A stretch of DNA of 64,000 nucleotides. Origin: Polaribacter sp. HaHaR_3_91. Its GTDB lineage: Bacteria; Bacteroidota; Bacteroidia; Flavobacteriales; Flavobacteriaceae. The stretch spans positions 3,797,001 through 3,861,000 of the forward strand of contig NZ_CP058986.1 of assembly GCF_019278525.1 (NCBI RefSeq), in the 5' to 3' direction. Each line of letters starts with the position of its first letter. Position 1 is the first letter of the stretch. Both the position numbers and the translations under genes were made by a program. The notes beneath the pieces are model-generated. The model searched no databases. It saw nothing but the letters and a program-made list of their open reading frames with translations, and had not been told where the DNA came from. This document shows positions 1 to 64,000 of the stretch, piece after piece.

Positions 1-458
1 AAAACAGAAAAGGTGTTGTAATCTTAATTAACAAATGGGATTTAATAGAGAAGGAAACCAATACCATGCGAGATTTTGAAGCAATGGTTAGAAAACAAAT
101 TGAACCTTTTACAGATGTGCCAATTGTATTTATTTCTGCTTTAACTAAACAACGTTTGTTTAAAGCCATTGAAACTGCAGTAGAAGTTTTTCAGAAGAGA
201 AAAACCAAAATACAAACGAGTAAGTTTAATGAAACCATGTTAGATATCATTAAAACTTCTCCGCCTCCTGCAATAAAAGGAAAGTTTGTAAAAATAAAAT
301 ACTGTATGCAATTGCCTACACAAACACCACAATTTGTATTTTTCTGTAACTTACCACAATACGTTAGAGATTCTTACAGACGTTTTCTTGAAAACAAATT
401 AAGAGATATTTACGATTTTTCTGGAGTACCAATTACTATTTATTTTAGACAGAAATAA
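1..458 (+). CDS. der: Ribosome-associated GTPase Der (EngA), 3' part only
   Basis: The gene enters from the left edge; the reading frame is open from base 3, and the internal ATG at 66 is not the start. The first visible residues hold the G4 guanine-specificity motif NKWD of the second GTPase domain, then the SA(L) G5 motif (FISALTK). The rest is the KH-like C-terminal domain, which includes YCMQLPTQTPQFVFFCN and the terminal GVPITIYFRQK block typical of Der. Der is a tandem GTPase that helps mature the 50S ribosomal subunit in the cytoplasm. Only the last 152 codons or so are present, so nothing can be said of the first G domain or the promoter. Confidence 0.95.
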   Translation, partial: NRKGVVILINKWDLIEKETNTMRDFEAMVRKQIEPFTDVPIVFISALTKQRLFKAIETAVEVFQKRKTKIQTSKFNETMLDIIKTSPPPAIKGKFVKIKYCMQLPTQTPQFVFFCNLPQYVRDSYRRFLENKLRDIYDFSGVPITIYFRQK

Positions 459-536
459 ACCTATTCTGTAACTTTTGTTACTTTTATACGTCTAAGACAA
501 TAGTAATATTGTAATTATATATTCTATCTATAAGGC

Positions 537-2924
537 ATGAAAATTATTGAATCGAAGTTAGTAGCTGAAACGGATTTACCATTACAACTAAACGTATCTT
601 TTAACAAGGTTTTTGACTTGTTTAAAAAGTATGCGGATATGGAGTATGCAAAACATCCATACCATAGTTCTGCTAAAAAAATGGTACAATTAATTAACAA
701 GCATCCAGAATTAAATGATGGTTTTTCTGATTATTCTTTATTAGATAAATATAAAGAACAGATAGATCTATTACTAAACCCTTTATTTCCAGAACCTTTA
801 TTATTAAACGAAATAAAAGCAGCAAGTATCCCTTTCTCTTTTACTTCTTTTAAATTTACAAATCGTTTTGAAAACATATTAAAAAATGCAGGTGAAAACT
901 ACGAATTAAATGTTCGTAATTTTGAAGAAGATAGTATGTACATTATGGCATGTACATTTATTTTAAGTTTCGTACATGGTTTTAATGTTGATTTAAAAAG
1001 ACCCTTCTATTTTGATATTCCAGATAATACAACTGGAACAATGAAATATTATAGGACCACCTTTAATGGAGATTTTTCTGATATTACAGCTACAGAAAAT
1101 GCACCTAAATTAACAGAAAAAGACTTTAAAGAATTACTGAACAACTTCGATAATATAGCCTTATGGAAAGAGAAATTCCCTCCAAATAGTTATATTTTTA
1201 GAGGATTCGGACTTATTAGTTTATTTGATGTTACTTCAGAAGAAATGTTGTCTTCTATTAAAGCAAACCTACTAAAAGGCGGACAAAATTTAATACCGAA
1301 GCTTCAAAGTAACTTAAGAGATTTTTACAGCATTAGAGATTTAAAATTAGGGTATTCTATTTTTGATAACGTAAATACCAAAATTTGTGAAACGCAGGTA
1401 AATAAATCCAATAGCCTAATTTTAAACCATGGAATAGAAATAAATTGCGACTCTAGCTACTTTTGCAACACCATTATGCAAAAAGTATTTAAAGATCATG
1501 AAACTTTTATTATTTCTGATGTAGCAGATTATGGAGTAAAAACAGGTAATAATCTTTTTTCTAAAAATCTTCAAGAAAATAACATTCAGAGTATCATATT
1601 AATTCCTATTAAAGCAACAAATAATGGAGATTTAGCTTTATTAGAAATTGCTTCACCAAGAGCTTATGATTTAAACTCTGTAAACATCAATAAATTAAAA
1701 GATATTATTCCTGTTTTTGAAGCCGCTGTTAAAAGAACTTCAGAAGAGCGTCAAAACATCTTAGAAGCTACCATTCAAGAAAATTACACATCCATACATA
1801 GTTCTGTAAAATGGCGTTTTTATGAAGCTGCAGAAAAATACCATACAACTCGTCAAACCAATACCAACGCAAAATTAGATGAAATTGTATTTAATGATGT
1901 GTATCCATTGTTTGGACAAAGTGACATAAAAGGATCTTCTGTTGCTAGAAATAAGGCAATTCAAGAAGATTTAACCACACAATTAACCTTAGCAATTACA
2001 GTATTAAAAGATGCTTGTAAAACAGAAAAACTCCCTATTTATAATGAGTTAATGTTTAGGGTTACTTCTTATTTAAATGATGTAAAAGAAGGGTTAAATG
2101 CAGGTGATGAAATAAATATTTTAGACTTTTTAAATAGAGAAATTTATCCTGTTTTTAATCATATTAACAAAATTAGCACAGAACTTTCTCAGAAAGTGAG
2201 TGTTTATATGAAACGTTTAGATAAAAATCTAAATGTAGTGTATGAAAAAAGGAAAGAATACGAGAATAGTGTTACACTTTTAAATGATAAACTGGCACAG
2301 TTCTTAGACAACAAACAAAAGCAAGCGCAAGAAATGTTTCCTCATTATTTTGAGCGATACAAAACAGATGGTGTAGAATACAACATGTACATTGGACAGG
2401 CTATTACAAAAAAGAAAAAGTTTGATGATCTGTATTTGTACAACCTTCGTTTATGGCAACTACAAACCACTTATGAAATGGAAAACTTAGCATTTTATGA
2501 GCGTAAAAACATGCAACATGATTTACAAGTTGCTTCCTTAATTCTAGTTCATAGCAATGCAATGGCTATTAAATTTAGAATGGATGAAAAGCAGTTTGAT
2601 GTAGACGGTGCTTACAATATTAGGTACGAAATTATAAAAAAGAGAATTGATAAAGCAAACATAAAAGGAACTGATGAACGATTAACAGTTCCTGGTAAAA
2701 TTGCCATTGTATACTCTCAAGACAAAGATGCTCTAGAATACATTAAATATATTAACTATTTACAATCTAAAAATCAATTAGGAAAAATTGAATTTTTAGA
2801 ATTAGAAGATTTACAAGGCGCATCTGGTTTAAAAGCATTGCGTGTAGAAGTTATATATCAAACAAGTTTTGATGAAAACAAAACAATTACTTTTAATGAT
2901 TTGATAAAAGAAATTGAAGCTTAA
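537..2924 (+). CDS. Large GAF-domain protein of unknown function
   Basis: A 795-residue protein with no signal peptide or membrane segment, so probably cytoplasmic. The middle part (about residues 285-400) has the alternating strand and helix pattern of a GAF sensor domain, around TFIISDVADYG and SIILIPIKATNNGDLALLEI. The flanking halves are helical and match no domain I recognise. The C-terminal third (about 560-690) is long, charged and probably coiled-coil, ending in a small alpha/beta segment (IAIVYSQDKDALEYIKYIN). Proteins of this length and layout occur as GAF-domain proteins in Flavobacteriia without an assigned role. The gene starts 78 bases after der and ends in a 4-base convergent overlap with the next gene. 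A TACGTCTA box lies about 43 bases upstream of the ATG (487-494). No ligand or output domain can be named. Confidence 0.75.
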   Translation: MKIIESKLVAETDLPLQLNVSFNKVFDLFKKYADMEYAKHPYHSSAKKMVQLINKHPELNDGFSDYSLLDKYKEQIDLLLNPLFPEPLLLNEIKAASIPFSFTSFKFTNRFENILKNAGENYELNVRNFEEDSMYIMACTFILSFVHGFNVDLKRPFYFDIPDNTTGTMKYYRTTFNGDFSDITATENAPKLTEKDFKELLNNFDNIALWKEKFPPNSYIFRGFGLISLFDVTSEEMLSSIKANLLKGGQNLIPKLQSNLRDFYSIRDLKLGYSIFDNVNTKICETQVNKSNSLILNHGIEINCDSSYFCNTIMQKVFKDHETFIISDVADYGVKTGNNLFSKNLQENNIQSIILIPIKATNNGDLALLEIASPRAYDLNSVNINKLKDIIPVFEAAVKRTSEERQNILEATIQENYTSIHSSVKWRFYEAAEKYHTTRQTNTNAKLDEIVFNDVYPLFGQSDIKGSSVARNKAIQEDLTTQLTLAITVLKDACKTEKLPIYNELMFRVTSYLNDVKEGLNAGDEINILDFLNREIYPVFNHINKISTELSQKVSVYMKRLDKNLNVVYEKRKEYENSVTLLNDKLAQFLDNKQKQAQEMFPHYFERYKTDGVEYNMYIGQAITKKKKFDDLYLYNLRLWQLQTTYEMENLAFYERKNMQHDLQVASLILVHSNAMAIKFRMDEKQFDVDGAYNIRYEIIKKRIDKANIKGTDERLTVPGKIAIVYSQDKDALEYIKYINYLQSKNQLGKIEFLELEDLQGASGLKALRVEVIYQTSFDENKTITFNDLIKEIEA

Positions 2925-4123
2925 ACAGCTATTTCTAAACTATAAAAAGAAATTGCAAAAGCCAATACACTTACAATAATACCAATCATAAAAACGGTAT
3001 ACGTAATTCTTAATATTTTATATTTTCTATTTAAAACCAAGCCTAAAAAATACAGATCTTTGGTTAAAGAACCATACAAATAATCTCTATCTTGCATCAT
3101 CTCTTGAATTCCCCATTCAAAATCTGGTAATTTCATTTGATGAAAATTTCCAAAAAATAATAAATTCACTTTTTTATTAGCAACATCTACCTTTGTGAAT
3201 TTTCCTTCGGTAACATTTGGTCTTGTCGCTAAAATGGATAATATGATAGAAGCAACTGTAAAAACAACAAATATTACAGTAGGTATTATTAAGAAACTAT
3301 TAGATGGTTTGTCTAATTTTGGTATTAAATTAGACATTGCTAAAGAAACGATAATAGCATTTACAGAAAGTAAAATATTGGCTTTTGTATCTGCAATATT
3401 ACTTAACGTCATGTGATTTTTTAAAGCAACCCTAAACATGGTTTCTACGCCTCTTTCTGGAACTTCACTTTTATTTTGTTTAATTTCTAGAGCTTCTTCT
3501 TTCTGCTTAAACTTTGCTAAATTTTCTTTTATTTTATGTTGATTTTTCAATAATTTAGAGATATTCTTGTCTTTTCCTTTGCTCCATTTTTTTAAAGCAT
3601 AAGCAGTATAATAATTATGACCTTTAGTTAAAAACTCTATATTAATCTCAATCCATTCTGTATCAGAAAACTTTTTATTCTCTGTACTTTCCCATTCTTT
3701 TCTTAATAATTCTAACTTGTTCTCAAAGTTTTTACTTCCTAAATGCGCACAATCTGCATCCATTATAATCTGCTCTAATTCATTATCAGATTGATTTCCC
3801 ATTTTAGTCGCTAAAATCAATTTAGAGATTACCGCTATTCTTCCAGCATCAACATTATTTTCATTTAAAAAATTGTTAGCTATTTTTACACTTTCAGATT
3901 CATGATTTTTTGCATCTTCTATAAATCCGGTGTCATGAAACAAGGCTGCGAGCTGTAAATTTTCTTTAGAAATTGCATCTATATTTAAGTTTTCTGCAAG
4001 TTCTGTAGCATAAGCAACCACATCTTGTGTATGTGTTATATTATGATATACATAAACAGCATCTAACTCCTTATTTAATAAATTAAAAACATATTTTTCT
4101 GCATCTAAAACTAATGTGTTCAT
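2921..4123 (-). CDS. HD-domain phosphohydrolase fused to Pycsar-effector-like membrane domain
   Basis: A 400-residue two-part protein. Residues about 20-170 form an HD hydrolase: H27 and H31 (HNITH), the H63-D64 doublet in AALFHDTGF, and D122/D124 in IMDADCAH are the expected metal ligands. A charged linker (about 183-225) joins it to a C-terminal membrane domain (about 228-400) with the hallmark LSNIADTKANILLSVNA, two hydrophobic segments (about 250-268 and 279-298), a FGNF element (324-327) and a last membrane helix (374-394). That membrane domain resembles the Pycsar effector family (PycTM, DUF5706-like), whose members respond to cyclic pyrimidine nucleotides in phage defence. No cyclase gene is adjacent, so a defence role is inference; the HD part could degrade a nucleotide signal. 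It converges on the GAF gene with a 4-base overlap. Confidence 0.8.
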   Translation of the reverse strand: MNTLVLDAEKYVFNLLNKELDAVYVYHNITHTQDVVAYATELAENLNIDAISKENLQLAALFHDTGFIEDAKNHESESVKIANNFLNENNVDAGRIAVISKLILATKMGNQSDNELEQIIMDADCAHLGSKNFENKLELLRKEWESTENKKFSDTEWIEINIEFLTKGHNYYTAYALKKWSKGKDKNISKLLKNQHKIKENLAKFKQKEEALEIKQNKSEVPERGVETMFRVALKNHMTLSNIADTKANILLSVNAIIVSLAMSNLIPKLDKPSNSFLIIPTVIFVVFTVASIILSILATRPNVTEGKFTKVDVANKKVNLLFFGNFHQMKLPDFEWGIQEMMQDRDYLYGSLTKDLYFLGLVLNRKYKILRITYTVFMIGIIVSVLAFAISFYSLEIAV

Positions 4124-4314
4124 TGTAAAATTATTTTATAAATAAATAGGAAGAAATGATCATTTGCTCTACCACTTTATTAATATTGGTCGTAAATTTA
4201 TGTTTTGCTTTCAACAGCTTACAAATTAACAATTATTTGTAATGTAACAAGTGTTTTTACGTCTAAAAAAACTATTAACATTATAGTACTAATTTAAAAA
4301 GAAAAGAAACAAAT

Positions 4315-4761
4315 ATGCTTACTTGGAAAGAAATTATCAACTTTAGTGTAAAAGGAAATCCGACTCCAGATAAAAGAGTAGAGAAATCCGAAAAAGAATG
4401 GAGAGCTCAATTAACTGCAGAACAATTTAGAATTACAAGACAAAAAGGTACAGAAAGACCACATACAGGCGATTTGTGTAGTATTTATGATGAAGGCCAG
4501 TACAACTGTGTTTGTTGTAACACGCCGTTATTCGACTCTACCATAAAATTCGATTCTAGTTCTGGATGGCCAAGTTTTACGCAACCTATTAAAGAAAATG
4601 CCATAAAATATCATAAAGATGTTTCTTTTGGTATGGTTCGGGTTGAAGTGATGTGCAATACTTGCGATGGACATTTAGGACACGTTTTTCCTGATGGACC
4701 AGAACCAAGCGGATTACGTTATTGTATAAACTCTGAATCGATGGTTATTGATAAAAAATAA
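4315..4761 (+). CDS. msrB: Peptide-methionine (R)-S-oxide reductase MsrB
   Basis: 148 residues, usual length for a single-domain MsrB. It reduces the R epimer of methionine sulfoxide in proteins using thiol electrons. Zinc-binding cysteines are visible as C65-x-x-C68 and C114-x-x-C117, the substrate pocket as SSSGWPSF (81-88), the HLGHVF motif near residue 120, and the catalytic C137 in RYCINS. C55 or C67 could serve as resolving cysteine. There is no signal peptide, so it acts in the cytoplasm. It opens the + strand redox island, 111 bases ahead of msrA. A TACGTCTA box at 4258-4265 lies 49 bases upstream and is shared with two other promoter regions in the window. Confidence 0.95.
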   Translation: MLTWKEIINFSVKGNPTPDKRVEKSEKEWRAQLTAEQFRITRQKGTERPHTGDLCSIYDEGQYNCVCCNTPLFDSTIKFDSSSGWPSFTQPIKENAIKYHKDVSFGMVRVEVMCNTCDGHLGHVFPDGPEPSGLRYCINSESMVIDKK

Positions 4762-4782
4762 TTTAATTAAAAAAAAGTCAAA

Positions 4783-4860
4783 TGTCATTCCGAACGAGGA
4801 ACGAGGAGAAAATCTTATTATTTTTTAGAGATTACTTCTTCATTTTTCCTCTTAATGACA
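4783..4860. repeat. REP-like palindromic repeat between msrB and msrA
   Basis: The element begins TGTCATTCCGAACGAGG and ends CCTCTTAATGACA, so its two ends are inverted copies (TGTCATT and AATGACA) about 60 bases apart, with further partial pairing inside. The sequence GTCATTCCGAACGA is a familiar dispersed intergenic repeat in Bacteroidota genomes. It can fold into a long hairpin in RNA and fills nearly the whole msrB-msrA gap. Confidence 0.75.
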
Positions 4861-4872
4861 AAGAAAATATAA

Positions 4873-5409
4873 ATGAATATAAATTTACAAGTTGCTACTT
4901 TAGGAGGTGGCTGTTTTTGGTGTACAGAAGCTGTGTTTCAAGAAGTAAAAGGTGTAGAAAAAGTAGTTTCTGGTTATGCAGGTGGTAACGTTCCTGGAGA
5001 ACCAACCTACAGAGAAATTTGCTCTGGCTTAACAGGTCATGCAGAAGTAATTCAAATAACGTATGATGCAAATGTAATTTCGTATGAAGATATTTTAGTT
5101 ATTTTTATGACAACGCACGATCCTACAACCTTAAATCAACAAGGAGCAGATAGAGGAACTCAATATAGATCTGTGGTTTTTTATCATGATGAAAATCAAC
5201 AAAAAATAGCTTCGGAAGTTTTAAAACAGATTCAAGATTATTATAATGACAAGATAGTAACTGAGTTAAGTGCTTTACCTATTTTTTATAAAGCAACGGA
5301 AGAACATCAAAATTATTATAGAGAAAATACACAACAAGGGTATTGTAGTTTTGTTATTGAGCCAAAATTAGCTAAATTGAGAAAATTACATGCAGATAAA
5401 TTAAACTAA
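4873..5409 (+). CDS. msrA: Peptide-methionine (S)-S-oxide reductase MsrA
   Basis: 178 residues. The catalytic motif GGGCFWC puts the nucleophile at C14, followed by the family blocks GYAGG (35-39), TGHAEV and GTQYRS, and the C-terminal HQNYY element. It reduces the S epimer of methionine sulfoxide and complements MsrB just upstream. No signal peptide is seen, so it is cytoplasmic. The ATG at 4873 directly precedes the conserved region and lies 12 bases after the REP-like element. A longer frame that opens inside the repeat is not believable. The protein is the canonical member; a divergent second copy sits at 9666. Confidence 0.95.
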   Translation: MNINLQVATLGGGCFWCTEAVFQEVKGVEKVVSGYAGGNVPGEPTYREICSGLTGHAEVIQITYDANVISYEDILVIFMTTHDPTTLNQQGADRGTQYRSVVFYHDENQQKIASEVLKQIQDYYNDKIVTELSALPIFYKATEEHQNYYRENTQQGYCSFVIEPKLAKLRKLHADKLN

Positions 5410-5411
5410 TA

Positions 5412-5449
5412 AAATAGCTTTTAGATAGTAGTTAATCTAAAGCCTATTT
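5412..5449 (+). terminator. Hairpin after msrA
   Basis: The arms AAATAGCTTTTAGAT and ATCTAAAGCCTATTT pair over about 14 bases with one mismatch and an 8-base loop. No strong T run follows, so it may be a weak terminator or a processing hairpin inside the redox operon. Confidence 0.4.
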
Positions 5450-5464
5450 ATAATCAATAAAAAA

Positions 5465-6871
5465 ATGACTGAAATTTTACTATACGGCGCAGATTGGTGT
5501 CCAGATTGCAGAAGAGCAAAAACGTATTTAAAAGAAAACAACATAGATTTTACTTTTGTGGATGTAGATTTAGATAAGGAAGCAACTGCAAAAGTAGAAG
5601 CTATTAACAACGGTAAACGTATTATTCCTACACTTATAATTAGAGAAAAATCATACACAAACCCTAACAACGTAGAATTAGCTTCAGTTTTAGGAATCAA
5701 CGAAGTTGGTAACGTTCAGTTATTTGGTGCAGATTGGTGTCCAGATTGTAGAAGAGCAAAAAGCTTTTTAACCGATAATGGTATCAATTTCGATTTTGTT
5801 GATGTAGATCAATACGATTGGGCAACAAAAAAAGTAGAAGAAATTAACAACGGAAAACGTATTATTCCTACGGTTTTAATTGATGATGTACCATACACAA
5901 ACCCAGATAATGTAAAATTAACAGAACTTCTTTCTATCAATGTAGAAAAAGAACATAAAGTTTTTGACACCATTATTATTGGTGGTGGTGCTGCTGGTTT
6001 AACAACATCTATTTATGCGCAAAGAGATCGTTTTGATACGTTAATTTTAGAAAAATCCACCATTGGTGGAAACGCCTTTTTAACAGAAAAAATTGAAAAC
6101 TACCCTGGTTTTACCTCTATTTCTGGTCCAAAATTAATGGAAAAGATGGAAGATCAAGCCAAAACCTACGGAGCTATTATTAAAACGGGAGAAGAAGTTG
6201 TTGGTATTGAAAAAAAGGATAATTTATTTTCAATAGAAACAAAAGGAACTACCTATTTAGGAAAGTCTGTTGTCTTATCAACAGGTTCTACGTACAGAAA
6301 ATTAGGCATCCCTAATGAAGAGGAATTAATTGGTTCTGGTATCCATTTTTGTGCAACCTGCGACGGTGCTTTTTATAGAGATAAAGATATTATTGTAATT
6401 GGTGGTGGAAATTCTGCCTTAGAAGAAGGTATCTTTTTAGCTGGTTTTTGTAAAAGTGTAAAAATAGTACATCGTTCAGAAAACTTTTCTGCATCTGAAA
6501 CCTATGTAGAGAAATTGGCAAGTATCGATAATATTTCTACGTATATGAATAAAACATCTTTAGAATTTATTTCTGATGAAAAAGAATTATTTAAAGCATT
6601 AAAAGTAAAAGACAATGATACAAACGAAGAGTCTTTATTAGAAGCAGATGGTGTCTTTATTTTTATCGGATTAATACCAAACACACAATCTTTTAAAGGA
6701 ATTGTAGCTTTAGACAAAAGAGGTTTTATACAAACTACAGCATTGGCACAAACTTCTGTTGATGGAATTTTTGCTGCTGGAGATTGTAGAGAAGGCGCAA
6801 TTGCACAAGTAGCAGCAGCAACTGGTGAAGGCGTTTTAGCTAGTTACGGAATTAGAAGTTTTTTAAAATAA
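5465..6871 (+). CDS. Glutaredoxin-glutaredoxin-thioredoxin reductase fusion
   Basis: A 468-residue fusion. Residues 1-78 and 82-158 are two tandem glutaredoxin-like domains, each with the dithiol site WCPDC (C12/C15 and C92/C95) and the cis-proline segment KRIIPT. Residues 165-468 are a thioredoxin reductase: FAD motif GGGAAG (173-178), redox pair CATC (C296/C299), second dinucleotide fold GGGNSA (313-318), and the closing GIFAAGDC FAD element. The reductase passes electrons to thioredoxin-type proteins; the fused domains are probably its own substrate. The usual NADPH 2'-phosphate motif HRRxxxR reads HRSENF here (336-341), missing later arginines, so cofactor preference is uncertain. The two Grx repeats are nearly identical around the active site even at DNA level, which suggests a fairly recent tandem duplication. 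The next gene starts one base after the stop. Confidence 0.9.
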   Translation: MTEILLYGADWCPDCRRAKTYLKENNIDFTFVDVDLDKEATAKVEAINNGKRIIPTLIIREKSYTNPNNVELASVLGINEVGNVQLFGADWCPDCRRAKSFLTDNGINFDFVDVDQYDWATKKVEEINNGKRIIPTVLIDDVPYTNPDNVKLTELLSINVEKEHKVFDTIIIGGGAAGLTTSIYAQRDRFDTLILEKSTIGGNAFLTEKIENYPGFTSISGPKLMEKMEDQAKTYGAIIKTGEEVVGIEKKDNLFSIETKGTTYLGKSVVLSTGSTYRKLGIPNEEELIGSGIHFCATCDGAFYRDKDIIVIGGGNSALEEGIFLAGFCKSVKIVHRSENFSASETYVEKLASIDNISTYMNKTSLEFISDEKELFKALKVKDNDTNEESLLEADGVFIFIGLIPNTQSFKGIVALDKRGFIQTTALAQTSVDGIFAAGDCREGAIAQVAAATGEGVLASYGIRSFLK

Positions 6872-6872
6872 G

Positions 6873-7109
6873 ATGATTAAATTATTTGGCACAGAAAGAT
6901 GCCATAAAACTCAATATTATAAAACATTTTTAGAAACGCGTAATTTAGATTACGCGTTTTTAGATATAGAAAAGTCTGCAGAAAATGCAGAGGAATTACG
7001 TAACTTGTATGAAAATAGAAAACTAAATTTTCCTACAATTACGATTAACAATAAAAAGTTAAGAAATCCTTCTGATAAAGACCTTCTAAAATGGATAGAT
7101 ACAATATGA
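6873..7109 (+). CDS. Small glutaredoxin-like protein, monothiol
   Basis: 78 residues with a glutaredoxin fold pattern: strand MIKLFG, the active-site position C10 in RCHKT, helix, and the cis-proline strand FPTITI (about 54-59). Only one cysteine remains at the active site (CHKT instead of CxxC), and it is the only cysteine in the protein. It may act by a monothiol mechanism or as a glutathione or AMP acceptor. It starts one base after the fused reductase gene and its stop overlaps the ATG of selO, so the three are one transcription unit and probably translationally coupled. Its exact partner is not known. Confidence 0.8.
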   Translation: MIKLFGTERCHKTQYYKTFLETRNLDYAFLDIEKSAENAEELRNLYENRKLNFPTITINNKKLRNPSDKDLLKWIDTI

Positions 7110-8665
7110 TGAACCTAAACATAAAAGACACTTTTACGGCAGAATTACCTTCGGATGTTAACTTGGAAAACTCAAGAAGACAAGTAGAAAATGCTGCTTT
7201 TTCTTATACAAATCCAAAGAAAACTGCAAAACCAGAAGTATTACACGTTTCACAAGAAATGGTTACTGAATTAGGTATTTCTGAAGAAGATGTAAAATCA
7301 GAGTTTTTTAAAAATATTGTAACCGGTAACGAAATTTATCCAAATACAAGACCGTATGCTATGTGTTATGCAGGACATCAATTTGGTAATTGGGCAGGAC
7401 AATTAGGCGACGGAAGAGCTATTAATTTGTTTGAAGTTGAACACAATACTAAAAACTGGAAAGTACAATTAAAAGGAGCTGGCGAAACGCCGTATTCTAG
7501 AACTGCAGATGGTTTGGCGGTTTTACGTTCATCCGTTAGAGAATATTTGTGTGCCGAGGCAATGTTTCATTTAAACGTGCCAACCACAAGATCTTTGTCT
7601 TTAAGTTTGTCTGGCGATTCAGTAATGCGAGATGTTTTATATGATGGAAATCCGGCTTATGAAAAAGGTGCCATTGTTTCTAGAATTTCTCCTTCGTTTT
7701 TACGTTTTGGTAGTTTCGAAATTTTTGCTGCTAGAAAAGACCTTAAAAACTTAAAAAGTTTAATGGATTATACCATTAAACATCATTTTGCGCATTTAGG
7801 AAAACCATCTAAAGAAAGTTATATTCAGTTTTTTAAGGAAGTTTCAGAACGTACTTTAGCCATGATTATTCATTGGCAACGTGTTGGTTTTGTACACGGA
7901 GTAATGAATACTGATAACATGTCGATTCTTGGTTTAACCATAGATTTTGGACCTTATGGTTGGCTAGAAGGCTTCGATTTTGGCTGGACTCCGAACACAA
8001 CCGACAGTCAGCATAAACGATATAGATACGGAAATCAACCAAATATTGGTTTGTGGAATTTGTATCAACTAGCAAATGCTTTATATCCAATAATTGAAGA
8101 AGTAGACCCTTTAAATGCTATTTTAGAGCAATATAAAATCGATTTTGAAATACAATCTTTACAGATGATGAAATCGAAGTTAGGCTTGGTTTCTTCGGAT
8201 GAAGACGATTTAAAATTGATACAAGAATTAGAAGATAATTTACAATTGGTAGAAACAGACATGACTATTTTCTTTAGAAATTTAAGTAATTTTACGGAGG
8301 AAAAATCAGGTTTCAAATTGGTAGAAAATGCTTTTTACGATTTAGAAAACATTTCTAAAGAAGTAGAGAACAGATGGAATACTTGGTTTAAAAAATATGC
8401 GGATAGACTTGCTATAGAACGAATTTCATCCGAAGAAAGAAAAGAACAAATGGATTTGGTAAATCCTAAATATGTGCTTAGAAATTATATGTCTCAACTA
8501 GCAATTGATGAAGCAGATAACGGAAATTACGCTTTAATTGATGAATTATTTCAACTCTTGAAAAATCCATACGCAGAACAACCAGAGAACGAAAAATGGT
8601 TTGCAAAAAGACCAGAATGGGCAAGAAATAAAGTAGGTTGTTCTATGTTATCTTGTAGTTCATAA
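7106..8665 (+). CDS. selO: Protein adenylyltransferase SelO (YdiU family pseudokinase)
   Basis: About 519 residues. SelO has a protein-kinase fold with reversed ATP binding and transfers AMP to proteins. Numbering from the ATG at 7106, the family motifs are the N-terminal RPYAMCYAGHQFGNWAGQLGDG region (82-103), QLKGAGETPYSR (121-132, with K123), GVMNTDNMSILGLTIDFGP (265-283, with the D270-N271 and D280 metal sites), and the C-terminal CSMLSC. That cysteine pair stands where animal SelO has selenocysteine. The frame is open back to 7091, but the ATGs at 7106 and 7109 overlap the preceding stop codon and fit the family start better. In E. coli, SelO has been reported to AMPylate glutaredoxin; here a glutaredoxin gene overlaps it directly. 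Confidence 0.92.
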   Translation: MMNLNIKDTFTAELPSDVNLENSRRQVENAAFSYTNPKKTAKPEVLHVSQEMVTELGISEEDVKSEFFKNIVTGNEIYPNTRPYAMCYAGHQFGNWAGQLGDGRAINLFEVEHNTKNWKVQLKGAGETPYSRTADGLAVLRSSVREYLCAEAMFHLNVPTTRSLSLSLSGDSVMRDVLYDGNPAYEKGAIVSRISPSFLRFGSFEIFAARKDLKNLKSLMDYTIKHHFAHLGKPSKESYIQFFKEVSERTLAMIIHWQRVGFVHGVMNTDNMSILGLTIDFGPYGWLEGFDFGWTPNTTDSQHKRYRYGNQPNIGLWNLYQLANALYPIIEEVDPLNAILEQYKIDFEIQSLQMMKSKLGLVSSDEDDLKLIQELEDNLQLVETDMTIFFRNLSNFTEEKSGFKLVENAFYDLENISKEVENRWNTWFKKYADRLAIERISSEERKEQMDLVNPKYVLRNYMSQLAIDEADNGNYALIDELFQLLKNPYAEQPENEKWFAKRPEWARNKVGCSMLSCSS

Positions 8666-8686
8666 AAAAATTATCTAATAAAAGGC

Positions 8687-8711
8687 CCTTCAGTTTTCTA
8701 AAACCTGAAGG
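8687..8711 (+). terminator. Hairpin between selO and aldo/keto reductase
   Basis: CCTTCAGTTTT pairs with AAAACCTGAAGG, with one bulged base and a 2-base loop. A-rich sequence follows rather than a T run, so termination may be only partial. The CTTCAG/CTGAAG stem also occurs in the terminator at 25678-25709. Confidence 0.45.
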
Positions 8712-8730
8712 ATCTAAAAAAATTAAAAAA

Positions 8731-9675
8731 ATGCAATTAGGATTAGGAACAGCCGCTTTAGGAAGACCACAATACATTAATGTTCGTACAGAAAACTGTG
8801 ACAACTCCAACTTAGCGGAATTTAGAAAACAAAGTTTTAACGTTTTAGAAAAAGCATATAATTTAGGAATTCGTTATTTTGATACTGCTCCTGGTTATGG
8901 TTTGGCAGAAGAATTAGTCTTAGAATGGGTTCAGACTAAAAACGACAACACTATTGAAATTACCACAAAATGGGGGTATACCTACACCGCAAATTTTGAT
9001 GCTAACGCTACGGTGCATGAAGTAAAAGAACATAGTTTGTCTAAATTAAATGAGCAATGGAATTTCTCTAAACAGCTGCTGCCCTATTTAAAAGTGTACC
9101 AAATTCATTCTGCAACTTTAGAAACAGGTGTTTTAGAAAATGTAGAAGTTTTAAAACAATTGGCTTTCTTAAAAAAGGAACACAACCTAAAAATAGGATT
9201 GACCACAACGGGAACCAACCAAGTTGAAGTAATAAAAAAAGCGTTAGAAGTTTTAGTTGATGGAGAACCCGTTTTTGATTTATTTCAGGTTACCTATAAT
9301 TTTTTAGATCAAAGTTTAATAGAAATTTCAGGGGAATTAGTTCGTCAAAATAAATCGATTGTAATTAAAGAAGCTTTGGCAAATGGAAGAGTTTTTAAGA
9401 ATGAAAGCTATCCTCATTATGCTAAAATGTATACTACTTTGGAAAACTTAGCTAAAAAACATACCGTTGGTGTAGATGCTATTTCTCTAAAATATTGCGA
9501 GCAAACAATTCCAGGAAGTATTGTTTTAAGTGGGGCAAGTTCTATTGATCAATTGAAACAGAATTTAGAAATGAATTCTTTCACCTTATCTGCTGATGAA
9601 ATTGAAACTTTAAATTCTTTAAAAGTTTCTCCTGATGCATACTGGACAGAAAGAAAGCAATTACAATGGAATTAA
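8731..9675 (+). CDS. Aldo/keto reductase
   Basis: 314 residues forming a TIM-barrel NAD(P)H-dependent oxidoreductase. The AKR catalytic tetrad is visible: D51 and Y56 in YFDTAPGYG, K80 in EITTKWGY, and H126 in YQIHSAT. LSGASS near residue 265 is in the cofactor-binding region. The substrate cannot be inferred; members near redox-repair genes often handle aldehydes from oxidative damage, but that is inference. The stop overlaps the start of the second msrA by 10 bases, so the pair is translationally coupled. Confidence 0.9.
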   Translation: MQLGLGTAALGRPQYINVRTENCDNSNLAEFRKQSFNVLEKAYNLGIRYFDTAPGYGLAEELVLEWVQTKNDNTIEITTKWGYTYTANFDANATVHEVKEHSLSKLNEQWNFSKQLLPYLKVYQIHSATLETGVLENVEVLKQLAFLKKEHNLKIGLTTTGTNQVEVIKKALEVLVDGEPVFDLFQVTYNFLDQSLIEISGELVRQNKSIVIKEALANGRVFKNESYPHYAKMYTTLENLAKKHTVGVDAISLKYCEQTIPGSIVLSGASSIDQLKQNLEMNSFTLSADEIETLNSLKVSPDAYWTERKQLQWN

Positions 9676-10184
9676 CCAAAATTGCTTTTGGTGGTGGTTG
9701 TCATTGGTGTACAGAAGCCGTTTTTCAAACTCTAATTGGTGTAGAAAAAGTGGAACAAGGTTGGGTTGCATCAACAGAAACAAATAATAGTTTTTCAGAG
9801 GCAGTAATCGTTCATTTTAATACTGATAAAATCAATTTAAAAACATTGATTGAAATTCATTTATTAACGCATAAAAGCACAAGTAATCATTCTATGAGAA
9901 CGAAATATCGTTCTGCTATTTATTATTTTTCTAGTCAACAAAAAGAAGATAGCTTAAAAATAATTGAAGAATTACAAGTCAATTTTAAAGATAGAATTAT
10001 TACAAAAGCATTAACATTTAAAGAGTTTAAACCGAATACAGAAGAATTTCAGAATTATTATCAATCAAATCCTGATAAACCTTTTTGTCAAAATTACATC
10101 AACCCTAAATTGATATTTTTATTACAACAATTCTCGGAAAAGATAGACAAACGTAAAGTTGCTCACCTTATTCCGACTACCTAA
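9666..10184 (+). CDS. Divergent MsrA-family protein
   Basis: 172 residues with the MsrA core: GGGCHWC places the nucleophile at C12, followed by TEAVFQTL-GVEKV and later TKYRSAIYYF and FQNYY. Compared with the canonical copy at 4873 it has histidine in place of the active-site phenylalanine (GCHWC for GCFWC), and lacks the GYAGG and TGHAE substrate-pocket blocks. It could reduce a different sulfoxide or have lost reductase activity. The catalytic cysteine is kept, so it is probably still an enzyme. It overlaps the aldo/keto reductase by 10 bases and is 12 bases upstream of the hydrolase-OsmC fusion. It probably arose by old duplication rather than recently, given the low similarity. Confidence 0.8.
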   Translation: MELTKIAFGGGCHWCTEAVFQTLIGVEKVEQGWVASTETNNSFSEAVIVHFNTDKINLKTLIEIHLLTHKSTSNHSMRTKYRSAIYYFSSQQKEDSLKIIEELQVNFKDRIITKALTFKEFKPNTEEFQNYYQSNPDKPFCQNYINPKLIFLLQQFSEKIDKRKVAHLIPTT

Positions 10185-10196
10185 AAAACAAAAAAA

Positions 10197-11414
10197 ATGA
10201 ATACCGTTAGATTAGAAATTGAAAATAAAAAAGGCTTAAAATTACAAGCCTATTTAGAATTACCTGCAAATGAAAAACCGAATCAATTTGCCATTTTTGC
10301 ACATTGTTTTTCTTGTAATAGTAATTTTAATGCTGTAAAAAACATCAGTCGTTCTTTATCTAATCACGGTTTTGGGGTTTTACGTTTCGATTTTACAGGT
10401 TTAGGAAGAAGTGAAGGTGAATTTGCAGAAAGTCATTTTTCTGCCAACGTAGAAGATTTATTAGCGGTTAATGCTTTTTTAGAAAAAAACTACAAAGCAC
10501 CGTCATTATTAGTTGGTCATTCTTTAGGAGGAGCTGCAGTTATTGTTGCAGCATCAAAATTAGAAAACATAAAAGCGGTTGCCACTGTTGGCGCCCCTGC
10601 AACTGTTGGACATGTAACTCACTTATTTTCTCATGGAACAGCAGAAATTCCAGAAAAAGGAGATATAGAAGTAAAAATTGGAGGTCGTCCTTTTAAAATA
10701 AACCAAGATTTTGTAAACGATTTTAGTAAAACAGATTTACCTAAAATTATTAAAAATTTACGCAAACCAATCTTGGTAATGCACGCTCCTTTTGATACCG
10801 TGGTTGGTATAGAAAATGCTGAGAAAATTTATCACAATGCAATGCATCCAAAAAGTTTTGTAAGTTTAGATGGTGCAGATCATTTATTATCAAAATCAAA
10901 AGATAGCATTTATGTTGGTAATATGATTGGTACTTGGGTAGAACGTTATTTTGAGTCTGAAGAGAACAATATGATTTCTACCGAAGGTGAACAGTTGGTT
11001 GGACATTTAAACTTATTAGAAGACAATTTTACAACTTCTATTCAGACTAAAAAACATGCTTTTATTGCTGATGAACCTGCAAATATTGGTGGTGATGATT
11101 TTGGTCCTTCTCCCTATGATTTTTTAAGTGCAGGTTTGGCTGCTTGTACTGTAATGACTTTAAAAATGTATGCAGAGCGTAAAAAGTGGGATTTACAAGA
11201 AGTCTTTGTATATATTACCTATTCTAAAAAACATAGTGACGATTTAGAGATTGCTGTAGATAAACCAACTCGTTTTGATCATTTAAAGAAGAAATTAAAG
11301 TTTGTTGGCAATCTAGACGAAAAACAAACGCAACGTTTAAAAGAAATTGCAGCAAAATGTCCTGTTCACAAAACGTTACAAAGTGACATTATTATAGAAA
11401 CAGAAATCGTCTAA
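10197..11414 (+). CDS. Alpha/beta hydrolase-OsmC fusion protein
   Basis: 405 residues. Residues about 1-252 are an alpha/beta hydrolase with the nucleophile elbow GHSLGG (S109), acid D200 in APFDTVVG and H229 in GADHLL. Residues about 262-405 are an OsmC/Ohr domain with the two peroxidatic cysteines C317 (LAACTVMT) and C388 (KCPVHKTL). OsmC proteins reduce organic hydroperoxides; the hydrolase may release the oxidised acyl group, but that coupling is inference. This bifunctional arrangement is a known protein type in Bacteroidota and Proteobacteria. It closes the redox island; a 160-base gap with its own promoter separates it from tamB. Confidence 0.92.
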   Translation: MNTVRLEIENKKGLKLQAYLELPANEKPNQFAIFAHCFSCNSNFNAVKNISRSLSNHGFGVLRFDFTGLGRSEGEFAESHFSANVEDLLAVNAFLEKNYKAPSLLVGHSLGGAAVIVAASKLENIKAVATVGAPATVGHVTHLFSHGTAEIPEKGDIEVKIGGRPFKINQDFVNDFSKTDLPKIIKNLRKPILVMHAPFDTVVGIENAEKIYHNAMHPKSFVSLDGADHLLSKSKDSIYVGNMIGTWVERYFESEENNMISTEGEQLVGHLNLLEDNFTTSIQTKKHAFIADEPANIGGDDFGPSPYDFLSAGLAACTVMTLKMYAERKKWDLQEVFVYITYSKKHSDDLEIAVDKPTRFDHLKKKLKFVGNLDEKQTQRLKEIAAKCPVHKTLQSDIIIETEIV

Positions 11415-11557
11415 TTTAAACGCTTAGAACATCAATCTTACTTAAATACAGAAAAAACTTTTTTTAAATCAGGTTTATTAAAACATGAAATCGTTCAGTT
11501 TTAGCAAAAGAGTCAAAAATTTATGATATTAGGACAATTTGAATAAAATTAGCAAGT

Positions 11558-11565
11558 TACATTTG
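11558..11565 (+). promoter_or_regulatory. -10 box of the tamB-tamL operon
   Basis: TACATTTG matches the Bacteroidota -10 consensus TAnnTTTG; a TTG lies at 11539-11541. Transcription would start near 11572, only about 5 bases before the TTG at 11577 but 17 before the GTG at 11589, which favours the GTG as tamB start. Confidence 0.5.
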
Positions 11566-11588
11566 CATAACTAAAATTGTCAGTTATA

Positions 11589-14500
11589 GTGTCTAAAAAA
11601 ATAAAGAATAAAAAATATCGATTTTTAAGAAGATTCTTACGAGTTTTTTTAGGACTAATCATTCTTGTTAGTTTTTTAATACTTTTTATTAGAAGCCCTT
11701 GGGGACAAAGTGTTATTGTTGATAAGGCAGTAAACTATGTTACCGATAAAACAAACACTAAAATTACTGTAGACAAGCTATTTTTAACCTTTAAAGGTGG
11801 TTTGCAATTAGAAGGCTTGTATGTGGAAGACACCAAAGGAGACACGTTGGTATACTCTAAATCGTTAGAAGCAAACCTACCTCTTTGGGGAATGATTAAA
11901 GGAGGTGCCGTTGGTGTAGACAATTTAGAATGGAATGGTTTACGTGCCAATATTATAAGAAAAGACAGTCTTTCTGGGTATAACTTTCAGTTTTTAATAG
12001 ATGCATTTGCATCAGAAGAACCAACTCCTGTTGTTGAAGAAACAACCTCTGAGCCAGTAGATATTATTCTTGGAAATATTGATTTATCAAATATTAATGT
12101 TGTTTTTAAAGATGATGTAATAGGAATTGACAGTCATTTTAAAATTGGAAATCTAACTGCCAATATGGATAAAGTTGATTTGCAAAAAATGATTTTTAAT
12201 GCTGATGAAATTTCTCTTTCTGATACAAATATTAAACTTATTCAAAAGCCTGTAATTTCAAATACGCCAACTACAGAAAGTATTTTACCCACTTTATCTG
12301 TAAATAAGCTTTCTCTTAAAAAGGTTGAAGCTTATTTTGAAAACCCACAAGATCAATTAATTGCTGATGTAAGGGTTGCTGATTTTTATACAGAAATCCC
12401 TGAAATTAATTTATCTACAAACAAAATAAATCTTACCACACTTCAACTTAAAAGTTCTGATGTTCTCTTAAAAACAATTTCAACAAATACTGCAACCGTT
12501 AAAGAAACATCAAACAGTGATATCGCATTTAACTGGCCAGATTTTGAAGTACAAGTAAATGATATCAATTTAGAAAACAATAAGATTCAGTATTTTGTAA
12601 ATAATGAAAAAGTGGTTCAAAATGTGTTCAATCCGAATGCACTTGTTTTAGAAGATGTAACCTTAAAAGCATCTGATATTTTATTAAAAGACCAAAAAGC
12701 AAATTTGAAATTAAGTGCTTTAAATTTTAAAGAAAAATCTGGATTTAGATTGAGGGAACTCGCACTAAATGCGGAAATAACAGATACAGAATTAAAAGTT
12801 TCAGACCTTAAAATCTCATTCAAAAAAAGTATGATTGCTGGTTTTGCAAATGCGAATTATAAATCACTTTCTCAATTCATTTCATCACCAGAAAACACAA
12901 AAATTAACATAGGCATTCCGTCATTCTCACTCTTTTTAGATGAACTTTTTACGTTTCAACCGAGTTTAAAACAAAATGAATATGTAACCAAATTAAGTAA
13001 AAAAGAACTTTTTGGTGAAGTAAATATAAATGGAGTTTTAGCTGATTTAAATATTGCCAACACCAACCTTAATTGGGGTAATTACACTAAAATATCTTTA
13101 GATGGAAACATCAAAAACAGTACAAACCCAGATAAGTTACAACTAAACATTCCTAATTTTGAAGCAAAGACAAAACGAAATGATCTTTTACAAATTGTAG
13201 ACGAAAAAGCATTAGGGATTCATTTGCCGGAAGATATTTTAATAACGAGTAATGCAAAAGGTACTTTAAGCAACATCGTTACAAATACTAAAATAAATAC
13301 ATCACAAGGTATTGCAACAATTAAAGGAAACTTTAAAAACGAAGCAAAAATTAGCTACAATACGGATATAAAAATTGAAAACTATAATGTTGGTACCCTT
13401 TTAATGAATCCTAATTTTGGTGAATTAAGTGTTCAATTAAAATCGGAAGGAAGCGGTAAAAGTATTCAGGATTTAGATGCCACGCTACAAACTACCATTT
13501 CTAAATTTCAGTTAGAAAAGTATGAAATAAGAGACTTACAAATAGAAGGAGATTTTAAAAATAGTATCGGAAAAATTACCTCAACATATAAAGATAAAAA
13601 TGTAAACTTAGATTTATTAGCTAATGTAGCGTTAGACTCTATAAACACCAAAGCAACTGTTAATTTAAATCTAATTGGTGCAGATTTAGAAGCACTTAGT
13701 ATTATGCAGCGTAAGGTAAAAACGGGTATGGAACTTTCTTTAAACTTTAAAGGAAACCCTAAAAAATACACTTTAAAAAGTAACATAAAAAATGGTGTAG
13801 CCGTCTATAATAACAGAACGTTTTTAGTAGGAGACTTTGCTGTTAATGCCTTTGTAGATAAAGACACAACGGCTGTTTCTATCAAAAATAAAATGATTGA
13901 TTTAAATTTAGAATCAAACACAGATCCACAAACTTTTAGTAACGCTTTGCAACGTCATGTTGCTAGTTATTTTTATAGAGATGTTACGGTTTCCGACACC
14001 GTTAAAAGTCCAGTAAATTTAAAATTAAAAGCTAAAATTTCTCAAACGCCACTTTTAAGAGATGTCTTCTTGGTTAATTTAAAAGATTTAGACACTATAA
14101 ATATTGATGTCGATTTTAAAGAGAAGAAACGAAAACTAACTGCCAATATTACGGCTCCTCACATTAATTTTAGCGATAATGAATTAGACAGTTTATCTTT
14201 TTCTATGCTTACAGATAATGAAGATTTCAATTTTAATTTAGGTTTTAAAGAAATTAAAGCAGGACCTTTAAATGTACCAAAAACTGTTATTACAGGAATT
14301 CAACAAAACAACGAATTGTCCCTTAATTTTTTAGGTTTCTATGACGGAGAGAAATTAATGAATGTAAACTCAAAAATTACTGGAAACAGCGATAAATTAA
14401 AGTTTACCATAGATCAAGATAGTTTGTTATTGAATAGTAATAAATGGAAAATTCCGAAAACAAATGCCGTTGTATTTGAAAATAATAAACTCACATTCTC

Positions 14501-16616
14501 TGATTTTAAAATCAGTAAAAACAATCAATCTATAGAAATTACAGATAAAATATCCCGTATAGCAGGAGATCACATCGGCTTAAATTATAAAAATTTTGAA
14601 ATAAATGAAGTTTTTAATTATTTAAGTCCAGAAAAAGAGATTGCAGCAGGAACTTTAAATGGTGATTTTATTTTAGAGCAACCTTTTGGTGATACAGGTA
14701 TTATTGCAAATTTAAGTATTAATGAATTACAAGTATTAAAAACAGCTTTTGGTACCTTAAGTTTAGATGCCAAATCTTTAGAAAATGGTAAATATGATTT
14801 TAATGCTAGCTTAAAAGAAGGGGCCATAGACTTAGATTTAAAAGGAGATTATTTTGTAGATAATAATGATGCTAACTTAAATTTAGATTTACTCATTAAC
14901 AACTTTAAAATGCAAGCTTTAAACACACTGTCTTTGGGGGAAATTAAAGAAACTTCTGGTAGTCTCTCAGGAAATTTTAAAGTAACAGGCACAACATCAG
15001 ATCCAAAATATAAAGGGAACTTAGATTTTACAAATGCAGCTTTTAAAGTGACCAAACTAAACGCAAAATTTAACTTACAGAACGAAACTTTAAGTGTAGA
15101 TAACAGCGGTTTATCTCTCTCTAACTTCACCATTTTAGATGGCGAAAAAAATGCTTTAGTTGTTTCAGGAACCGTTAAAACCAAGAGTTTTATAAATCCT
15201 ACCTTTAATTTAGACATTAAAGCCAATAAATTTAGAGTGCTAAACGCTACAAAAGAAGACAATGAATCGCTTTACGGAAAAGTCTCTTTTAATGTAGATG
15301 CAAAACTAACTGGAAATTTACAGGTTCCTAAATTAAATGCAAAATTAGTGGTGGGTTCAGACACAGATGTTACCTATGTGTTACCTTCTAGTTATGCAAA
15401 TATAGAAGAAAGAGAAGGAGTTGTTGCTTTTGTTAATAGAGAAAATCCGGATGCAATTTTAACTCAAAATGAAGAACAAATTGCTATAATTACAGGCTTT
15501 GATTTAAAAGCGCTCTTAAAAATTGATAAAGAAGCTGCCGTAAAAGTTATCATAGATAAAGAAACTGGCGACAATTTTAAGATTTCTGGTGATGGTGATT
15601 TTGTTTTATTAATGGATCCTAATGGTCGTTTAACTTTAACAGGTGCTTATGAAGTTGCTAGCGGACATTACGAACTTAACTTATACAATGTTGTAGATAG
15701 AAAATTTGTTTTAGTTCCTGGAAGTAGAATTTCTTGGGCAGGAGACCCGTTAGATGCTAAATTAGACATCCGTACAAGTTACACCTTAAAAACCTCTGCC
15801 TCTACCTTAATGGCTTCTCAAATTTCAGGAGAAGATTCAGCAACCAAAAATAAATACAAACAAGTATTGCCATTTAATGTGTATTTAAATATTGATGGAG
15901 AATTGTTACAGCCAAAAATATCTTTTAATTTAGACATGCCAGAAGACCAACAAGGCGCCATTAGCGGTCAGGTGTATGAACGTGTGCAACAAGTAAACCA
16001 ACAAGAAGACGAATTAAACAGGCAAGTTTTTTCTTTATTAGTTTTAAATAGGTTTTATCCAGATGCTGGTAGCGATGGTAGTTCTGGTGGTTTTGCAACA
16101 ATTGCTAAAAACAATTTAAATGATGCTGTTTCTGGACAATTAAATTCTTTTTCTGATAAAATTCTTGGAGGTTCTGGTATTGAATTAGATTTTGGTTTAA
16201 ATAGTTTTACAGATTACCAAGGAGACGCACCAACCGATAGAACACAATTGGATGTTGCTGCTCAGAAGAAATTATTTAACGATCGTTTAACCGTAAGAGT
16301 TGGTAGCGAAGTAGACATACAAGGTAGCAGTTCTACGGAAGAAAAATCGCCTTTAATTGGTAATGTGAGTTTAGAATATAAAATTACAGAAGATGGCAGA
16401 TACCGTGTTAGAGGTTTTAGAAAAAGTGAATTTGAAAATGTGATAGACGGACAAACCATTGTAAGTGGAATTGCATTAATTTTCACCAAAGAGTTTAATG
16501 AGTTTCATCAACTTTGGGATTCTATTTTGAGTGCTAATAAAGATAGTGAAACCACAAAGGAAACGGATGATCTAAAAACAACAAATAAGACTAAAAATTC
16601 AGAAAATAAAAAGTAA
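11589..16616 (+). CDS. tamB: TamB-type translocation/assembly protein
   Basis: About 1675 residues. An N-terminal membrane anchor (hydrophobic segment about residues 19-34, FLGLIILVSFLILFI) precedes a very long periplasmic stretch of repeating beta strands. The C-terminal 400 residues form the TamB (DUF490) domain, including LTLTGAYEVASGHYEL and GSRISWAGDPLDAKLDI. TamB-like proteins span the periplasm as a hydrophobic groove and are linked to lipid transport and outer-membrane protein assembly. There is no ATG start: the frame opens with TTG at 11577 or GTG at 11589, and the promoter position favours the GTG. The stop is 7 bases ahead of the TamL gene, so they form an operon, as expected for a partner pair. 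Confidence 0.9.
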   Translation: MSKKIKNKKYRFLRRFLRVFLGLIILVSFLILFIRSPWGQSVIVDKAVNYVTDKTNTKITVDKLFLTFKGGLQLEGLYVEDTKGDTLVYSKSLEANLPLWGMIKGGAVGVDNLEWNGLRANIIRKDSLSGYNFQFLIDAFASEEPTPVVEETTSEPVDIILGNIDLSNINVVFKDDVIGIDSHFKIGNLTANMDKVDLQKMIFNADEISLSDTNIKLIQKPVISNTPTTESILPTLSVNKLSLKKVEAYFENPQDQLIADVRVADFYTEIPEINLSTNKINLTTLQLKSSDVLLKTISTNTATVKETSNSDIAFNWPDFEVQVNDINLENNKIQYFVNNEKVVQNVFNPNALVLEDVTLKASDILLKDQKANLKLSALNFKEKSGFRLRELALNAEITDTELKVSDLKISFKKSMIAGFANANYKSLSQFISSPENTKINIGIPSFSLFLDELFTFQPSLKQNEYVTKLSKKELFGEVNINGVLADLNIANTNLNWGNYTKISLDGNIKNSTNPDKLQLNIPNFEAKTKRNDLLQIVDEKALGIHLPEDILITSNAKGTLSNIVTNTKINTSQGIATIKGNFKNEAKISYNTDIKIENYNVGTLLMNPNFGELSVQLKSEGSGKSIQDLDATLQTTISKFQLEKYEIRDLQIEGDFKNSIGKITSTYKDKNVNLDLLANVALDSINTKATVNLNLIGADLEALSIMQRKVKTGMELSLNFKGNPKKYTLKSNIKNGVAVYNNRTFLVGDFAVNAFVDKDTTAVSIKNKMIDLNLESNTDPQTFSNALQRHVASYFYRDVTVSDTVKSPVNLKLKAKISQTPLLRDVFLVNLKDLDTINIDVDFKEKKRKLTANITAPHINFSDNELDSLSFSMLTDNEDFNFNLGFKEIKAGPLNVPKTVITGIQQNNELSLNFLGFYDGEKLMNVNSKITGNSDKLKFTIDQDSLLLNSNKWKIPKTNAVVFENNKLTFSDFKISKNNQSIEITDKISRIAGDHIGLNYKNFEINEVFNYLSPEKEIAAGTLNGDFILEQPFGDTGIIANLSINELQVLKTAFGTLSLDAKSLENGKYDFNASLKEGAIDLDLKGDYFVDNNDANLNLDLLINNFKMQALNTLSLGEIKETSGSLSGNFKVTGTTSDPKYKGNLDFTNAAFKVTKLNAKFNLQNETLSVDNSGLSLSNFTILDGEKNALVVSGTVKTKSFINPTFNLDIKANKFRVLNATKEDNESLYGKVSFNVDAKLTGNLQVPKLNAKLVVGSDTDVTYVLPSSYANIEEREGVVAFVNRENPDAILTQNEEQIAIITGFDLKALLKIDKEAAVKVIIDKETGDNFKISGDGDFVLLMDPNGRLTLTGAYEVASGHYELNLYNVVDRKFVLVPGSRISWAGDPLDAKLDIRTSYTLKTSASTLMASQISGEDSATKNKYKQVLPFNVYLNIDGELLQPKISFNLDMPEDQQGAISGQVYERVQQVNQQEDELNRQVFSLLVLNRFYPDAGSDGSSGGFATIAKNNLNDAVSGQLNSFSDKILGGSGIELDFGLNSFTDYQGDAPTDRTQLDVAAQKKLFNDRLTVRVGSEVDIQGSSSTEEKSPLIGNVSLEYKITEDGRYRVRGFRKSEFENVIDGQTIVSGIALIFTKEFNEFHQLWDSILSANKDSETTKETDDLKTTNKTKNSENKK

Positions 16617-16623
16617 ATAAATT

Positions 16624-18918
16624 TTGAAAACACCCTATACAAAACAGCTCTTTTTAATAGTACTATTCGTTTTTATTTACGGTTGTGGTATAAAAAAACA
16701 CATTCCAGAAGGCAAGCGTTTGTATACGGGCGCTAGCATTGTTATTAAAGCCGATTCTACCTTAGAAAAAGTAAAAGAACTACAAGACGATTTGGTTACT
16801 GTATTAAGTCCAAAACCCAATACAAGGCTACTAGGAATGCATCTAGGGCTGTATTATTACTATAAAAATCAGCAAGAAAACCCTGGTTTTTTAAGTAGGT
16901 GGTTGTATAAAAAAATCGGACAAAAACCAGTCTATCAATCAGACATAAACGTTTTAGAAAATGAAAACCTTTTACGAAACAAACTAGAAAATTATGGGTT
17001 TTTCTATAGCACCATTGCTCCTAATTTTAAAGAAAAGAAAAAAGAAGCAGCTATTGTCTATAATTTAAAAGTTCCTGCTCCTTATAAAATGGCTACCTAC
17101 AAAATAGATAGTATGGTTTCGCCAATTTATAACGAGATAAAAAGATTGACCACAAAATCTCCATTTCAGAAAAATAAACGTTTCGATTTAGGGAGTTTAA
17201 AGTTAGAAAGGCTGCGTTTAGATACAGAATTAAAAAATAACGGATATTATAATTTTAATCCAGATTTTTTACTCTTTGAAGCAGATACCAATCAATATAA
17301 AAGCAATAGTAAAAAATTCGATTTGTTTTTAAAGTTGAAAGCAAAAGTTCCAAAAAAATCTACTGTTCCGTATCAAATCACTAACATCAATGTTTTTCCT
17401 AATTATAATTTAAATGATTCTACAGCTGTAAAAAGCATACGTTTCCAGGGGAAAAACTATCACCAAGACTCTGTTTATTTTAAACCAAAATATTTAGATG
17501 AATTTATCACTTTAAAAGAAGGAGAACGTTTTAACCCATCAACCTCTAAAAATACTGCTAGAAGACTTTCTTCTATTGGTGTCTATAAGTTTGTAAACAT
17601 TCAATATAAAGAATTAAAAGACTCTATAACAGACACAATTGGTAGTTTAGAGGCCAATATTTTTTTATCACCATTAACAAAACGCGCCATACGTGCAGAA
17701 CTGCAAGCCGTTACAAAATCTAATAATTTTGCGGGGCCAGAATTGTCTTTAACCTATAGCAATAGAAACTTATTTAAAGGAGGTGAAACATTAAACATTA
17801 GTACAAATATTGGGTACGAAACACAAATTACTAGTGGTACTTCTGGTTTAAGTAGTTTAGAATTAGGCCTAAAAAGTGAACTTATTTTCCCGAGAGTTAT
17901 TACTCCATTTAATATTAATAAAGATTATTTTGACTACTCTACTCCCAAAACTAAAACCAGTCTAAGCGCAACCTATTTAAATAGAAGTCAACTGTATACA
18001 CTTTTATCTGGTACTGGTATTTTTGGGTACACATGGAATGCAAATAAATATATTACGTATGAATTTAATCCTATTTCTATAAATTATACACGCTTATCGA
18101 ATACTACAGACGAATTTCAAGAAATTTTAGATAATAATTCATTTTTACAAAGTAGTTTTGATCAGCAATTTATAAGCGGACTTACTTTTTCATTTATTTA
18201 TAATGAAATGTTAAACGCATCAAAAAAACATCAATTTTTCTTACAGACTACACTAGATGTTGCTGGTAATTCTATTAGTCTATTTGATAAAAAAACAGCT
18301 GAAACAAATACTTTTTTAGGCTTGGAATACGCACAATATGCAAAAGCAGATATTGATTTAAGGTATCATTATAATTTTGGTTCTAAAAAAGAGCAAACAA
18401 TTGCCACACGATTCTTTGCTGGATATGGCTATGCTTACGGAAATTCTGATGTAATACCATTTGTAAAACAATATTATGCAGGTGGACCTTATAGTGTAAG
18501 AGCTTTTAATATTAGATCTTTAGGACCTGGAACTTATAATGATGAAACTTCAGAAAGTACAAGCTCTTTCTTTGATAAAACAGGAAATGTTCGTTTAGAA
18601 GCAAATTTAGAATATCGTTTTCCTATTTACTCTATTTTAAAAGGAGCGGTGTTTGCAGATGCAGGTAATGTTTGGAATACCGTTTCAAATTCAGATTTTA
18701 ATGATACGGATGGTAATGTTAGAGATAAGTTTACGTCAAACTTTATAAATGAATTAGGTATGGGAGCAGGTTTTGGTTTGCGAGTAGATGTACAGGGGTT
18801 TGTAATCCGTTTTGATTTGGCAGCGCCTTTTCATGACCCTTCCTTAGAAGAAGGAAAACGTTGGGATTTTAGAGCAGACGAACCTGTATTTAACTTTGCT
18901 ATTGGTTATTCTTTTTAA
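16624..18918 (+). CDS. tamL: Translocation and assembly module lipoprotein TamL (BamA/Omp85 family)
   Basis: 764 residues. The signal sequence ends in a lipobox (FIYGC, C21), so it is anchored in the outer membrane by lipid as well as by its barrel. POTRA-like repeats occupy about residues 25-330, and the C-terminal half is an Omp85 16-strand-type barrel with the YYAGGPYSVRAFNIRSLGPG lid region and terminal FNFAIGYSF. TamL is the Bacteroidota counterpart of TamA and works with TamB, encoded just upstream. The start is TTG at 16624. A 105-base gap follows before xdhC. Confidence 0.9.
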   Translation: MKTPYTKQLFLIVLFVFIYGCGIKKHIPEGKRLYTGASIVIKADSTLEKVKELQDDLVTVLSPKPNTRLLGMHLGLYYYYKNQQENPGFLSRWLYKKIGQKPVYQSDINVLENENLLRNKLENYGFFYSTIAPNFKEKKKEAAIVYNLKVPAPYKMATYKIDSMVSPIYNEIKRLTTKSPFQKNKRFDLGSLKLERLRLDTELKNNGYYNFNPDFLLFEADTNQYKSNSKKFDLFLKLKAKVPKKSTVPYQITNINVFPNYNLNDSTAVKSIRFQGKNYHQDSVYFKPKYLDEFITLKEGERFNPSTSKNTARRLSSIGVYKFVNIQYKELKDSITDTIGSLEANIFLSPLTKRAIRAELQAVTKSNNFAGPELSLTYSNRNLFKGGETLNISTNIGYETQITSGTSGLSSLELGLKSELIFPRVITPFNINKDYFDYSTPKTKTSLSATYLNRSQLYTLLSGTGIFGYTWNANKYITYEFNPISINYTRLSNTTDEFQEILDNNSFLQSSFDQQFISGLTFSFIYNEMLNASKKHQFFLQTTLDVAGNSISLFDKKTAETNTFLGLEYAQYAKADIDLRYHYNFGSKKEQTIATRFFAGYGYAYGNSDVIPFVKQYYAGGPYSVRAFNIRSLGPGTYNDETSESTSSFFDKTGNVRLEANLEYRFPIYSILKGAVFADAGNVWNTVSNSDFNDTDGNVRDKFTSNFINELGMGAGFGLRVDVQGFVIRFDLAAPFHDPSLEEGKRWDFRADEPVFNFAIGYSF

Positions 18919-19023
18919 GTTGATCTTGTTTTTTACAAAGACAAAAATGTTCCCTATTTTTAGTATACTTAAAAAAGAAGTAACAAAAGTTTTATATTTA
19001 AACCTAAATTATAGTATTTATTA

Positions 19024-20043
19024 ATGAATCACGAACTTAAAGAAATTATAAATCAGGCGGTCATCAACCAACAAAAAGGGTTGAAAAATGTATTGGCAAC
19101 CGTAGTACATTTAGAAGGTTCTTCTTATAGAAAACCAGGTGTACGCATGTTAATTTCTGAAGATTTAAGTTCTGTTGGAGCCGTGAGTGGTGGTTGTGTA
19201 GAAAAGGAAATTAAACACAGATCTAAAAGTGTTTTTTCTGATAACAAACCAAAAGTAATTACATACGATGGTAGGTATAAGTTAGGCTGCGAAGGTATTT
19301 TATATGTTTTAATAGAACCTTTTTTTATTACGGATGTATTTCTCACTCATTTTTCGAAAGCAAATTCAGTTAGAGAAACCATACATATTGCAAGTTACTT
19401 TACCAATGAAAATGAAGCTTTTGGAAATTTTGGTTCTGTAATTACTTTTCATAATAAAAAACAATTTACGTTTTCTGAAGGATTTAATCATCAGTATAAA
19501 AAAGACGTTATAATCTTCTCTCAAATAGTACAACCTAGTTTTAGGTTGATTATAATTGGAGGCGAACACGATGCTGTTAAACTTTGTAAAGTAGCCGCAA
19601 CATTAGGTTGGGAAATTGATGTGATAACCTGTATTAAGGATTCTAAAGAATTAAAAGATTTTCCGGGAGCAAATTCGGTAAATGGTGATTCTACAGAAAC
19701 TATTCAATTTACAAATATTGAAGAAAATACGGCTATTGTAATTATGAATCATAGTTACGTACAAGATTTAAAATATGTTATAAAGCTGTCTGAATATACA
19801 CCAAAATATATTGGTATTTTAGGCGCTCCAAACAGAAGGGAACGATTGTTTAACGAGCTTTTTGAATTTGTACCAGATATTTCTGATGAATTTTTAGAAA
19901 CTATTTATACACCTGCAGGTTTACATATTGGTGCAGAAACCCCAGAAGAAATTGCCGTTTCTATTGTCGCGGAAATTCTATCTGTAATTAGAAAAAAAGA
20001 GCCTTTTTCTTTAAGAAAATTAACAGGGAAAATTAACACATAA
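19024..20043 (+). CDS. XdhC/CoxI family protein
   Basis: 339 residues with both halves of the family: an N-terminal XdhC-CoxI domain (GGCVE at 56-60, LGCEG at 87-91) and a C-terminal Rossmann domain (IIIGGEHDA, then YIGILGAPNRRERL and PAGLHIGAETPEEIA). XdhC proteins bind sulfurated molybdenum cofactor and hand it to xanthine-dehydrogenase-type enzymes. The usual LGCGG is LGCEG here. Four bases separate it from the MocA-like gene, so the two form a cofactor-maturation unit, yet no molybdenum enzyme is in the window. Confidence 0.9.
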   Translation: MNHELKEIINQAVINQQKGLKNVLATVVHLEGSSYRKPGVRMLISEDLSSVGAVSGGCVEKEIKHRSKSVFSDNKPKVITYDGRYKLGCEGILYVLIEPFFITDVFLTHFSKANSVRETIHIASYFTNENEAFGNFGSVITFHNKKQFTFSEGFNHQYKKDVIIFSQIVQPSFRLIIIGGEHDAVKLCKVAATLGWEIDVITCIKDSKELKDFPGANSVNGDSTETIQFTNIEENTAIVIMNHSYVQDLKYVIKLSEYTPKYIGILGAPNRRERLFNELFEFVPDISDEFLETIYTPAGLHIGAETPEEIAVSIVAEILSVIRKKEPFSLRKLTGKINT

Positions 20044-20047
20044 ATTT

Positions 20048-20647
20048 ATGAAAAACATTGCTGTTTTAGTTTTGGCTGCAGGCAAATCATCTAGAATGAA
20101 TAGCATAAAACAGTTAGAAAAAGTAAATAATAAAACACTTTTAGAACATACTTTAGAGAAAATACAACATATTTATGCTTCCACTATATTTTGTATTTTA
20201 GGCGCAAATGCTGATAAAATTAAATCAGAAGTAAGCACTAGAAACGTTCAATTTATTGAAAATACTAATTTCGAAGATGGATTAAGCTCTAGCATCGTTT
20301 CTGGCATTCAGTACTTTAAACAAAATAATTTCAATTTTGAAGGCATTTTTATCTTATTAGCAGATCAACCAGCTATTGATGTTGCTTATATTGAAGATAT
20401 GCTTCATTTATTTGAACAACATAAAGATAAAATTATAGCATCTAACTATGGTGAAAAATTAGGTGTTCCTGCAATTTTTCCTAAAAAATATTTTTCTGAT
20501 ATATTTCTTATAAAAGGAGACAAAGGCGCAAACGAATTCATCAACAAAAAGAAAAACGAAATTATTTGTTCTACAATACCAACAAACTTCTTAGACATAG
20601 ATACCAGAGAAGATTTGCAACGATATAAAAACTCAATTTTAAAATAG
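20048..20647 (+). CDS. MocA/MobA-like nucleotidyltransferase
   Basis: 199 residues with the nucleotidyltransferase signature LAAGKSSRM (9-17), a second lysine at K21, and the LLADQPAI block (near 106-113) that holds the metal aspartate. The family transfers CMP or GMP to molybdopterin; with XdhC directly upstream, the cytidylyltransferase MocA is the better guess, but substrate choice cannot be read from the sequence. The product is cytoplasmic. It is 14 bases ahead of the large surface lipoprotein gene and may share its transcript. Confidence 0.85.
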   Translation: MKNIAVLVLAAGKSSRMNSIKQLEKVNNKTLLEHTLEKIQHIYASTIFCILGANADKIKSEVSTRNVQFIENTNFEDGLSSSIVSGIQYFKQNNFNFEGIFILLADQPAIDVAYIEDMLHLFEQHKDKIIASNYGEKLGVPAIFPKKYFSDIFLIKGDKGANEFINKKKNEIICSTIPTNFLDIDTREDLQRYKNSILK

Positions 20648-20661
20648 TTATTTTAGCACTT

Positions 20662-23600
20662 ATGAAACTACTTAGATATTCCATATTCTTTTTACTTTTT
20701 TTATGCATTTCTGCCTGCGCAACCATAAAAAAACAAATTGCAGACAACCAACCTAGCGTGATTAAAAAGGATAGTTCTAAAATTGAACATACTTTTTATT
20801 TAATTGGAGACGCAGGAAACTCAACATTAGAAGAAGATTCACCTGCTTTAAAATATTTAAAAAAGCACATTAAAAGTGCATCAGAAGAATCTACTTTACT
20901 TTTTTTAGGTGATAATGTCTATGAAACGGGTATACCTGATAAAGATTCTAAAAAATATCCTTTGGCAAAAAGAAGAATTGAAGCGCAAACAAATGTTGCG
21001 AAACAATTTAAAGGAAAATCTATATTTATTCCAGGAAATCACGATTGGTATCATGGTCTAGATGGCTTAAAAAGAGAAGAAAAACTAGTTGAAAAAGCAT
21101 TAGGAAAATCAGCTTTTTTACCGAATAATGGTTGTCCGTTAGAAAAAGTTAAAATTTCTGAAGACATTGTTTTAATTATTGTTGATACACATTGGTATGT
21201 AACAAACTGGGACAATCAGCCCACAATAAATGATGAATGTGAAATTAAAACAAGAGAAAAATTCTTTGATGAATTTGAAGGACTCATCAAAAAAGCAAGG
21301 GGAAAAACAACGATTGTGGCTTTACACCACCCAATGTTTACAAACGGTTCTCATGGCGGACAATATTCTTTTAAAAGCCACATGAGTCCACTACCTGTTT
21401 TAGGTTCTCTTAAAAATTTAATTAGAGAAACCTCTGGACTTTCAAATACCGATATTCAGAATAAAAAATATAACGAACTAAGAAAGCGTATTATCACACT
21501 CTCTCAAGAAAATGATAAAACGATTTTTGTTTCTGGTCACGACCATAACCTACAATATATTGTAGAAGATAATTTACCTCAAATAATAAGTGGTTCTGGT
21601 TCTAAAACAATGGCGACCAAATTAACAGGAAATGCAAAATTTACTTATGGAGCGCAAGGTTTTGCCAAGTTAGATATTTATGAAGATGGTTCGTCTAACG
21701 TTGCTTTTTATACCGTAAAAGATGATAAAATTGTATACGCCACAGAAGTTTTACCTGCCAATGAAAACACCAACTTTGCTCCGTTTACTAATACTAATAT
21801 AACAGCAAAAAAAGCATCTATTTACACCAAAGAGGAAGTTGAAAAAAGTGGTATTTATCGTTTTTTATGGGGAGAACGTTATAGAAAATATTTTGGTACA
21901 GAAATAAATGCACCTACGGTAGATTTAGACACTCTTTTTGGCGGATTAAAGCCTGTTAGAAAAGGTGGCGGACATCAATCTAAATCATTAAGACTTGAAG
22001 ACTCAGAAGGTAGAGAATATGTAATGCGTGCCTTACGTAAAAATGCTGTTCAGTATTTACAGGCAGTTGCTTTTAAAGACCAATATATAGAAGGCCAATT
22101 TAACAACACTGCTACAGAAGGCTTGTTAAATGATGTTTTTACAGGTTCTCATCCATATGCACCTTTTACTATTGGTAAATTAGCTGATGCAGTTGGTGTT
22201 TATCATACAAATCCTGTTTTATATTACATTCCTAAACAAAATAGTTTAGGGAATTTTAATGATGAATTTGGTGGTGAATTATACATGATTGAAGAAAGAG
22301 CTGCTTCTGGCCACGGAGACAAAGAAAGTTTTGGGTTTGCAGATGAAATAATTAGTACAGATGATTTATTAAAGAAATTAAGTAAAAATGAACATCATAT
22401 TTTAGACGAAAAAGCATACATAAAAGCACGTTTATTCGACATGTTAATTGGAGATTGGGACAGACACCAAGACCAATGGAGATGGGCTATTTTTAAAGAA
22501 GGTGAACAGACAATTTACAGACCGGTTCCTAGAGATAGAGACCAAGCTTTTGCTGTCTTTGGTGACGGTTTTTTATTAAATATTACCACAAAATTAATAC
22601 CTGCATTGCGTGCAATGCAATCGTATAAAGAAGATATTGGCAGCCCAAAATGGTTTAATTTATCTCCGTATCCTTTAGACATGGCATTAATTACAACAGC
22701 AACTAAAAACGATTGGGATGCACAAGTAAAGTTAATAACCACCAACCTTACAGATGCAGTTATAGAAGATGCTTTTACTAATTTCCCTAACGAAGTAAGA
22801 GACCATACTGTTTTAGAAATAAAAACTAAATTACAAGTCAGAAGAAAGAATTTACAAAAAATTTCTGATGCATATTTTCAACATCTAAATAAATTTCAGG
22901 TTATAAAAGGTACTCATAAAGATGATTGGTTTGATATTGAAAGAGTCCCTAATGGAGGTACAAAAATAACTGGATACCGAATTATAAAAGGCGAAAAAGG
23001 AACCATTTTTCATGAACGAACTTACAAGAAATCTGACACCAAAGAAATCTGGATTTATGGTTTAGATGATGATGACACTTTTGTAATAAAAGGCGAAGCT
23101 AAAAACTTAATAAAAGTTAGAATTATTGGCGGTCAAAACAACGATGTTTATAATATTTTAAATGGTAAAAAAGTAAAAATTTATGATTTTAAATCTAAGA
23201 AAAACACTTTTATAACAAACAAAGGCAGTAAAAAGTTAACAGATAATTACGAAACGAACGTGTACGATTACACGAAGCTTAAAAACAATCAGTTTATTAT
23301 ATCTCCAACCATTGGTTTTAATGCAGACGACGGTGTAAAATTGGGTGTTTCTAATGTATATACTTCTTTTGGCTTTGAGAGAAACCCATTTACTTCTCAA
23401 CATACCTTAAATGCTGCCTACTATTTTGCAACTAGTGGTTTTGAATTTGATTATTCTAGCGAGTTTGCAAACGTTATAAAAAATTGGAATCTAGGCGTAA
23501 AAGCACGTTTTACAAGTCCTAATTTTGCTATGAATTATTTTGGTTTAGGGAATAACTCTAAAAACCTAAATGCTCCTCATGAAATTAAATACGAAGAATA

Positions 23601-24345
23601 CAACAGGCTTAAAATAAAAGAATTGAGTGCTGGTACTTTTATACAGTGGAAAGGAGATTTAGATGGAACAATAAAAGTAGGTGTAAATTTTCAAAACTTT
23701 AAAGTAGAACAAACACCTAACAGGTTTATAAGTGATACTTTCTCATCAAATAATGCCATTTTTAACAATCAACAATTTATAAATACAGAAGCTGGTTATC
23801 AGTTTGAAAATGCAGATAATACTGCTTTTCCAACAATGGGAATGAAAACATCCTTAAAAGTAGGATATACTTCTAACCTTAAAAACAGTAACAATTTTGG
23901 ATATTTAATTCCTGCTATTTCTTTTGATTATAAATTGATTTCTAGCGGAAAACTAGTGCTTGCAACCAAAGTAAAAGGACATTATAATTTTGGAGATTCT
24001 TATGAGTTATATCAAGCAGCAAGTATTGGTGGTAATGATGGTTTAAGAGCCTATAGAAACGAACGTTTTACAGGAAAAAATTCAGTGTATCAATCTACAG
24101 ATCTTCGTTTACTTTTAAGTAAAGTTAAAACAAGTATTGTGCCTCTAAACATTGGTATTTATGGAGGTTTTGATTACGGAACTGTTTGGGGACAACAAAA
24201 CACCACCTTTAACAATACTAAATTTAACACTTCTGCTGGAGGAGGTATTTTCTTTAACGCAGCAAATATGTTAGTTGCAAATGTGGCTGTATTTAATGGA
24301 GATGATGGAGTAAGAGCAACTGTTAATTTAGGATTCAATTTTTAA
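20662..24345 (+). CDS. Surface lipoprotein: metallophosphoesterase, kinase-like module and outer-membrane barrel
   Basis: 1227 residues in three parts. A lipoprotein signal ends at C19 (CISAC). Residues about 43-350 are a calcineurin-like metallophosphoesterase with GDAG (D50), GDN (D84), GNHD (125-128), HH (222-223) and GHDH (292-295). Residues about 425-720 do not belong to that fold and carry a glycine-rich stretch RKGGGHQSKSLRLED followed by a lysine/arginine strand YVMRALRK (453-460), then LIGDWDRHQDQWRW (595-608) and PVPRDRDQAF (621-630). That order of glycine loop, basic strand, DRH and DxD resembles HipA/FAM20-type atypical kinases. Residues about 870-1227 are a BamA-like beta barrel with RAYRNERF and terminal NLGFNF. 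The phosphoesterase and barrel calls are firm; the kinase-like reading is inference. The protein is probably outer-membrane bound. Confidence 0.8.
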   Translation: MKLLRYSIFFLLFLCISACATIKKQIADNQPSVIKKDSSKIEHTFYLIGDAGNSTLEEDSPALKYLKKHIKSASEESTLLFLGDNVYETGIPDKDSKKYPLAKRRIEAQTNVAKQFKGKSIFIPGNHDWYHGLDGLKREEKLVEKALGKSAFLPNNGCPLEKVKISEDIVLIIVDTHWYVTNWDNQPTINDECEIKTREKFFDEFEGLIKKARGKTTIVALHHPMFTNGSHGGQYSFKSHMSPLPVLGSLKNLIRETSGLSNTDIQNKKYNELRKRIITLSQENDKTIFVSGHDHNLQYIVEDNLPQIISGSGSKTMATKLTGNAKFTYGAQGFAKLDIYEDGSSNVAFYTVKDDKIVYATEVLPANENTNFAPFTNTNITAKKASIYTKEEVEKSGIYRFLWGERYRKYFGTEINAPTVDLDTLFGGLKPVRKGGGHQSKSLRLEDSEGREYVMRALRKNAVQYLQAVAFKDQYIEGQFNNTATEGLLNDVFTGSHPYAPFTIGKLADAVGVYHTNPVLYYIPKQNSLGNFNDEFGGELYMIEERAASGHGDKESFGFADEIISTDDLLKKLSKNEHHILDEKAYIKARLFDMLIGDWDRHQDQWRWAIFKEGEQTIYRPVPRDRDQAFAVFGDGFLLNITTKLIPALRAMQSYKEDIGSPKWFNLSPYPLDMALITTATKNDWDAQVKLITTNLTDAVIEDAFTNFPNEVRDHTVLEIKTKLQVRRKNLQKISDAYFQHLNKFQVIKGTHKDDWFDIERVPNGGTKITGYRIIKGEKGTIFHERTYKKSDTKEIWIYGLDDDDTFVIKGEAKNLIKVRIIGGQNNDVYNILNGKKVKIYDFKSKKNTFITNKGSKKLTDNYETNVYDYTKLKNNQFIISPTIGFNADDGVKLGVSNVYTSFGFERNPFTSQHTLNAAYYFATSGFEFDYSSEFANVIKNWNLGVKARFTSPNFAMNYFGLGNNSKNLNAPHEIKYEEYNRLKIKELSAGTFIQWKGDLDGTIKVGVNFQNFKVEQTPNRFISDTFSSNNAIFNNQQFINTEAGYQFENADNTAFPTMGMKTSLKVGYTSNLKNSNNFGYLIPAISFDYKLISSGKLVLATKVKGHYNFGDSYELYQAASIGGNDGLRAYRNERFTGKNSVYQSTDLRLLLSKVKTSIVPLNIGIYGGFDYGTVWGQQNTTFNNTKFNTSAGGGIFFNAANMLVANVAVFNGDDGVRATVNLGFNF

Positions 24346-24350
24346 TAATT

Positions 24351-24731
24351 ATGGATAAAATAGCATTAATTTCTGGAGCATTTTTTGGAATGTCAGCCGT
24401 AATTTTTGGTGCTTTTGGTGCGCACCTTTTAAAGAAAAAACTAAACACAGACCAATTACAAAGTTTTGAAACGGGTGTTAAATACCAAATGTATCATGCC
24501 ATTGTATTACTTGTTTTAGGTTTTCAGTTAAACCACAAAATTACCATTGACAATTACATTGTTTATTCATTTATTATCGGAATCATTTTATTTTCATTTT
24601 CTATTTATGGTTTAGTAATTTCTTCTGCCAATAATAAAAAACTAAAATTTTTAGGACCAATTACACCGTTAGGAGGACTATGTTTAGTGTTAGGTTGGGG
24701 GTTGTTAATTTATAAGTTTGCTATTCAATAA
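24351..24731 (+). CDS. DUF423 family small membrane protein
   Basis: 126 residues with four hydrophobic helices (about 5-24, 47-62, 70-90, 100-123). The family signature is present: FGAFGAHLLK near the N terminus, SFETGVKYQMYHA and the closing TPLGGLCLVLGWGLL. DUF423 proteins (YgdD/TMEM256-like) are inner-membrane proteins of unknown function found widely. It lies 5 bases after the large fusion gene, on the same strand. Confidence 0.9.
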   Translation: MDKIALISGAFFGMSAVIFGAFGAHLLKKKLNTDQLQSFETGVKYQMYHAIVLLVLGFQLNHKITIDNYIVYSFIIGIILFSFSIYGLVISSANNKKLKFLGPITPLGGLCLVLGWGLLIYKFAIQ

Positions 24732-24805
24732 AAGACAACTGGAGATAATTTATAATAACCTAGCTCTTTTTCATGGGAATAAATTAGTTTTAATGGGGCA
24801 ACAAA

Positions 24806-25651
24806 CTAAAACTTCAACTCATAAAAATTACCGCCAACACCATCGGCTTTTTCATCGGTAATATATAAAGTATTATTGTCTTTAAAAGTAATTCCTTCTT
24901 TTTGAGAATAAGAATTTAATGGAATTTTGGTTAATTTTCCTGATAAAAAATCATCGTTTTTATAATCCGTAAAAATTAAAACAGCAGCAGGTGACAACAA
25001 TGCTACTTTGCTACCATCGTCAGAAATATCTGCAGAAGTAATCCAACATTCCTTGTCGTTACAATTATTAAATTCAGAAATAAATACTGCTTCATGTTTC
25101 CCTTCTTTAGCAGGAACCTTGTATAAAGAGGTTTTACCATACTTTTCTTCTACCCTACTTTTAGTAAACACATAAAATGAATTATTATAATAGAAAAAAG
25201 ATTCTGCATCAAAAAACAGTTTTTTCTTTTTAGGTGGAAACTTCTTTTGTTCCGGATAAGAAAACTTAATTTTTTCTACTTTTATTTTTTTAGAACTTGT
25301 TAAATCACCATGTTTTACTTTTAAAATAACAAGGTTTTCTCTTTCACTATCATTATTTCCAAAATCACCAATATAAAGGTTTCCTTCTTCGTCGGATGCA
25401 AGGTCTTCCCAATCGTGGTTTTTTTCTTTTATGGTAAGCTCTTCAACAATATTTCCGGTAGCAGAAACACCGTAAATTTTAGGTTTATTTCCACTATCGT
25501 TTAGCATCCAAATTAAATCTGAATTGGCAACTACTTCTGCTCCAGAAACCTCTTCTAAGTCTTTTGATAATTCTGATATAAGTTTTAAACTACCAAAATT
25601 TTGACAACTAACTAAAGACAAAAAACTAAAAATTACAGTTATTACTTTCAT
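24806..25651 (-). CDS. Lipoprotein with propeller-like repeats
   Basis: About 281 residues. A short lipoprotein signal (VIFSFLSLVSC) is followed by repeated beta-strand segments with recurring acidic turns such as NDSGNKPKIYG, DEEGNLYIGDFGNN and DDGSKVALLS, which suggests a beta-propeller of the SdiA-regulated or esterase-like kind. A TTG at 25657 is possible but the ATG at 25651 gives the normal signal length. It faces the redox and envelope genes convergently and shares no operon with the LemA cluster because a strong hairpin (25678-25709) lies between. I cannot name a substrate. Confidence 0.7.
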   Translation of the reverse strand: MKVITVIFSFLSLVSCQNFGSLKLISELSKDLEEVSGAEVVANSDLIWMLNDSGNKPKIYGVSATGNIVEELTIKEKNHDWEDLASDEEGNLYIGDFGNNDSERENLVILKVKHGDLTSSKKIKVEKIKFSYPEQKKFPPKKKKLFFDAESFFYYNNSFYVFTKSRVEEKYGKTSLYKVPAKEGKHEAVFISEFNNCNDKECWITSADISDDGSKVALLSPAAVLIFTDYKNDDFLSGKLTKIPLNSYSQKEGITFKDNNTLYITDEKADGVGGNFYELKF

Positions 25652-25677
25652 CAACAATTCAATTTATTTTAATATTA

Positions 25678-25709
25678 AAACCCTTCAGTTTTTTTATTCT
25701 GAAGGGTTT
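25678..25709 (-). terminator. Terminator of the LemA-TPM operon
   Basis: A perfect 11-base stem AAACCCTTCAG/CTGAAGGGTTT with a 10-base loop, followed on the minus strand by TTTTAATATT. It lies 53 bases after the last TPM gene. Confidence 0.75.
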
Positions 25710-25761
25710 GTTATTTGTTTTTTATTAGGTTTTCTTCCGACAAGAAAGATTAAAATGGAAT

Positions 25762-26613
25762 TTACCAGCCACCAGAAGCGCCACCTCCACCAAAACTACC
25801 TCCGCCGAAACCGCCTCCAAAGCCTCCTCCACCGAAGCTTCCGCCTCCAGATGAACTTCCAAAACCACCGCCAAAACTTCCGCTACCTCTACCGGCGTTA
25901 CTTAAAATAATAGTTTCTAAAATAGCGCCTGCAATAGATCCGCTTCTAAAACCTCTACCACCACTACCATTATTTTTATTTCCTCTAGAAATTAAAATAA
26001 AAATGATGAATACTATAATGATAAAAATAATAATCCCAGGATCAAAACCTTCTGCATCTTTTTGCCTACTTCCTTTAAACTCTCCGTTTAAGGTTCTAAA
26101 AATATAATCAGACCCTTTGTCTAAACCGCTATAATAATCTCCTCTTTTAAACTCGGGAATAATAACTCTTTCAATAATTCTCTTTGCCTGAAAATCGGTT
26201 AAAAGATGCTCTGTACCTTTACCAGCTTGAATAGCAATTCTTCTGTCGTTTAATGCCAACAACATTAAAACACCATTGTCTTTTTTTGCATCACCTATTC
26301 CCCATTTCTCTCCCCAATTAGCTGCTAAATAATTAATATTTTCACCTTCGGTGGATGGAATAATAGCTACTACAATTTGAGTAGAAGTGGTATCTGAATA
26401 ACGAACCAATTTACTTTCTAAACTTGTTTTTTGACTCTCAGTTAATAAACTAGTATAATCATATACACTGGTTTGAAACTCTGGAATTTCTGGGATTTGA
26501 TACCCTTGAGAAAAAACACTTAACGTGAATAAAAACGCAATAAAAAAAGTAATTTTTCTAAAAAATACTGCTAACTGAATACTACTTACTGAATACTGTT
26601 TACTGTATATCAT
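25762..26613 (-). CDS. TPM domain membrane protein, glycine-rich tail
   Basis: 283 residues. A hydrophobic segment near 23-35 acts as signal peptide (ending VFSQG), followed by a TPM domain (about 45-185; NGVLMLLALNDRRIAIQAGKG is the family core), a membrane helix (about 195-208) and a very glycine/serine-rich tail after residue 213. TPM proteins occur with LemA and are linked to membrane-protein quality control. The first 20 residues (KQYSVSSIQLAVF) come from imperfect ACTGAATACT repeats in the DNA, an odd extension before the signal. It overlaps the upstream TPM gene by 4 bases. Confidence 0.85.
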   Translation of the reverse strand: MIYSKQYSVSSIQLAVFFRKITFFIAFLFTLSVFSQGYQIPEIPEFQTSVYDYTSLLTESQKTSLESKLVRYSDTTSTQIVVAIIPSTEGENINYLAANWGEKWGIGDAKKDNGVLMLLALNDRRIAIQAGKGTEHLLTDFQAKRIIERVIIPEFKRGDYYSGLDKGSDYIFRTLNGEFKGSRQKDAEGFDPGIIIFIIIVFIIFILISRGNKNNGSGGRGFRSGSIAGAILETIILSNAGRGSGSFGGGFGSSSGGGSFGGGGFGGGFGGGSFGGGGASGGW

Positions 26614-27047
26614 CCTTTAGAAATCTCATTAGAAAGTTCATCTACATCATCAATTTGCCAAGGAAAGTGTGATTGCAATTCTTTTCCTGCCTTTAAAATT
26701 CCGTCTACAATTCCTTGTTTAAAAGCACCTTGTTTAAAATGATTTTGCATTACATCTTTAGTCGTATCCCAAAAATCTTTTGGTACTACTTTGTTAATTC
26801 CTTTATCACCATAAATAACAAATTTCTTGTCTTTTACAGCAACGTAGATCAACACTGCATTATCATCTTTAGTGTTGTTCATTTTTAGCAAATGAAAAAC
26901 TTCTAACGCTCGTTCATCATGATTCTTCTCTGTGGTAGCCTCAATATGCACTCGTATTTCGCCAGAAGTTTCTTTCTCTGCAACTCTTATAGCAGAAATA
27001 ATTTCTTGTTCTTCTTCTGGAGACAGAAACGCTTCTACTTTAGACAT
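26610..27047 (-). CDS. TPM domain protein, soluble
   Basis: About 145 residues from the ATG at 27047 (MSKVEAFLSPEEE); the frame continues nine codons upstream into lemA but the ATG sits just after the lemA stop. It is a single TPM domain with SGEIRVHIE, AVLIYVAVKDKKFVIYGDKGI and VPKDFWD, without a signal or membrane helix, so it is probably cytoplasmic. TPM domains have phosphatase-like folds, but activity is uncertain. Middle gene of a lemA-TPM-TPM operon; it starts one base after the lemA stop and overlaps the next gene by 4 bases. Confidence 0.9.
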   Translation of the reverse strand: MSKVEAFLSPEEEQEIISAIRVAEKETSGEIRVHIEATTEKNHDERALEVFHLLKMNNTKDDNAVLIYVAVKDKKFVIYGDKGINKVVPKDFWDTTKDVMQNHFKQGAFKQGIVDGILKAGKELQSHFPWQIDDVDELSNEISKG

Positions 27048-27048
27048 A

Positions 27049-27660
27049 TTATTCTTTTTTATTATTAAAATCAAAGTTTACATCTGGTGCATTTTCAGAT
27101 CCTGCATCTGCTTTATAACGATCCATTTCATCAAAATTAAACATTCCTGCTAACACAGAATTTGGAAATACTTTGATGTGTTTGTTATAATTATTTACAC
27201 CTTCATTAAAACGATCTCTAGCAACATTAATTCTGTTCTCTGTACCTTCTAATTGACTTTGTAATTCTAAAAAGTTTTGATTCGCTTTTAATTCTGGATA
27301 ACGCTCTACTGAAACTAATAATTTTGATAACGCACCTGTTAAGCCAGATTGCGCTTGTTGAAATTGCGCCATATTATCTGCTGTTAAATCTCCTGCATTT
27401 ATATTTACAGAGGTAGCTTTTGCTCTTGCTTCAATCACTTCTGTTAAAGTAGTTCTTTCAAAATCTGCTGCTCCTTGTACTGTTTTAATAAGATTACCAA
27501 TTAAATCATTTCTACGTTGGTAAGAGCTCTCTACATTAGACCAAGTTGTTTTTGCATCTTCTTGTAAAACAACAGCTTCATTATTAAAGTTTTTACCCCA
27601 ATTGTATACTCCGAAAACAACAACAAGGATTACTATTACTGGTATTAACCATTTTTTCAT
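27049..27660 (-). CDS. lemA: LemA family protein
   Basis: 203 residues. An N-terminal membrane anchor (residues 4-19, WLIPVIVILVVVFGVY) precedes a helical cytoplasmic or periplasmic domain with the LemA signature WSNVESSYQRRNDLIGNL and LKANQNFLELQSQLEGTENRI. The N-in or N-out topology cannot be told. LemA is usually next to TPM genes, as here, and the set is thought to act in membrane homeostasis. A clear promoter box lies about 44-51 bases upstream (27704-27711). Confidence 0.95.
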   Translation of the reverse strand: MKKWLIPVIVILVVVFGVYNWGKNFNNEAVVLQEDAKTTWSNVESSYQRRNDLIGNLIKTVQGAADFERTTLTEVIEARAKATSVNINAGDLTADNMAQFQQAQSGLTGALSKLLVSVERYPELKANQNFLELQSQLEGTENRINVARDRFNEGVNNYNKHIKVFPNSVLAGMFNFDEMDRYKADAGSENAPDVNFDFNNKKE

Positions 27661-27703
27661 AATTTCTAATTTTTAATTTTTTGATTGATTGATTTTTGTA
27701 CTA

Positions 27704-27711
27704 CAAAACTA
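27704..27711 (-). promoter_or_regulatory. -10 box of lemA operon
   Basis: On the minus strand this reads TAGTTTTG, an exact match to TAnnTTTG. Transcription would begin near 27697, giving a leader of about 37 bases before lemA. Confidence 0.5.
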
Positions 27712-27784
27712 CTTAATATTCTTCGGGTTGTAAAAGAATATTAGCTTCTATCCTATTAAGTTAGACATCTAAACTAAAGAAATG

Positions 27785-28114
27785 TTACAATTGATTTTTA
27801 ATTTTAATCAATTCTGCTTTCACCCCTTCTAATCTAGTAATAATTTCAAGGTTGTGAACTATTCCTTCTGGATTTTTCTTAAGTTTCTGTTTAGCTCCAT
27901 CTAAGGTAAAACCTCGCTCTTTTACAAGGTTAAATATTAACTTAAAGTTTTTAATATCTTCTTGTGTAAATAAACGATTTCCTTTAGCATTTTTTTTAGG
28001 CTTAATAATATCAAACTCTTTTTCCCAAAAACGAACTAATGAAGTATTTACGTCAAACGCTTTGGCAACTTCACCTATTTTATAATATCTTTTCTCGGGT
28101 AAATCTACGTGCAT
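27785..28114 (-). CDS. MerR family transcriptional regulator
   Basis: 109 residues. The N-terminal winged-helix (about 10-78) reads YYKIGEVAKAFDVNTSLVRFWEKEF, with the recognition helix region and GNRLFTQEDIKNFKLIFNLVKERG typical of MerR. It lacks a ligand-binding domain; after the DNA-binding part only a short helix of about 30 residues (EGIVHNLEIITRLEGVKAEL) remains for dimerisation. Such short MerR proteins are common in Flavobacteriia beside M23 peptidases. Target and signal are unknown. Confidence 0.88.
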   Translation of the reverse strand: MHVDLPEKRYYKIGEVAKAFDVNTSLVRFWEKEFDIIKPKKNAKGNRLFTQEDIKNFKLIFNLVKERGFTLDGAKQKLKKNPEGIVHNLEIITRLEGVKAELIKIKNQL

Positions 28115-28233
28115 CTTTTTCAGTATTAAGTATTTGAAGATTAAAAAAGTATTTTTAGAATAGTAATTTTTAATATTCTTTTTTTGACTTATCTCTTATA
28201 TCAATAATCTTGTTCCTAAATTGAAACAAAAAA

Positions 28234-29202
28234 TTAATCGTAAGACTGCCCTTCTTCTTCTGCAGCTTTTTGCATTGCTGCAAACTCTTCTGGAGTTAAA
28301 TCTCCATAATAAAAATTAATAGGATTTACAGCTACATCGTTTTTATGAACTTCATAATGTAAATGTGCCGATACCGATCTACCAGTATTACCAACATATC
28401 CAATTAAGTCCCCACGTTTTACCTTGTCACCTTTTTTCGCTTTTATTTTACTCATATGGGCATAAATAGTTTTATATCCATATCCATGATCTATATAAAC
28501 CACGTTTCCAAAAGTGGCACTTCTTTGTGCTCTTATTACATCTCCATTACCAGAAGCAAAAATAGGCGTTCCTACAGGGGCTGTAAAATCCATTCCTTTA
28601 TGGAATTTTCTAATTTTTAATATTGGATGATATCTCCATTTATAGCCTGAAGCCATTCTTGTTAAATCTGCAAGTTTTACGGGCAAAATAGCAGGAATTG
28701 AAGCTAACATTTTCTCCTTTTCTTTTGCCAAATTTACAATTTCATCTAAAGATTTAGACTGCACAACCAATTGTTTAGAAAGTATATCTATGTCTTTAGT
28801 TACTTTTGCAATCATCGTAGAATTATCGAAACCATCTAAATATTTGTATCTATTTACCCCTCCAAAACCAGCTTTTCTTTGCTCATCTGATATAGGATTT
28901 GCTTCAAAATAAGTTCTATAAATATTGTTATCTCTTTCTTGTAATTGCGCCAAAATAGACGAACTTTCTTGCATTTTTTTAGAAAGCAACTCGTAATGTA
29001 ACTTTAAATTTTCTAGTTCTCTTTTTTGAGCTCGCTCTCTTGGAGACATTATAAACTGGCTAAACACAATAAAACCAATAAATGCAGATAATACTAAAGC
29101 TAAAACTCCAATAACAGTTTTCTTATAATATTCACCCTTTTTTACAGCAATTTTCCTGTAAGAAAGTGTGTCCGCATCGTAATAATATTTTACTTTTGCC
29201 AT
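28234..29202 (-). CDS. M23 family metallopeptidase
   Basis: 322 residues. One transmembrane helix (about 30-50), a coiled-coil stretch (about 55-95), and a C-terminal LytM/M23 domain (about 183-300) with zinc ligands H201 and D205 (HKGMD), and H280 and H282 (HLHYE), plus H249. The active site is complete, so it probably cleaves peptidoglycan cross-links, or acts as an EnvC-like activator if inactive. It sits in the inner membrane with the catalytic domain outside. Divergent from alaS; its likely -10 box is at 29259-29266. Confidence 0.93.
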   Translation of the reverse strand: MAKVKYYYDADTLSYRKIAVKKGEYYKKTVIGVLALVLSAFIGFIVFSQFIMSPRERAQKRELENLKLHYELLSKKMQESSSILAQLQERDNNIYRTYFEANPISDEQRKAGFGGVNRYKYLDGFDNSTMIAKVTKDIDILSKQLVVQSKSLDEIVNLAKEKEKMLASIPAILPVKLADLTRMASGYKWRYHPILKIRKFHKGMDFTAPVGTPIFASGNGDVIRAQRSATFGNVVYIDHGYGYKTIYAHMSKIKAKKGDKVKRGDLIGYVGNTGRSVSAHLHYEVHKNDVAVNPINFYYGDLTPEEFAAMQKAAEEEGQSYD

Positions 29203-29258
29203 ATTGCTAAATAGACTATTTTTGTGCTTTTATATTGAGTTTCATTTTTAATAACTCA

Positions 29259-29266
29259 CAAATTTA
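29259..29266 (-). promoter_or_regulatory. -10 box of the M23 peptidase gene
   Basis: Minus-strand TAAATTTG, an exact TAnnTTTG match, gives a leader of about 50 bases. On the opposite strand TATTTTTG at 29217-29224 is the best candidate for alaS, with a leader of about 120 bases. Confidence 0.45.
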
Positions 29267-29349
29267 CAAAATGTTTTACAACTGCTTTTTATTCGCAGTA
29301 TTTTTTAAACTAATTTAACATAATCCAACTTGTTGGAAACTTCTTTTTT

Positions 29350-31968
29350 ATGAAATCACAAGATATCCGCGCTACTTTTTTAAATTTTTTCAAAGAAAAA
29401 GCACACTTAATTGTTCCTTCTGCACCAATGGTAACTAAGGACGACCCTACATTAATGTTTGTAAATTCTGGAATGGCACCTTTTAAAGAGTATTTTTTAG
29501 GTAATGGAGTGCCAAAAAACAGCAGGATGTCAGATTCTCAAAAATGTTTACGTGTTTCTGGTAAACACAACGATTTAGAGGAAGTAGGATACGATACCTA
29601 TCATCATACATTATTTGAAATGTTAGGGAACTGGTCTTTTGGCGATTACTTTAAAAAAGAAGCAATTGCTTGGGCTTGGGAGTTATTAACTGAAGTTTAT
29701 AAAATTGATAAAGACATTTTATATGTTACTGTTTTTGAAGGTTCTGATGATGCAGATAATTTAAAAATGGATACCGAAGCTTTTGATATCTGGAAACAAT
29801 TTATTGCTGAAGATAGAATCTTAAAAGGTAACAAAAAAGATAATTTCTGGGAAATGGGTGAGCAAGGACCTTGCGGACCGTGTTCTGAAATTCATGTTGA
29901 TATCCGCTCTGCGGAAGAAAAAGCAAAAGTAGATGGACGAACTTTAATTAATGAAGATCATCCACAAGTAGTAGAAATATGGAACTTAGTTTTTATGCAG
30001 TTCAACAGAAAAGCAAACGGAACTTTAGTTGATTTACCAAACAAACATATTGATACTGGTATGGGATTTGAACGTTTGTGTATGGTAATGCAAGACGTAA
30101 AATCTAATTACGATACAGATGTTTTTACACCAATTATTAGAGAAATTGAAACAATTACTGATGTAAAATATGGCAAAAACCTAGAGCAAGATATTGCTAT
30201 TAGAGTTATTTCAGACCACGTAAGAGCCGTTGCTTTCTCTATTGCAGATGGGCAATTACCAAGTAATACAGGTGCTGGCTACGTTATTAGAAGAATTTTA
30301 AGACGTGCTGTTCGTTACGGTTTTACATTCTTAGACAAAAAACAGCCTTTTATCTATAGATTAGTAGATGTTTTAAGCAATAAAATGGGAGAAGCTTTCC
30401 CTGAATTAAAAGCACAAAAACAATTAATAGAAAATGTGATTAAGGAAGAAGAAACTTCTTTTTTAAGAACATTAGATCAAGGCTTATTATTATTAGACAG
30501 AATTATAGAAAGTACTTCTGGTAAGGAAGTTTCTGGTGATAAAGCTTTTGAATTATATGACACTTACGGTTTTCCTATCGATTTAACTTCTTTAATTCTT
30601 TCTGAAAAAGGATTGACATTAGATGAAAAAGGATTTGAAGAAGAACTACAAAAACAAAAAAACAGATCTAGAGCTGCAAGTGAAATGTCTACCGAAGACT
30701 GGACTGTTTTAGTTGATGACCCTATAGAAGAGTTTATTGGTTACGATGCTTTAGAAGCAAACGTAAAAATTACACGATACAGAAAAGTAACCTCTAAAAA
30801 AGATGGTGAAATGTTTCAATTGGTTTTCAATTTAACTCCTTTTTACCCAGAAGGTGGTGGACAAGTTGGAGACAAAGGGTATTTAGAAACCACACAAGGA
30901 GATGTTGTTTATATTTTAGACACTAAAAAAGAGAATAATGTTATTATTCACTTCACTAAGAATCTTCCAAAAAATATTAACGAAAATTTTAAAGCGGTTG
31001 TAGATCAAAAACAACGTTCTAAAACAGAGTGTAACCATACAGCTACGCATTTATTGCACCAAGCGTTAAGAGAAGTTTTAGGAACACATGTAGAGCAAAA
31101 AGGTTCTGCTGTGCATTCTAAATATTTACGTTTCGATTTTTCTCACTTTTCTAAATTAACTGTGGATGAATTACGTGAGGTAGAAAACTTTGTAAACAGA
31201 AGAATTGCAGGTAAACTTCCATTAGAAGAAAGCAGAAATATTACAATGGAAAAAGCAATTGCAGATGGTGCAATGGCTTTATTTGGTGAAAAATACGGTG
31301 ATACTGTAAGAGCTATAAAATTTGGAAAATCTATAGAACTTTGCGGTGGAACACACGTAAAAAACACCAGTGATATTTGGCATTTCAAAATTAAATCTGA
31401 AGGAGCTGTAGCTTCTGGAATTAGAAGGATAGAAGCGATTACAAATGACGCTGTAAAAGATTTTTATTCTGAAAACAATAAGGCTTTATTCGAAATTAAA
31501 GATTTATTAAACAACACAAAAGAACCTGTAAAAGCAGTACAGAAGTTACAAGATGAAAATACTTCTTTACAGAAACAAATAGAACAATTATTAAAAGATA
31601 AAGCTCAGAATTTATCTGGTGAATTAAAAAACCAATTACAAGAAATTAATGGCGTTCAGTTTTTAGCTACAAAAGTAGATTTAGACCAAAACGGAATTAA
31701 AAACTTAGCTTTTTCTTTAGGAAAAGAACATCAGAATTTATTCTTATTATTTGCTTCTTCTGCTGCAAAAGACAAAGCGATGTTAACTTGTTATATTTCA
31801 AAAGAATTGGCAAATGAACGTGGTTACGATGCTGGAAAAGTAGTAAGAGAATTAGGAAAACTAATACACGGTGGTGGTGGTGGACAAAATTTCTTTGCAA
31901 CTGCAGGTGGTAAAAACCCAGGAGGAATTCCGAAAGCTTTAGAGAAAGCAGTAGATTATTTGGTATAA
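29350..31968 (+). CDS. alaS: Alanine-tRNA ligase
   Basis: 872 residues, full length for bacterial AlaRS. The catalytic domain has [21 protein letters not shown] and the motif-3 region around [17 protein letters not shown]. The editing domain carries the four zinc ligands H563, H567 (HTATH), C665 and H669 (CGGTH). The C-Ala domain ends in [20 protein letters not shown]. It charges tRNA-Ala in the cytoplasm and clears Ser/Gly mischarge. It is divergent from the M23 peptidase gene and followed by an inverted repeat (31975-32145). Confidence 0.98.
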
Positions 31969-31974
31969 AAAGTT

Positions 31975-32145
31975 TCTCGCAAAGGCACAGAGATACAAAG
32001 GTGGTGTATTATTATGTTTATCATATAAATTAAACATACAACTAAGAACACACAACTTGTAAAAAAACTTTGCGTCTTAGCGTCTCTGCGAGAGAAAAAA
32101 AACACCAAACAACTCATAAAACTTTTGCGCTTTTGTGCGAGAAGA
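31975..32145. repeat. Inverted dispersed repeat after alaS
   Basis: The left arm TCTCGCAAAGGCACAGAGAT (31975 on, ending near 32001) is an imperfect inverted copy of the right arm at 32068-32093 (CTTTGCGTCTTAGCGTCTCT then GCGAGA). A third partial copy, CTTTTGCGCTTTTGTGCGAGA, follows at about 32122-32143. This CGCAAAGGCGCAAAGA-type repeat is a known dispersed intergenic element in Bacteroidota. It separates alaS from the GSCFA gene and explains why a long open frame appears ahead of the true GSCFA start. Confidence 0.7.
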
Positions 32146-32198
32146 CACAACAATATATAAGCTTTTTCGAGAAACAAAAAAATCCACACCTTTGCAAG

Positions 32199-33149
32199 AT
32201 GAAACTCCAAACTCAAATTCCTTTAGAGCAAGAAACTAGAAACCCAATAAATTACAATTCTAAGGTGCTATTATTAGGATCTTGTTTTTCAGAAAACATT
32301 GGAGATAAGCTCAATTATTTTAAGTTTCAATCTAACCAAAATCCATTCGGAATTCTTTTTCACCCAAAAGCAATTGAAAATTTAATTACAAATGCTATAA
32401 ATGAAAAAGAATATACAGCAACAGATTTAATCTTCCAAAATGAACGTTGGCATTGTTTTGATGCGCATTCTTACCTAAGTGCTGCTGATAAAAATGAGCT
32501 TTTAAATAATCTAAATTCAGCAATTTCATCAACAAATAAAAACTTAAAAGAAGCTTCTCACCTTATTATTACTTTAGGAACTTCTTGGGTGTATCGATTT
32601 ATAGAAGACGATAAAATTGTTGCCAATTGCCATAAAATTCCGCAGAAAAAATTCATAAAAGAATTACTTACTGTAGATAAGATTTCAGAAAGCTTAGAAG
32701 CCATAATTGTGCTTTTAAAATCTATCAATAAAGACATACACATACTTTTTACGGTTTCTCCGGTTCGTCATTTAAAAGATGGCTTTATAGAAAACACGCA
32801 AAGCAAATCTCATTTAATTGCTGCGGTTCATAATGTTGTAAACCATAGAGAAAAGACACATTATTTCCCTAGTTATGAAATTATGATGGATGAATTAAGG
32901 GATTATCGTTTTTATGCAGAAGATATGGTGCATCCCAATAAAACTGCCATTAATTATATTTGGGAAAAATTTGTTGCCACTTGGTTTTCTGAAGAGACTA
33001 CTTTAACAATGAAAGAAGTGGATGTAATTCAAAAGGGACTTTCTCATAGGCCTTTCAACGAAAACTCAGCACAACATCAGCAATTTTTAAAAAATTTAGA
33101 AGTAAAAAAAGACAAATTAAAAGTTCAGTTTCCTTTTATCAATTTTTAA
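32199..33149 (+). CDS. GSCFA domain-containing protein
   Basis: About 316 residues. The defining motif GSCFSENIGDKL is near residues 23-34 and includes the active-site-like serine/cysteine; later blocks FTVSPVRHLKDG and DMVHPNKTAINYIWEKF complete an SGNH-hydrolase fold. GSCFA proteins are Bacteroidota proteins thought to be lipase or esterase relatives; substrate unknown. The frame extends 43 codons upstream into the dispersed repeat, but the ATG at 32199 begins the conserved part and follows a promoter-like CACCTTTG. Confidence 0.88.
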   Translation: MKLQTQIPLEQETRNPINYNSKVLLLGSCFSENIGDKLNYFKFQSNQNPFGILFHPKAIENLITNAINEKEYTATDLIFQNERWHCFDAHSYLSAADKNELLNNLNSAISSTNKNLKEASHLIITLGTSWVYRFIEDDKIVANCHKIPQKKFIKELLTVDKISESLEAIIVLLKSINKDIHILFTVSPVRHLKDGFIENTQSKSHLIAAVHNVVNHREKTHYFPSYEIMMDELRDYRFYAEDMVHPNKTAINYIWEKFVATWFSEETTLTMKEVDVIQKGLSHRPFNENSAQHQQFLKNLEVKKDKLKVQFPFINF

Positions 33150-33223
33150 AGCACAAAAAAATAAAATTAATTTACTTAAAAATTTTATGTAAATTCCCTT
33201 CTTATAACTTTTAACCTCCAAAA

Positions 33224-33610
33224 ATGAGTAAGAAAATATTAATTGGTATAATTTCAGGACTGTTACTAGGCATGTTCATAACATCCATTTTTGTTTCAGA
33301 TGAAATTAATGTATCAAAACTCATTTTAACAAAAATTACGGCAACCTCAATAATAACAGGATTTATTTGTGGTATTTACGCCCATATATCAAAATCTAAA
33401 ATAAAAGTATTTATTGTTTCTATTTTTATAGGAATCATTATTTTCTATACCAAATACCTTATTACTGGTCATAATTTTGATCCATTAACTATGGGAGCTT
33501 TTGTAGGGGCAATGCTAGGTGGAATCTTTGCTTTCTTTAGAAAAGCGACACATTCTATAAAAAAATACAACAGATTACAAAGACACAAACAAAAAGGTTT
33601 TAAGAAATAA
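33224..33610 (+). CDS. Small four-helix membrane protein, unknown
   Basis: 128 residues with hydrophobic helices at about 4-24, 38-55, 61-80 and 88-105 and a basic tail (KKYNRLQRHKQKGFKK). The repeated small-residue patterns (GIISGLLLGMF and GAFVGAMLGGIFAF) suggest close helix packing. No family recognised. It stands alone, followed by a strong bidirectional hairpin, so it is probably its own transcript. Confidence 0.65.
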   Translation: MSKKILIGIISGLLLGMFITSIFVSDEINVSKLILTKITATSIITGFICGIYAHISKSKIKVFIVSIFIGIIIFYTKYLITGHNFDPLTMGAFVGAMLGGIFAFFRKATHSIKKYNRLQRHKQKGFKK

Positions 33611-33635
33611 ACTTTTTAATTTTAAACAAAAAAAA

Positions 33636-33666
33636 ATAGAATTCTAACACGAAGTTAAAATTCTAT
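33636..33666. terminator. Bidirectional terminator
   Basis: A 13-base stem ATAGAATTCTAAC/GTTAAAATTCTAT with one mismatch and a 5-base loop, with A run before and T run after. It sits between the convergent membrane-protein and rhodanese genes, so it can serve both strands. Confidence 0.75.
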
Positions 33667-33724
33667 CTTTTTTATCCTATGAATAAAACCCTTCATTAAA
33701 AACAGGTTTTACAAACGTTTATTT

Positions 33725-34036
33725 TTAAGAAACGTGTTGATCTACGTTTTGCCAAGGACCTCCATTGATAACATCTACTCCATGTTTTTCTAAAAACTGA
33801 GTTGCTTGTCCGCTTCTTGCTCCACTTCTACAAACAGCAATTACAGGTTTGTTCCAAGCTTTAATTTTTTCAACTTCTAAAGGAATAACCGTTAAAACTA
33901 TGTGTTCTGCTCCTTCTGTATGTCCTTCATCCCACTCTTCTTGTGTTCTTACATCTAAAATTACAGCTCCTTTTTCTAAGTATTCTTTAATTTCTGCACT
34001 CATATCTTTTCTTTTAAACATGTCAAATAGACCCAT
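33725..34036 (-). CDS. Rhodanese-like domain protein
   Basis: 103 residues, a single rhodanese domain. The active-site loop is CRSGARS with C69, and the fold motifs VILDVRTQEEWDEGHTEGAEHI are complete. The cytoplasmic protein could carry persulfide sulfur. An ATG at the twelfth codon is also possible. Its own -10 box lies in the end of the hydroxylase gene (34067-34074). Confidence 0.92.
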   Translation of the reverse strand: MGLFDMFKRKDMSAEIKEYLEKGAVILDVRTQEEWDEGHTEGAEHIVLTVIPLEVEKIKAWNKPVIAVCRSGARSGQATQFLEKHGVDVINGGPWQNVDQHVS

Positions 34037-34054
34037 GTTGTTTTTATTTTAATA

Positions 34055-35800
34055 TTAAACTTGACACAAAATTAATCCATTTTCAATTAGCTTTGTGTAG
34101 CTTTTGTTACATTTTAAAACTTCTAATCTCTCTAAAATGGTCTTCTTAATAGAAAAATTACTTTGCAAAGCTAATTCATATAATTCTAAAAGCAACAACC
34201 AATCTCCTTGAAATTTGCTATTTAACTGATTAAATATTTCTGTTATTTTTTTATTAGTTGAAGACTCTTCTTCTCTTAGAACTCTAACTTCATCATACAA
34301 GGCATACAATTCTTGTTCACTTTCTGAGTATTTAATTTTATGTGTTTTAGTTTCAGATACTTTTCCTAAACCTAAAAAAGAATCTACATCTGCAGGACCT
34401 GCATAGCCAGAAACTACCTCTTTACCAACTGCCATATCATAAATTCCCCATTCTGGTTGAAACAAAACTTCCTCCTTATAAGTAACCGTGCAATCATCAA
34501 AAGAAATAATTAAAATTTTGCCTCTTAAATCCCTAGTTCCGGTAATTGCTTTTCCTTTTACAATAACGCCACTCTCAAATTCTAAAGTCATAAATTCACC
34601 TTCGTAAATTCCGTACGCTTTTAAATCTCTCGGGCTCATGTCTTCTATTGGTAAATTAATTCCTTTTAATTTACCAACCGGACTTCCAAAACCACTAGCA
34701 TGACTAGTAATTCCATGCCCAATTAATTCTTTATCTCTATTAGACAACGCCGTAGCACCTGTAGTTTGAAAATAAGCTACTTTATTATTTTTAAACTGAA
34801 TAACTTTGGTAAAAACACCAGAAATTTGAATTCCCGTTGTCAATTCTATGGTTCCTAAATTATCAGAATTTATTAATTTCTGAATACTTTTCAATCCGCC
34901 AGTTCTTATCGCCATTGTATTGGCAAATTCATCTAACACCAAGCTTAAATAAGCAAAATCTGGAGTTACAAATAATTGCGGTTGCGGTTTTGTAATATCA
35001 AAATTTATAGTTGCTGCATCAATAGAATACGCAACTTTTTTCACTTCATCTTGCATACACCAAGCACTCTCTCCAATAGAGGAAAGTAAACCTGCTCCGT
35101 ATATTTTAGGATTATCTAAAGTACCAATCAACCCGTATTCTACTGTCCACCAATGTAAATTTCTAATTTGTGCCATTTCAGACAATTCGCCCATGTTATT
35201 TTGTAGATAAGCTACTTTTTGTTCTGCATTATCTATTTCACTTTCTGTTGAATTTGGATTTTCTTTTAAGATGGATAAAAGCCTGATTGCTTCATACATT
35301 TCATAATCTTTAGCAGATGAAATTGCTTTACTACCAATCTCCCCAAACCTTCGTAAATATTCTGCATATTCAGGATTCGAAATAATAGGCGCATGACCTG
35401 CTGCTTCATGAATGATGTCTGGTGCTGGTGTATATTCGATATGATTTATGGTTCGCATATCGGATGCAATCACCAAGACATTATAAGCCTGAAATTCCAT
35501 AAATGCATTGGGCGGAATAAAACCATCAACCGAAACCGCAGCCCAACCAATTTCTTTTAAAATCCTATTCATACCTTCCATATAAGGAATGTTTTCTACA
35601 GAAATACCCGTTTTCTCTAAACCTGTCATATAAGATTTATGCGCTACTTTACTTAAGTAATCTACATTCATTCTCATTACATAACGCCAAACAGCTTGGT
35701 TTTGCGCTGTATATTCTTCATACGGCTGTTGTACCACAAACTTGTGTAGATGCTTGGGTAATTTTTTAGTGACTTCGTTTAATTCGAAATGGAGGCTCAT
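34055..35800 (-). CDS. Aromatic amino acid hydroxylase with long C-terminal extension
   Basis: 581 residues. Residues about 25-320 are a biopterin-dependent hydroxylase: H131 and H136 in PDIIHEAAGHAP and E221 in WWTVEYG form the iron site. Phenylalanine to tyrosine conversion is the likeliest reaction, but Trp or Tyr hydroxylation cannot be excluded. The remaining 260 residues have no match to the usual regulatory or tetramer parts; they contain TGTRDLRGKILIISFDDCTVTY and a helical C terminus. Longer hydroxylases of this layout occur in Flavobacteriia. No pterin-recycling dehydratase gene is in the window. Confidence 0.88.
   Translation of the reverse strand: MSLHFELNEVTKKLPKHLHKFVVQQPYEEYTAQNQAVWRYVMRMNVDYLSKVAHKSYMTGLEKTGISVENIPYMEGMNRILKEIGWAAVSVDGFIPPNAFMEFQAYNVLVIASDMRTINHIEYTPAPDIIHEAAGHAPIISNPEYAEYLRRFGEIGSKAISSAKDYEMYEAIRLLSILKENPNSTESEIDNAEQKVAYLQNNMGELSEMAQIRNLHWWTVEYGLIGTLDNPKIYGAGLLSSIGESAWCMQDEVKKVAYSIDAATINFDITKPQPQLFVTPDFAYLSLVLDEFANTMAIRTGGLKSIQKLINSDNLGTIELTTGIQISGVFTKVIQFKNNKVAYFQTTGATALSNRDKELIGHGITSHASGFGSPVGKLKGINLPIEDMSPRDLKAYGIYEGEFMTLEFESGVIVKGKAITGTRDLRGKILIISFDDCTVTYKEEVLFQPEWGIYDMAVGKEVVSGYAGPADVDSFLGLGKVSETKTHKIKYSESEQELYALYDEVRVLREEESSTNKKITEIFNQLNSKFQGDWLLLLELYELALQSNFSIKKTILERLEVLKCNKSYTKLIENGLILCQV
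34067..34074 (-). promoter_or_regulatory. -10 box of rhodanese gene inside the hydroxylase 3' end
   Basis: Minus strand TAATTTTG matches TAnnTTTG exactly, 31-38 bases upstream of the rhodanese ATG. Confidence 0.45.
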
Positions 35801-35911
35801 TAAAAAAGTATTGAATTATTCTTACAATAATACGCTTTAAAATAATGATTATTTATTTAAAACATGTTAAAATCATTTTTACACACACTAATCGCAAAGT
35901 AAGAATCTTTT

Positions 35912-35931
35912 AAGTGTAACATTTTACACTT
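35912..35931 (+). terminator. Hairpin upstream of small membrane protein
   Basis: AAGTGTAA/TTACACTT form a perfect 8-base stem with loop CATT, followed by TTTT. It lies upstream of the gene at 35968 and could end transcription coming from the left or serve in the leader. Confidence 0.45.
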
Positions 35932-35967
35932 TTTTACTACTTATAATTAAATACTAAATTATTAATT

Positions 35968-36240
35968 ATGGCAGGAGGAGGTTTTATAGCACACATGATT
36001 GCAAGTCTAAGTACTAATAAACGATCTCATATTTCTACTTTTGATAAAATCAAAAGCCATAAAAAAAGCGAAAAGAGTGAACTTCATTTTGATAAAAAAG
36101 CAAGCCCATCTCAATTAAAAAAAATCAAAGAAGAAATTATCAAAGAAAATGAAATTGCTTTTAAAAGAAAAGTAGCTATCCTAATGCTATTAATTATTGT
36201 TATTTTAATCGCTTTAAATTATATAGGATATTCTTTATAA
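35968..36240 (+). CDS. Small tail-anchored membrane protein, unknown
   Basis: 90 residues: a short N-terminal MAGGGFIAHMIASL, a strongly basic helical middle (lysines at about 27-65) and one C-terminal membrane helix (about 69-89). No family is recognised beyond a hypothetical group in Flavobacteriia with the same MAGGGF start. A hairpin terminator follows. Role unknown. Confidence 0.65.
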   Translation: MAGGGFIAHMIASLSTNKRSHISTFDKIKSHKKSEKSELHFDKKASPSQLKKIKEEIIKENEIAFKRKVAILMLLIIVILIALNYIGYSL

Positions 36241-36246
36241 CAAAAA

Positions 36247-36276
36247 AAACAGACTACCTTAAAAGATAGTCTGTTT
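36247..36276. terminator. Bidirectional terminator between convergent genes
   Basis: Perfect 10-base stem AAACAGACTA/TAGTCTGTTT with a 10-base loop and flanking A run, between the small membrane protein and the ankyrin gene. Confidence 0.75.
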
Positions 36277-36306
36277 GCTTTAGATTAATTAATTCAAATA
36301 ATAATA

Positions 36307-36693
36307 CTAAAGTGATTCTTTTATAACTTTAACGGCATCAAAAGCTTTAGATCTTTTTGCCATATCTAAGGCAGTCATATTTCCTCTGGTAGATTTTACT
36401 CTTAATTTAGCGCCATTATCAATTAAAAGTTTTACAATTTCAGCTTTATTATACCTTGCAGCATACATTAATGGTGTTAAACCATTTGATTTTTTGTTTA
36501 TATTTTCTCCTCTTTCTATTAAAGCTTTTACGGCTTCATAATTCCCCATTCGTATCAGCTTTAAAAAAGCACTAACATTATAATGCGGTTTAATCGTTAC
36601 TACTTTCTTAAGACTCAAGGTTTCTGGAGTCGTTGCATTTATAGATCCAAATGCAAAAAGACAAAGTAATAATGGTAATATTATTTTTTTCAT
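36307..36693 (-). CDS. Exported ankyrin-repeat protein
   Basis: 128 residues with a signal peptide (MKKIILPLLLCLFAFGSINA), a short N-terminal linker and three ankyrin-like units, the clearest being NGLTPLMYAARYNKAEIVKLLIDNGA and a shorter one ending ALDMAKR. The protein is probably periplasmic. The partner is unknown; ankyrin proteins usually bind another protein, sometimes a catalase or toxin, but no such neighbour is here. Confidence 0.85.
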   Translation of the reverse strand: MKKIILPLLLCLFAFGSINATTPETLSLKKVVTIKPHYNVSAFLKLIRMGNYEAVKALIERGENINKKSNGLTPLMYAARYNKAEIVKLLIDNGAKLRVKSTRGNMTALDMAKRSKAFDAVKVIKESL

Positions 36694-36968
36694 GACTATA
36701 GGTTTTAAGTTAATTTTATAAGTGTTTGTTCTTTTTATATAGACTTATAATTATTTAAATTGTTTCAAAAAAACCTTCTATTAACAAGGTTTTAACAAAT
36801 CATCTTTATTTTGATAAGAAAAAAAACGAATCAATCATTAAATAAATCTAGCTTCATTTATACAGTCCTTTTTACAATGTTACTTTACGTTATCGGTTTC
36901 GTAAAAATTTGATAAAATCAATATAAACGGTAAAATATTTCTTAATTTTACTGTTCAATTTTAAGACA

Positions 36969-38486
36969 ATGGACAAGAAAGTTATACTAATGATTTTAGA
37001 TGGTTGGGGAATTACACAAGACCCTAAGGTATCTGCTATTTACAATGCAAAAACTCCTTTTATAAACGGTTTATACGACAAATACCCTAATGCTCAATTA
37101 AGGACAGACGGAGAACATGTTGGTTTGCCAGAAGGACAAATGGGAAATTCTGAAGTTGGACACATGAATTTAGGTGCTGGTAGAATTGTATATCAGAATC
37201 TAGCTCGTATTAATAAAGCTGTTAAAGAAAATACTTTAGGGCAAGAAAAAGTATTATTAGATACTTTTAAATACGCAAAAGAGAATAACAAAGACGTTCA
37301 TTTATTAGGACTAGTTTCTAATGGAGGAATTCATGCACACATTAATCACTTAAAAGGATTATTAGATGTTGCTAAAGAAAACAATGTAGATAATGTGTAT
37401 TTACACGCATTTACAGACGGTAGAGATTGTGATCCAAAATCTGCTCCTTATTTCTTAAATGAGGTTCAAGAACACATGGATAAAAGTACTGGTGAAGTAG
37501 CAACCGTAACAGGTCGTTATTATGCTATGGATAGAGATAACCGTTGGGAACGTGTAAAGGAAGCGTATGATGGTGTTGTTAATGGAGTTGGTACAAAAAC
37601 AACTGATATTATTGATACTATAAAAACGAATTACGAAGCTGGTATTACCGATGAATTTCACAAACCAATCATTGTAACTAATGAAGATGGTTCTCCAAAG
37701 GCTCAAATTAAAGAAGGTGATGTTGTACTTTTCTTTAACTACAGAACAGATAGAGGTAGAGAATTGACAAATGCGTTGTCTCAAAATGATTTCCCTGAAT
37801 TTGGAATGAAAAAATTAGACCTTTATTTTACAACCATCACTTTATATGATGCAAGTTTTAAAGGAATTAACGTGATCTATAATACTGATAACATTAAAAA
37901 TACTTTAGGAGAAGTTTTATCTAAAGCGGGTAAAAAACAAATTAGAATTGCAGAGACAGAAAAGTATCCGCACGTTACATTTTTCTTTTCTGGTGGACAA
38001 GAAACTCCGTTTGAAGGGGAATCTAGAATTTTAAGAAACTCGCCAAAAGTGGCTACTTACGATTTAAAACCAGAAATGTCTGCATACGAGTTAAAAGATG
38101 CTTTGTGTGAAGATTTAAAGAAAGGTGAAGCTGATTTTGTTTGCTTAAACTTTGCAAATGGAGATATGGTTGGTCATACAGGAATGATGGATGCTGCTAT
38201 TAAAGCTTGTGAGGCTGTAGATATTTGTGCTAAAGAAGTTATAGAAACTGGTTTAGATAATGGATATTCTATTTTATTAATTGCAGATCATGGTAACTGT
38301 GAAACAATGATGAATCCTGATGGATCTCCTCATACAGCACACACTACAAACCCTGTTCCTTTTATTCTAATTGATAAAGAAATTAAATCGATAAACAGTG
38401 GTGTTTTAGGTGATATTGCTCCTACAATTTTAGATTTAATGAATCTAGAACAACCAAAAGAAATGACACAACATTCTTTATTATAA
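36969..38486 (+). CDS. gpmI: 2,3-bisphosphoglycerate-independent phosphoglycerate mutase
   Basis: 505 residues, normal for iPGM. It interconverts 3- and 2-phosphoglycerate in glycolysis with two manganese ions. D11 (LMILDGWG), the nucleophile S61 in GQMGNSEVGH, DGRD (about 149-152), and the C-terminal ADHGNCE and HTTNPVPF are all present. A 275-base upstream gap with no gene precedes it; no exact promoter box was found there. It is followed after 17 bases by the thioredoxin-like lipoprotein gene. Confidence 0.97.
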   Translation: MDKKVILMILDGWGITQDPKVSAIYNAKTPFINGLYDKYPNAQLRTDGEHVGLPEGQMGNSEVGHMNLGAGRIVYQNLARINKAVKENTLGQEKVLLDTFKYAKENNKDVHLLGLVSNGGIHAHINHLKGLLDVAKENNVDNVYLHAFTDGRDCDPKSAPYFLNEVQEHMDKSTGEVATVTGRYYAMDRDNRWERVKEAYDGVVNGVGTKTTDIIDTIKTNYEAGITDEFHKPIIVTNEDGSPKAQIKEGDVVLFFNYRTDRGRELTNALSQNDFPEFGMKKLDLYFTTITLYDASFKGINVIYNTDNIKNTLGEVLSKAGKKQIRIAETEKYPHVTFFFSGGQETPFEGESRILRNSPKVATYDLKPEMSAYELKDALCEDLKKGEADFVCLNFANGDMVGHTGMMDAAIKACEAVDICAKEVIETGLDNGYSILLIADHGNCETMMNPDGSPHTAHTTNPVPFILIDKEIKSINSGVLGDIAPTILDLMNLEQPKEMTQHSLL

Positions 38487-38503
38487 TTAAAACAACTCAA
38501 CTT

Positions 38504-39046
38504 ATGAAAAAAGTCTTTTTATTGGCTTGTATTATGGTATTTGCATCTTGCATTGGCCAACAAAAAGTAACTGAAACTCAAAAAGTAACTGCAGAAAAAA
38601 ATCAAAGCGGGGATTTGATTGGAGTGGCTAACAAAGCCTCTTTTCAACAAATCCCCTATAGTTCTTGGTTTAATCAGAAATTAGAGAGTTATACTCCAGA
38701 CCCAGCAACAATTACCGCTCTTAAAAAGGAGTTAAAAGGTATTACAATTAAAGGTTTTATGGGTACTTGGTGTGGAGATAGCAAAAGAGAAACTCCACAT
38801 TTATACAAAATTTTAGAACAAACTGATTTTAACTTAAATAATTTTGAGCTTATTACTGTTGACGTCAGTAAAAAAACTCCTGATAATTTACAAGAAGGCT
38901 TTGACATAAAAAGAGTACCAACTTTTATCTTTTATAGAGATGGAAAAGAAATTGGTCGATATGTAGAATATGCCCGTGAATCCTTAGAGAAAGACATGCT
39001 AAAAATTGTTTCTGGAGAGGCTTATAAACATTCTTACGACAATTAA
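38504..39046 (+). CDS. Thioredoxin-like lipoprotein
   Basis: 180 residues. The lipobox is VFASC (C16). The thioredoxin-fold domain (about 75-175) has the active site WCGDS (W89-C90), which leaves a single cysteine, so it cannot cycle as a normal CxxC disulfide reductase. The cis-proline lies in KRVPTFIFYRDG. It sits in the periplasm or outer membrane. It shares a transcript with gpmI and overlaps the next gene by 1 base. Confidence 0.85.
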   Translation: MKKVFLLACIMVFASCIGQQKVTETQKVTAEKNQSGDLIGVANKASFQQIPYSSWFNQKLESYTPDPATITALKKELKGITIKGFMGTWCGDSKRETPHLYKILEQTDFNLNNFELITVDVSKKTPDNLQEGFDIKRVPTFIFYRDGKEIGRYVEYARESLEKDMLKIVSGEAYKHSYDN

Positions 39047-39447
39047 TGATACCTAATAACCCGCTAATTATTGCCGTAGATTTTGATGGTACCATTGTAG
39101 AAGATGCCTATCCAAAAATAGGTGAAGAAATAATTTTTGCTTTCGATACCTTAAAAAGATTACAATCTCAAGGGCATCGATTAATTCTGTGGACTTATAG
39201 ACACGGAAAAAGACTAGATGAAGCAGTTGCTTTCTGCAAAGAAAACAACATTGAATTTTATGCAGTAAACAAAAATTTTCCTGAAGAGGAATTCGGTAAA
39301 AAACACAGTCGTAAAATACATGCAGATTTATTTATAGACGACAGAAATGTAGGTGGCTTTTTAGGTTGGACAGAAATACACAAAGCTATTTTTAATTACG
39401 AGCCACCTAAAAAAAAGAAAAAAGGGTTTTTCTCTTTTTTCAAATAG
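39046..39447 (+). CDS. HAD-like phosphatase (BT0820 type)
   Basis: 133 residues. The HAD motif I is VDFDGT (D12, D14), motif II lies in LILWTYR (T50) and motif III is IDDRNVG. The small size without a cap domain resembles BT0820-type hydrolases of Bacteroidota. It starts in the stop codon of the lipoprotein gene (TAATG), so it is translationally coupled. The lysine-rich tail KKKKKGFFSFFK is unexplained. Substrate unknown. Confidence 0.87.
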   Translation: MIPNNPLIIAVDFDGTIVEDAYPKIGEEIIFAFDTLKRLQSQGHRLILWTYRHGKRLDEAVAFCKENNIEFYAVNKNFPEEEFGKKHSRKIHADLFIDDRNVGGFLGWTEIHKAIFNYEPPKKKKKGFFSFFK

Positions 39448-39479
39448 ACAAACCTTACTTCATTCTACCTAAATTATAG

Positions 39480-39487
39480 TAACTTTG
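39480..39487 (+). promoter_or_regulatory. -10 box of map
   Basis: TAACTTTG matches the consensus exactly. Transcription would start near 39494, so the TTG at 39485 cannot be the map start; the ATG at 39506 fits. Confidence 0.6.
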
Positions 39488-39505
39488 CCATTCAATTTTT
39501 TTAAC

Positions 39506-40309
39506 ATGATTAAGATAAAAACAAGAGAAGAGATAGAGTTGATGAGAGAAAGCGCCCTAATCGTTTCTAAAACGTTAGGTATGCTTGCTAAAGAAGTAAA
39601 ACCAGGAGTTTCTACTTTGTATTTAGATAAACTTGCCGAAGATTTTATTAGATCTGAAGGTGCTGTACCTGGTTTCTTAGGGTTATACGATTTCCCAAAC
39701 TCACTTTGTATGAGTCCAAATAACCAAGTTGTACACGGTATTCCAAATAAAAACCCATTAGTAGAAGGCGATATTATTTCTATAGATTGTGGTGCATATA
39801 AAAATGGTTTTCACGGAGATCACGCCTACACTTTTGCTGTTGGAGAGATTGAACCAGCAACTAGAAAATTACTAGATGTAACTAGAGCTAGTTTATACGT
39901 TGGTATCAAAGAATTTAAAGCTGGAAATAGAGTTGGTGATGTTGGTTATGCTATTCAGAAATTTTCTGAAGACCATGGTTATGGTGTTGTAAGAGAATTG
40001 GTTGGTCATGGATTAGGAAGAGATATGCACGAAGATCCAGAAATGCCAAACTACGGAAAAAGAGGTCGTGGTAAAAAGTTTGTAGAAGGTATGGTAGTTG
40101 CCATAGAACCAATGACAAACTTAGGAACTCACAAAATTAAACAACATTCTGACGGTTGGACAATTACTACTTTAGACAACAAACCTTCTGCCCATTTTGA
40201 GCATGATGTTGCTATTGTAAACGGTAAACCAGAATTACTTTCTACTTTTAAATATGTACATGATGCATTGGGGATTGTTACCGATGAGGAGGATGCATTC
40301 AGACAGTAA
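39506..40309 (+). CDS. map: Type I methionine aminopeptidase
   Basis: 267 residues from the ATG at 39506. The five metal ligands are D94, D105, H168, E201 and E232, with H78 at the active site (VVHGIP). It removes N-terminal methionine from new proteins. The start is supported by the promoter box at 39480. A GxxExxY cassette lies immediately after it. Confidence 0.97.
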   Translation: MIKIKTREEIELMRESALIVSKTLGMLAKEVKPGVSTLYLDKLAEDFIRSEGAVPGFLGLYDFPNSLCMSPNNQVVHGIPNKNPLVEGDIISIDCGAYKNGFHGDHAYTFAVGEIEPATRKLLDVTRASLYVGIKEFKAGNRVGDVGYAIQKFSEDHGYGVVRELVGHGLGRDMHEDPEMPNYGKRGRGKKFVEGMVVAIEPMTNLGTHKIKQHSDGWTITTLDNKPSAHFEHDVAIVNGKPELLSTFKYVHDALGIVTDEEDAFRQ

Positions 40310-40312
40310 AAA

Positions 40313-40782
40313 GGACACTAATTTCACTAATTGTCACTAAAAAATAAACTTTATAATTTCACTAAAAAAATTGAAATCAGAACTTCTACATAAACAGGAA
40401 TCATATAACATTATTGGTTCCTGCATGGAAGTTCATAAAGAGTTAGGAAAAGGTTTTAGTGAAATTATTTATGGTGATGCTTTAGAAATTGAATTTAAAA
40501 GACGTGGAATTTTATATGAAAGGGAAGTAAAATTTCAAATATTATATAAAGGAGAAAAATTGTCTCATTATTATTTTGCTGATTTTGTTATCGATAATAA
40601 AATAATACTTGAAATTAAAGCAATTGAATGTTTAACAAACAGCCATATAAAACAAACTCTAAATTATTTAGCTGCATCAAAAATAAAACTAGGCTTATTA
40701 GTTAATTTTGGTGAAGATAGTTTAACCTACAAAAGAGTAATTTTATAACTCTCATTTTGTGTAATCCGTGTAATTCGTGTCT
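40313..40782. repeat. Inverted-repeat cassette carrying the GxxExxY gene
   Basis: The left arm at 40313-40340 reads GGACACTAATTTCACTAATT then GTCACTAA, and a shorter piece AATTTCACTAA follows at about 40355-40365. The right arm at about 40758-40782 is the inverted, imperfect copy: on the minus strand it reads AGACACGAATTACACGGATT then ACACA. About 21 of 27 positions match. The GTG start of the methyltransferase (40777) lies in the right arm. Confidence 0.65.
40371..40748 (+). CDS. GxxExxY family protein (PD-(D/E)XK-like)
   Basis: 125 residues with the naming motif G28-F-S-E31-I-I-Y34 and a PD-(D/E)XK-type core: D71 in FADFVIDN, E81-I-K83, then HIKQTLNYL. This suggests a nuclease or nucleic-acid-binding fold, but activity is not established for the family. 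The start is a TTG; no ATG lies closer to the motif. The gene lies between inverted repeat arms about 30 bases upstream and 10 bases downstream. Its placement between map and a methyltransferase, neither related in function, suggests it was inserted. Confidence 0.85.
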   Translation: MKSELLHKQESYNIIGSCMEVHKELGKGFSEIIYGDALEIEFKRRGILYEREVKFQILYKGEKLSHYYFADFVIDNKIILEIKAIECLTNSHIKQTLNYLAASKIKLGLLVNFGEDSLTYKRVIL

Positions 40783-41547
40783 ATTTTTAAATCCATTCTA
40801 AATACCATCCCAAGACCTTGGTTAATAAAAGCTAGTTATCTAGTAAGACCAATTATTGCTTTTTCTTTAAAGGGCGATACATTTACAGATCCAATAGACG
40901 GCAAGAGTTTTAGAAAATTTTTACCTTACGGATATGGCAAACAACGAGAAAATGCACTTTCTCCTTCTACCCTATCTTTGGAAAGACATCGTTTAATGTG
41001 GTTATTTTTAAGAGATGAAACTCCTTTTTTTACATCAACAGAAAAACTTAAAACTTTACACATTGCTCCAGAACAATGTTTTTTAGACATTTTTAGAAAA
41101 CAAAAAAACTTAGACTATATTACTTCAGATTTAGAATCTCCAATTGCAGATGTAAAAGCCGATATCTGCGACTTGCCTTTTGATGACAACTCTTTTGATG
41201 TTATTTTCTGTAATCATGTGTTAGAACATATTACAGACGATACTAAAGCGATGCAAGAGCTGTTTAGAGTGCTTAAAAAAGGCGGATTTGGTGTTTTTCA
41301 AATTCCGCAAGATTTATCTAGAGAAAAGACGTTTGAAGACGATACAATTACAGACAAAAAAAAGCGTGCAGAGATTTTTGGACAATATGATCACGTAAGA
41401 GTGTACGGTAGAGATTATTTCGATAAACTACGTTCTATCGGCTTTAAGGTGGATGAAGTAGATTATACAAAAAAAATCGGTCCAGAGAAACTAGAACGAT
41501 TTTGTTTAATGAAACATGAAATTCTTCCTGTCTGTTATAAGGATTAG
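40777..41547 (+). CDS. Class I SAM-dependent methyltransferase
   Basis: 256 residues. A Rossmann methyltransferase domain contains LHIAPEQCFLDIF, the acidic motif SDLESP, VIFCNHVLEHI (motif IV) and a post-motif LKKGGFGVFQIP. The substrate is unknown. The start is a GTG at 40777, which lies inside the right arm of the repeat around the GxxExxY gene. A hydrophobic N-terminal segment (residues 13-30) is weak. It converges on the next gene with a 4-base overlap. Confidence 0.88.
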   Translation: MSIFKSILNTIPRPWLIKASYLVRPIIAFSLKGDTFTDPIDGKSFRKFLPYGYGKQRENALSPSTLSLERHRLMWLFLRDETPFFTSTEKLKTLHIAPEQCFLDIFRKQKNLDYITSDLESPIADVKADICDLPFDDNSFDVIFCNHVLEHITDDTKAMQELFRVLKKGGFGVFQIPQDLSREKTFEDDTITDKKKRAEIFGQYDHVRVYGRDYFDKLRSIGFKVDEVDYTKKIGPEKLERFCLMKHEILPVCYKD

Positions 41548-42863
41548 TTCTTTTTATGTTTTCCTAAAAACACACTTAATTTTTCTAATTCTTGATCACC
41601 CAATACAATTACATTATTTTTTACAATTTGATATGTCCCCGACGCTAATTTAACTACTTTAGAGTCTCCTAAATATTTTTTAGACTCATCTTTAACTTCA
41701 CTTACCTTTGCTCCTTCTTCATTAATCCAAATAACCTCCCCTTTCTTAATTGCTTGAAATCTACCCTTATAATAAGCTCCTATATATTCAAATCCAGCAT
41801 CTGCACTTAATATTTTTTTAGTCGTAGCACTTAAAAAAGAGTGTACTTTGTAACTATCCTCAAAATATAATGAATACATTCCTCCACCTAAATGTCCTTC
41901 AAATAGATACCATTCTTTATTTATTTTAACCTCACCATCTTTATTATATCTATCAATTAGATCTTCCTTTTTTAGAGATTTCAATAATTCTGATTTATTG
42001 GTAATTCTAACCTGTTTTTTAACATTTAAGTCATAAACCAATGGCTCAAAAGAATTATCTGGATATGTTACCAATCGTCCATTTCCTCTTGGTAACATTA
42101 CCTGTCCATAATGTGTAGCTAAAGAATTAAATCTATTAACACTTGGTAAAATAAATCCCTTTTTGTTATTTGTGTTAAAGCAATAAATTTTATTGGGTTG
42201 CTCTTTTTTATTTTTTAATAAAATAAAACCTTCAGAAGATATGGCGTCTTTATAATCGGTGGCTGCTAATATAATTATACCTCTATCATCTATAATTCCA
42301 AAACTTCCATCCTTTTTAAAAAGAGCTAAATTGTTTGCATTAAAATTGTAAATACTATCTACCTTTATAAACAGAGATTCAGATTTTTGATTCCAAATAC
42401 TTTTTAGCGAATCTATTTTCTTAGATGCTTTCTCTTTTTTAATACGCTCTTCTTCCTCCCTCTTTAACTTAGTTTCTAAAGCTTCTATAGTTTCCTGAAT
42501 TAAAATAAGACTTTCTAAATTTTTTGTATACCCTTCGGTAGTATTATCTTGTTCTAAAACAAAGTATCGTCTACTATAAATTTCCGAGTTTTTTAGAAAT
42601 GCTATTTTTTCTATATCAGTAGTTTGAAATTGATAATTTTCAAAATAAATCGAGGAAGCTAAAGTTGCTAAATTTTTGTCTGAAATTGAATCAAGATACT
42701 TCAATGCTTTTTCAAAATGCACTAATGCTTCTTTGTAATTCACATTGTTTTCTACCGCTTCTTTTGCTCTCTTTAAATACACATTAGCAATGTCTGTGTT
42801 AGACTGAGCATTTGTAAATGTAAAAGAAATTATGCATAAAAGTGTTAGAAGTAATTTCATCAT
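41544..42863 (-). CDS. Exported TPR/WG-repeat-like protein
   Basis: 439 residues. A signal peptide (MKLLLTLLCIISFTFTNA) is followed by a helical TPR-like region (about 25-95), a charged coiled coil (about 118-160) and a beta-rich C-terminal half with WG-repeat-like motifs such as FKKDGSFGIIDDRGIIIL and IKKGEVIWINEEGAKV. It is probably periplasmic. No enzyme motif is seen. Its partner is unknown. It converges with the methyltransferase gene, overlapping by 4 bases. Confidence 0.72.
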   Translation of the reverse strand: MMKLLLTLLCIISFTFTNAQSNTDIANVYLKRAKEAVENNVNYKEALVHFEKALKYLDSISDKNLATLASSIYFENYQFQTTDIEKIAFLKNSEIYSRRYFVLEQDNTTEGYTKNLESLILIQETIEALETKLKREEEERIKKEKASKKIDSLKSIWNQKSESLFIKVDSIYNFNANNLALFKKDGSFGIIDDRGIIILAATDYKDAISSEGFILLKNKKEQPNKIYCFNTNNKKGFILPSVNRFNSLATHYGQVMLPRGNGRLVTYPDNSFEPLVYDLNVKKQVRITNKSELLKSLKKEDLIDRYNKDGEVKINKEWYLFEGHLGGGMYSLYFEDSYKVHSFLSATTKKILSADAGFEYIGAYYKGRFQAIKKGEVIWINEEGAKVSEVKDESKKYLGDSKVVKLASGTYQIVKNNVIVLGDQELEKLSVFLGKHKKN

Positions 42864-42932
42864 AGTAATACCTATTATTTATCTTTATTTATCTACAATG
42901 CAAGATAACAAAAACACAGCGTAAATAGTGAA

Positions 42933-43922
42933 CTACTTAAAGGCATTTGTTGTGTATTCTTCTAAATCTCCGTTCTCGTTATTAAATAATAGAATAGCAT
43001 CAATATTTTTATGAGTATCTAAAAACTCTTTCGCTTTCTCTAGTCCCATTGCCATAAAAGCAGTTGCATATGCATCTGTATCAGCACAGTCTAAATCAGC
43101 TATAACAGAAGCACTTAGTAAATTACTTTCTACGGCATACCCCGTTTTAGGATTTACTGTATGTACGTATTTGTGTCCGTCTTTTGTAATTCTAAATTTC
43201 CTATAATTACCAGAGGTAGCCATCGATTTATTAGACAAATTTATTTTTCGATATCCTTTAGTACTGTCCTTTTTTATAGGATTTACTAATTTTATAACCC
43301 AAGGATGCTTTTCTTTTTTTATCCCTTTAGCTCTAATTTCTCCTCCAATTTCAATTAAGTAATTCGAGATATTTTTACTATCTAAAAAACGAGCCACCAC
43401 GTCAATTCCGAACCCTTTAGCGATAGAGTTAAAATCTAAATAAATTTTAGGATCTTGTTTTCTAATTTTACCATCAACAAAAGTTACTTTATCTAAACCA
43501 ACATACTGCATTTGTTGCGTTACTTGATCTTCGTTTAAATTGACCCTTTCATTCTTTGGTCCAAAACCCCAAGCATTTACTAAATTCCCCACAGTTGGGT
43601 CAAAATAACCATTGGTTTCTGTATAAATTCTTTTCGATTTTTTAAAAACCTCTAAAAATAAATCATCAACAATAACAGTAGAATCTCCTTTATTAATTCT
43701 AGAAATATCTGAACTAGGAATATAGGTTGATAAGGATTTGTTCATTAAAAAAAACAGACTATCTAAAGAGGTTTGATAGTCCTTAGCACCATCTAAATAA
43801 ACAATCTTATAAGTGGTACCAAATACGCGCCCTGTTAAGGTATAGTCTTTTATTTTTTCTTTAGAACAAGAAAGAAACACTAGTAAAACGATAGTAACTA
43901 TAACTTTATTTTTTAGAATCAT
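42933..43922 (-). CDS. apbE: FAD:protein FMN transferase, ApbE family
   Basis: 329 residues. A lipoprotein signal ends at C19 (LVFLSC), placing it in the periplasm. The ApbE core has GTTYKI, the dimetal and flavin site in IEIGGEIRAKG and TSGNYRKF, and the C-terminal DTDAYATAFMAMG. ApbE attaches FMN to a threonine of electron-transfer proteins such as NqrC or RnfG. No such target is in this window. A good -10 box lies 19-26 bases upstream. Confidence 0.93.
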   Translation of the reverse strand: MILKNKVIVTIVLLVFLSCSKEKIKDYTLTGRVFGTTYKIVYLDGAKDYQTSLDSLFFLMNKSLSTYIPSSDISRINKGDSTVIVDDLFLEVFKKSKRIYTETNGYFDPTVGNLVNAWGFGPKNERVNLNEDQVTQQMQYVGLDKVTFVDGKIRKQDPKIYLDFNSIAKGFGIDVVARFLDSKNISNYLIEIGGEIRAKGIKKEKHPWVIKLVNPIKKDSTKGYRKINLSNKSMATSGNYRKFRITKDGHKYVHTVNPKTGYAVESNLLSASVIADLDCADTDAYATAFMAMGLEKAKEFLDTHKNIDAILLFNNENGDLEEYTTNAFK

Positions 43923-43940
43923 AAAATTTAAAATATTTTA

Positions 43941-43948
43941 CAAAAATA
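43941..43948 (-). promoter_or_regulatory. -10 box of apbE
   Basis: Minus-strand TATTTTTG matches TAnnTTTG exactly; the leader would be about 12 bases. Confidence 0.5.
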
Positions 43949-44004
43949 GAGCATAAAGTTTTCATAAAATATCATTTATAGTATTTTTTGTAACAACAAT
44001 TCGT

Positions 44005-44012
44005 TAAATTTG
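44005..44012 (+). promoter_or_regulatory. -10 box of OmpA lipoprotein gene
   Basis: TAAATTTG matches the consensus exactly, 26 bases before the ATG, with TTG at 43988-43990. Confidence 0.5.
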
Positions 44013-44037
44013 TTGACTTAATTAAATATTATTACCA

Positions 44038-44877
44038 ATGAAAAAAATATCAATCTTATTATTGACTGCAGTTATAGTTAGTTCTTGTGTTTCTAAAAAG
44101 AAGTTTGTTACTTTACAGGACGAACATGATCAAACTACAACAGAATTAGTAGATGTAAAAGCAACTTTACAGAAGTGTTTAATTGAAAGCGAAAAAGATG
44201 TAGCAACACTTACAGAGCAAATTAACTCTTTAAAAGAGGATAAAAAAGGTGCTTTAAAGCAAGTTGAAAACTTAACGGTTTTAACACAATCTTCTTCAGA
44301 TAATATTAAAAACGTTATTACACAGTTAAGTGAAAAAGATAAATTCATAAACGGTATTAGAGCAGCAATGACTCAAAAGGATTCATTAAACCTTGCAATT
44401 AAATACCACTTAACTAAAAACTTAACTGACGGAATTCAAGATGAAGACATACAGGTTAATGTAGAAAAGACTGTAGTATTTATCTCTATTTCAGACAAAT
44501 TATTATTTAAAAGCGGTAGTTATAATGTAACTGACAAAGCATACACTGTTTTAGAAAAAATATCTAAAGTAATTAAAGACCAACCAGAAATGGAAGTTAT
44601 GATTGAAGGTCATACAGATTCTACACCAATTAAGAGAACTGTTATTCAAGACAACTGGGATTTATCTGCTTTAAGAGCAACTTCTATAACAAGAATTTTA
44701 CAATATAAATTCGGAGTTAAACCAGGAAGATTAATTGCAGCTGGTAGAAGTCAATATGTTCCTTTAGTAGACAATAATACTGCTGCTAATAAAGCAATAA
44801 ACAGAAGAACAAAAATTATCATCATGCCTAAATTAGATCAATTCTTTGATTTGTTAGAGCAAGATGCTAATAAATAA
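44038..44877 (+). CDS. OmpA-family peptidoglycan-binding lipoprotein
   Basis: 279 residues. A lipobox (VSSC, C17) is followed by a coiled coil (about 22-105, rich in E, K, Q and L) and an OmpA domain (about 140-275) with the peptidoglycan-binding residues in EGHTDSTP, NWDLSALRATSITRIL and NRRTKIII. It anchors the outer membrane to the cell wall. No signal for a motor or secretion partner is seen. It has its own promoter (44005) and terminator (44898). Confidence 0.92.
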   Translation: MKKISILLLTAVIVSSCVSKKKFVTLQDEHDQTTTELVDVKATLQKCLIESEKDVATLTEQINSLKEDKKGALKQVENLTVLTQSSSDNIKNVITQLSEKDKFINGIRAAMTQKDSLNLAIKYHLTKNLTDGIQDEDIQVNVEKTVVFISISDKLLFKSGSYNVTDKAYTVLEKISKVIKDQPEMEVMIEGHTDSTPIKRTVIQDNWDLSALRATSITRILQYKFGVKPGRLIAAGRSQYVPLVDNNTAANKAINRRTKIIIMPKLDQFFDLLEQDANK

Positions 44878-44897
44878 TCTTTATTGAATAAAAATTT

Positions 44898-44923
44898 AAA
44901 ACCATCTGAAATTCAGATGGTTT
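44898..44923 (+). terminator. Terminator after OmpA gene
   Basis: Stem AACCATCTGAA/TTCAGATGGTT with a tight loop followed by TTTTTT. Confidence 0.8.
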
Positions 44924-44960
44924 TTTGTTTAGAAAATAGTCATACTTTAAAAATTTAAAA

Positions 44961-45680
44961 ATGGAAAATTTAAAAAACAAAAAAGCAATTATTACAGGTG
45001 GCGGAAGAGGTTTAGGAAAAGCAACCGCAATAGCCTTTGCAAAAGAAGGAATTGACGTAGCTATAACTGGTAGAACTGAAGCCGTTTTAAAAGAAACAGT
45101 TGCAGAACTAGAAGTATTTGGCATTAAAGCGATTTACGAAGTTTTTGATGTTGGTGTTTACGAAGAAGTTAAAACAGGAATCAAGAACATTGTAAACTCT
45201 TTAGGTACGGTTGATATTCTAGTAAACAATGCCGGAATAGCAGCTTTTGGTTCTTTAAACGACATGGAGGTTAGCAAATGGACCCAAATTATACAAACCA
45301 ATGTTATGGGTATGTATCATGTAACAAAAGAGGTTTTACCTTATTTAATTGATAAAAATGAGGGTGATATTTTTAATGTTGCTTCTACTGCAGGATTAAA
45401 CGGAAATGCAACTACATCTGCCTATTCTGCTTCTAAATTTGCGGTTATTGGTATGTCGGAATCTTTAATGAAAGAAGTACGTAAAAACAACATTAGAGTT
45501 TGTACGTTAACACCAAGTACAATTGCATCTGATATGTCTGTAGAATTAGGTATTGCAAACAAAGATTCTGAAGATTCTGTTTTACAACCAGAAGATTTTG
45601 CTGAGTTAATTGTAGCTGGATTAAAATTACCAAGAAGAGCCATGCTTAAAGGAGCTTCTTTATGGTCTACAAATCCATAA
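44961..45680 (+). CDS. Short-chain dehydrogenase/reductase (FabG-like)
   Basis: 239 residues with the SDR motif GGGRGLG (13-19), NNAG (89-92), and the catalytic S142, Y155 and K159 (YSASK). It is an NADP-dependent oxidoreductase, annotated as a 3-ketoacyl-ACP reductase type, but the true substrate is uncertain because there is no fatty-acid context. It is a single gene between two terminators. Confidence 0.9.
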   Translation: MENLKNKKAIITGGGRGLGKATAIAFAKEGIDVAITGRTEAVLKETVAELEVFGIKAIYEVFDVGVYEEVKTGIKNIVNSLGTVDILVNNAGIAAFGSLNDMEVSKWTQIIQTNVMGMYHVTKEVLPYLIDKNEGDIFNVASTAGLNGNATTSAYSASKFAVIGMSESLMKEVRKNNIRVCTLTPSTIASDMSVELGIANKDSEDSVLQPEDFAELIVAGLKLPRRAMLKGASLWSTNP

Positions 45681-45718
45681 ATAGACTTTTCTCACTATAA
45701 ACACAATAACAATATAAA

Positions 45719-45744
45719 AACCATCTCTTTTGAGGTGGTTTTTT
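45719..45744 (+). terminator. Terminator after SDR gene
   Basis: Stem AACCATCTC/GAGGTGGTT with a TTTT loop, one G-T pair, followed by TTTTT. Confidence 0.75.
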
Positions 45745-45834
45745 ATGTATAAGCAAATTTGACTTTCTCAAAAAAATCAGCTAACTTCTGATATAAAACA
45801 TTAAAACGTTCGATATCAATATAGTTAAACTAAC

Positions 45835-46200
45835 CTACTCCAAAATCTTAATAAAATCATCAAAAGCCTCATAATAAGGTTGGTCTTTAAAAATAGGACT
45901 TTCAACACTTTCTGCGTTGGCAATTCCTACGCCGGCAAACCAAACTTTGGCATTTTGTTTTTTAGCGTGATTTTTAAAAGTCTCCATCCAAATGGTATCA
46001 TATTCATTCGGATTTTGAATATTATTACTCGCCTTTACCAAGACAAAAATAGTAGGTTCTCCTTTTTTAAATAACACAAATTGGGGATGTCTTTTTAACT
46101 GACTGTTTATAGCCTGAAACTCATACCCCATTTTTGTAAGCTTCTTACCAACAATGTTCATTGCCAAATTATGCAATTCTTGTGCTGTTAAAATCTGCAT
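45835..46200 (-). CDS. Small conserved protein with possible PD-(D/E)XK-like fold
   Basis: 121 residues. Proteins of this type in Flavobacteriia are often given the misleading name Na(+)-translocating NADH-quinone reductase subunit F, but no ferredoxin, FAD or NAD motif is visible. The strand-helix pattern around RHPQFVLFKKGEPTIFVLVKAS resembles a degenerate restriction-endonuclease core with VK as last residues. This is inference. It overlaps the DEAD-box gene by 1 base and is co-transcribed with it. Confidence 0.65.
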   Translation of the reverse strand: MQILTAQELHNLAMNIVGKKLTKMGYEFQAINSQLKRHPQFVLFKKGEPTIFVLVKASNNIQNPNEYDTIWMETFKNHAKKQNAKVWFAGVGIANAESVESPIFKDQPYYEAFDDFIKILE

Positions 46201-47558
46201 TATTTTTTCTTTTTCTTGTTATGCTTGTTGTAGTTTTTATCTCCTCTTGTTTTAGGCTTCTTATATTTTGCAGCAATTTCTCGTCTGTAAGAACCACCTA
46301 AATTTACTTGGCTATTTTTCTCACTCTTTTCGTGAAACGCAGGTCCTGGAACATATTCTAAAGAAGTTCTGTTCTTAGAAATCCCTTGATCTTCTTTCGG
46401 ACGTTCATCTTCTGTTAATAATTTAGAAATTTCAACGTGTTCTGGTAAGTCTAAAACCGGAATTTCATAATTCATTAATTCTTCAATACCTTTTTTTGTT
46501 TCTTGCTCGCTTGGAGTAGAAAAAAGAATCGTTTTTCCTGCTCTTTCTGCACGACCAGTTCTACCAATTCTGTGCATATAGTTTTCAGGAAATTCTGGTG
46601 TATCAAAATTGATAACATGAGAAACGTTGTCAAAATCTAAACCACGCGCCATTACATCGGTAGCTAGTAAAATTCGGTTTTTACCTTCGTCAAACTGTTT
46701 TATAGAACGAATTCTATAATTCTGCGTTTTATTAGAGTGAATCACACACATTTCATCATTAAACGCTTCTTGTAAGTGCTTAAATAACAAATCTGCAGTT
46801 CTTTTAAAACCAACAAAAATCAATACTTTATTATACGTTTCTTTATCTGCTAAAAGCTCATGTAACAAATTAACTTTGGTAAAAAAGTTAGGAATGTTAT
46901 AAGAAACTTGCTCTATATTATCTAAAGGTGTTCCACTTACTGCAACAGATATTTTCTCTGGATTTTTAAAGAAATCGTAAATTAACAAATCTACATCTTC
47001 CGTCATCGTAGCAGAAAATAATACGTTTTGTCTTCTTTCTGGAATCACGTCAAAGATATTCATCAACTGAAAACGAAACCCTAGATCTAACATTACATCT
47101 ACCTCATCAATTACTAATTTCTGAATAGATTTTAGCTTTAAAGCATTGCTCAACGCCAAGTCATATAAACGACCAGGAGTTGCCACAATAATATCTTGTC
47201 CTTGTAAAATAGCTTGTTTTTGGGTATTAATGTTTGCACCACCATACACACCTAAAACACGCGTATTAATATATTTAGATAGTTGTTCTATCTGTTCAAC
47301 CACTTGTAAAACAAGCTCACGCGTTGGTACCAAAACCAAAACTCGAGGATGTTTTTGCTTAGAAAACTTTAATTCTTGCAAAATAGGCATCATATACGCA
47401 AAGGTTTTTCCGGTACCTGTTTGCGCAATTCCCACTACATCTTTCCCCGATCTTACAACAGAAAATGCTTGTTCTTGTATTGGCGTTGGAGTTACATAAC
47501 CCAAATCGTCAATAGCATATTGTAATTGATTAGAGATTCCTAAATCTTGAAAAGTCAT
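46200..47558 (-). CDS. DEAD-box RNA helicase
   Basis: About 452 residues from the ATG at 47558. It has Q28, Walker A AQTGTGK (45-51), PTRE (78-81), TPGR (127-130), motif II DEVD (151-154), SAT (182-184) and the second domain ending in HRIGRTGR. The Walker B-type motif is DEVD in place of DEAD. A lysine-rich tail suggests RNA binding. The frame runs 40 codons further upstream but the promoter box at 47575-47582 fixes the start. It may act in ribosome biogenesis or RNA turnover. Confidence 0.95.
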   Translation of the reverse strand: MTFQDLGISNQLQYAIDDLGYVTPTPIQEQAFSVVRSGKDVVGIAQTGTGKTFAYMMPILQELKFSKQKHPRVLVLVPTRELVLQVVEQIEQLSKYINTRVLGVYGGANINTQKQAILQGQDIIVATPGRLYDLALSNALKLKSIQKLVIDEVDVMLDLGFRFQLMNIFDVIPERRQNVLFSATMTEDVDLLIYDFFKNPEKISVAVSGTPLDNIEQVSYNIPNFFTKVNLLHELLADKETYNKVLIFVGFKRTADLLFKHLQEAFNDEMCVIHSNKTQNYRIRSIKQFDEGKNRILLATDVMARGLDFDNVSHVINFDTPEFPENYMHRIGRTGRAERAGKTILFSTPSEQETKKGIEELMNYEIPVLDLPEHVEISKLLTEDERPKEDQGISKNRTSLEYVPGPAFHEKSEKNSQVNLGGSYRREIAAKYKKPKTRGDKNYNKHNKKKKK

Positions 47559-47574
47559 TCTTAATATTTTTCTG

Positions 47575-47582
47575 CAAAGGTA
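47575..47582 (-). promoter_or_regulatory. -10 box of DEAD-box gene
   Basis: Minus-strand TACCTTTG is an exact consensus match, about 17-24 bases before the ATG, so the leader is only about 10 bases. It decides the start against a longer frame. Confidence 0.6.
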
Positions 47583-47630
47583 CGTTTTATAAAACGCTAA
47601 ACAATAGCCCTTTTCACTAAGAATAATTTG

Positions 47631-47638
47631 TAGTTTTG
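47631..47638 (+). promoter_or_regulatory. -10 box of tatD operon
   Basis: TAGTTTTG matches the consensus exactly, 21 bases before the ATG, divergent from the helicase promoter with about 49 bases between the two boxes. Confidence 0.55.
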
Positions 47639-47658
47639 CAGCTGAAATTTTACACAAC

Positions 47659-48423
47659 ATGATTACAGATACACACACCCATTTATATTCTAGTCAGTTT
47701 AAAGAAGATCAATCAGAAATGATGCAACGCGCTAAATACGCCGGTGTTACTCGTTTTTTTATTCCTGCGATAGATTCTACATATACAGATAAAATGTTTC
47801 AATTAGAAAAAGACTATCCAAATGATGTTTTTTTAATGATGGGCTTACACCCTACTTCTGTTAAAGAAAACTATTTAGAAGAACTAGCGCATGTTAAAAA
47901 ATGGATTGATGAAAAGAAATTTTACGCTATTGGCGAAATCGGAATGGATTTATATTGGGATAAAACCTTTTTAACAGAACAGCAAGATGCTTTTAGAACA
48001 CAAATTCAGTGGGCAAAAGAGAAAAAAATGCCGATTAACATTCACTGTAGAAATGCTTTTGATGAAGTTTTTGAAGTATTAGAATCTGAAAAAAGTGATG
48101 ATTTAAGAGGGATTTTTCACTGTTTTACTGGGACTTTAGAACAAGCAAAACAAGCTATTTCTTACAATATGAAATTAGGAATTGGTGGTGTTGCTACTTT
48201 TAAAAATGGTAAGATTGATAAATTTTTGAATGAAATTGATATAAAGCACATTGTTTTAGAAACAGATGCGCCTTATTTAGCGCCAACTCCATACAGAGGA
48301 AAAAGAAATGAAAGTGCTTATTTAACCAACGTTGTTGATAAATTGGTAGATATTTACGGACTTTCTTTTGATGAAATTGCTGCCATTACAACTCAGAATT
48401 CTAAAGATGTTTTTGGTATATAA
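47659..48423 (+). CDS. TatD family metal-dependent hydrolase
   Basis: 254 residues forming a TIM barrel with metal ligands H6 and H8 (THTH), E93 in IGEIGMD, H129 (IHCRN), H154 and D203 (ETDAPY). The family includes DNases and D-aminoacyl-tRNA deacylases, so the exact substrate is not fixed. It is the first gene of a unit with a membrane protein and ogt. Confidence 0.93.
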   Translation: MITDTHTHLYSSQFKEDQSEMMQRAKYAGVTRFFIPAIDSTYTDKMFQLEKDYPNDVFLMMGLHPTSVKENYLEELAHVKKWIDEKKFYAIGEIGMDLYWDKTFLTEQQDAFRTQIQWAKEKKMPINIHCRNAFDEVFEVLESEKSDDLRGIFHCFTGTLEQAKQAISYNMKLGIGGVATFKNGKIDKFLNEIDIKHIVLETDAPYLAPTPYRGKRNESAYLTNVVDKLVDIYGLSFDEIAAITTQNSKDVFGI

Positions 48424-49134
48424 ATGGTATTTGATACAATTACAACAGAAGAAAAATTCTTCAATTTTGAACATCCTAAAACATATACTTATTTAGGACT
48501 AACAATTGGAATGTTTGCTTGTGTAATTATTTCAATCAACAAAGTATATTTAGAATTTGATTTTATAGAAACTATTTTTTACCCAGTAGCTGTTATTTCT
48601 TTTATAACCTTTATTGCTTCTGTATTTTTTACAATGTTTTCTAAAGAAGATATTTTGATAAATTATACAGGGTACCTAAAAATAACTTCGGATGAATTTA
48701 TTATTGATAAAGAAAAAATAAATTTTACTGATGTTATTTCTATTAAACTATCTGTTGATGACTATGAAGGGAAAGCAAAAAACACACATTCTAGCATTAA
48801 ACCAATGTACAGCATAGGTGTTAATAATTTTGTAGAAATCTCTACGGATGATAAAAAAATAGAAAAACAAATTCAAATTTGTAGCTTAAGAGAGACGCAT
48901 TTAATTTCTGACTTTTTATCTGCACAAATTGTAAAAAACAAGTTTACAAGAGCAAATCCGAAACAGTTAATTGCTATTTTTACTGATAAGTTTAAGAAAA
49001 CAGCAGCAGCAAGAAATTATATTGCAGAACAAATTAAGAACAAAAAGATAAAAACTGTTGAAGGTTTACTAATGATGAATTATTCCTCTGATGAAGAAGT
49101 TAAAGAATTAAGAAAAAAATACAACTTTAATTGA
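48424..49134 (+). CDS. Membrane protein, unknown, in tatD-ogt unit
   Basis: 236 residues with two hydrophobic helices (about 23-40 and 47-70) near the N terminus and a basic soluble C-terminal part. No domain recognised. The sequence after the helices has beta strands (ILINYTGYLKITSDEFIIDKE) that suggest a bPH- or GRAM-like fold, as inference. The ATG abuts the tatD stop, and its stop overlaps the ogt start by 4 bases. Confidence 0.7.
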   Translation: MVFDTITTEEKFFNFEHPKTYTYLGLTIGMFACVIISINKVYLEFDFIETIFYPVAVISFITFIASVFFTMFSKEDILINYTGYLKITSDEFIIDKEKINFTDVISIKLSVDDYEGKAKNTHSSIKPMYSIGVNNFVEISTDDKKIEKQIQICSLRETHLISDFLSAQIVKNKFTRANPKQLIAIFTDKFKKTAAARNYIAEQIKNKKIKTVEGLLMMNYSSDEEVKELRKKYNFN

Positions 49135-49625
49135 GTTTACAAACCACATATTACAAAACACCATTGGGAACCGCAAAAATTGTAGGTGATGAAAACGGAA
49201 TTCAATCGGTTTCGGTTTTAGATGAAGATTTCTCTACTGCGCTCGAAGAGACAAGTATGAAAACACCTGATTGTTTGCAAGAATGTGTCACTCAATTAGA
49301 CCAATATTTTTCTGGAAAAAGAATTGATTTCGATTTAAAATTAAATCCGCAAGGAACCGATTTTCAGAAAAAAGTTTGGAATGAATTATTGAATATTCCA
49401 TTTAATAAAACGAGAACTTATTTAGAACAAAGCAAATCTTTGGGAGATGTAAAAGCCATTAGAGCGGTTGCCTCTGCAAATGGTAAAAACCCAATTTGGA
49501 TTATCATTCCGTGTCATAGAGTTATTGGTTCAGATGGTTCTTTAACAGGATATGCTGGCGGAATTTGGCGTAAAAAATGGTTATTAGCGCATGAAAACCC
49601 TGTAAAGCAACAATCATTATTTTAA
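49131..49625 (+). CDS. ogt: Methylated-DNA-protein-cysteine methyltransferase
   Basis: 164 residues with the alkyl-acceptor site IPCHRV (C128), preceded by RAVASANGKNPIWIIIPCH. It removes O6-methyl from guanine in one turnover. The start is a TTG that overlaps the preceding stop (TTGA), so translation is coupled. It ends the tatD unit. Confidence 0.93.
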   Translation: MSLQTTYYKTPLGTAKIVGDENGIQSVSVLDEDFSTALEETSMKTPDCLQECVTQLDQYFSGKRIDFDLKLNPQGTDFQKKVWNELLNIPFNKTRTYLEQSKSLGDVKAIRAVASANGKNPIWIIIPCHRVIGSDGSLTGYAGGIWRKKWLLAHENPVKQQSLF

Positions 49626-49681
49626 TTTTTATTTTCAAACATTAAAAAACATATTTTTACGTTTAGAACATATAGTTTTTT

Positions 49682-52600
49682 ATGATTCAAAGAGTTCTCT
49701 TCTTCTTTTTACTTTTTATTGGATTCTCAATCCAATCTCAAACTGTATCTAAAGATTTTAGAGTGCAAAAATATTTGATTAAAAAAGATACCATTCAATT
49801 AGATTCTGTGGCTTTAAATCCGCAGAAATTTAAAGTAGTCAATGCTTTTTCAAAGGAAATTCCATTTTCTGAATATACCATCGATTTTAGCAATGCCGTT
49901 TTAATTATCGATTCAACAAAACACACAGAAATTACGGTTGAATATTTTAGGCTTCCAGATTTTATTACCAAAGTTTACACACCTTTTGATGATAAATTTA
50001 TCCTACCAAATGGCACAAATACGGGTAAATTATACAGTTTAACCACCAATAAAAAAGTATCGGACATAAAATTATTTGATGGTTTACAAACCAAAGGATT
50101 TATCACTAGGGGAATTACTTCTGGAAACAACCAAAATGCAGTTACAAACTCTGCTTTAGATTTAGAAATATCAGGTAAACTCTCTAAAGACGTTACCTTA
50201 AAAGCAAATATTTTTGACACCAATATTCCCATTCAAGAAAATGGGTATTCTCAAGATATTACTGATTTCGATCGTATTTTTATTGAAATGTTTACCGATA
50301 ATTGGCGCGTAAAAGCGGGTGATATTTCATTACAAAACACCAAAAGTTACTTCTTACCTTTTACCAAACAAGTTTCTGGTTTATTGGTAGAAGCCCAGCT
50401 AAACGAAAATTTTAAAGTTGCTGCTTCTGGTGCAGTTGTAAGAGGACGATTTAGCTCGTATAACATTACAAGTGTAGAAGGCAACCAAGGTCCTTATAAA
50501 ATTTTAGGAGCCAATAATGAAACTGCTATTTTAATTATTGAAGGTAGCGAGAAGGTATTTATCAACGGAATTCAGATTAAACGTGGAGAAGAAAACGATT
50601 ATACCATCGATTATAATCTTGGAGAAATAGAGTTCAACACTACTTATCCAATCACCAATGATATGAGAATTCAGATTGATTTTCAGTATTCAGAAAGAAA
50701 CTATACGCGTTTTATAACATATGATGAAGCTTCCTATGAAGGTGAAAAATTTAGCATCGCTGGTTATTTTTATTCGGAGAATGACGCTAAAAACCAACCC
50801 ATTCAGCAAAATTTAACTACAGAACAAAAGCAAATCTTAGAAAGTGCAGGTAACAATACAGATTTAATGATTGCAGAAAGTGCCTATGAAGATGCTTTTA
50901 ATGATAATAAAATCTTGTATAAAAAGGTACTTAATGGAAGTGAAGAAATTTTTGAATACTCCAACAACGCTACAGATGAATTGTACACGGTAACTTTTTC
51001 TAATGTTGGTAACAATTTAGGAGATTATGTTTTAGATGAAACCACCGCAATCGGTAATATTTTTTTGTTTGTGGGCACAAATCAAGGAAATTACAATCCT
51101 ATCATCCGTTTAACTCCACCAACAAAATCTCAGTTGTTTATTGTACAATCTTCATACAATCCTTCAGAAAAAACGATTATTAATACAGAAGTTGCACTTA
51201 GTAATAATGACGCCAATTTGTTTTCTACCATAGATGATGCCCAAAATAAAGCCATTGCAACAAAGGTAAATTGGCAGCAAACTTTAATTGATAAAGAATG
51301 GAAACTACAAAGTAATGTAAGCCATGAATTTGTACAAAATAATTTTAAAACCGCTCAACGTTGGGAATCTGTCGAGTTTAATAGAGATTGGAATATTTTA
51401 ACCAACGACGCTACTAAAAGTTATTTTCAATCGGAATTTAGTTTACAAAATAAAAAGGAAGATTTTATTTTATATCGATACAACAACTTAACATATAAAG
51501 ATATTTTTTCTGGTAACAAACATGAACTACAATCTAAAATAAAGTTAAAAAACACTTCTTTTTATGTAAATGGTAGTTTTTTAAAAAATACCTCAACCAC
51601 AGAAGATAACTCCTTTTTTACAGCAAAAGCGAAAGCAGAACACGATTTTAATAAAAAATGGTTGGGTGCATTTATTAATTTTGAAACCAATAGTAGAAAA
51701 GATATTACTTCACAAGAATTTATCAATACAAGTCATAAATTTAAAGAATATGAAACTTATTTTGGTATTGGAGACTCTACCAATGTGTTTGCTAAAATGG
51801 GGTTTAATTACAGAAATAACGACAGTATAAAATCGAATAGTTTTACAGAAATCAACAATAGAAAAACGTTTTACATCAACAGTAAAATCATTCAGAACAA
51901 ACAAACCAATTTAAGTGTTTTTGCCAATTACAGACTTACAGAAAACAAGTTTACAGACAATGAAAAATCGTTAAATTCTAAAGTTGTTTTTAATCAGGAA
52001 TTATTTAATAGTTTTATCAATTTAGGAACCGTTTATGAAACCTCATCGGGTAACGTTGCCCAACAAGAATATATTTACGTAAAAACAGAACCTGGTTTAG
52101 GCTATTATACTTGGATAGATTATAACAGCGACGGCGTTAAGGATTTTGATGAATTTGAAGTTGCAGAATTTCAAGACCAAGCAGAATATTTGCGTTTACC
52201 AAAACCAAACTTACAATTTATTGCTACGCAACGTGCAAAATTTACACAGTCTATAACATTAAATCCAAGAATTTGGACAGCTAAAAATGGGATTAAAAAA
52301 TTGCTTTCTAATTTTTACAATCAGAGTTTTTTAAGTGTAGAAAATGAACAGCAAAGAATAGGAAATTCTTTTAATTTTAATCCTTTTGATTTTGATGAAA
52401 GTAAACTGATTGGTTTAAATTTCAGTCTTAGAAATAGTCTTTATTTCAATAGAAATCTTCAAAAATATAGCACAACCTACACCTACGGAAAAAACAGAAA
52501 TAAGCAACAATACTTTATAGGAAACCAAGAAAACAACATTGAGTTACATCAGCTAGATTTTGCACATAAATTTGCAACTTTTTGGTTGCTTGAGTTAATG

Positions 52601-53059
52601 GGTAAAACCGCTGAAAACGATTTAGCAACAGCCAATTTTAACAATAGAAACTATACAATTAATGCCATCGAATTTCAACCAAAAATTAGTTTTTTATACA
52701 ATGATAGCAATCGTTTAACGGCTTTTTATCACTTTAAAAACAAAGAGAACCAACTCGCAGATTTTGAACATTTGAAGCAACAAAAATTCGGAATTGAATA
52801 TTTCTACATCAACAGTAAAAAGAATCAAATTTCTGCCAACGCAAACGTGTTTTTGAATGACTTTACAGGAGATACGAACTCGCCCGTTGCCTACCAAATG
52901 TTAGAAGGTTTACAAGATGGAAAAAATTACACTTGGAATCTTTTATTCAATCAAAAATTAAATACTTTTTTAAATCTGAATTTATCTTATTTGGGTAGAA
53001 AGAGTGAAAGCACAAAAACAATCCATACCGGAAGTGTGCAATTAAGAGCTATTTTTTAG
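49682..53059 (+). CDS. Very large outer-membrane barrel-like protein
   Basis: 1125 residues. A signal peptide (LFFFLLFIGFSIQSQ) is followed by an N-terminal Ig- or beta-rich portion (about 20-380) and a long C-terminal series of alternating strands ending in LRAIF, which suggests an outer-membrane barrel. A single EF-hand-type loop at residues 813-824 reads D-Y-N-S-D-G-V-K-D-F-D-E with all ligand positions. I do not recognise a named family. It may be surface-linked or a secretion-related protein; similar proteins are conserved and unnamed in Flavobacteriia. A TACGTTTA box lies 17-24 bases upstream (49658-49665). Confidence 0.75.
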   Translation: MIQRVLFFFLLFIGFSIQSQTVSKDFRVQKYLIKKDTIQLDSVALNPQKFKVVNAFSKEIPFSEYTIDFSNAVLIIDSTKHTEITVEYFRLPDFITKVYTPFDDKFILPNGTNTGKLYSLTTNKKVSDIKLFDGLQTKGFITRGITSGNNQNAVTNSALDLEISGKLSKDVTLKANIFDTNIPIQENGYSQDITDFDRIFIEMFTDNWRVKAGDISLQNTKSYFLPFTKQVSGLLVEAQLNENFKVAASGAVVRGRFSSYNITSVEGNQGPYKILGANNETAILIIEGSEKVFINGIQIKRGEENDYTIDYNLGEIEFNTTYPITNDMRIQIDFQYSERNYTRFITYDEASYEGEKFSIAGYFYSENDAKNQPIQQNLTTEQKQILESAGNNTDLMIAESAYEDAFNDNKILYKKVLNGSEEIFEYSNNATDELYTVTFSNVGNNLGDYVLDETTAIGNIFLFVGTNQGNYNPIIRLTPPTKSQLFIVQSSYNPSEKTIINTEVALSNNDANLFSTIDDAQNKAIATKVNWQQTLIDKEWKLQSNVSHEFVQNNFKTAQRWESVEFNRDWNILTNDATKSYFQSEFSLQNKKEDFILYRYNNLTYKDIFSGNKHELQSKIKLKNTSFYVNGSFLKNTSTTEDNSFFTAKAKAEHDFNKKWLGAFINFETNSRKDITSQEFINTSHKFKEYETYFGIGDSTNVFAKMGFNYRNNDSIKSNSFTEINNRKTFYINSKIIQNKQTNLSVFANYRLTENKFTDNEKSLNSKVVFNQELFNSFINLGTVYETSSGNVAQQEYIYVKTEPGLGYYTWIDYNSDGVKDFDEFEVAEFQDQAEYLRLPKPNLQFIATQRAKFTQSITLNPRIWTAKNGIKKLLSNFYNQSFLSVENEQQRIGNSFNFNPFDFDESKLIGLNFSLRNSLYFNRNLQKYSTTYTYGKNRNKQQYFIGNQENNIELHQLDFAHKFATFWLLELMGKTAENDLATANFNNRNYTINAIEFQPKISFLYNDSNRLTAFYHFKNKENQLADFEHLKQQKFGIEYFYINSKKNQISANANVFLNDFTGDTNSPVAYQMLEGLQDGKNYTWNLLFNQKLNTFLNLNLSYLGRKSESTKTIHTGSVQLRAIF

Positions 53060-53079
53060 AAACTTGGGTACTTTTTTAA

Positions 53080-53087
53080 TACGTTTG
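53080..53087 (+). promoter_or_regulatory. -10 box of first small barrel gene
   Basis: TACGTTTG matches the consensus exactly and lies 25-32 bases before the ATG at 53112. It shows the frame start at 53064 is not the real one. Confidence 0.5.
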
Positions 53088-53111
53088 TTACATCAACCAA
53101 AAAAAACTATT

Positions 53112-53675
53112 ATGAAAAAAATTACATTATTTCTTCTATTGTTTACTTCAGCAATTTCTATTGCTCAAGAAAAAGAAGAACAACATCCACAAGACATCAA
53201 TAAAAAACACGAAGTAAAATTAAATGTATTAGGTGCGCTAGCTTTTGAATGGATAGATGTTTCTTATGAGTATTTAATTAATGATGAATCTTCTTTTGGA
53301 GTTGGAGTTCTAGTTGGGTTTGACAAAAATGAAGATGTAGATGAGTATCGAAAATTTTCTTTAACGCCTTTTTATAGAAGATACTTCTCAAGTAAATTTG
53401 CAAGAGGTTTTTTTGTAGAAGGTTTTGGAATGTTGCATTCTTATGAAAACAATAATTACGACTATTATATTGATGGTTATGGAAATTATAATAGTTCTTA
53501 TAATGGAGATACTAAAACGGAATTTGCTGTTGGTATTTCTGTTGGAGGAAAATTTATTTCTAAAAAAGGCTTTACAACAGAAATATATTTAGGGTTAGGA
53601 CGCAATTTAGGTGGAGATAATAGCTCTTTAGAGGCTGTAGGTAGAGGTGGAATCTCTTTAGGATATAGATTCTAA
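53112..53675 (+). CDS. Small outer-membrane beta-barrel protein
   Basis: About 187 residues from the ATG at 53112. The signal peptide (ITLFLLLFTSAISIAQ) is followed by an eight-strand-like barrel with short acidic turns and a C-terminal GGISLGYRF, the typical terminal barrel strand. The pattern resembles DUF3575-type or OmpW-like barrels. A paralogue follows immediately. Function unknown. Confidence 0.8.
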   Translation: MKKITLFLLLFTSAISIAQEKEEQHPQDINKKHEVKLNVLGALAFEWIDVSYEYLINDESSFGVGVLVGFDKNEDVDEYRKFSLTPFYRRYFSSKFARGFFVEGFGMLHSYENNNYDYYIDGYGNYNSSYNGDTKTEFAVGISVGGKFISKKGFTTEIYLGLGRNLGGDNSSLEAVGRGGISLGYRF

Positions 53676-53691
53676 AACCAATCTTATTTAT

Positions 53692-53699
53692 TAGATTTG
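53692..53699 (+). promoter_or_regulatory. -10 box of second small barrel gene
   Basis: TAGATTTG is an exact consensus match, 40-47 bases before the ATG at 53739, so the second paralogue has its own promoter. Confidence 0.5.
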
Positions 53700-53738
53700 C
53701 ACTCTATAAAAATCATTAAATACAAAAAAACAAAAAAC

Positions 53739-54242
53739 ATGAAAAAATTACTTTTAGCTTTCGGACTTTTAGCGAGTACTTTAAGCTACGCACAACAAGA
53801 AATTAAATTAGACATTGGAGATGCATTGGTTATAAAAAGTTTAGAGTTTTCTTATGAGAACTACATCTCTGAAAGTTCTTCTTTTGGTATTTCTGCTTTA
53901 TTTAACTTAGCCAATCAAGATGATAGTTTTAGATACAATGAAAACACTATGATTACACCTTATTACCGTAATTATTTTTCTACAAACGAAGAATGGAACT
54001 TTTTTGGTGAAGCTTTTTTAGGAATCAATTCTGGAAAAGAAGAATCTGATGAAGAAAACAACCCTGGAGTTTACGATAACAAATATACAGATGGTGCCTT
54101 AGGTGTTGCTGTTGGTACAAAGTATATTACAGGAAGTGGTTTAACTATTGATGTACACGCTGGTGTTGGTAGAAACTTATTTGGATCTGACTCACCTACT
54201 TTAGTACCTAGATTAGGTGTTAATATTGGTTGGAGATTCTAA
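53739..54242 (+). CDS. Small outer-membrane beta-barrel protein, paralogue
   Basis: About 167 residues from the ATG at 53739 (MKKLLLAFGLLASTLSYAQQ signal). It shares the strand order of the gene before it: ISESSSFGISALF, TPYYRNYFS, GEAFLGINSG and the terminal RLGVNIGWRF. The two genes are a tandem duplication that has diverged. It is followed by a strong hairpin. Confidence 0.8.
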   Translation: MKKLLLAFGLLASTLSYAQQEIKLDIGDALVIKSLEFSYENYISESSSFGISALFNLANQDDSFRYNENTMITPYYRNYFSTNEEWNFFGEAFLGINSGKEESDEENNPGVYDNKYTDGALGVAVGTKYITGSGLTIDVHAGVGRNLFGSDSPTLVPRLGVNIGWRF

Positions 54243-54265
54243 TTTAAACATCTCTTATAATTTAT

Positions 54266-54289
54266 AAAACGCACTCTAGAGTGCGTTTT
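54266..54289 (+). terminator. Terminator after the paired barrels
   Basis: Perfect 12-base palindrome AAAACGCACTCT/AGAGTGCGTTTT, followed by TTTT. Confidence 0.8.
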
Positions 54290-54482
54290 TTTTGTTACAT
54301 ATAGCATTGTACTCTATTTAAACGAACTATGCACTTAATTTTAGACCCTTAAAAGAGTCTTATATACTTTAACAATAATATATAATCATTACAAAAAAAT
54401 AGTTTACTCACTCTTTTAAGCAAAAACAAACTGTAAATAAAGCACTCATTATTTCTTCTTACATGTAAAACTATAAAACATA
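54290..54482. other. AT-rich gap without a gene
   Basis: The stretch between the + strand terminator and the minus-strand terminator holds no believable reading frame, RNA structure or promoter match. Confidence 0.6.
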
Positions 54483-54484
54483 AA

Positions 54485-54510
54485 AAAAGCAGGCTTAAAA
54501 GCCTGCTTTT
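54485..54510. terminator. Terminator of the beta-helix lipoprotein gene
   Basis: Perfect 10-base stem AAAAGCAGGC/GCCTGCTTTT with a 6-base loop, 29 bases after the minus-strand stop and flanked by A and T runs, so it can serve both strands. Confidence 0.8.
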
Positions 54511-54539
54511 TATTAAAGTAAATTATTTATTATATCTTC

Positions 54540-55709
54540 TTAGAAGTTATAACCAGTCCAAGAAAATACAGAATTATCTGCTCCACCAGTTGTACCAGCT
54601 GTTAAAGTAATACTAGCTCCACCAACAGTAGTGTTTTTTACATCTGTAATATCTAAACCGTTTGCAGTGTTTGCAATACCAGTTATAGTAGTAGACTCTG
54701 TAGAATCAGATTTACTATCTTGTAAATCTACAACATCTCCAAATAATGCTCCAGCTCCTAAAGCTAAATATGCATTTGTAATAGTTGCAGTAGCATCTCT
54801 TCTAATTTTAATACCATCAGACATTTCTACACCGTCTGCATTATTAATAATTGTAACACCATTGATAGTAAAATTAGATTCGTTAATATCAGAAGGAGAG
54901 TTTCCATCTAAGTTACCATCAGCTTCAATTCCTCTTGGATCAGAAGTTACAGCAGTATAACCATTTTCTCTAACTCCGTATAAGTTTGTACAAGTACCAA
55001 CATAACCTTGAGAAAAATCGAACATATCATCTTTTGCGTTTACAACTAAAATGTTAGATACATTTACAGTACCTCCAAAAAATTCTATACCATCATCATC
55101 ACCATTAAAAATAGCAATGTTAGAAATTGATGTACCAGCACCAACTCCGTTTAAAGTTAAACCATTATGTTCTGCTTCATCATCAATTCTTGCACCAGTA
55201 TACTCCATGATTACATAATCTAAAACTCCTGAGTTATCATCAACATCAGAACCTCCAAATAAAATTGAATTTTTAACTTCTGTTGCAGCATTACTATCTG
55301 CCCCAGATTGTCTACTTAAAGGAGCATTACCGTTTAAGATAATTCCACCCCAATCTCCTGCATTTGGAATAATTGCACTAGATGTAAATTTAATAGGGTT
55401 CTCTGCAGTACCATCTGCTATTATTTTACCTCCTTTTTCTACCAAAATATAAACATCTGTACCACCTGCTAAAGCATTAACTGTTGTACCAGCTTCTATT
55501 GTTAAAGTTGCGCCAGATTTTACTAAAAGTGCTCCTGTTAAGTTATGAGCAACACCAGAACTTAAAGTTAAATCAGACGTTAAATTTCCTGCTAAGTTTT
55601 GTGCAGTTACTTCTCCCCCAACAATTACTGCAGCATCATCATCACTTAAAGAACAACTACTTAATACTAAAGATGCAATTGCAACGATTGATAAAATTGA
55701 TTTTTTCAT
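54540..55709 (-). CDS. Beta-helix lipoprotein beside TonB receptor
   Basis: About 389 residues from the ATG at 55709. The lipobox is LVLSSC (C19). The remainder has many short turns with N, D and G (FGGSDVDDNSGVLDYVIMEYTGA, FNGDDDGIEFFGGTVNVSNI) in a rhythm of a right-handed beta helix. The product is probably on the cell surface as a binding partner of the TonB receptor encoded upstream, and similar proteins are often misnamed multidrug transporters. It lies after the receptor gene on the same strand with a gap of about 120 bases, and a promoter-like CAACTTTG lies 49-56 bases before the ATG. Confidence 0.75.
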   Translation of the reverse strand: MKKSILSIVAIASLVLSSCSLSDDDAAVIVGGEVTAQNLAGNLTSDLTLSSGVAHNLTGALLVKSGATLTIEAGTTVNALAGGTDVYILVEKGGKIIADGTAENPIKFTSSAIIPNAGDWGGIILNGNAPLSRQSGADSNAATEVKNSILFGGSDVDDNSGVLDYVIMEYTGARIDDEAEHNGLTLNGVGAGTSISNIAIFNGDDDGIEFFGGTVNVSNILVVNAKDDMFDFSQGYVGTCTNLYGVRENGYTAVTSDPRGIEADGNLDGNSPSDINESNFTINGVTIINNADGVEMSDGIKIRRDATATITNAYLALGAGALFGDVVDLQDSKSDSTESTTITGIANTANGLDITDVKNTTVGGASITLTAGTTGGADNSVFSWTGYNF

Positions 55710-55829
55710 TTTTGTTTTTATTAATTTATTTAAATTGTTTAGTTTTATTAACTTCTGCAAAGTTGCACTTACAATGTCTATTTTGTTTTATCTAAATCTT
55801 AAAGAATTGTTATTAAAACAAGGGTTTCT

Positions 55830-58535
55830 TTAGAAATTGTAAGCAAATCCTAAACTTAGGTTAACACCTTTTTTATAATTTCTTAACACAATATTTTCAC
55901 CTCCATCAAAACCAGCTCTAGTTAACTGATAATCTGGGTTTAATATATTTGTTGCTTTTAATTTTATACTATAATTGTTATTAAAGTTATAAGAAGAAAC
56001 CAAATCTAAAGTTGGTATTCCTTTTTCTAAAACATTTTCAAAACCTCTTGTACCAATAGAGTATACTCTTTCACTAAAATAATTAAAGACTACAGAAGAC
56101 ATAAAAGTGTTGTCGTTATATTTTTTATTGATAGAAATATCTGCATTTAATAAAAACGGTGTTGCTCCCTCTAAATCACTCGTTGCATTTGTAAACTGAG
56201 CTATAGAGCTTTTATCTAAATCTACATTAGAAACTAAAATTGAAGTATTTAAACCACCTACAATTTTTAAATCTTTATCTTCTATTTCATATAAGTTTTT
56301 TCTTGCTTCTATTTCTAAACCATATACAGAAGCATTACCAACATTTAAATACGTTAATGTATTACCACCAGAAGGAATTTCTGTTCTTGCAATAGAGTTT
56401 TGTATGTTTTTATAAAAACCTGTTACCGTTACTAATTCTGATGATGAAAAGTAGTATTCGTATTTTGCATCAAAATTATAATCATCAGATGGTTTTAAAT
56501 CTGGGTTACCTTGAGATGAAAAACTGATGTCTTGATATTTAAATGGTGCAGTTTCTTTAAACTGAGGAAATGTATAAGATTGACTACCTGCAATTCTAAA
56601 AATACTATTATCGTTAAAATTATATTTTATATTAAAACTTGGTAAAACGTACGTATTATCTAAATTTGATGCACCGTCTACACCAGATTGTGCAATGTTA
56701 GTATTATAAGTAACTCTTTGTTGAATTTTTTCGAATCTTGCTCCTGCAGAAGCTATTAAATTATCACCAAGTTGATATACTAAGTTACCAAATGCACCAA
56801 ATATTTGTCTTTTACCTCTGTAAGTAAATGGTAAAAACGCAGAAGGATTACTAGAACCACCTCTACCTGTTTCTAAATCGAAAATATTATTATCTATAGA
56901 AGATTGATTAAAAATAGCATCTGGATCTTCTAAATCTATTTCTACTCTACTAGAAAAATCATGATTAAAAATTGTTGAAGAGAATAAACGTTCTGTATAT
57001 CTGTAATCTCCACCAAATTCTAAAACACTAATATCTTCGTCATCTTCTTTTAATTTATAAGAAAATTTTCCCTTAGCAGCATAATCATTTTCTTCTAACT
57101 TTGCAAAGTAACGTTCATTTTCTCCGGCAGAACTTGTTTGAGGACTATAAAAATCATCTCTAAAAAGATACTTATTAGTTCTTCTATCTGGCTCACTACC
57201 TCTAATAAAATTTAAAGAACCTTTTGCCTCAAGATTTAATCTATCAGACAATTCTATGTTTCCAATAAGTTGGTTTACATACAACTCATTATTATTAGTT
57301 TGTTGTCTTCTTTGGTATTCTAAATCTCCGTCTTGTTCTGGGTTGTTAGACCCTAAATAATCTCCAATAGATTGTTTGTTGTTATGAATAAACAAGTGGT
57401 TGTATGCAATACTATGCCCTTCTTCAAACTTATACTTTAAGTTTGCCATTAAGATTTGCGACACATTATATTCATATTTTTGAAAATCTTGATCTTGAAA
57501 AACATCTCCAGAACTTGTTGTTTGTTTTATATTACCATCAACATAATTATAACTTCCATCAAAACCACCAACAATAAAAAAGCTAAAAGAATCTTCTCCA
57601 ATATCAAATTTCTTTCCACCTGCAAAAGAAATACTATTATTTAACTGAAAATCTTGGTTTTGAGGTTTCCAAGAATTATTAAAAGAATACTTTGTTAAAT
57701 CATTTACAGGAATCCCTGTACTCTGAGTTCCAAATCTATTTGTACCATCTATAGTTAAAAAATTTTTAGACACAGTTTGTGTATTTGCACCCAAAGAAGC
57801 GCTTACACTTAATAGACTCTTTTTAACCAATTCTTTAGAAACGATATCTATGTTTGCTCCACCAACATCTCCACTAAGATCTGCTGTAAAAACTTTATTT
57901 ACACCAATATTTTTAATAATGCTAGTATCAAAAAAGTCTAAAGAAATGTTTTTGTATTCTGGGTCTTCAGAAGGCAAAGGCAATCCGTTTAAAGTTGTAG
58001 AATTATATCTATCTCCTAAACCTCTTACAATTACATTTTTAGAACCTTTAGAAACTCCTGCCGTTTTTGTTACCGCTCCTTCTGCATCAGAAACACCTTT
58101 GGTTGCTAATTCTTGTGCCCCAATTGTAGTCTTTATAGAAACTGCTTTCTTTTGATCTAAAATTAAAGCGCTTAGTTTTTCTTTACTAGTAGAAGACTTT
58201 ACAACGATCTCATCTAAAGAAACGCCTTCTTCTGCAGATAATATTTGATTAATAGTTACAGTTTCTCCTGCAACAATTGTAATTGGCTTTTCAATTGTTT
58301 TATATCCTAAAAAACTAAAAACAACAGTATGACTCCCTGCTGGTACGTTTAAAGTATAATTTCCATCAAAATCGGTAGTTGTACCCATTGCGGTTCCTTT
58401 AATAAGAACGTTTGCAAAAGGCAATGGTTCGTTGTTTGTTTCCCCATCAGATAATATACCCTTTAATGTACCTGTACTTTGTGCTAATAATAATTGGCTA
58501 AAAGCTAAAAAAGTAATAAATAAAAATTTTTTCAT
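55830..58535 (-). CDS. TonB-dependent outer-membrane receptor
   Basis: About 901 residues from the ATG at 58535. A signal peptide (FLFITFLAFSQLLLAQ) is followed by a carboxypeptidase-like regulatory domain (about 20-100; FDGNYTLNVPAG), a TonB-box-like DEIVV (108-112), the plug domain (about 125-230; VRGLGDRYNSTTLNG) and the 22-strand barrel. The last residues SLGFAYNF end in F as usual. Ligand unknown. It is divergent from the phosphate-type porin. A near-consensus GACTTTTG precedes it. Confidence 0.93.
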   Translation of the reverse strand: MKKFLFITFLAFSQLLLAQSTGTLKGILSDGETNNEPLPFANVLIKGTAMGTTTDFDGNYTLNVPAGSHTVVFSFLGYKTIEKPITIVAGETVTINQILSAEEGVSLDEIVVKSSTSKEKLSALILDQKKAVSIKTTIGAQELATKGVSDAEGAVTKTAGVSKGSKNVIVRGLGDRYNSTTLNGLPLPSEDPEYKNISLDFFDTSIIKNIGVNKVFTADLSGDVGGANIDIVSKELVKKSLLSVSASLGANTQTVSKNFLTIDGTNRFGTQSTGIPVNDLTKYSFNNSWKPQNQDFQLNNSISFAGGKKFDIGEDSFSFFIVGGFDGSYNYVDGNIKQTTSSGDVFQDQDFQKYEYNVSQILMANLKYKFEEGHSIAYNHLFIHNNKQSIGDYLGSNNPEQDGDLEYQRRQQTNNNELYVNQLIGNIELSDRLNLEAKGSLNFIRGSEPDRRTNKYLFRDDFYSPQTSSAGENERYFAKLEENDYAAKGKFSYKLKEDDEDISVLEFGGDYRYTERLFSSTIFNHDFSSRVEIDLEDPDAIFNQSSIDNNIFDLETGRGGSSNPSAFLPFTYRGKRQIFGAFGNLVYQLGDNLIASAGARFEKIQQRVTYNTNIAQSGVDGASNLDNTYVLPSFNIKYNFNDNSIFRIAGSQSYTFPQFKETAPFKYQDISFSSQGNPDLKPSDDYNFDAKYEYYFSSSELVTVTGFYKNIQNSIARTEIPSGGNTLTYLNVGNASVYGLEIEARKNLYEIEDKDLKIVGGLNTSILVSNVDLDKSSIAQFTNATSDLEGATPFLLNADISINKKYNDNTFMSSVVFNYFSERVYSIGTRGFENVLEKGIPTLDLVSSYNFNNNYSIKLKATNILNPDYQLTRAGFDGGENIVLRNYKKGVNLSLGFAYNF

Positions 58536-58872
58536 TTTTTTCGTATAATTTACTGCCGCAAAAGTCCATCGCATTTGTAAATTCTATGTTAGCTTTAAAT
58601 TATGCTTGCATCACAAAAACATTAACTAAATGTTAAGCGAGTATAAATCGTTAACATTTTTTTAATTTTGAAAAAACATTCATTTTAATTTTTGGTGAGA
58701 TATTTGAACTATTCTTTAGAAATAAAGATTACCATAAATTAAATTAGTTTTTGTCGACTACAATTTATGATCTACTGCCTCTCACCAAGGCAGTTTTTTT
58801 GTTTACTTAATACTAAATTAACTTTAATTTAACATTGCTAACAGTTCTTTGCATCGACAAAAACTAATAATT
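58536..58872. other. Divergent regulatory gap between receptor and porin
   Basis: No gene. It holds the near-consensus promoter of the receptor gene (about 58559-58566, minus strand) and a + strand terminator-like hairpin (58774-58794). A GTTCTTTG at 58844-58851 is a weak promoter for the porin. Confidence 0.5.
58774..58794 (+). terminator. Terminator-like hairpin in front of the porin gene
   Basis: ACTGCCT/AGGCAGT, a perfect 7-base stem with a 7-base loop, followed by TTTTTTT. It points toward the porin, so it could attenuate its transcript or end a short RNA. Confidence 0.6.
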
Positions 58873-60081
58873 ATGCAATCCCCAGCACTACGTAAAGTAG
58901 TAGTTATCATTATTATGTGTACTTTTTTAAGTATACAAGCACAAGAAACAAACGCACCTAAATTTGGAAATGGCCTCTTTAACTTAGTTGGTAAAGACAG
59001 TACCTTTACAATGAAGGTTGGATTAAGATTTCAAACACTAGCAATTTCTAAATGGGATGCAAGTAGTGGGCTATCTAACCCAGAATCTTCTATGTTAATT
59101 AGAAGATCTCGCCTAAAGTTTGATGGTTTTGCTTTTTCTCCAAAACTAAAATATAAAGTAGAATTAGGTTTATCTAACAGAGATCAAGCTGGTGCTTCTG
59201 AGTTTACACACGATGCACCTAGATATATTTTAGACGCTGTTTTAAAATGGAATTTTTCTGGAAATTTTGTATTATGGTTTGGACAAACAAAGCTTCCTGG
59301 AAACAGAGAACGCTTAATCTCGTCTGCCAATATGCAAATGGTAAACAGATCTATATTAAATAGTAATTTTAATATAGACAGAGATATGGGAATTCAATTA
59401 AAACACCATTTTAACCTTACAGATCGATTTCTTGTTAAAGAAACAGTTTCCATTGCACAAGGAGAAGGTAGAAATATTACAACAGGTAATATTGGAGGTC
59501 ATCAATACACTACAAGAATAGAATTATTTCCATTTGGAGATTTTGCCAGTAAAGGAGATTATTTAGGTAGTGATTTAAAATTTGAAAAAGACCCTAGACT
59601 GTCTTTAGCTTTTGCTTACGACTTTAACAACAACGCTTCTAAAACAAGAAGTAACCAAGGTTCTTATATGTATAATGATACTGGTTTTTTCTCTACAAAT
59701 ATTTCTACACTTTATTTTGATGCGATGTATAAACATAATGGTTTTTCCTTTATGGCAGAATATGCAAATAGAAACGCAGACGATGCATTAGCTAAAAATT
59801 CTGATGGCAGCTTAACTGGTGATGCTGTTCAGGTTGGTAATGGTTTAAATTTACAAACAGGATATTTAGTATCTAAAACAATAGAGGTATCTGCACGATA
59901 CACCAACGTAACTTTAGACAAAAAAATAACCGGTGAAGGAGCCGAAAATGAATATACCTTAGGAGTATCTAAATACATTGCAGGTCATAAATTAAAAGTA
60001 CAAACAGACCTAAGCTATACTGATATTGGCTTTAACACAAACAAATTGCGTTTTAGGCTACAGGTAGATATTCATTTTTAA
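58873..60081 (+). CDS. Phosphate-selective-type porin (OprO/OprP family)
   Basis: 402 residues from the ATG at 58873; a TTG 24 bases earlier is unlikely. A signal peptide (VVIIIMCTFLSIQA) is followed by the porin domain with MKVGLRFQTLAIS, RRSRLKFDGFAFSPKLKYKVEL and FGQTKLPGNRERL. Terminal FRLQVDIHF is the closing strand. The family includes phosphate and pyrophosphate channels but anion preference is not readable. The inorganic phosphate transporter is 82 bases downstream. Confidence 0.9.
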   Translation: MQSPALRKVVVIIIMCTFLSIQAQETNAPKFGNGLFNLVGKDSTFTMKVGLRFQTLAISKWDASSGLSNPESSMLIRRSRLKFDGFAFSPKLKYKVELGLSNRDQAGASEFTHDAPRYILDAVLKWNFSGNFVLWFGQTKLPGNRERLISSANMQMVNRSILNSNFNIDRDMGIQLKHHFNLTDRFLVKETVSIAQGEGRNITTGNIGGHQYTTRIELFPFGDFASKGDYLGSDLKFEKDPRLSLAFAYDFNNNASKTRSNQGSYMYNDTGFFSTNISTLYFDAMYKHNGFSFMAEYANRNADDALAKNSDGSLTGDAVQVGNGLNLQTGYLVSKTIEVSARYTNVTLDKKITGEGAENEYTLGVSKYIAGHKLKVQTDLSYTDIGFNTNKLRFRLQVDIHF

Positions 60082-60129
60082 TATCGATTAAGATAACATA
60101 AACATAACATTAGCAATTTTATATGTTTG

Positions 60130-60137
60130 TAAATTTG
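60130..60137 (+). promoter_or_regulatory. -10 box of PiT gene
   Basis: TAAATTTG, exact match to the consensus, 26 bases before the ATG; TATGTTTG at 60122-60129 also fits, so two overlapping sites are possible. Confidence 0.5.
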
Positions 60138-60163
60138 CACAACAAAAAAATTAAATAAACAAA

Positions 60164-62419
60164 ATGGGAGATCCATATATTTTAATGTTAGTAGCTCTAG
60201 CTATTTTAGCTATAGTAGATTTAGTTATAGGAGTTAGTAATGACGCCGTTAACTTTTTAAATTCAGCCATAGGCTCAAAAGCAATATCTGTAAGAAATAT
60301 TATGATAATTGCAAGTTTAGGGGTGTTTTTTGGTGCCGTTACCTCTAGTGGAATGATGGAAGTTGCACGTAAAGGAATTTTTAACCCTAACATGTTTATG
60401 TTTCAAGATATTATGTTCATTTTTATGGCCGTAATGATTACAGATATTTTATTACTAGATATCTTTAACACGCTCGGGATGCCTACATCTACAACCGTTT
60501 CTATTGTATTTGAACTTTTAGGAGCTGCCGTTTGTATTTCTTTAATAAAAATATCTGCTAACGAAGCACAATCTATTTCAGATATTTGGAGCTATATTAA
60601 CCATGAAAAAGCTTTTGAAATTATTAATGGAATACTATTATCCGTTGTCGTCGCATTCTCTGTAGGTGCACTTGTACAGTTTGTATCGAGACTTATTTAT
60701 ACTTTTAACTTTAATAAGAGAGCTACTTATATTAGTGCGCTATTTGGTGGATTTGCAATTACTGCAATTACCTACTTTATCATTATAAAAGGAATGAAAG
60801 GAACTCCTTGGTATTCTGATATAGCACATTTAATTGAAGGAAACACATTAGCTATTATTTTAGGAAGTTTTGTTATCTGGGCTATAATTTCTCAAATTTT
60901 AATTCAGTTTTTTAAAGTTAATATTTTAAAATTGATTATTGGAGTTGGTACATTTTCTTTAGCAATGGCTTTCTCTGGAAATGACTTGGTAAACTTTGTA
61001 GGGGTACCAATTGCAGCATGGAACTCTTACCAGTCTTGGAGTATTTCTGGTATTGAAGCAGATGCATTTTCTATGGGTATTTTAGCAAAAAAAGTACCTT
61101 CTAACATTTGGTTATTATTAATTGCAGGAGCTATAATGGTGGTTACTTTATGGACTTCTAGTAAAGCACAAAATGTAATAAAAACAGGTATCGATTTATC
61201 TCGTCAGGGAGAAGGACATGAAAAATTTCAGCCAAACCCTTTATCTAGAGTTGTGGTAAGATTTGCAATGGGTCTTAATTTTGGAATTGCTAAAATTTTC
61301 CCGAAAAAGGCATTGAATTATGTAGATTCTAAGTTTCAAAAACCGGTAATAGAATTACCGAAAGATAAAACATACGAGTTACCTGCTTTCGATTTAGTAA
61401 GAGCTTCTGTTAACTTAATTGTTGCTGGTATCTTAATATCTATTGCAACTTCTATGAAATTACCATTGTCTACTACTTATGTAACATTTATGGTTGCTAT
61501 GGGTACTTCTTTGGCAGATAGAGCTTGGGGACGTGAAAGTGCAGTTTATAGAGTTGCCGGAGTAATAAATGTTGTTGGTGGATGGTTTTTAACCGCAATT
61601 ACAGCCTTTTTAGCTGCAGCTTTAGTAGCATATTTAATTAGTTGGGATATGGTTATGATTCCTATTCTATTGGCGCTTGTTGCATTCTTAATTGGAAGAA
61701 ACAGTCTAATTCACAGAAGAAGATCTAAAGAAGTAAAAAAACAAGTATATATAGAAAGAGCAGAATTAATTACTATTAATGGAGTAATTGAAGAAAGTGC
61801 AGATCATATTTCTGAAGTTATAAACCGTGTAAATAAATTATATACCAATGTGGTAAATGATTTAGCAAACCACGATTTAAATAAATTACGTAAAACAGAC
61901 AAACACGTTGCCAAACTTAATGATGAAATAGATGGTTTAAAAGATGGCGTTTTCTATTTTATTAAATCTTTAGACGAAACTTCTGTAGAAGCAAGTAGAT
62001 TTTATATTATGGTTTTAGGCTATTTACAAGACATAGCGCAATCTATTAGTTATATTTCTAGAGCAAGCTACAAACATGTAAATAACAATCATAAAAACTT
62101 AAAGAAAGGTCAAATAAAAGATTTAAAAACTATTGATGTTGCTTTATCTGCTTTATTAACTAAAGAAGCGGCTATTTTCGAAAATAGAGAATTAGACAAT
62201 TTAAACAGCCTATTAATAGAAAAGAATGAGTTGTTACAAAGCGTAAGATCTTCTATTGAAAAACAAGTTGCAAGAATTAGAACAGATGAAACTAGTCCTA
62301 AAAACACAACTTTATACTTTAGTGTATTGTTAGAAACAAAAGATTTAATTAAAGCTTTAATGAGCTTATTAGAAACGTATGAAGAGTTTCACTTAAGCAC
62401 AAAACAAGTAAAATTATAA
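60164..62419 (+). CDS. Inorganic phosphate transporter with PhoU-like tail
   Basis: 751 residues. The PiT domain (about 1-500) has two copies of the family motif, GVSNDAVNFLNSAIGSKA (23-40) and SGNDLVNFVGVP (271-282), which form the substrate site, and about ten membrane helices. Residues about 510-751 are a soluble helical PhoU/DUF47-like domain, with repeated long helices (ADHISEVINRVNKLYTNVVND and later). This fused layout is common in Bacteroidota. It imports phosphate at the inner membrane with a cation. The porin upstream may bring phosphate through the outer membrane. Confidence 0.93.
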   Translation: MGDPYILMLVALAILAIVDLVIGVSNDAVNFLNSAIGSKAISVRNIMIIASLGVFFGAVTSSGMMEVARKGIFNPNMFMFQDIMFIFMAVMITDILLLDIFNTLGMPTSTTVSIVFELLGAAVCISLIKISANEAQSISDIWSYINHEKAFEIINGILLSVVVAFSVGALVQFVSRLIYTFNFNKRATYISALFGGFAITAITYFIIIKGMKGTPWYSDIAHLIEGNTLAIILGSFVIWAIISQILIQFFKVNILKLIIGVGTFSLAMAFSGNDLVNFVGVPIAAWNSYQSWSISGIEADAFSMGILAKKVPSNIWLLLIAGAIMVVTLWTSSKAQNVIKTGIDLSRQGEGHEKFQPNPLSRVVVRFAMGLNFGIAKIFPKKALNYVDSKFQKPVIELPKDKTYELPAFDLVRASVNLIVAGILISIATSMKLPLSTTYVTFMVAMGTSLADRAWGRESAVYRVAGVINVVGGWFLTAITAFLAAALVAYLISWDMVMIPILLALVAFLIGRNSLIHRRRSKEVKKQVYIERAELITINGVIEESADHISEVINRVNKLYTNVVNDLANHDLNKLRKTDKHVAKLNDEIDGLKDGVFYFIKSLDETSVEASRFYIMVLGYLQDIAQSISYISRASYKHVNNNHKNLKKGQIKDLKTIDVALSALLTKEAAIFENRELDNLNSLLIEKNELLQSVRSSIEKQVARIRTDETSPKNTTLYFSVLLETKDLIKALMSLLETYEEFHLSTKQVKL

Positions 62420-62438
62420 TCTATTTATAAGTAACAAA

Positions 62439-62470
62439 AAAAACCATGAAGAGTGCTTCATGGTTTTTTT
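62439..62470 (+). terminator. Terminator after PiT gene
   Basis: Stem AAACCATGAAG/CTTCATGGTTT with a 4-base loop, followed by TTTTT. Confidence 0.85.
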
Positions 62471-62785
62471 TTGCTATTTACTTTATAGCTTTCTAAATAC
62501 AATTGTTCTTAAGTATAGTGAATAGAAAGCAAACAGTATCAACGTATAAGTTAAAGATGTTTAAAAGCATAACTACACACAAATAACAGTAAGCCTTATA
62601 CTTCTTATTCCATAATGAAATTCTTTATTATGAGGTTTTAAAACCCAGACACGTTTAATATCCATGTCTATTTCGTTTAGTATACAATGGAGTAATTACA
62701 AAAGATAAATCTAGTATTATAATAATATTAACAGGTAATAAAAGTTAATTTTAGAAGGGTATTACTAATATTTATAGCCTTATTT
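62471..62785. other. Gap of about 315 bases with no gene
   Basis: AT-rich sequence between a + strand terminator and the minus-strand stop of the truncated barrel gene. The inverted pair GCTTTCTA at 62488-62495 and TAGAAAGC at 62523-62530, plus a CATAAT/ATTATG stem near 62610-62632, could form weak hairpins. I see no coding frame or known RNA. Confidence 0.5.
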
Positions 62786-64000
62786 CTAAAACCAAAAACC
62801 TAAATTAAACAACCAATATTGTTCTTTGTTATCTGGAGACCAAGTATATTTTATTTCTAAAGGACCAACAAAAGAATTAAAACTATACCCAACAGCGTAA
62901 CCAGATTTAACATCAGTAAAAAGGTCTATGTTTTTAAAAACATTTTCATCTAAACGTCCGTAATTGGCTATAAATATTGCATAATGTTTACTAGCAAAAG
63001 CATATCTTAAATTAAACTCGGTTTTTATATAAGTATTATCTGAAAGCTCCCCAAACTCATAGCCGTAGAAAGGCACAAAAGTGTTAATATAGTTCTGGTT
63101 ATATCCTCCCAAATAAAAATCAAAAACATCAGAATCTACATCGTTTAATGTAAAACCAGCTTCACTTGTTACTTGTAGCGTAAGTTTATCTAAAAAAGTA
63201 GTAGCAAAACCTAGAGTTCCTTTTGTTTGGGCAAATTGCGAGAAATCATCATTATGATCTGATGAAACCATGTACCACTTAAAGTTTAAGTCTGCAAAAT
63301 ATCCTTTTGTAGGAAAATATTTTTTATCATAAGAATCTAACTTTAAATAGCCAAAAGAATTAAAATAGTTACTATTATCAAAAACAGTAGCTTCATTAGT
63401 TTCAGAAGCAATTGTTTCTGTAGTTGCCTTTACATATTTATACTCTACACCTAAACCTAGAGCAAATCTTCTATTAAAAGTTGTTTGCAGAAAAAATTGA
63501 TTGGTAATATCTGTATATTTTAAATTAATACTGCTAACAGTAGGAAACTGAGATATAATGGAATTAAACTTAGAGTTTGTTCTAAAATGATTGTACCTAG
63601 ATCTAAAACCATAACTAACATAAAATCCATTATCTACAAAATAATCTAAATTATACCTTAAATTATCTCCTAAAACAAGGTTCAAAGAAAGCATATCATT
63701 ATTCAATAGAAAGTGTTTCTTATTATAATTTGCCAAAAGACCAGACTTATATAAATAATCATAATGGACACCTAATTTTAGATTAGCACTCCCACTTGAT
63801 TCGTTTAAATTCAATTTTAAGTTATACGTATTATCTTCTTTTTTAATTAAATTATACGTTATTCGTTCGTAATTTTTTGTAGCAGATAAGAGGTGAATTC
63901 TTTTTGTAATTTCCTTTCTTGTTAAACTATCTCCTTTTTTTATCTTTATTTTACCTAAAACAAATGCTCTTGTATAGATATTACTACCAGACAAATTAAT
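62786..64000 (-). CDS. Patatin-like or Omp85-family barrel protein, 3' part
   Basis: Open to the right edge: the codons before 63994 continue (I-N-L-S-G-S-N), so the TTG there is not a true start. The visible 405 residues have a POTRA-like domain (SNIYTRAFVLGKIKIKKGDSL, then ITKRIHLLSATKNYERI) and a barrel with repeated aromatic strand ends (PTKGYFADLNFKWY and terminal LFNLGFWF). This is the C-terminal layout of patatin-family outer-membrane phospholipases, such as PlpD relatives. The patatin part would lie outside the window. Confidence 0.75.
   Translation of the reverse strand: MNLSGSNIYTRAFVLGKIKIKKGDSLTRKEITKRIHLLSATKNYERITYNLIKKEDNTYNLKLNLNESSGSANLKLGVHYDYLYKSGLLANYNKKHFLLNNDMLSLNLVLGDNLRYNLDYFVDNGFYVSYGFRSRYNHFRTNSKFNSIISQFPTVSSINLKYTDITNQFFLQTTFNRRFALGLGVEYKYVKATTETIASETNEATVFDNSNYFNSFGYLKLDSYDKKYFPTKGYFADLNFKWYMVSSDHNDDFSQFAQTKGTLGFATTFLDKLTLQVTSEAGFTLNDVDSDVFDFYLGGYNQNYINTFVPFYGYEFGELSDNTYIKTEFNLRYAFASKHYAIFIANYGRLDENVFKNIDLFTDVKSGYAVGYSFNSFVGPLEIKYTWSPDNKEQYWLFNLGFWF

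Follow-up and report, generated by a model that had tools for sequence, protein, structure and literature searches.

Among described systems, those closest in plan to the protein considered here carry an enzyme domain in front of an Omp85 barrel. Fusions of a phosphoesterase with Omp85 were catalogued as early as 2014, as a subfamily 'Metallo' that has PF00149 and was named a metalloprotease there (Heinz and Lithgow 2014, PMC4104836); the main text of that paper nowhere uses the word 'kinase'. In the PlpD-type patatin-Omp85 proteins, too, an N-terminal enzyme domain sits on the barrel, and the patatin domain of PlpD is placed in the periplasm (PMC11116518). For the kinase-like region, the instructive comparison is CotH, which in B. 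subtilis is inactivated by D228Q and by D251A (PMC7821199).

The window, the whole stretch of 64,000 nucleotides from Polaribacter sp. HaHaR_3_91 that was analysed, encodes a 1227-residue protein whose parts are listed in Table 1. It had been read from the sequence as a lipoprotein, and the ISAC lipobox bears this out; the motif positions given at the same time are correct, including that of VMRALRK (residues 454-460). The genome (one contig, 4.2 Mb) has a single match to the 20662-24345 protein, and a protein search gave 4897 relatives at E ≤ 0.001 among 7998 scored candidates. Close relatives that bear a name are from Polaribacter, and the named entries among 120 listed relatives are metallophosphoesterase, phosphoesterase, calcineurin-like phosphoesterase, predicted phosphodiesterase and hypothetical protein. 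The explanation that we favour overall, with reasonable though far from full confidence, is a periplasm-facing enzyme that carries a phosphatase and a kinase-like site, both catalytically alive, on an Omp85 barrel.

Table 1. Positions in the window of the gene, the parts of its product and one recurrent neighbour.
Feature	Position	Strand	Basis
Whole ORF, 1227 aa, ATG start	20662..24345	+	ORF list, relatives' names
Signal peptide of lipoprotein type (residues 1-19) with ISAC lipobox (16-19); Cys19, then ATIKKQ	20662..20718	+	sequence
Purple-acid-phosphatase-like metallophosphoesterase, residues 39-368; GDAGN, GDNVY, GNHDW, HHP, GHDHN	20776..21765	+	
Kinase-like domain, ~residues 382-744	21805..22893	+	predicted fold
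RKGGG glycine-rich loop, residues 433-437, strand on either side; start of kinase-like fold	21958..21972	+	model, alignment
K460, end of strand after loop; R456 on same strand, equally conserved	22039..22041	+	alignment
E544, conserved glutamate, first-lobe strand	22291..22293	+	92/94 aligned
DWDRHQDQWRW, catalytic-loop motif, residues 598-608	22453..22485	+	CotH comparison, alignment
RDRD, residues 624-627	22531..22542	+	CotH comparison, alignment
Beta-strand domain (745-841), after the kinase-like domain and ahead of the barrel; short relatives have it too	22894..23184	+	model
Omp85-type 16-strand barrel, residues 875-1227	23284..24342	+	
Convergent neighbour, SdiA-regulated/phytase-like propeller lipoprotein; recurs beside family members	24806..25657	-	neighbourhood surveys

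The two ends of the protein belong to familiar types. The N-terminal part matches PF00149 over residues 45-295 (Pfam, E 2.7e-10) and has the fold and metal-ligand motifs of purple acid phosphatases, including GDxxY, a metal-ligand motif of these enzymes; the calcineurin-like phosphoesterase that had been recognised from its motifs stands, refined to the purple acid phosphatase kind. Unlike this protein, purple acid phosphatases are not joined to a kinase-like domain and a barrel. The outer-membrane barrel proposed for the C-terminus is confirmed by a match to NCBIfam Omp85_fam at residues 881-1216 (E 4.4e-14; 52.8 bits, where the cut-off is 200) and by a model with 16 long strands, as in the BamA/TamA type of the Omp85 superfamily. 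The L6 loop of Omp85 proteins carries the motif (V/I)RG(F/Y); the family consensus here is LRGYR, and the window's copy reads LRAYR. Before the barrel, Pfam gave no POTRA match at E up to 1, and the neighbour at 16624-18918 does match POTRA. POTRA domains are usual in the Omp85 superfamily but not required, and several subfamilies are without them. PlpD differs from the 1227-residue protein in its enzyme, a patatin, and in having POTRA.

With PF00149 and an Omp85 barrel without a POTRA match, these proteins have the features of the 'Metallo' subfamily and are probably the same group, described there with PF00149 read as a metalloprotease and the region between it and the barrel being, here, a kinase-like domain. 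The sequence-only reading had called the whole a new arrangement. This does not hold for the phosphoesterase-Omp85 fusion, which was catalogued in 2014 and now has 4897 scored relatives, but it does hold for the kinase-like part: the novelty is that of a family of kinase-like parts, with an active site that is unusual yet conserved and with its gene linkages, inside a type of Omp85 fusion already described. No description of the kinase-like part or of its fusion was found in the literature covered, which mostly leaves out subscription papers, and 'Bacteroid-' is absent from the main text of the paper on the KINtaro database of kinase-like proteins (PMC10870513). The barrel might be taken to mean that the protein is an Omp85-type assembly or translocation factor, with enzyme domains that serve only outer-membrane protein quality control, as was proposed for 'Metallo' in 2014, and by that account (PMC4104836) such a role would be the most conservative for uncharacterised Omp85 proteins. 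We think this improbable, as PF00149 is a phosphoesterase family rather than a protease, there is no POTRA match, kinase-like lipoproteins without a barrel exist (L032-L034) and several neighbours of the family are phosphate genes.

The predicted structure of the central part has two lobes and the fold of the protein-kinase-like superfamily, as had been anticipated from the sequence, and on the strength of the model we regard a kinase-like fold of residues ~382-744 as nearly certain; the query-normalised TM-score of the best Foldseek match is low, 0.35. In the model, which is numbered as the protein minus 371, the loop at 433-437 lies between two strands, R456 and K460 are on the next strand and E544 on a later one, D598 and D600 follow a long helix, and D625 and D627 lie past the next hairpin. 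Conservation was counted in 94 aligned sequences that had been retrieved without a motif pattern, the window's copy and the degenerate copies of L196, L194 and L214 included, with identities to the window of at least 24% (median 32%). Of 201 kinase regions, the full alignment takes the 174 that are unique and 250 residues or longer, and the 80 of these that come from loci retrieved with the pattern DRHx[DG]QWxW were left uncounted, as agreement at 600-608 is there a matter of selection. G428, D491, D593, D598, W606, D625 and G636 are invariant in the 94, and R456 (92), K460 (91), E544 (92), D600 (88), R601 (92), H602 (88), Q605 (91), W608 (93) and D627 (91) nearly so. As judged from the alignment, the kinase-like motifs are far beyond chance. 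The conserved lysine, catalytic aspartate and second metal aspartate of the protein-kinase-like superfamily would be represented by K460, D600 and D625, and either R456 or K460 is a candidate equivalent of the nucleotide-binding lysine. No Pfam family was matched by the window's middle region at E up to 10 and no NCBIfam model at all, and PDB sequence searches with the whole protein and with a 23-row profile of its middle part returned no kinase. The case for a kinase is one of predicted fold and conservation pattern, not of sequence similarity to a named family.

As to which kinases are nearest, a HipA/FAM20-type enzyme had been suggested. A fold unlike that of kinases would have refuted this reading, and the predicted fold is kinase-like; by structure, PI4KII and CotH are closer than HipA or FAM20, and HipA, though still a candidate, is not supported as closest relative by its Z (11.6 against 15.2 and 14.2). 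The predicted fold agrees with that of PI4KII at ~11% identity; PI4KII itself is without barrel or phosphatase, and its lipid substrate is only a candidate here. CotH (PF08757) is also not joined to a phosphatase and a barrel; both of its motif aspartates have counterparts here. D600 and D625 are 25 residues apart and the CotH motif aspartates 23 (from an alignment of a Bacteroidota CotH with that of B. cereus), and because of this spacing and of the inactive B. subtilis mutants D600 and D625 are likely to be the catalytic and second metal aspartates. The two had been singled out in the sequence-only reading, and by motif and near-equal spacing they coincide with the two essential aspartates of CotH. 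Sequence comparison adds less. In Pfam, the window matched neither PF08757 nor HipA PF07804 at E up to 10; of 23 members, one matched PF08757, at E 0.025. FAM20C PF06702 was matched by one of 23 members at E 0.0015, a value similar to those that unrelated families reach: unrelated EnY2 was matched by 19 of 98 members (best E 0.0031), and neither Fam20C nor CotH is among the 25 of 64 families listed in the 98-member scan. The Pfam kinase matches of the 23 and 98 members were set aside as noise-level. Profile comparison (hhalign) of the kinase-like part with CotH (29 rows less L154, a wrong ORF) gave probabilities of 4-24% and E-values of 0.01 to 8e-4, against <3% with the phosphatase, barrel and propeller profiles and 2% for CotH with the propeller; kinase and beta-domain profiles score 95-98% with each other simply because they overlap within the same protein. 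With Bacteroidota HipA, of the HipA/CtkA type, the value was <1%, but the comparison is insensitive here, since CotH and HipA, true fold relatives, stay below 4%. The CotH profile link is accordingly weak support for kinship.

One point against the favoured explanation is Gln605, which stands in place of the usual metal-binding Asn and is plausibly equivalent to the Asn that CotH has at +5. Position 605 is Gln in 91 of the 94 sequences and Asn in three, two of which (L194, L214) are also without D600 while the third (L197) retains it. It is possible, though rather unlikely, that the domain is a pseudokinase scaffold. It would then bind a nucleotide or a phosphorylated ligand and do no more than regulate the phosphatase and barrel or hold them in position, with the phosphatase as the sole enzyme. 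Besides the Gln, the normal absence of ATP from the periplasm and the clear loss of D600 in some paralogues (6/94), which makes a non-catalytic role possible in the family, would fit such a scaffold. The retention of D600 in 88, D625 in 94 and K460 in 91 of the 94 would not, nor would the intact copy that adjoins a degenerate one in four loci (L032, L033, L034 and L196), a sign that cells require the intact form. Such neighbours resemble a kinase-pseudokinase pair, of which FAM20C and FAM20A are an example. We lean towards an active phosphotransferase of some kind.

The way in which the three parts are combined among relatives bears on the same question. The kinase region is present in 142 of 395 genomes of the phylum, and in 51 loci it occurs as phosphatase-kinase-barrel proteins (1203-1305 aa), as kinase-barrel proteins (852-918 aa, with one further case interrupted at a contig end) and as short lipoprotein-like forms without a barrel (518-570 aa). 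On a tree of 67 rows, built with a quick method, there are five switches between phosphatase present and absent, at least four of them forced by starred branches. Long proteins (≥780 aa, labelled by length) without a phosphatase match make up 41 of 175 rows, which argues against the domain being merely a regulator of the phosphatase. In L035 and L036, from one genus and counted as one case, three consecutive genes on one strand encode a kinase of 518 or 545 aa, a phosphatase of 403 aa and a barrel of 394 or 395 aa, with PF00149 and PF01103 matches in L036; this split arrangement is independent evidence that kinase, phosphatase and barrel go together.

The sequence-only reading had placed the protein at the cell surface, as a surface kinase/phosphatase. 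Some Bacteroidota lipoproteins are indeed surface-exposed, and in Capnocytophaga export is reported to need two acidic residues (PMC5080379). Here no acidic stretch follows Cys19 (ATIKKQ). Of 77 full-length relatives, 42 fit a simple lipobox pattern; between +2 and +6, 34 of these lack any acidic residue, eight carry one and none carries more. In addition, the even number of barrel strands puts the parts before the barrel on the periplasmic side, and the PlpD enzyme domain is periplasmic. The surface location is therefore not supported and quite unlikely, and both sites probably face the periplasm, as the lipobox survey and the analogy with PlpD suggest.

The neighbourhood offers some indication of the role that the protein might have. 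The propeller lipoprotein gene is convergent downstream in 51 of 80 loci, all Bacteroidota near the window's family, and otherwise arranged in five more; in 22 of 58 other loci, picked by architecture and with some genomes giving two, a gene of this kind is immediately upstream in the same orientation, and in five of the 22 the gap is -1 base. Because its position differs between groups, the link points to function rather than mere shared ancestry. In the same survey, xdhC/mocA is beside the gene in seven of the 80, and conserved linkage to the upstream tamB/tamL pair was rejected, with one of 80 (~5 kb upstream flank). In 23 of 128 genomes (8 families; chance estimate ~0.4% per genome), polyphosphate kinase PPK1 (PF13090) lies no more than 5 kb away, and it lies within 20 kb in 41 (9 families; ~1.4%), the latter including 18 genomes of one family that probably share one inherited arrangement; the count covers 150 kinase places in 128 of the 142 genomes and leaves out five PPK1 rows, one below the cut-off and four that are fragments. 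Convergent pairs occur in these neighbourhoods, and L044 has a codirectional run of an HD/PycTM gene, PPK1, the propeller and a phosphatase-kinase-barrel gene, which L210 repeats minus the phosphatase. A phosphate or polyphosphate role is suggested because PPK1 and phytase-like neighbours recur, and we give it an even chance. The polyphosphate link is unsupported in the window's own family: its 37 listed genomes have no PPK1 within 20 kb, and the window's own genome has no PF13090 match.

The weak point of the favoured explanation is the phosphate donor, because the periplasm is normally without ATP. One might suppose that the kinase fold does other chemistry, transferring AMP, as the kinase-fold protein SelO does, or another group, or drawing on polyphosphate or another donor. 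The QWxW that follows the catalytic motif, unusual yet conserved (Q605 91, W606 94 and W608 93 of 94), the frequency of PPK1 nearby outside the window's family and the ATP-free compartment would all accommodate this; yet the motif spacing is near that of CotH kinases and nothing points directly to a different donor or transferred group, and we hold it to be doubtful at best. More speculative still, and very unlikely, is a new envelope kinase family that draws its phosphate, in a periplasm poor in ATP, from polyphosphate or some other donor than ATP and phosphorylates an outer-membrane substrate, the joined purple-acid-type phosphatase reversing its action, the barrel holding both at the membrane, and the propeller lipoprotein and polyphosphate kinase supplying or sensing the donor. 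In the favoured, two-site explanation, the lipid anchor and Omp85-type barrel would hold both sites at the outer membrane, where the purple-acid-phosphatase-like site would remove phosphate and the atypical kinase-like site, of the PI4KII/CotH/HipA branch of the fold, would transfer it. Both might share a substrate in the envelope or have linked ones, be these protein, lipid or a phosphate polymer, and both would be part of how the cell manages its phosphate or polyphosphate.

A family with 4897 scored relatives thus has, besides its phosphoesterase, a strongly conserved kinase-like part that takes up about a third of the chain and is unannotated, the functional names among the relatives listed mentioning only the phosphoesterase. 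For the periplasm or outer membrane of Bacteroidota, we know of no kinase and phosphatase that share one chain, and the protein is a concrete candidate for reversible phosphorylation there. It would also link Omp85 barrels to phosphate metabolism, a role seldom assigned to them, and in the cell envelope a single protein may serve both to attach phosphate and to take it off.

The TamB/TamL-like pair near the phosphatase-kinase-barrel gene adjoins it in 1 of 80 loci, and the XdhC/CoxI-type and MocA-type genes are found in 7 of the 80; the TPM/TPM/LemA row is ordinary. HipA_C had no match in the window's own genome, and a separate CotH-family gene lies elsewhere in that genome (L134, G000:C1:2544379-2545371).

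Genes near ORF 20662-24345, and adjoining kinase-like copies in relatives
Feature	Locus	Coordinates	Strand	Position
TamB and POTRA-bearing Omp85 (TamL-like) gene pair	window	11577-18918		shortly upstream of ORF 20662-24345
XdhC/CoxI-type and MocA-type cofactor genes	window	19024-20647		directly upstream of ORF 20662-24345
Two TPM-domain genes and LemA gene in a row	window	25762-27660	minus	
Two adjoining kinase-like copies	L032	5433-7055 and 7192-8778		
Two adjoining kinase-like copies	L034	6498-8108 and 8226-9854		

Three loci of one family, L198 (3502-5669), L199 and L211, carry a CotH kinase gene close to the kinase-barrel gene; in L198 a gene that matches Porin_O_P (PF07396, E 8e-5) stands between the two. 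In L044, L192, L210, L201 and L216 the kinase-barrel gene is surrounded by PPK1, a histidine-phosphatase-family gene (Pfam match shown in L192 only), which we take to be SixA-like, and an HD-PycTM gene, named for the Pycsar effector membrane domain (match shown in L044, L192 and L210).

The relative P0210, which has lost the glycine-rich loop and carries DWDREPDHW and PKNRD, is probably a degenerate kinase. In the kinase-barrel proteins of L194 and L214, DWN...ENW replaces DWD...DQW, and both sit on a long branch within the phosphatase-bearing clade of the tree. In L032, L033, L034 and L196, kinase-like copies stand side by side, one intact and the other, with GDWSRR or DWERN at the catalytic motif, lacking the catalytic Asp; each may possibly represent a bacterial kinase-pseudokinase pair.
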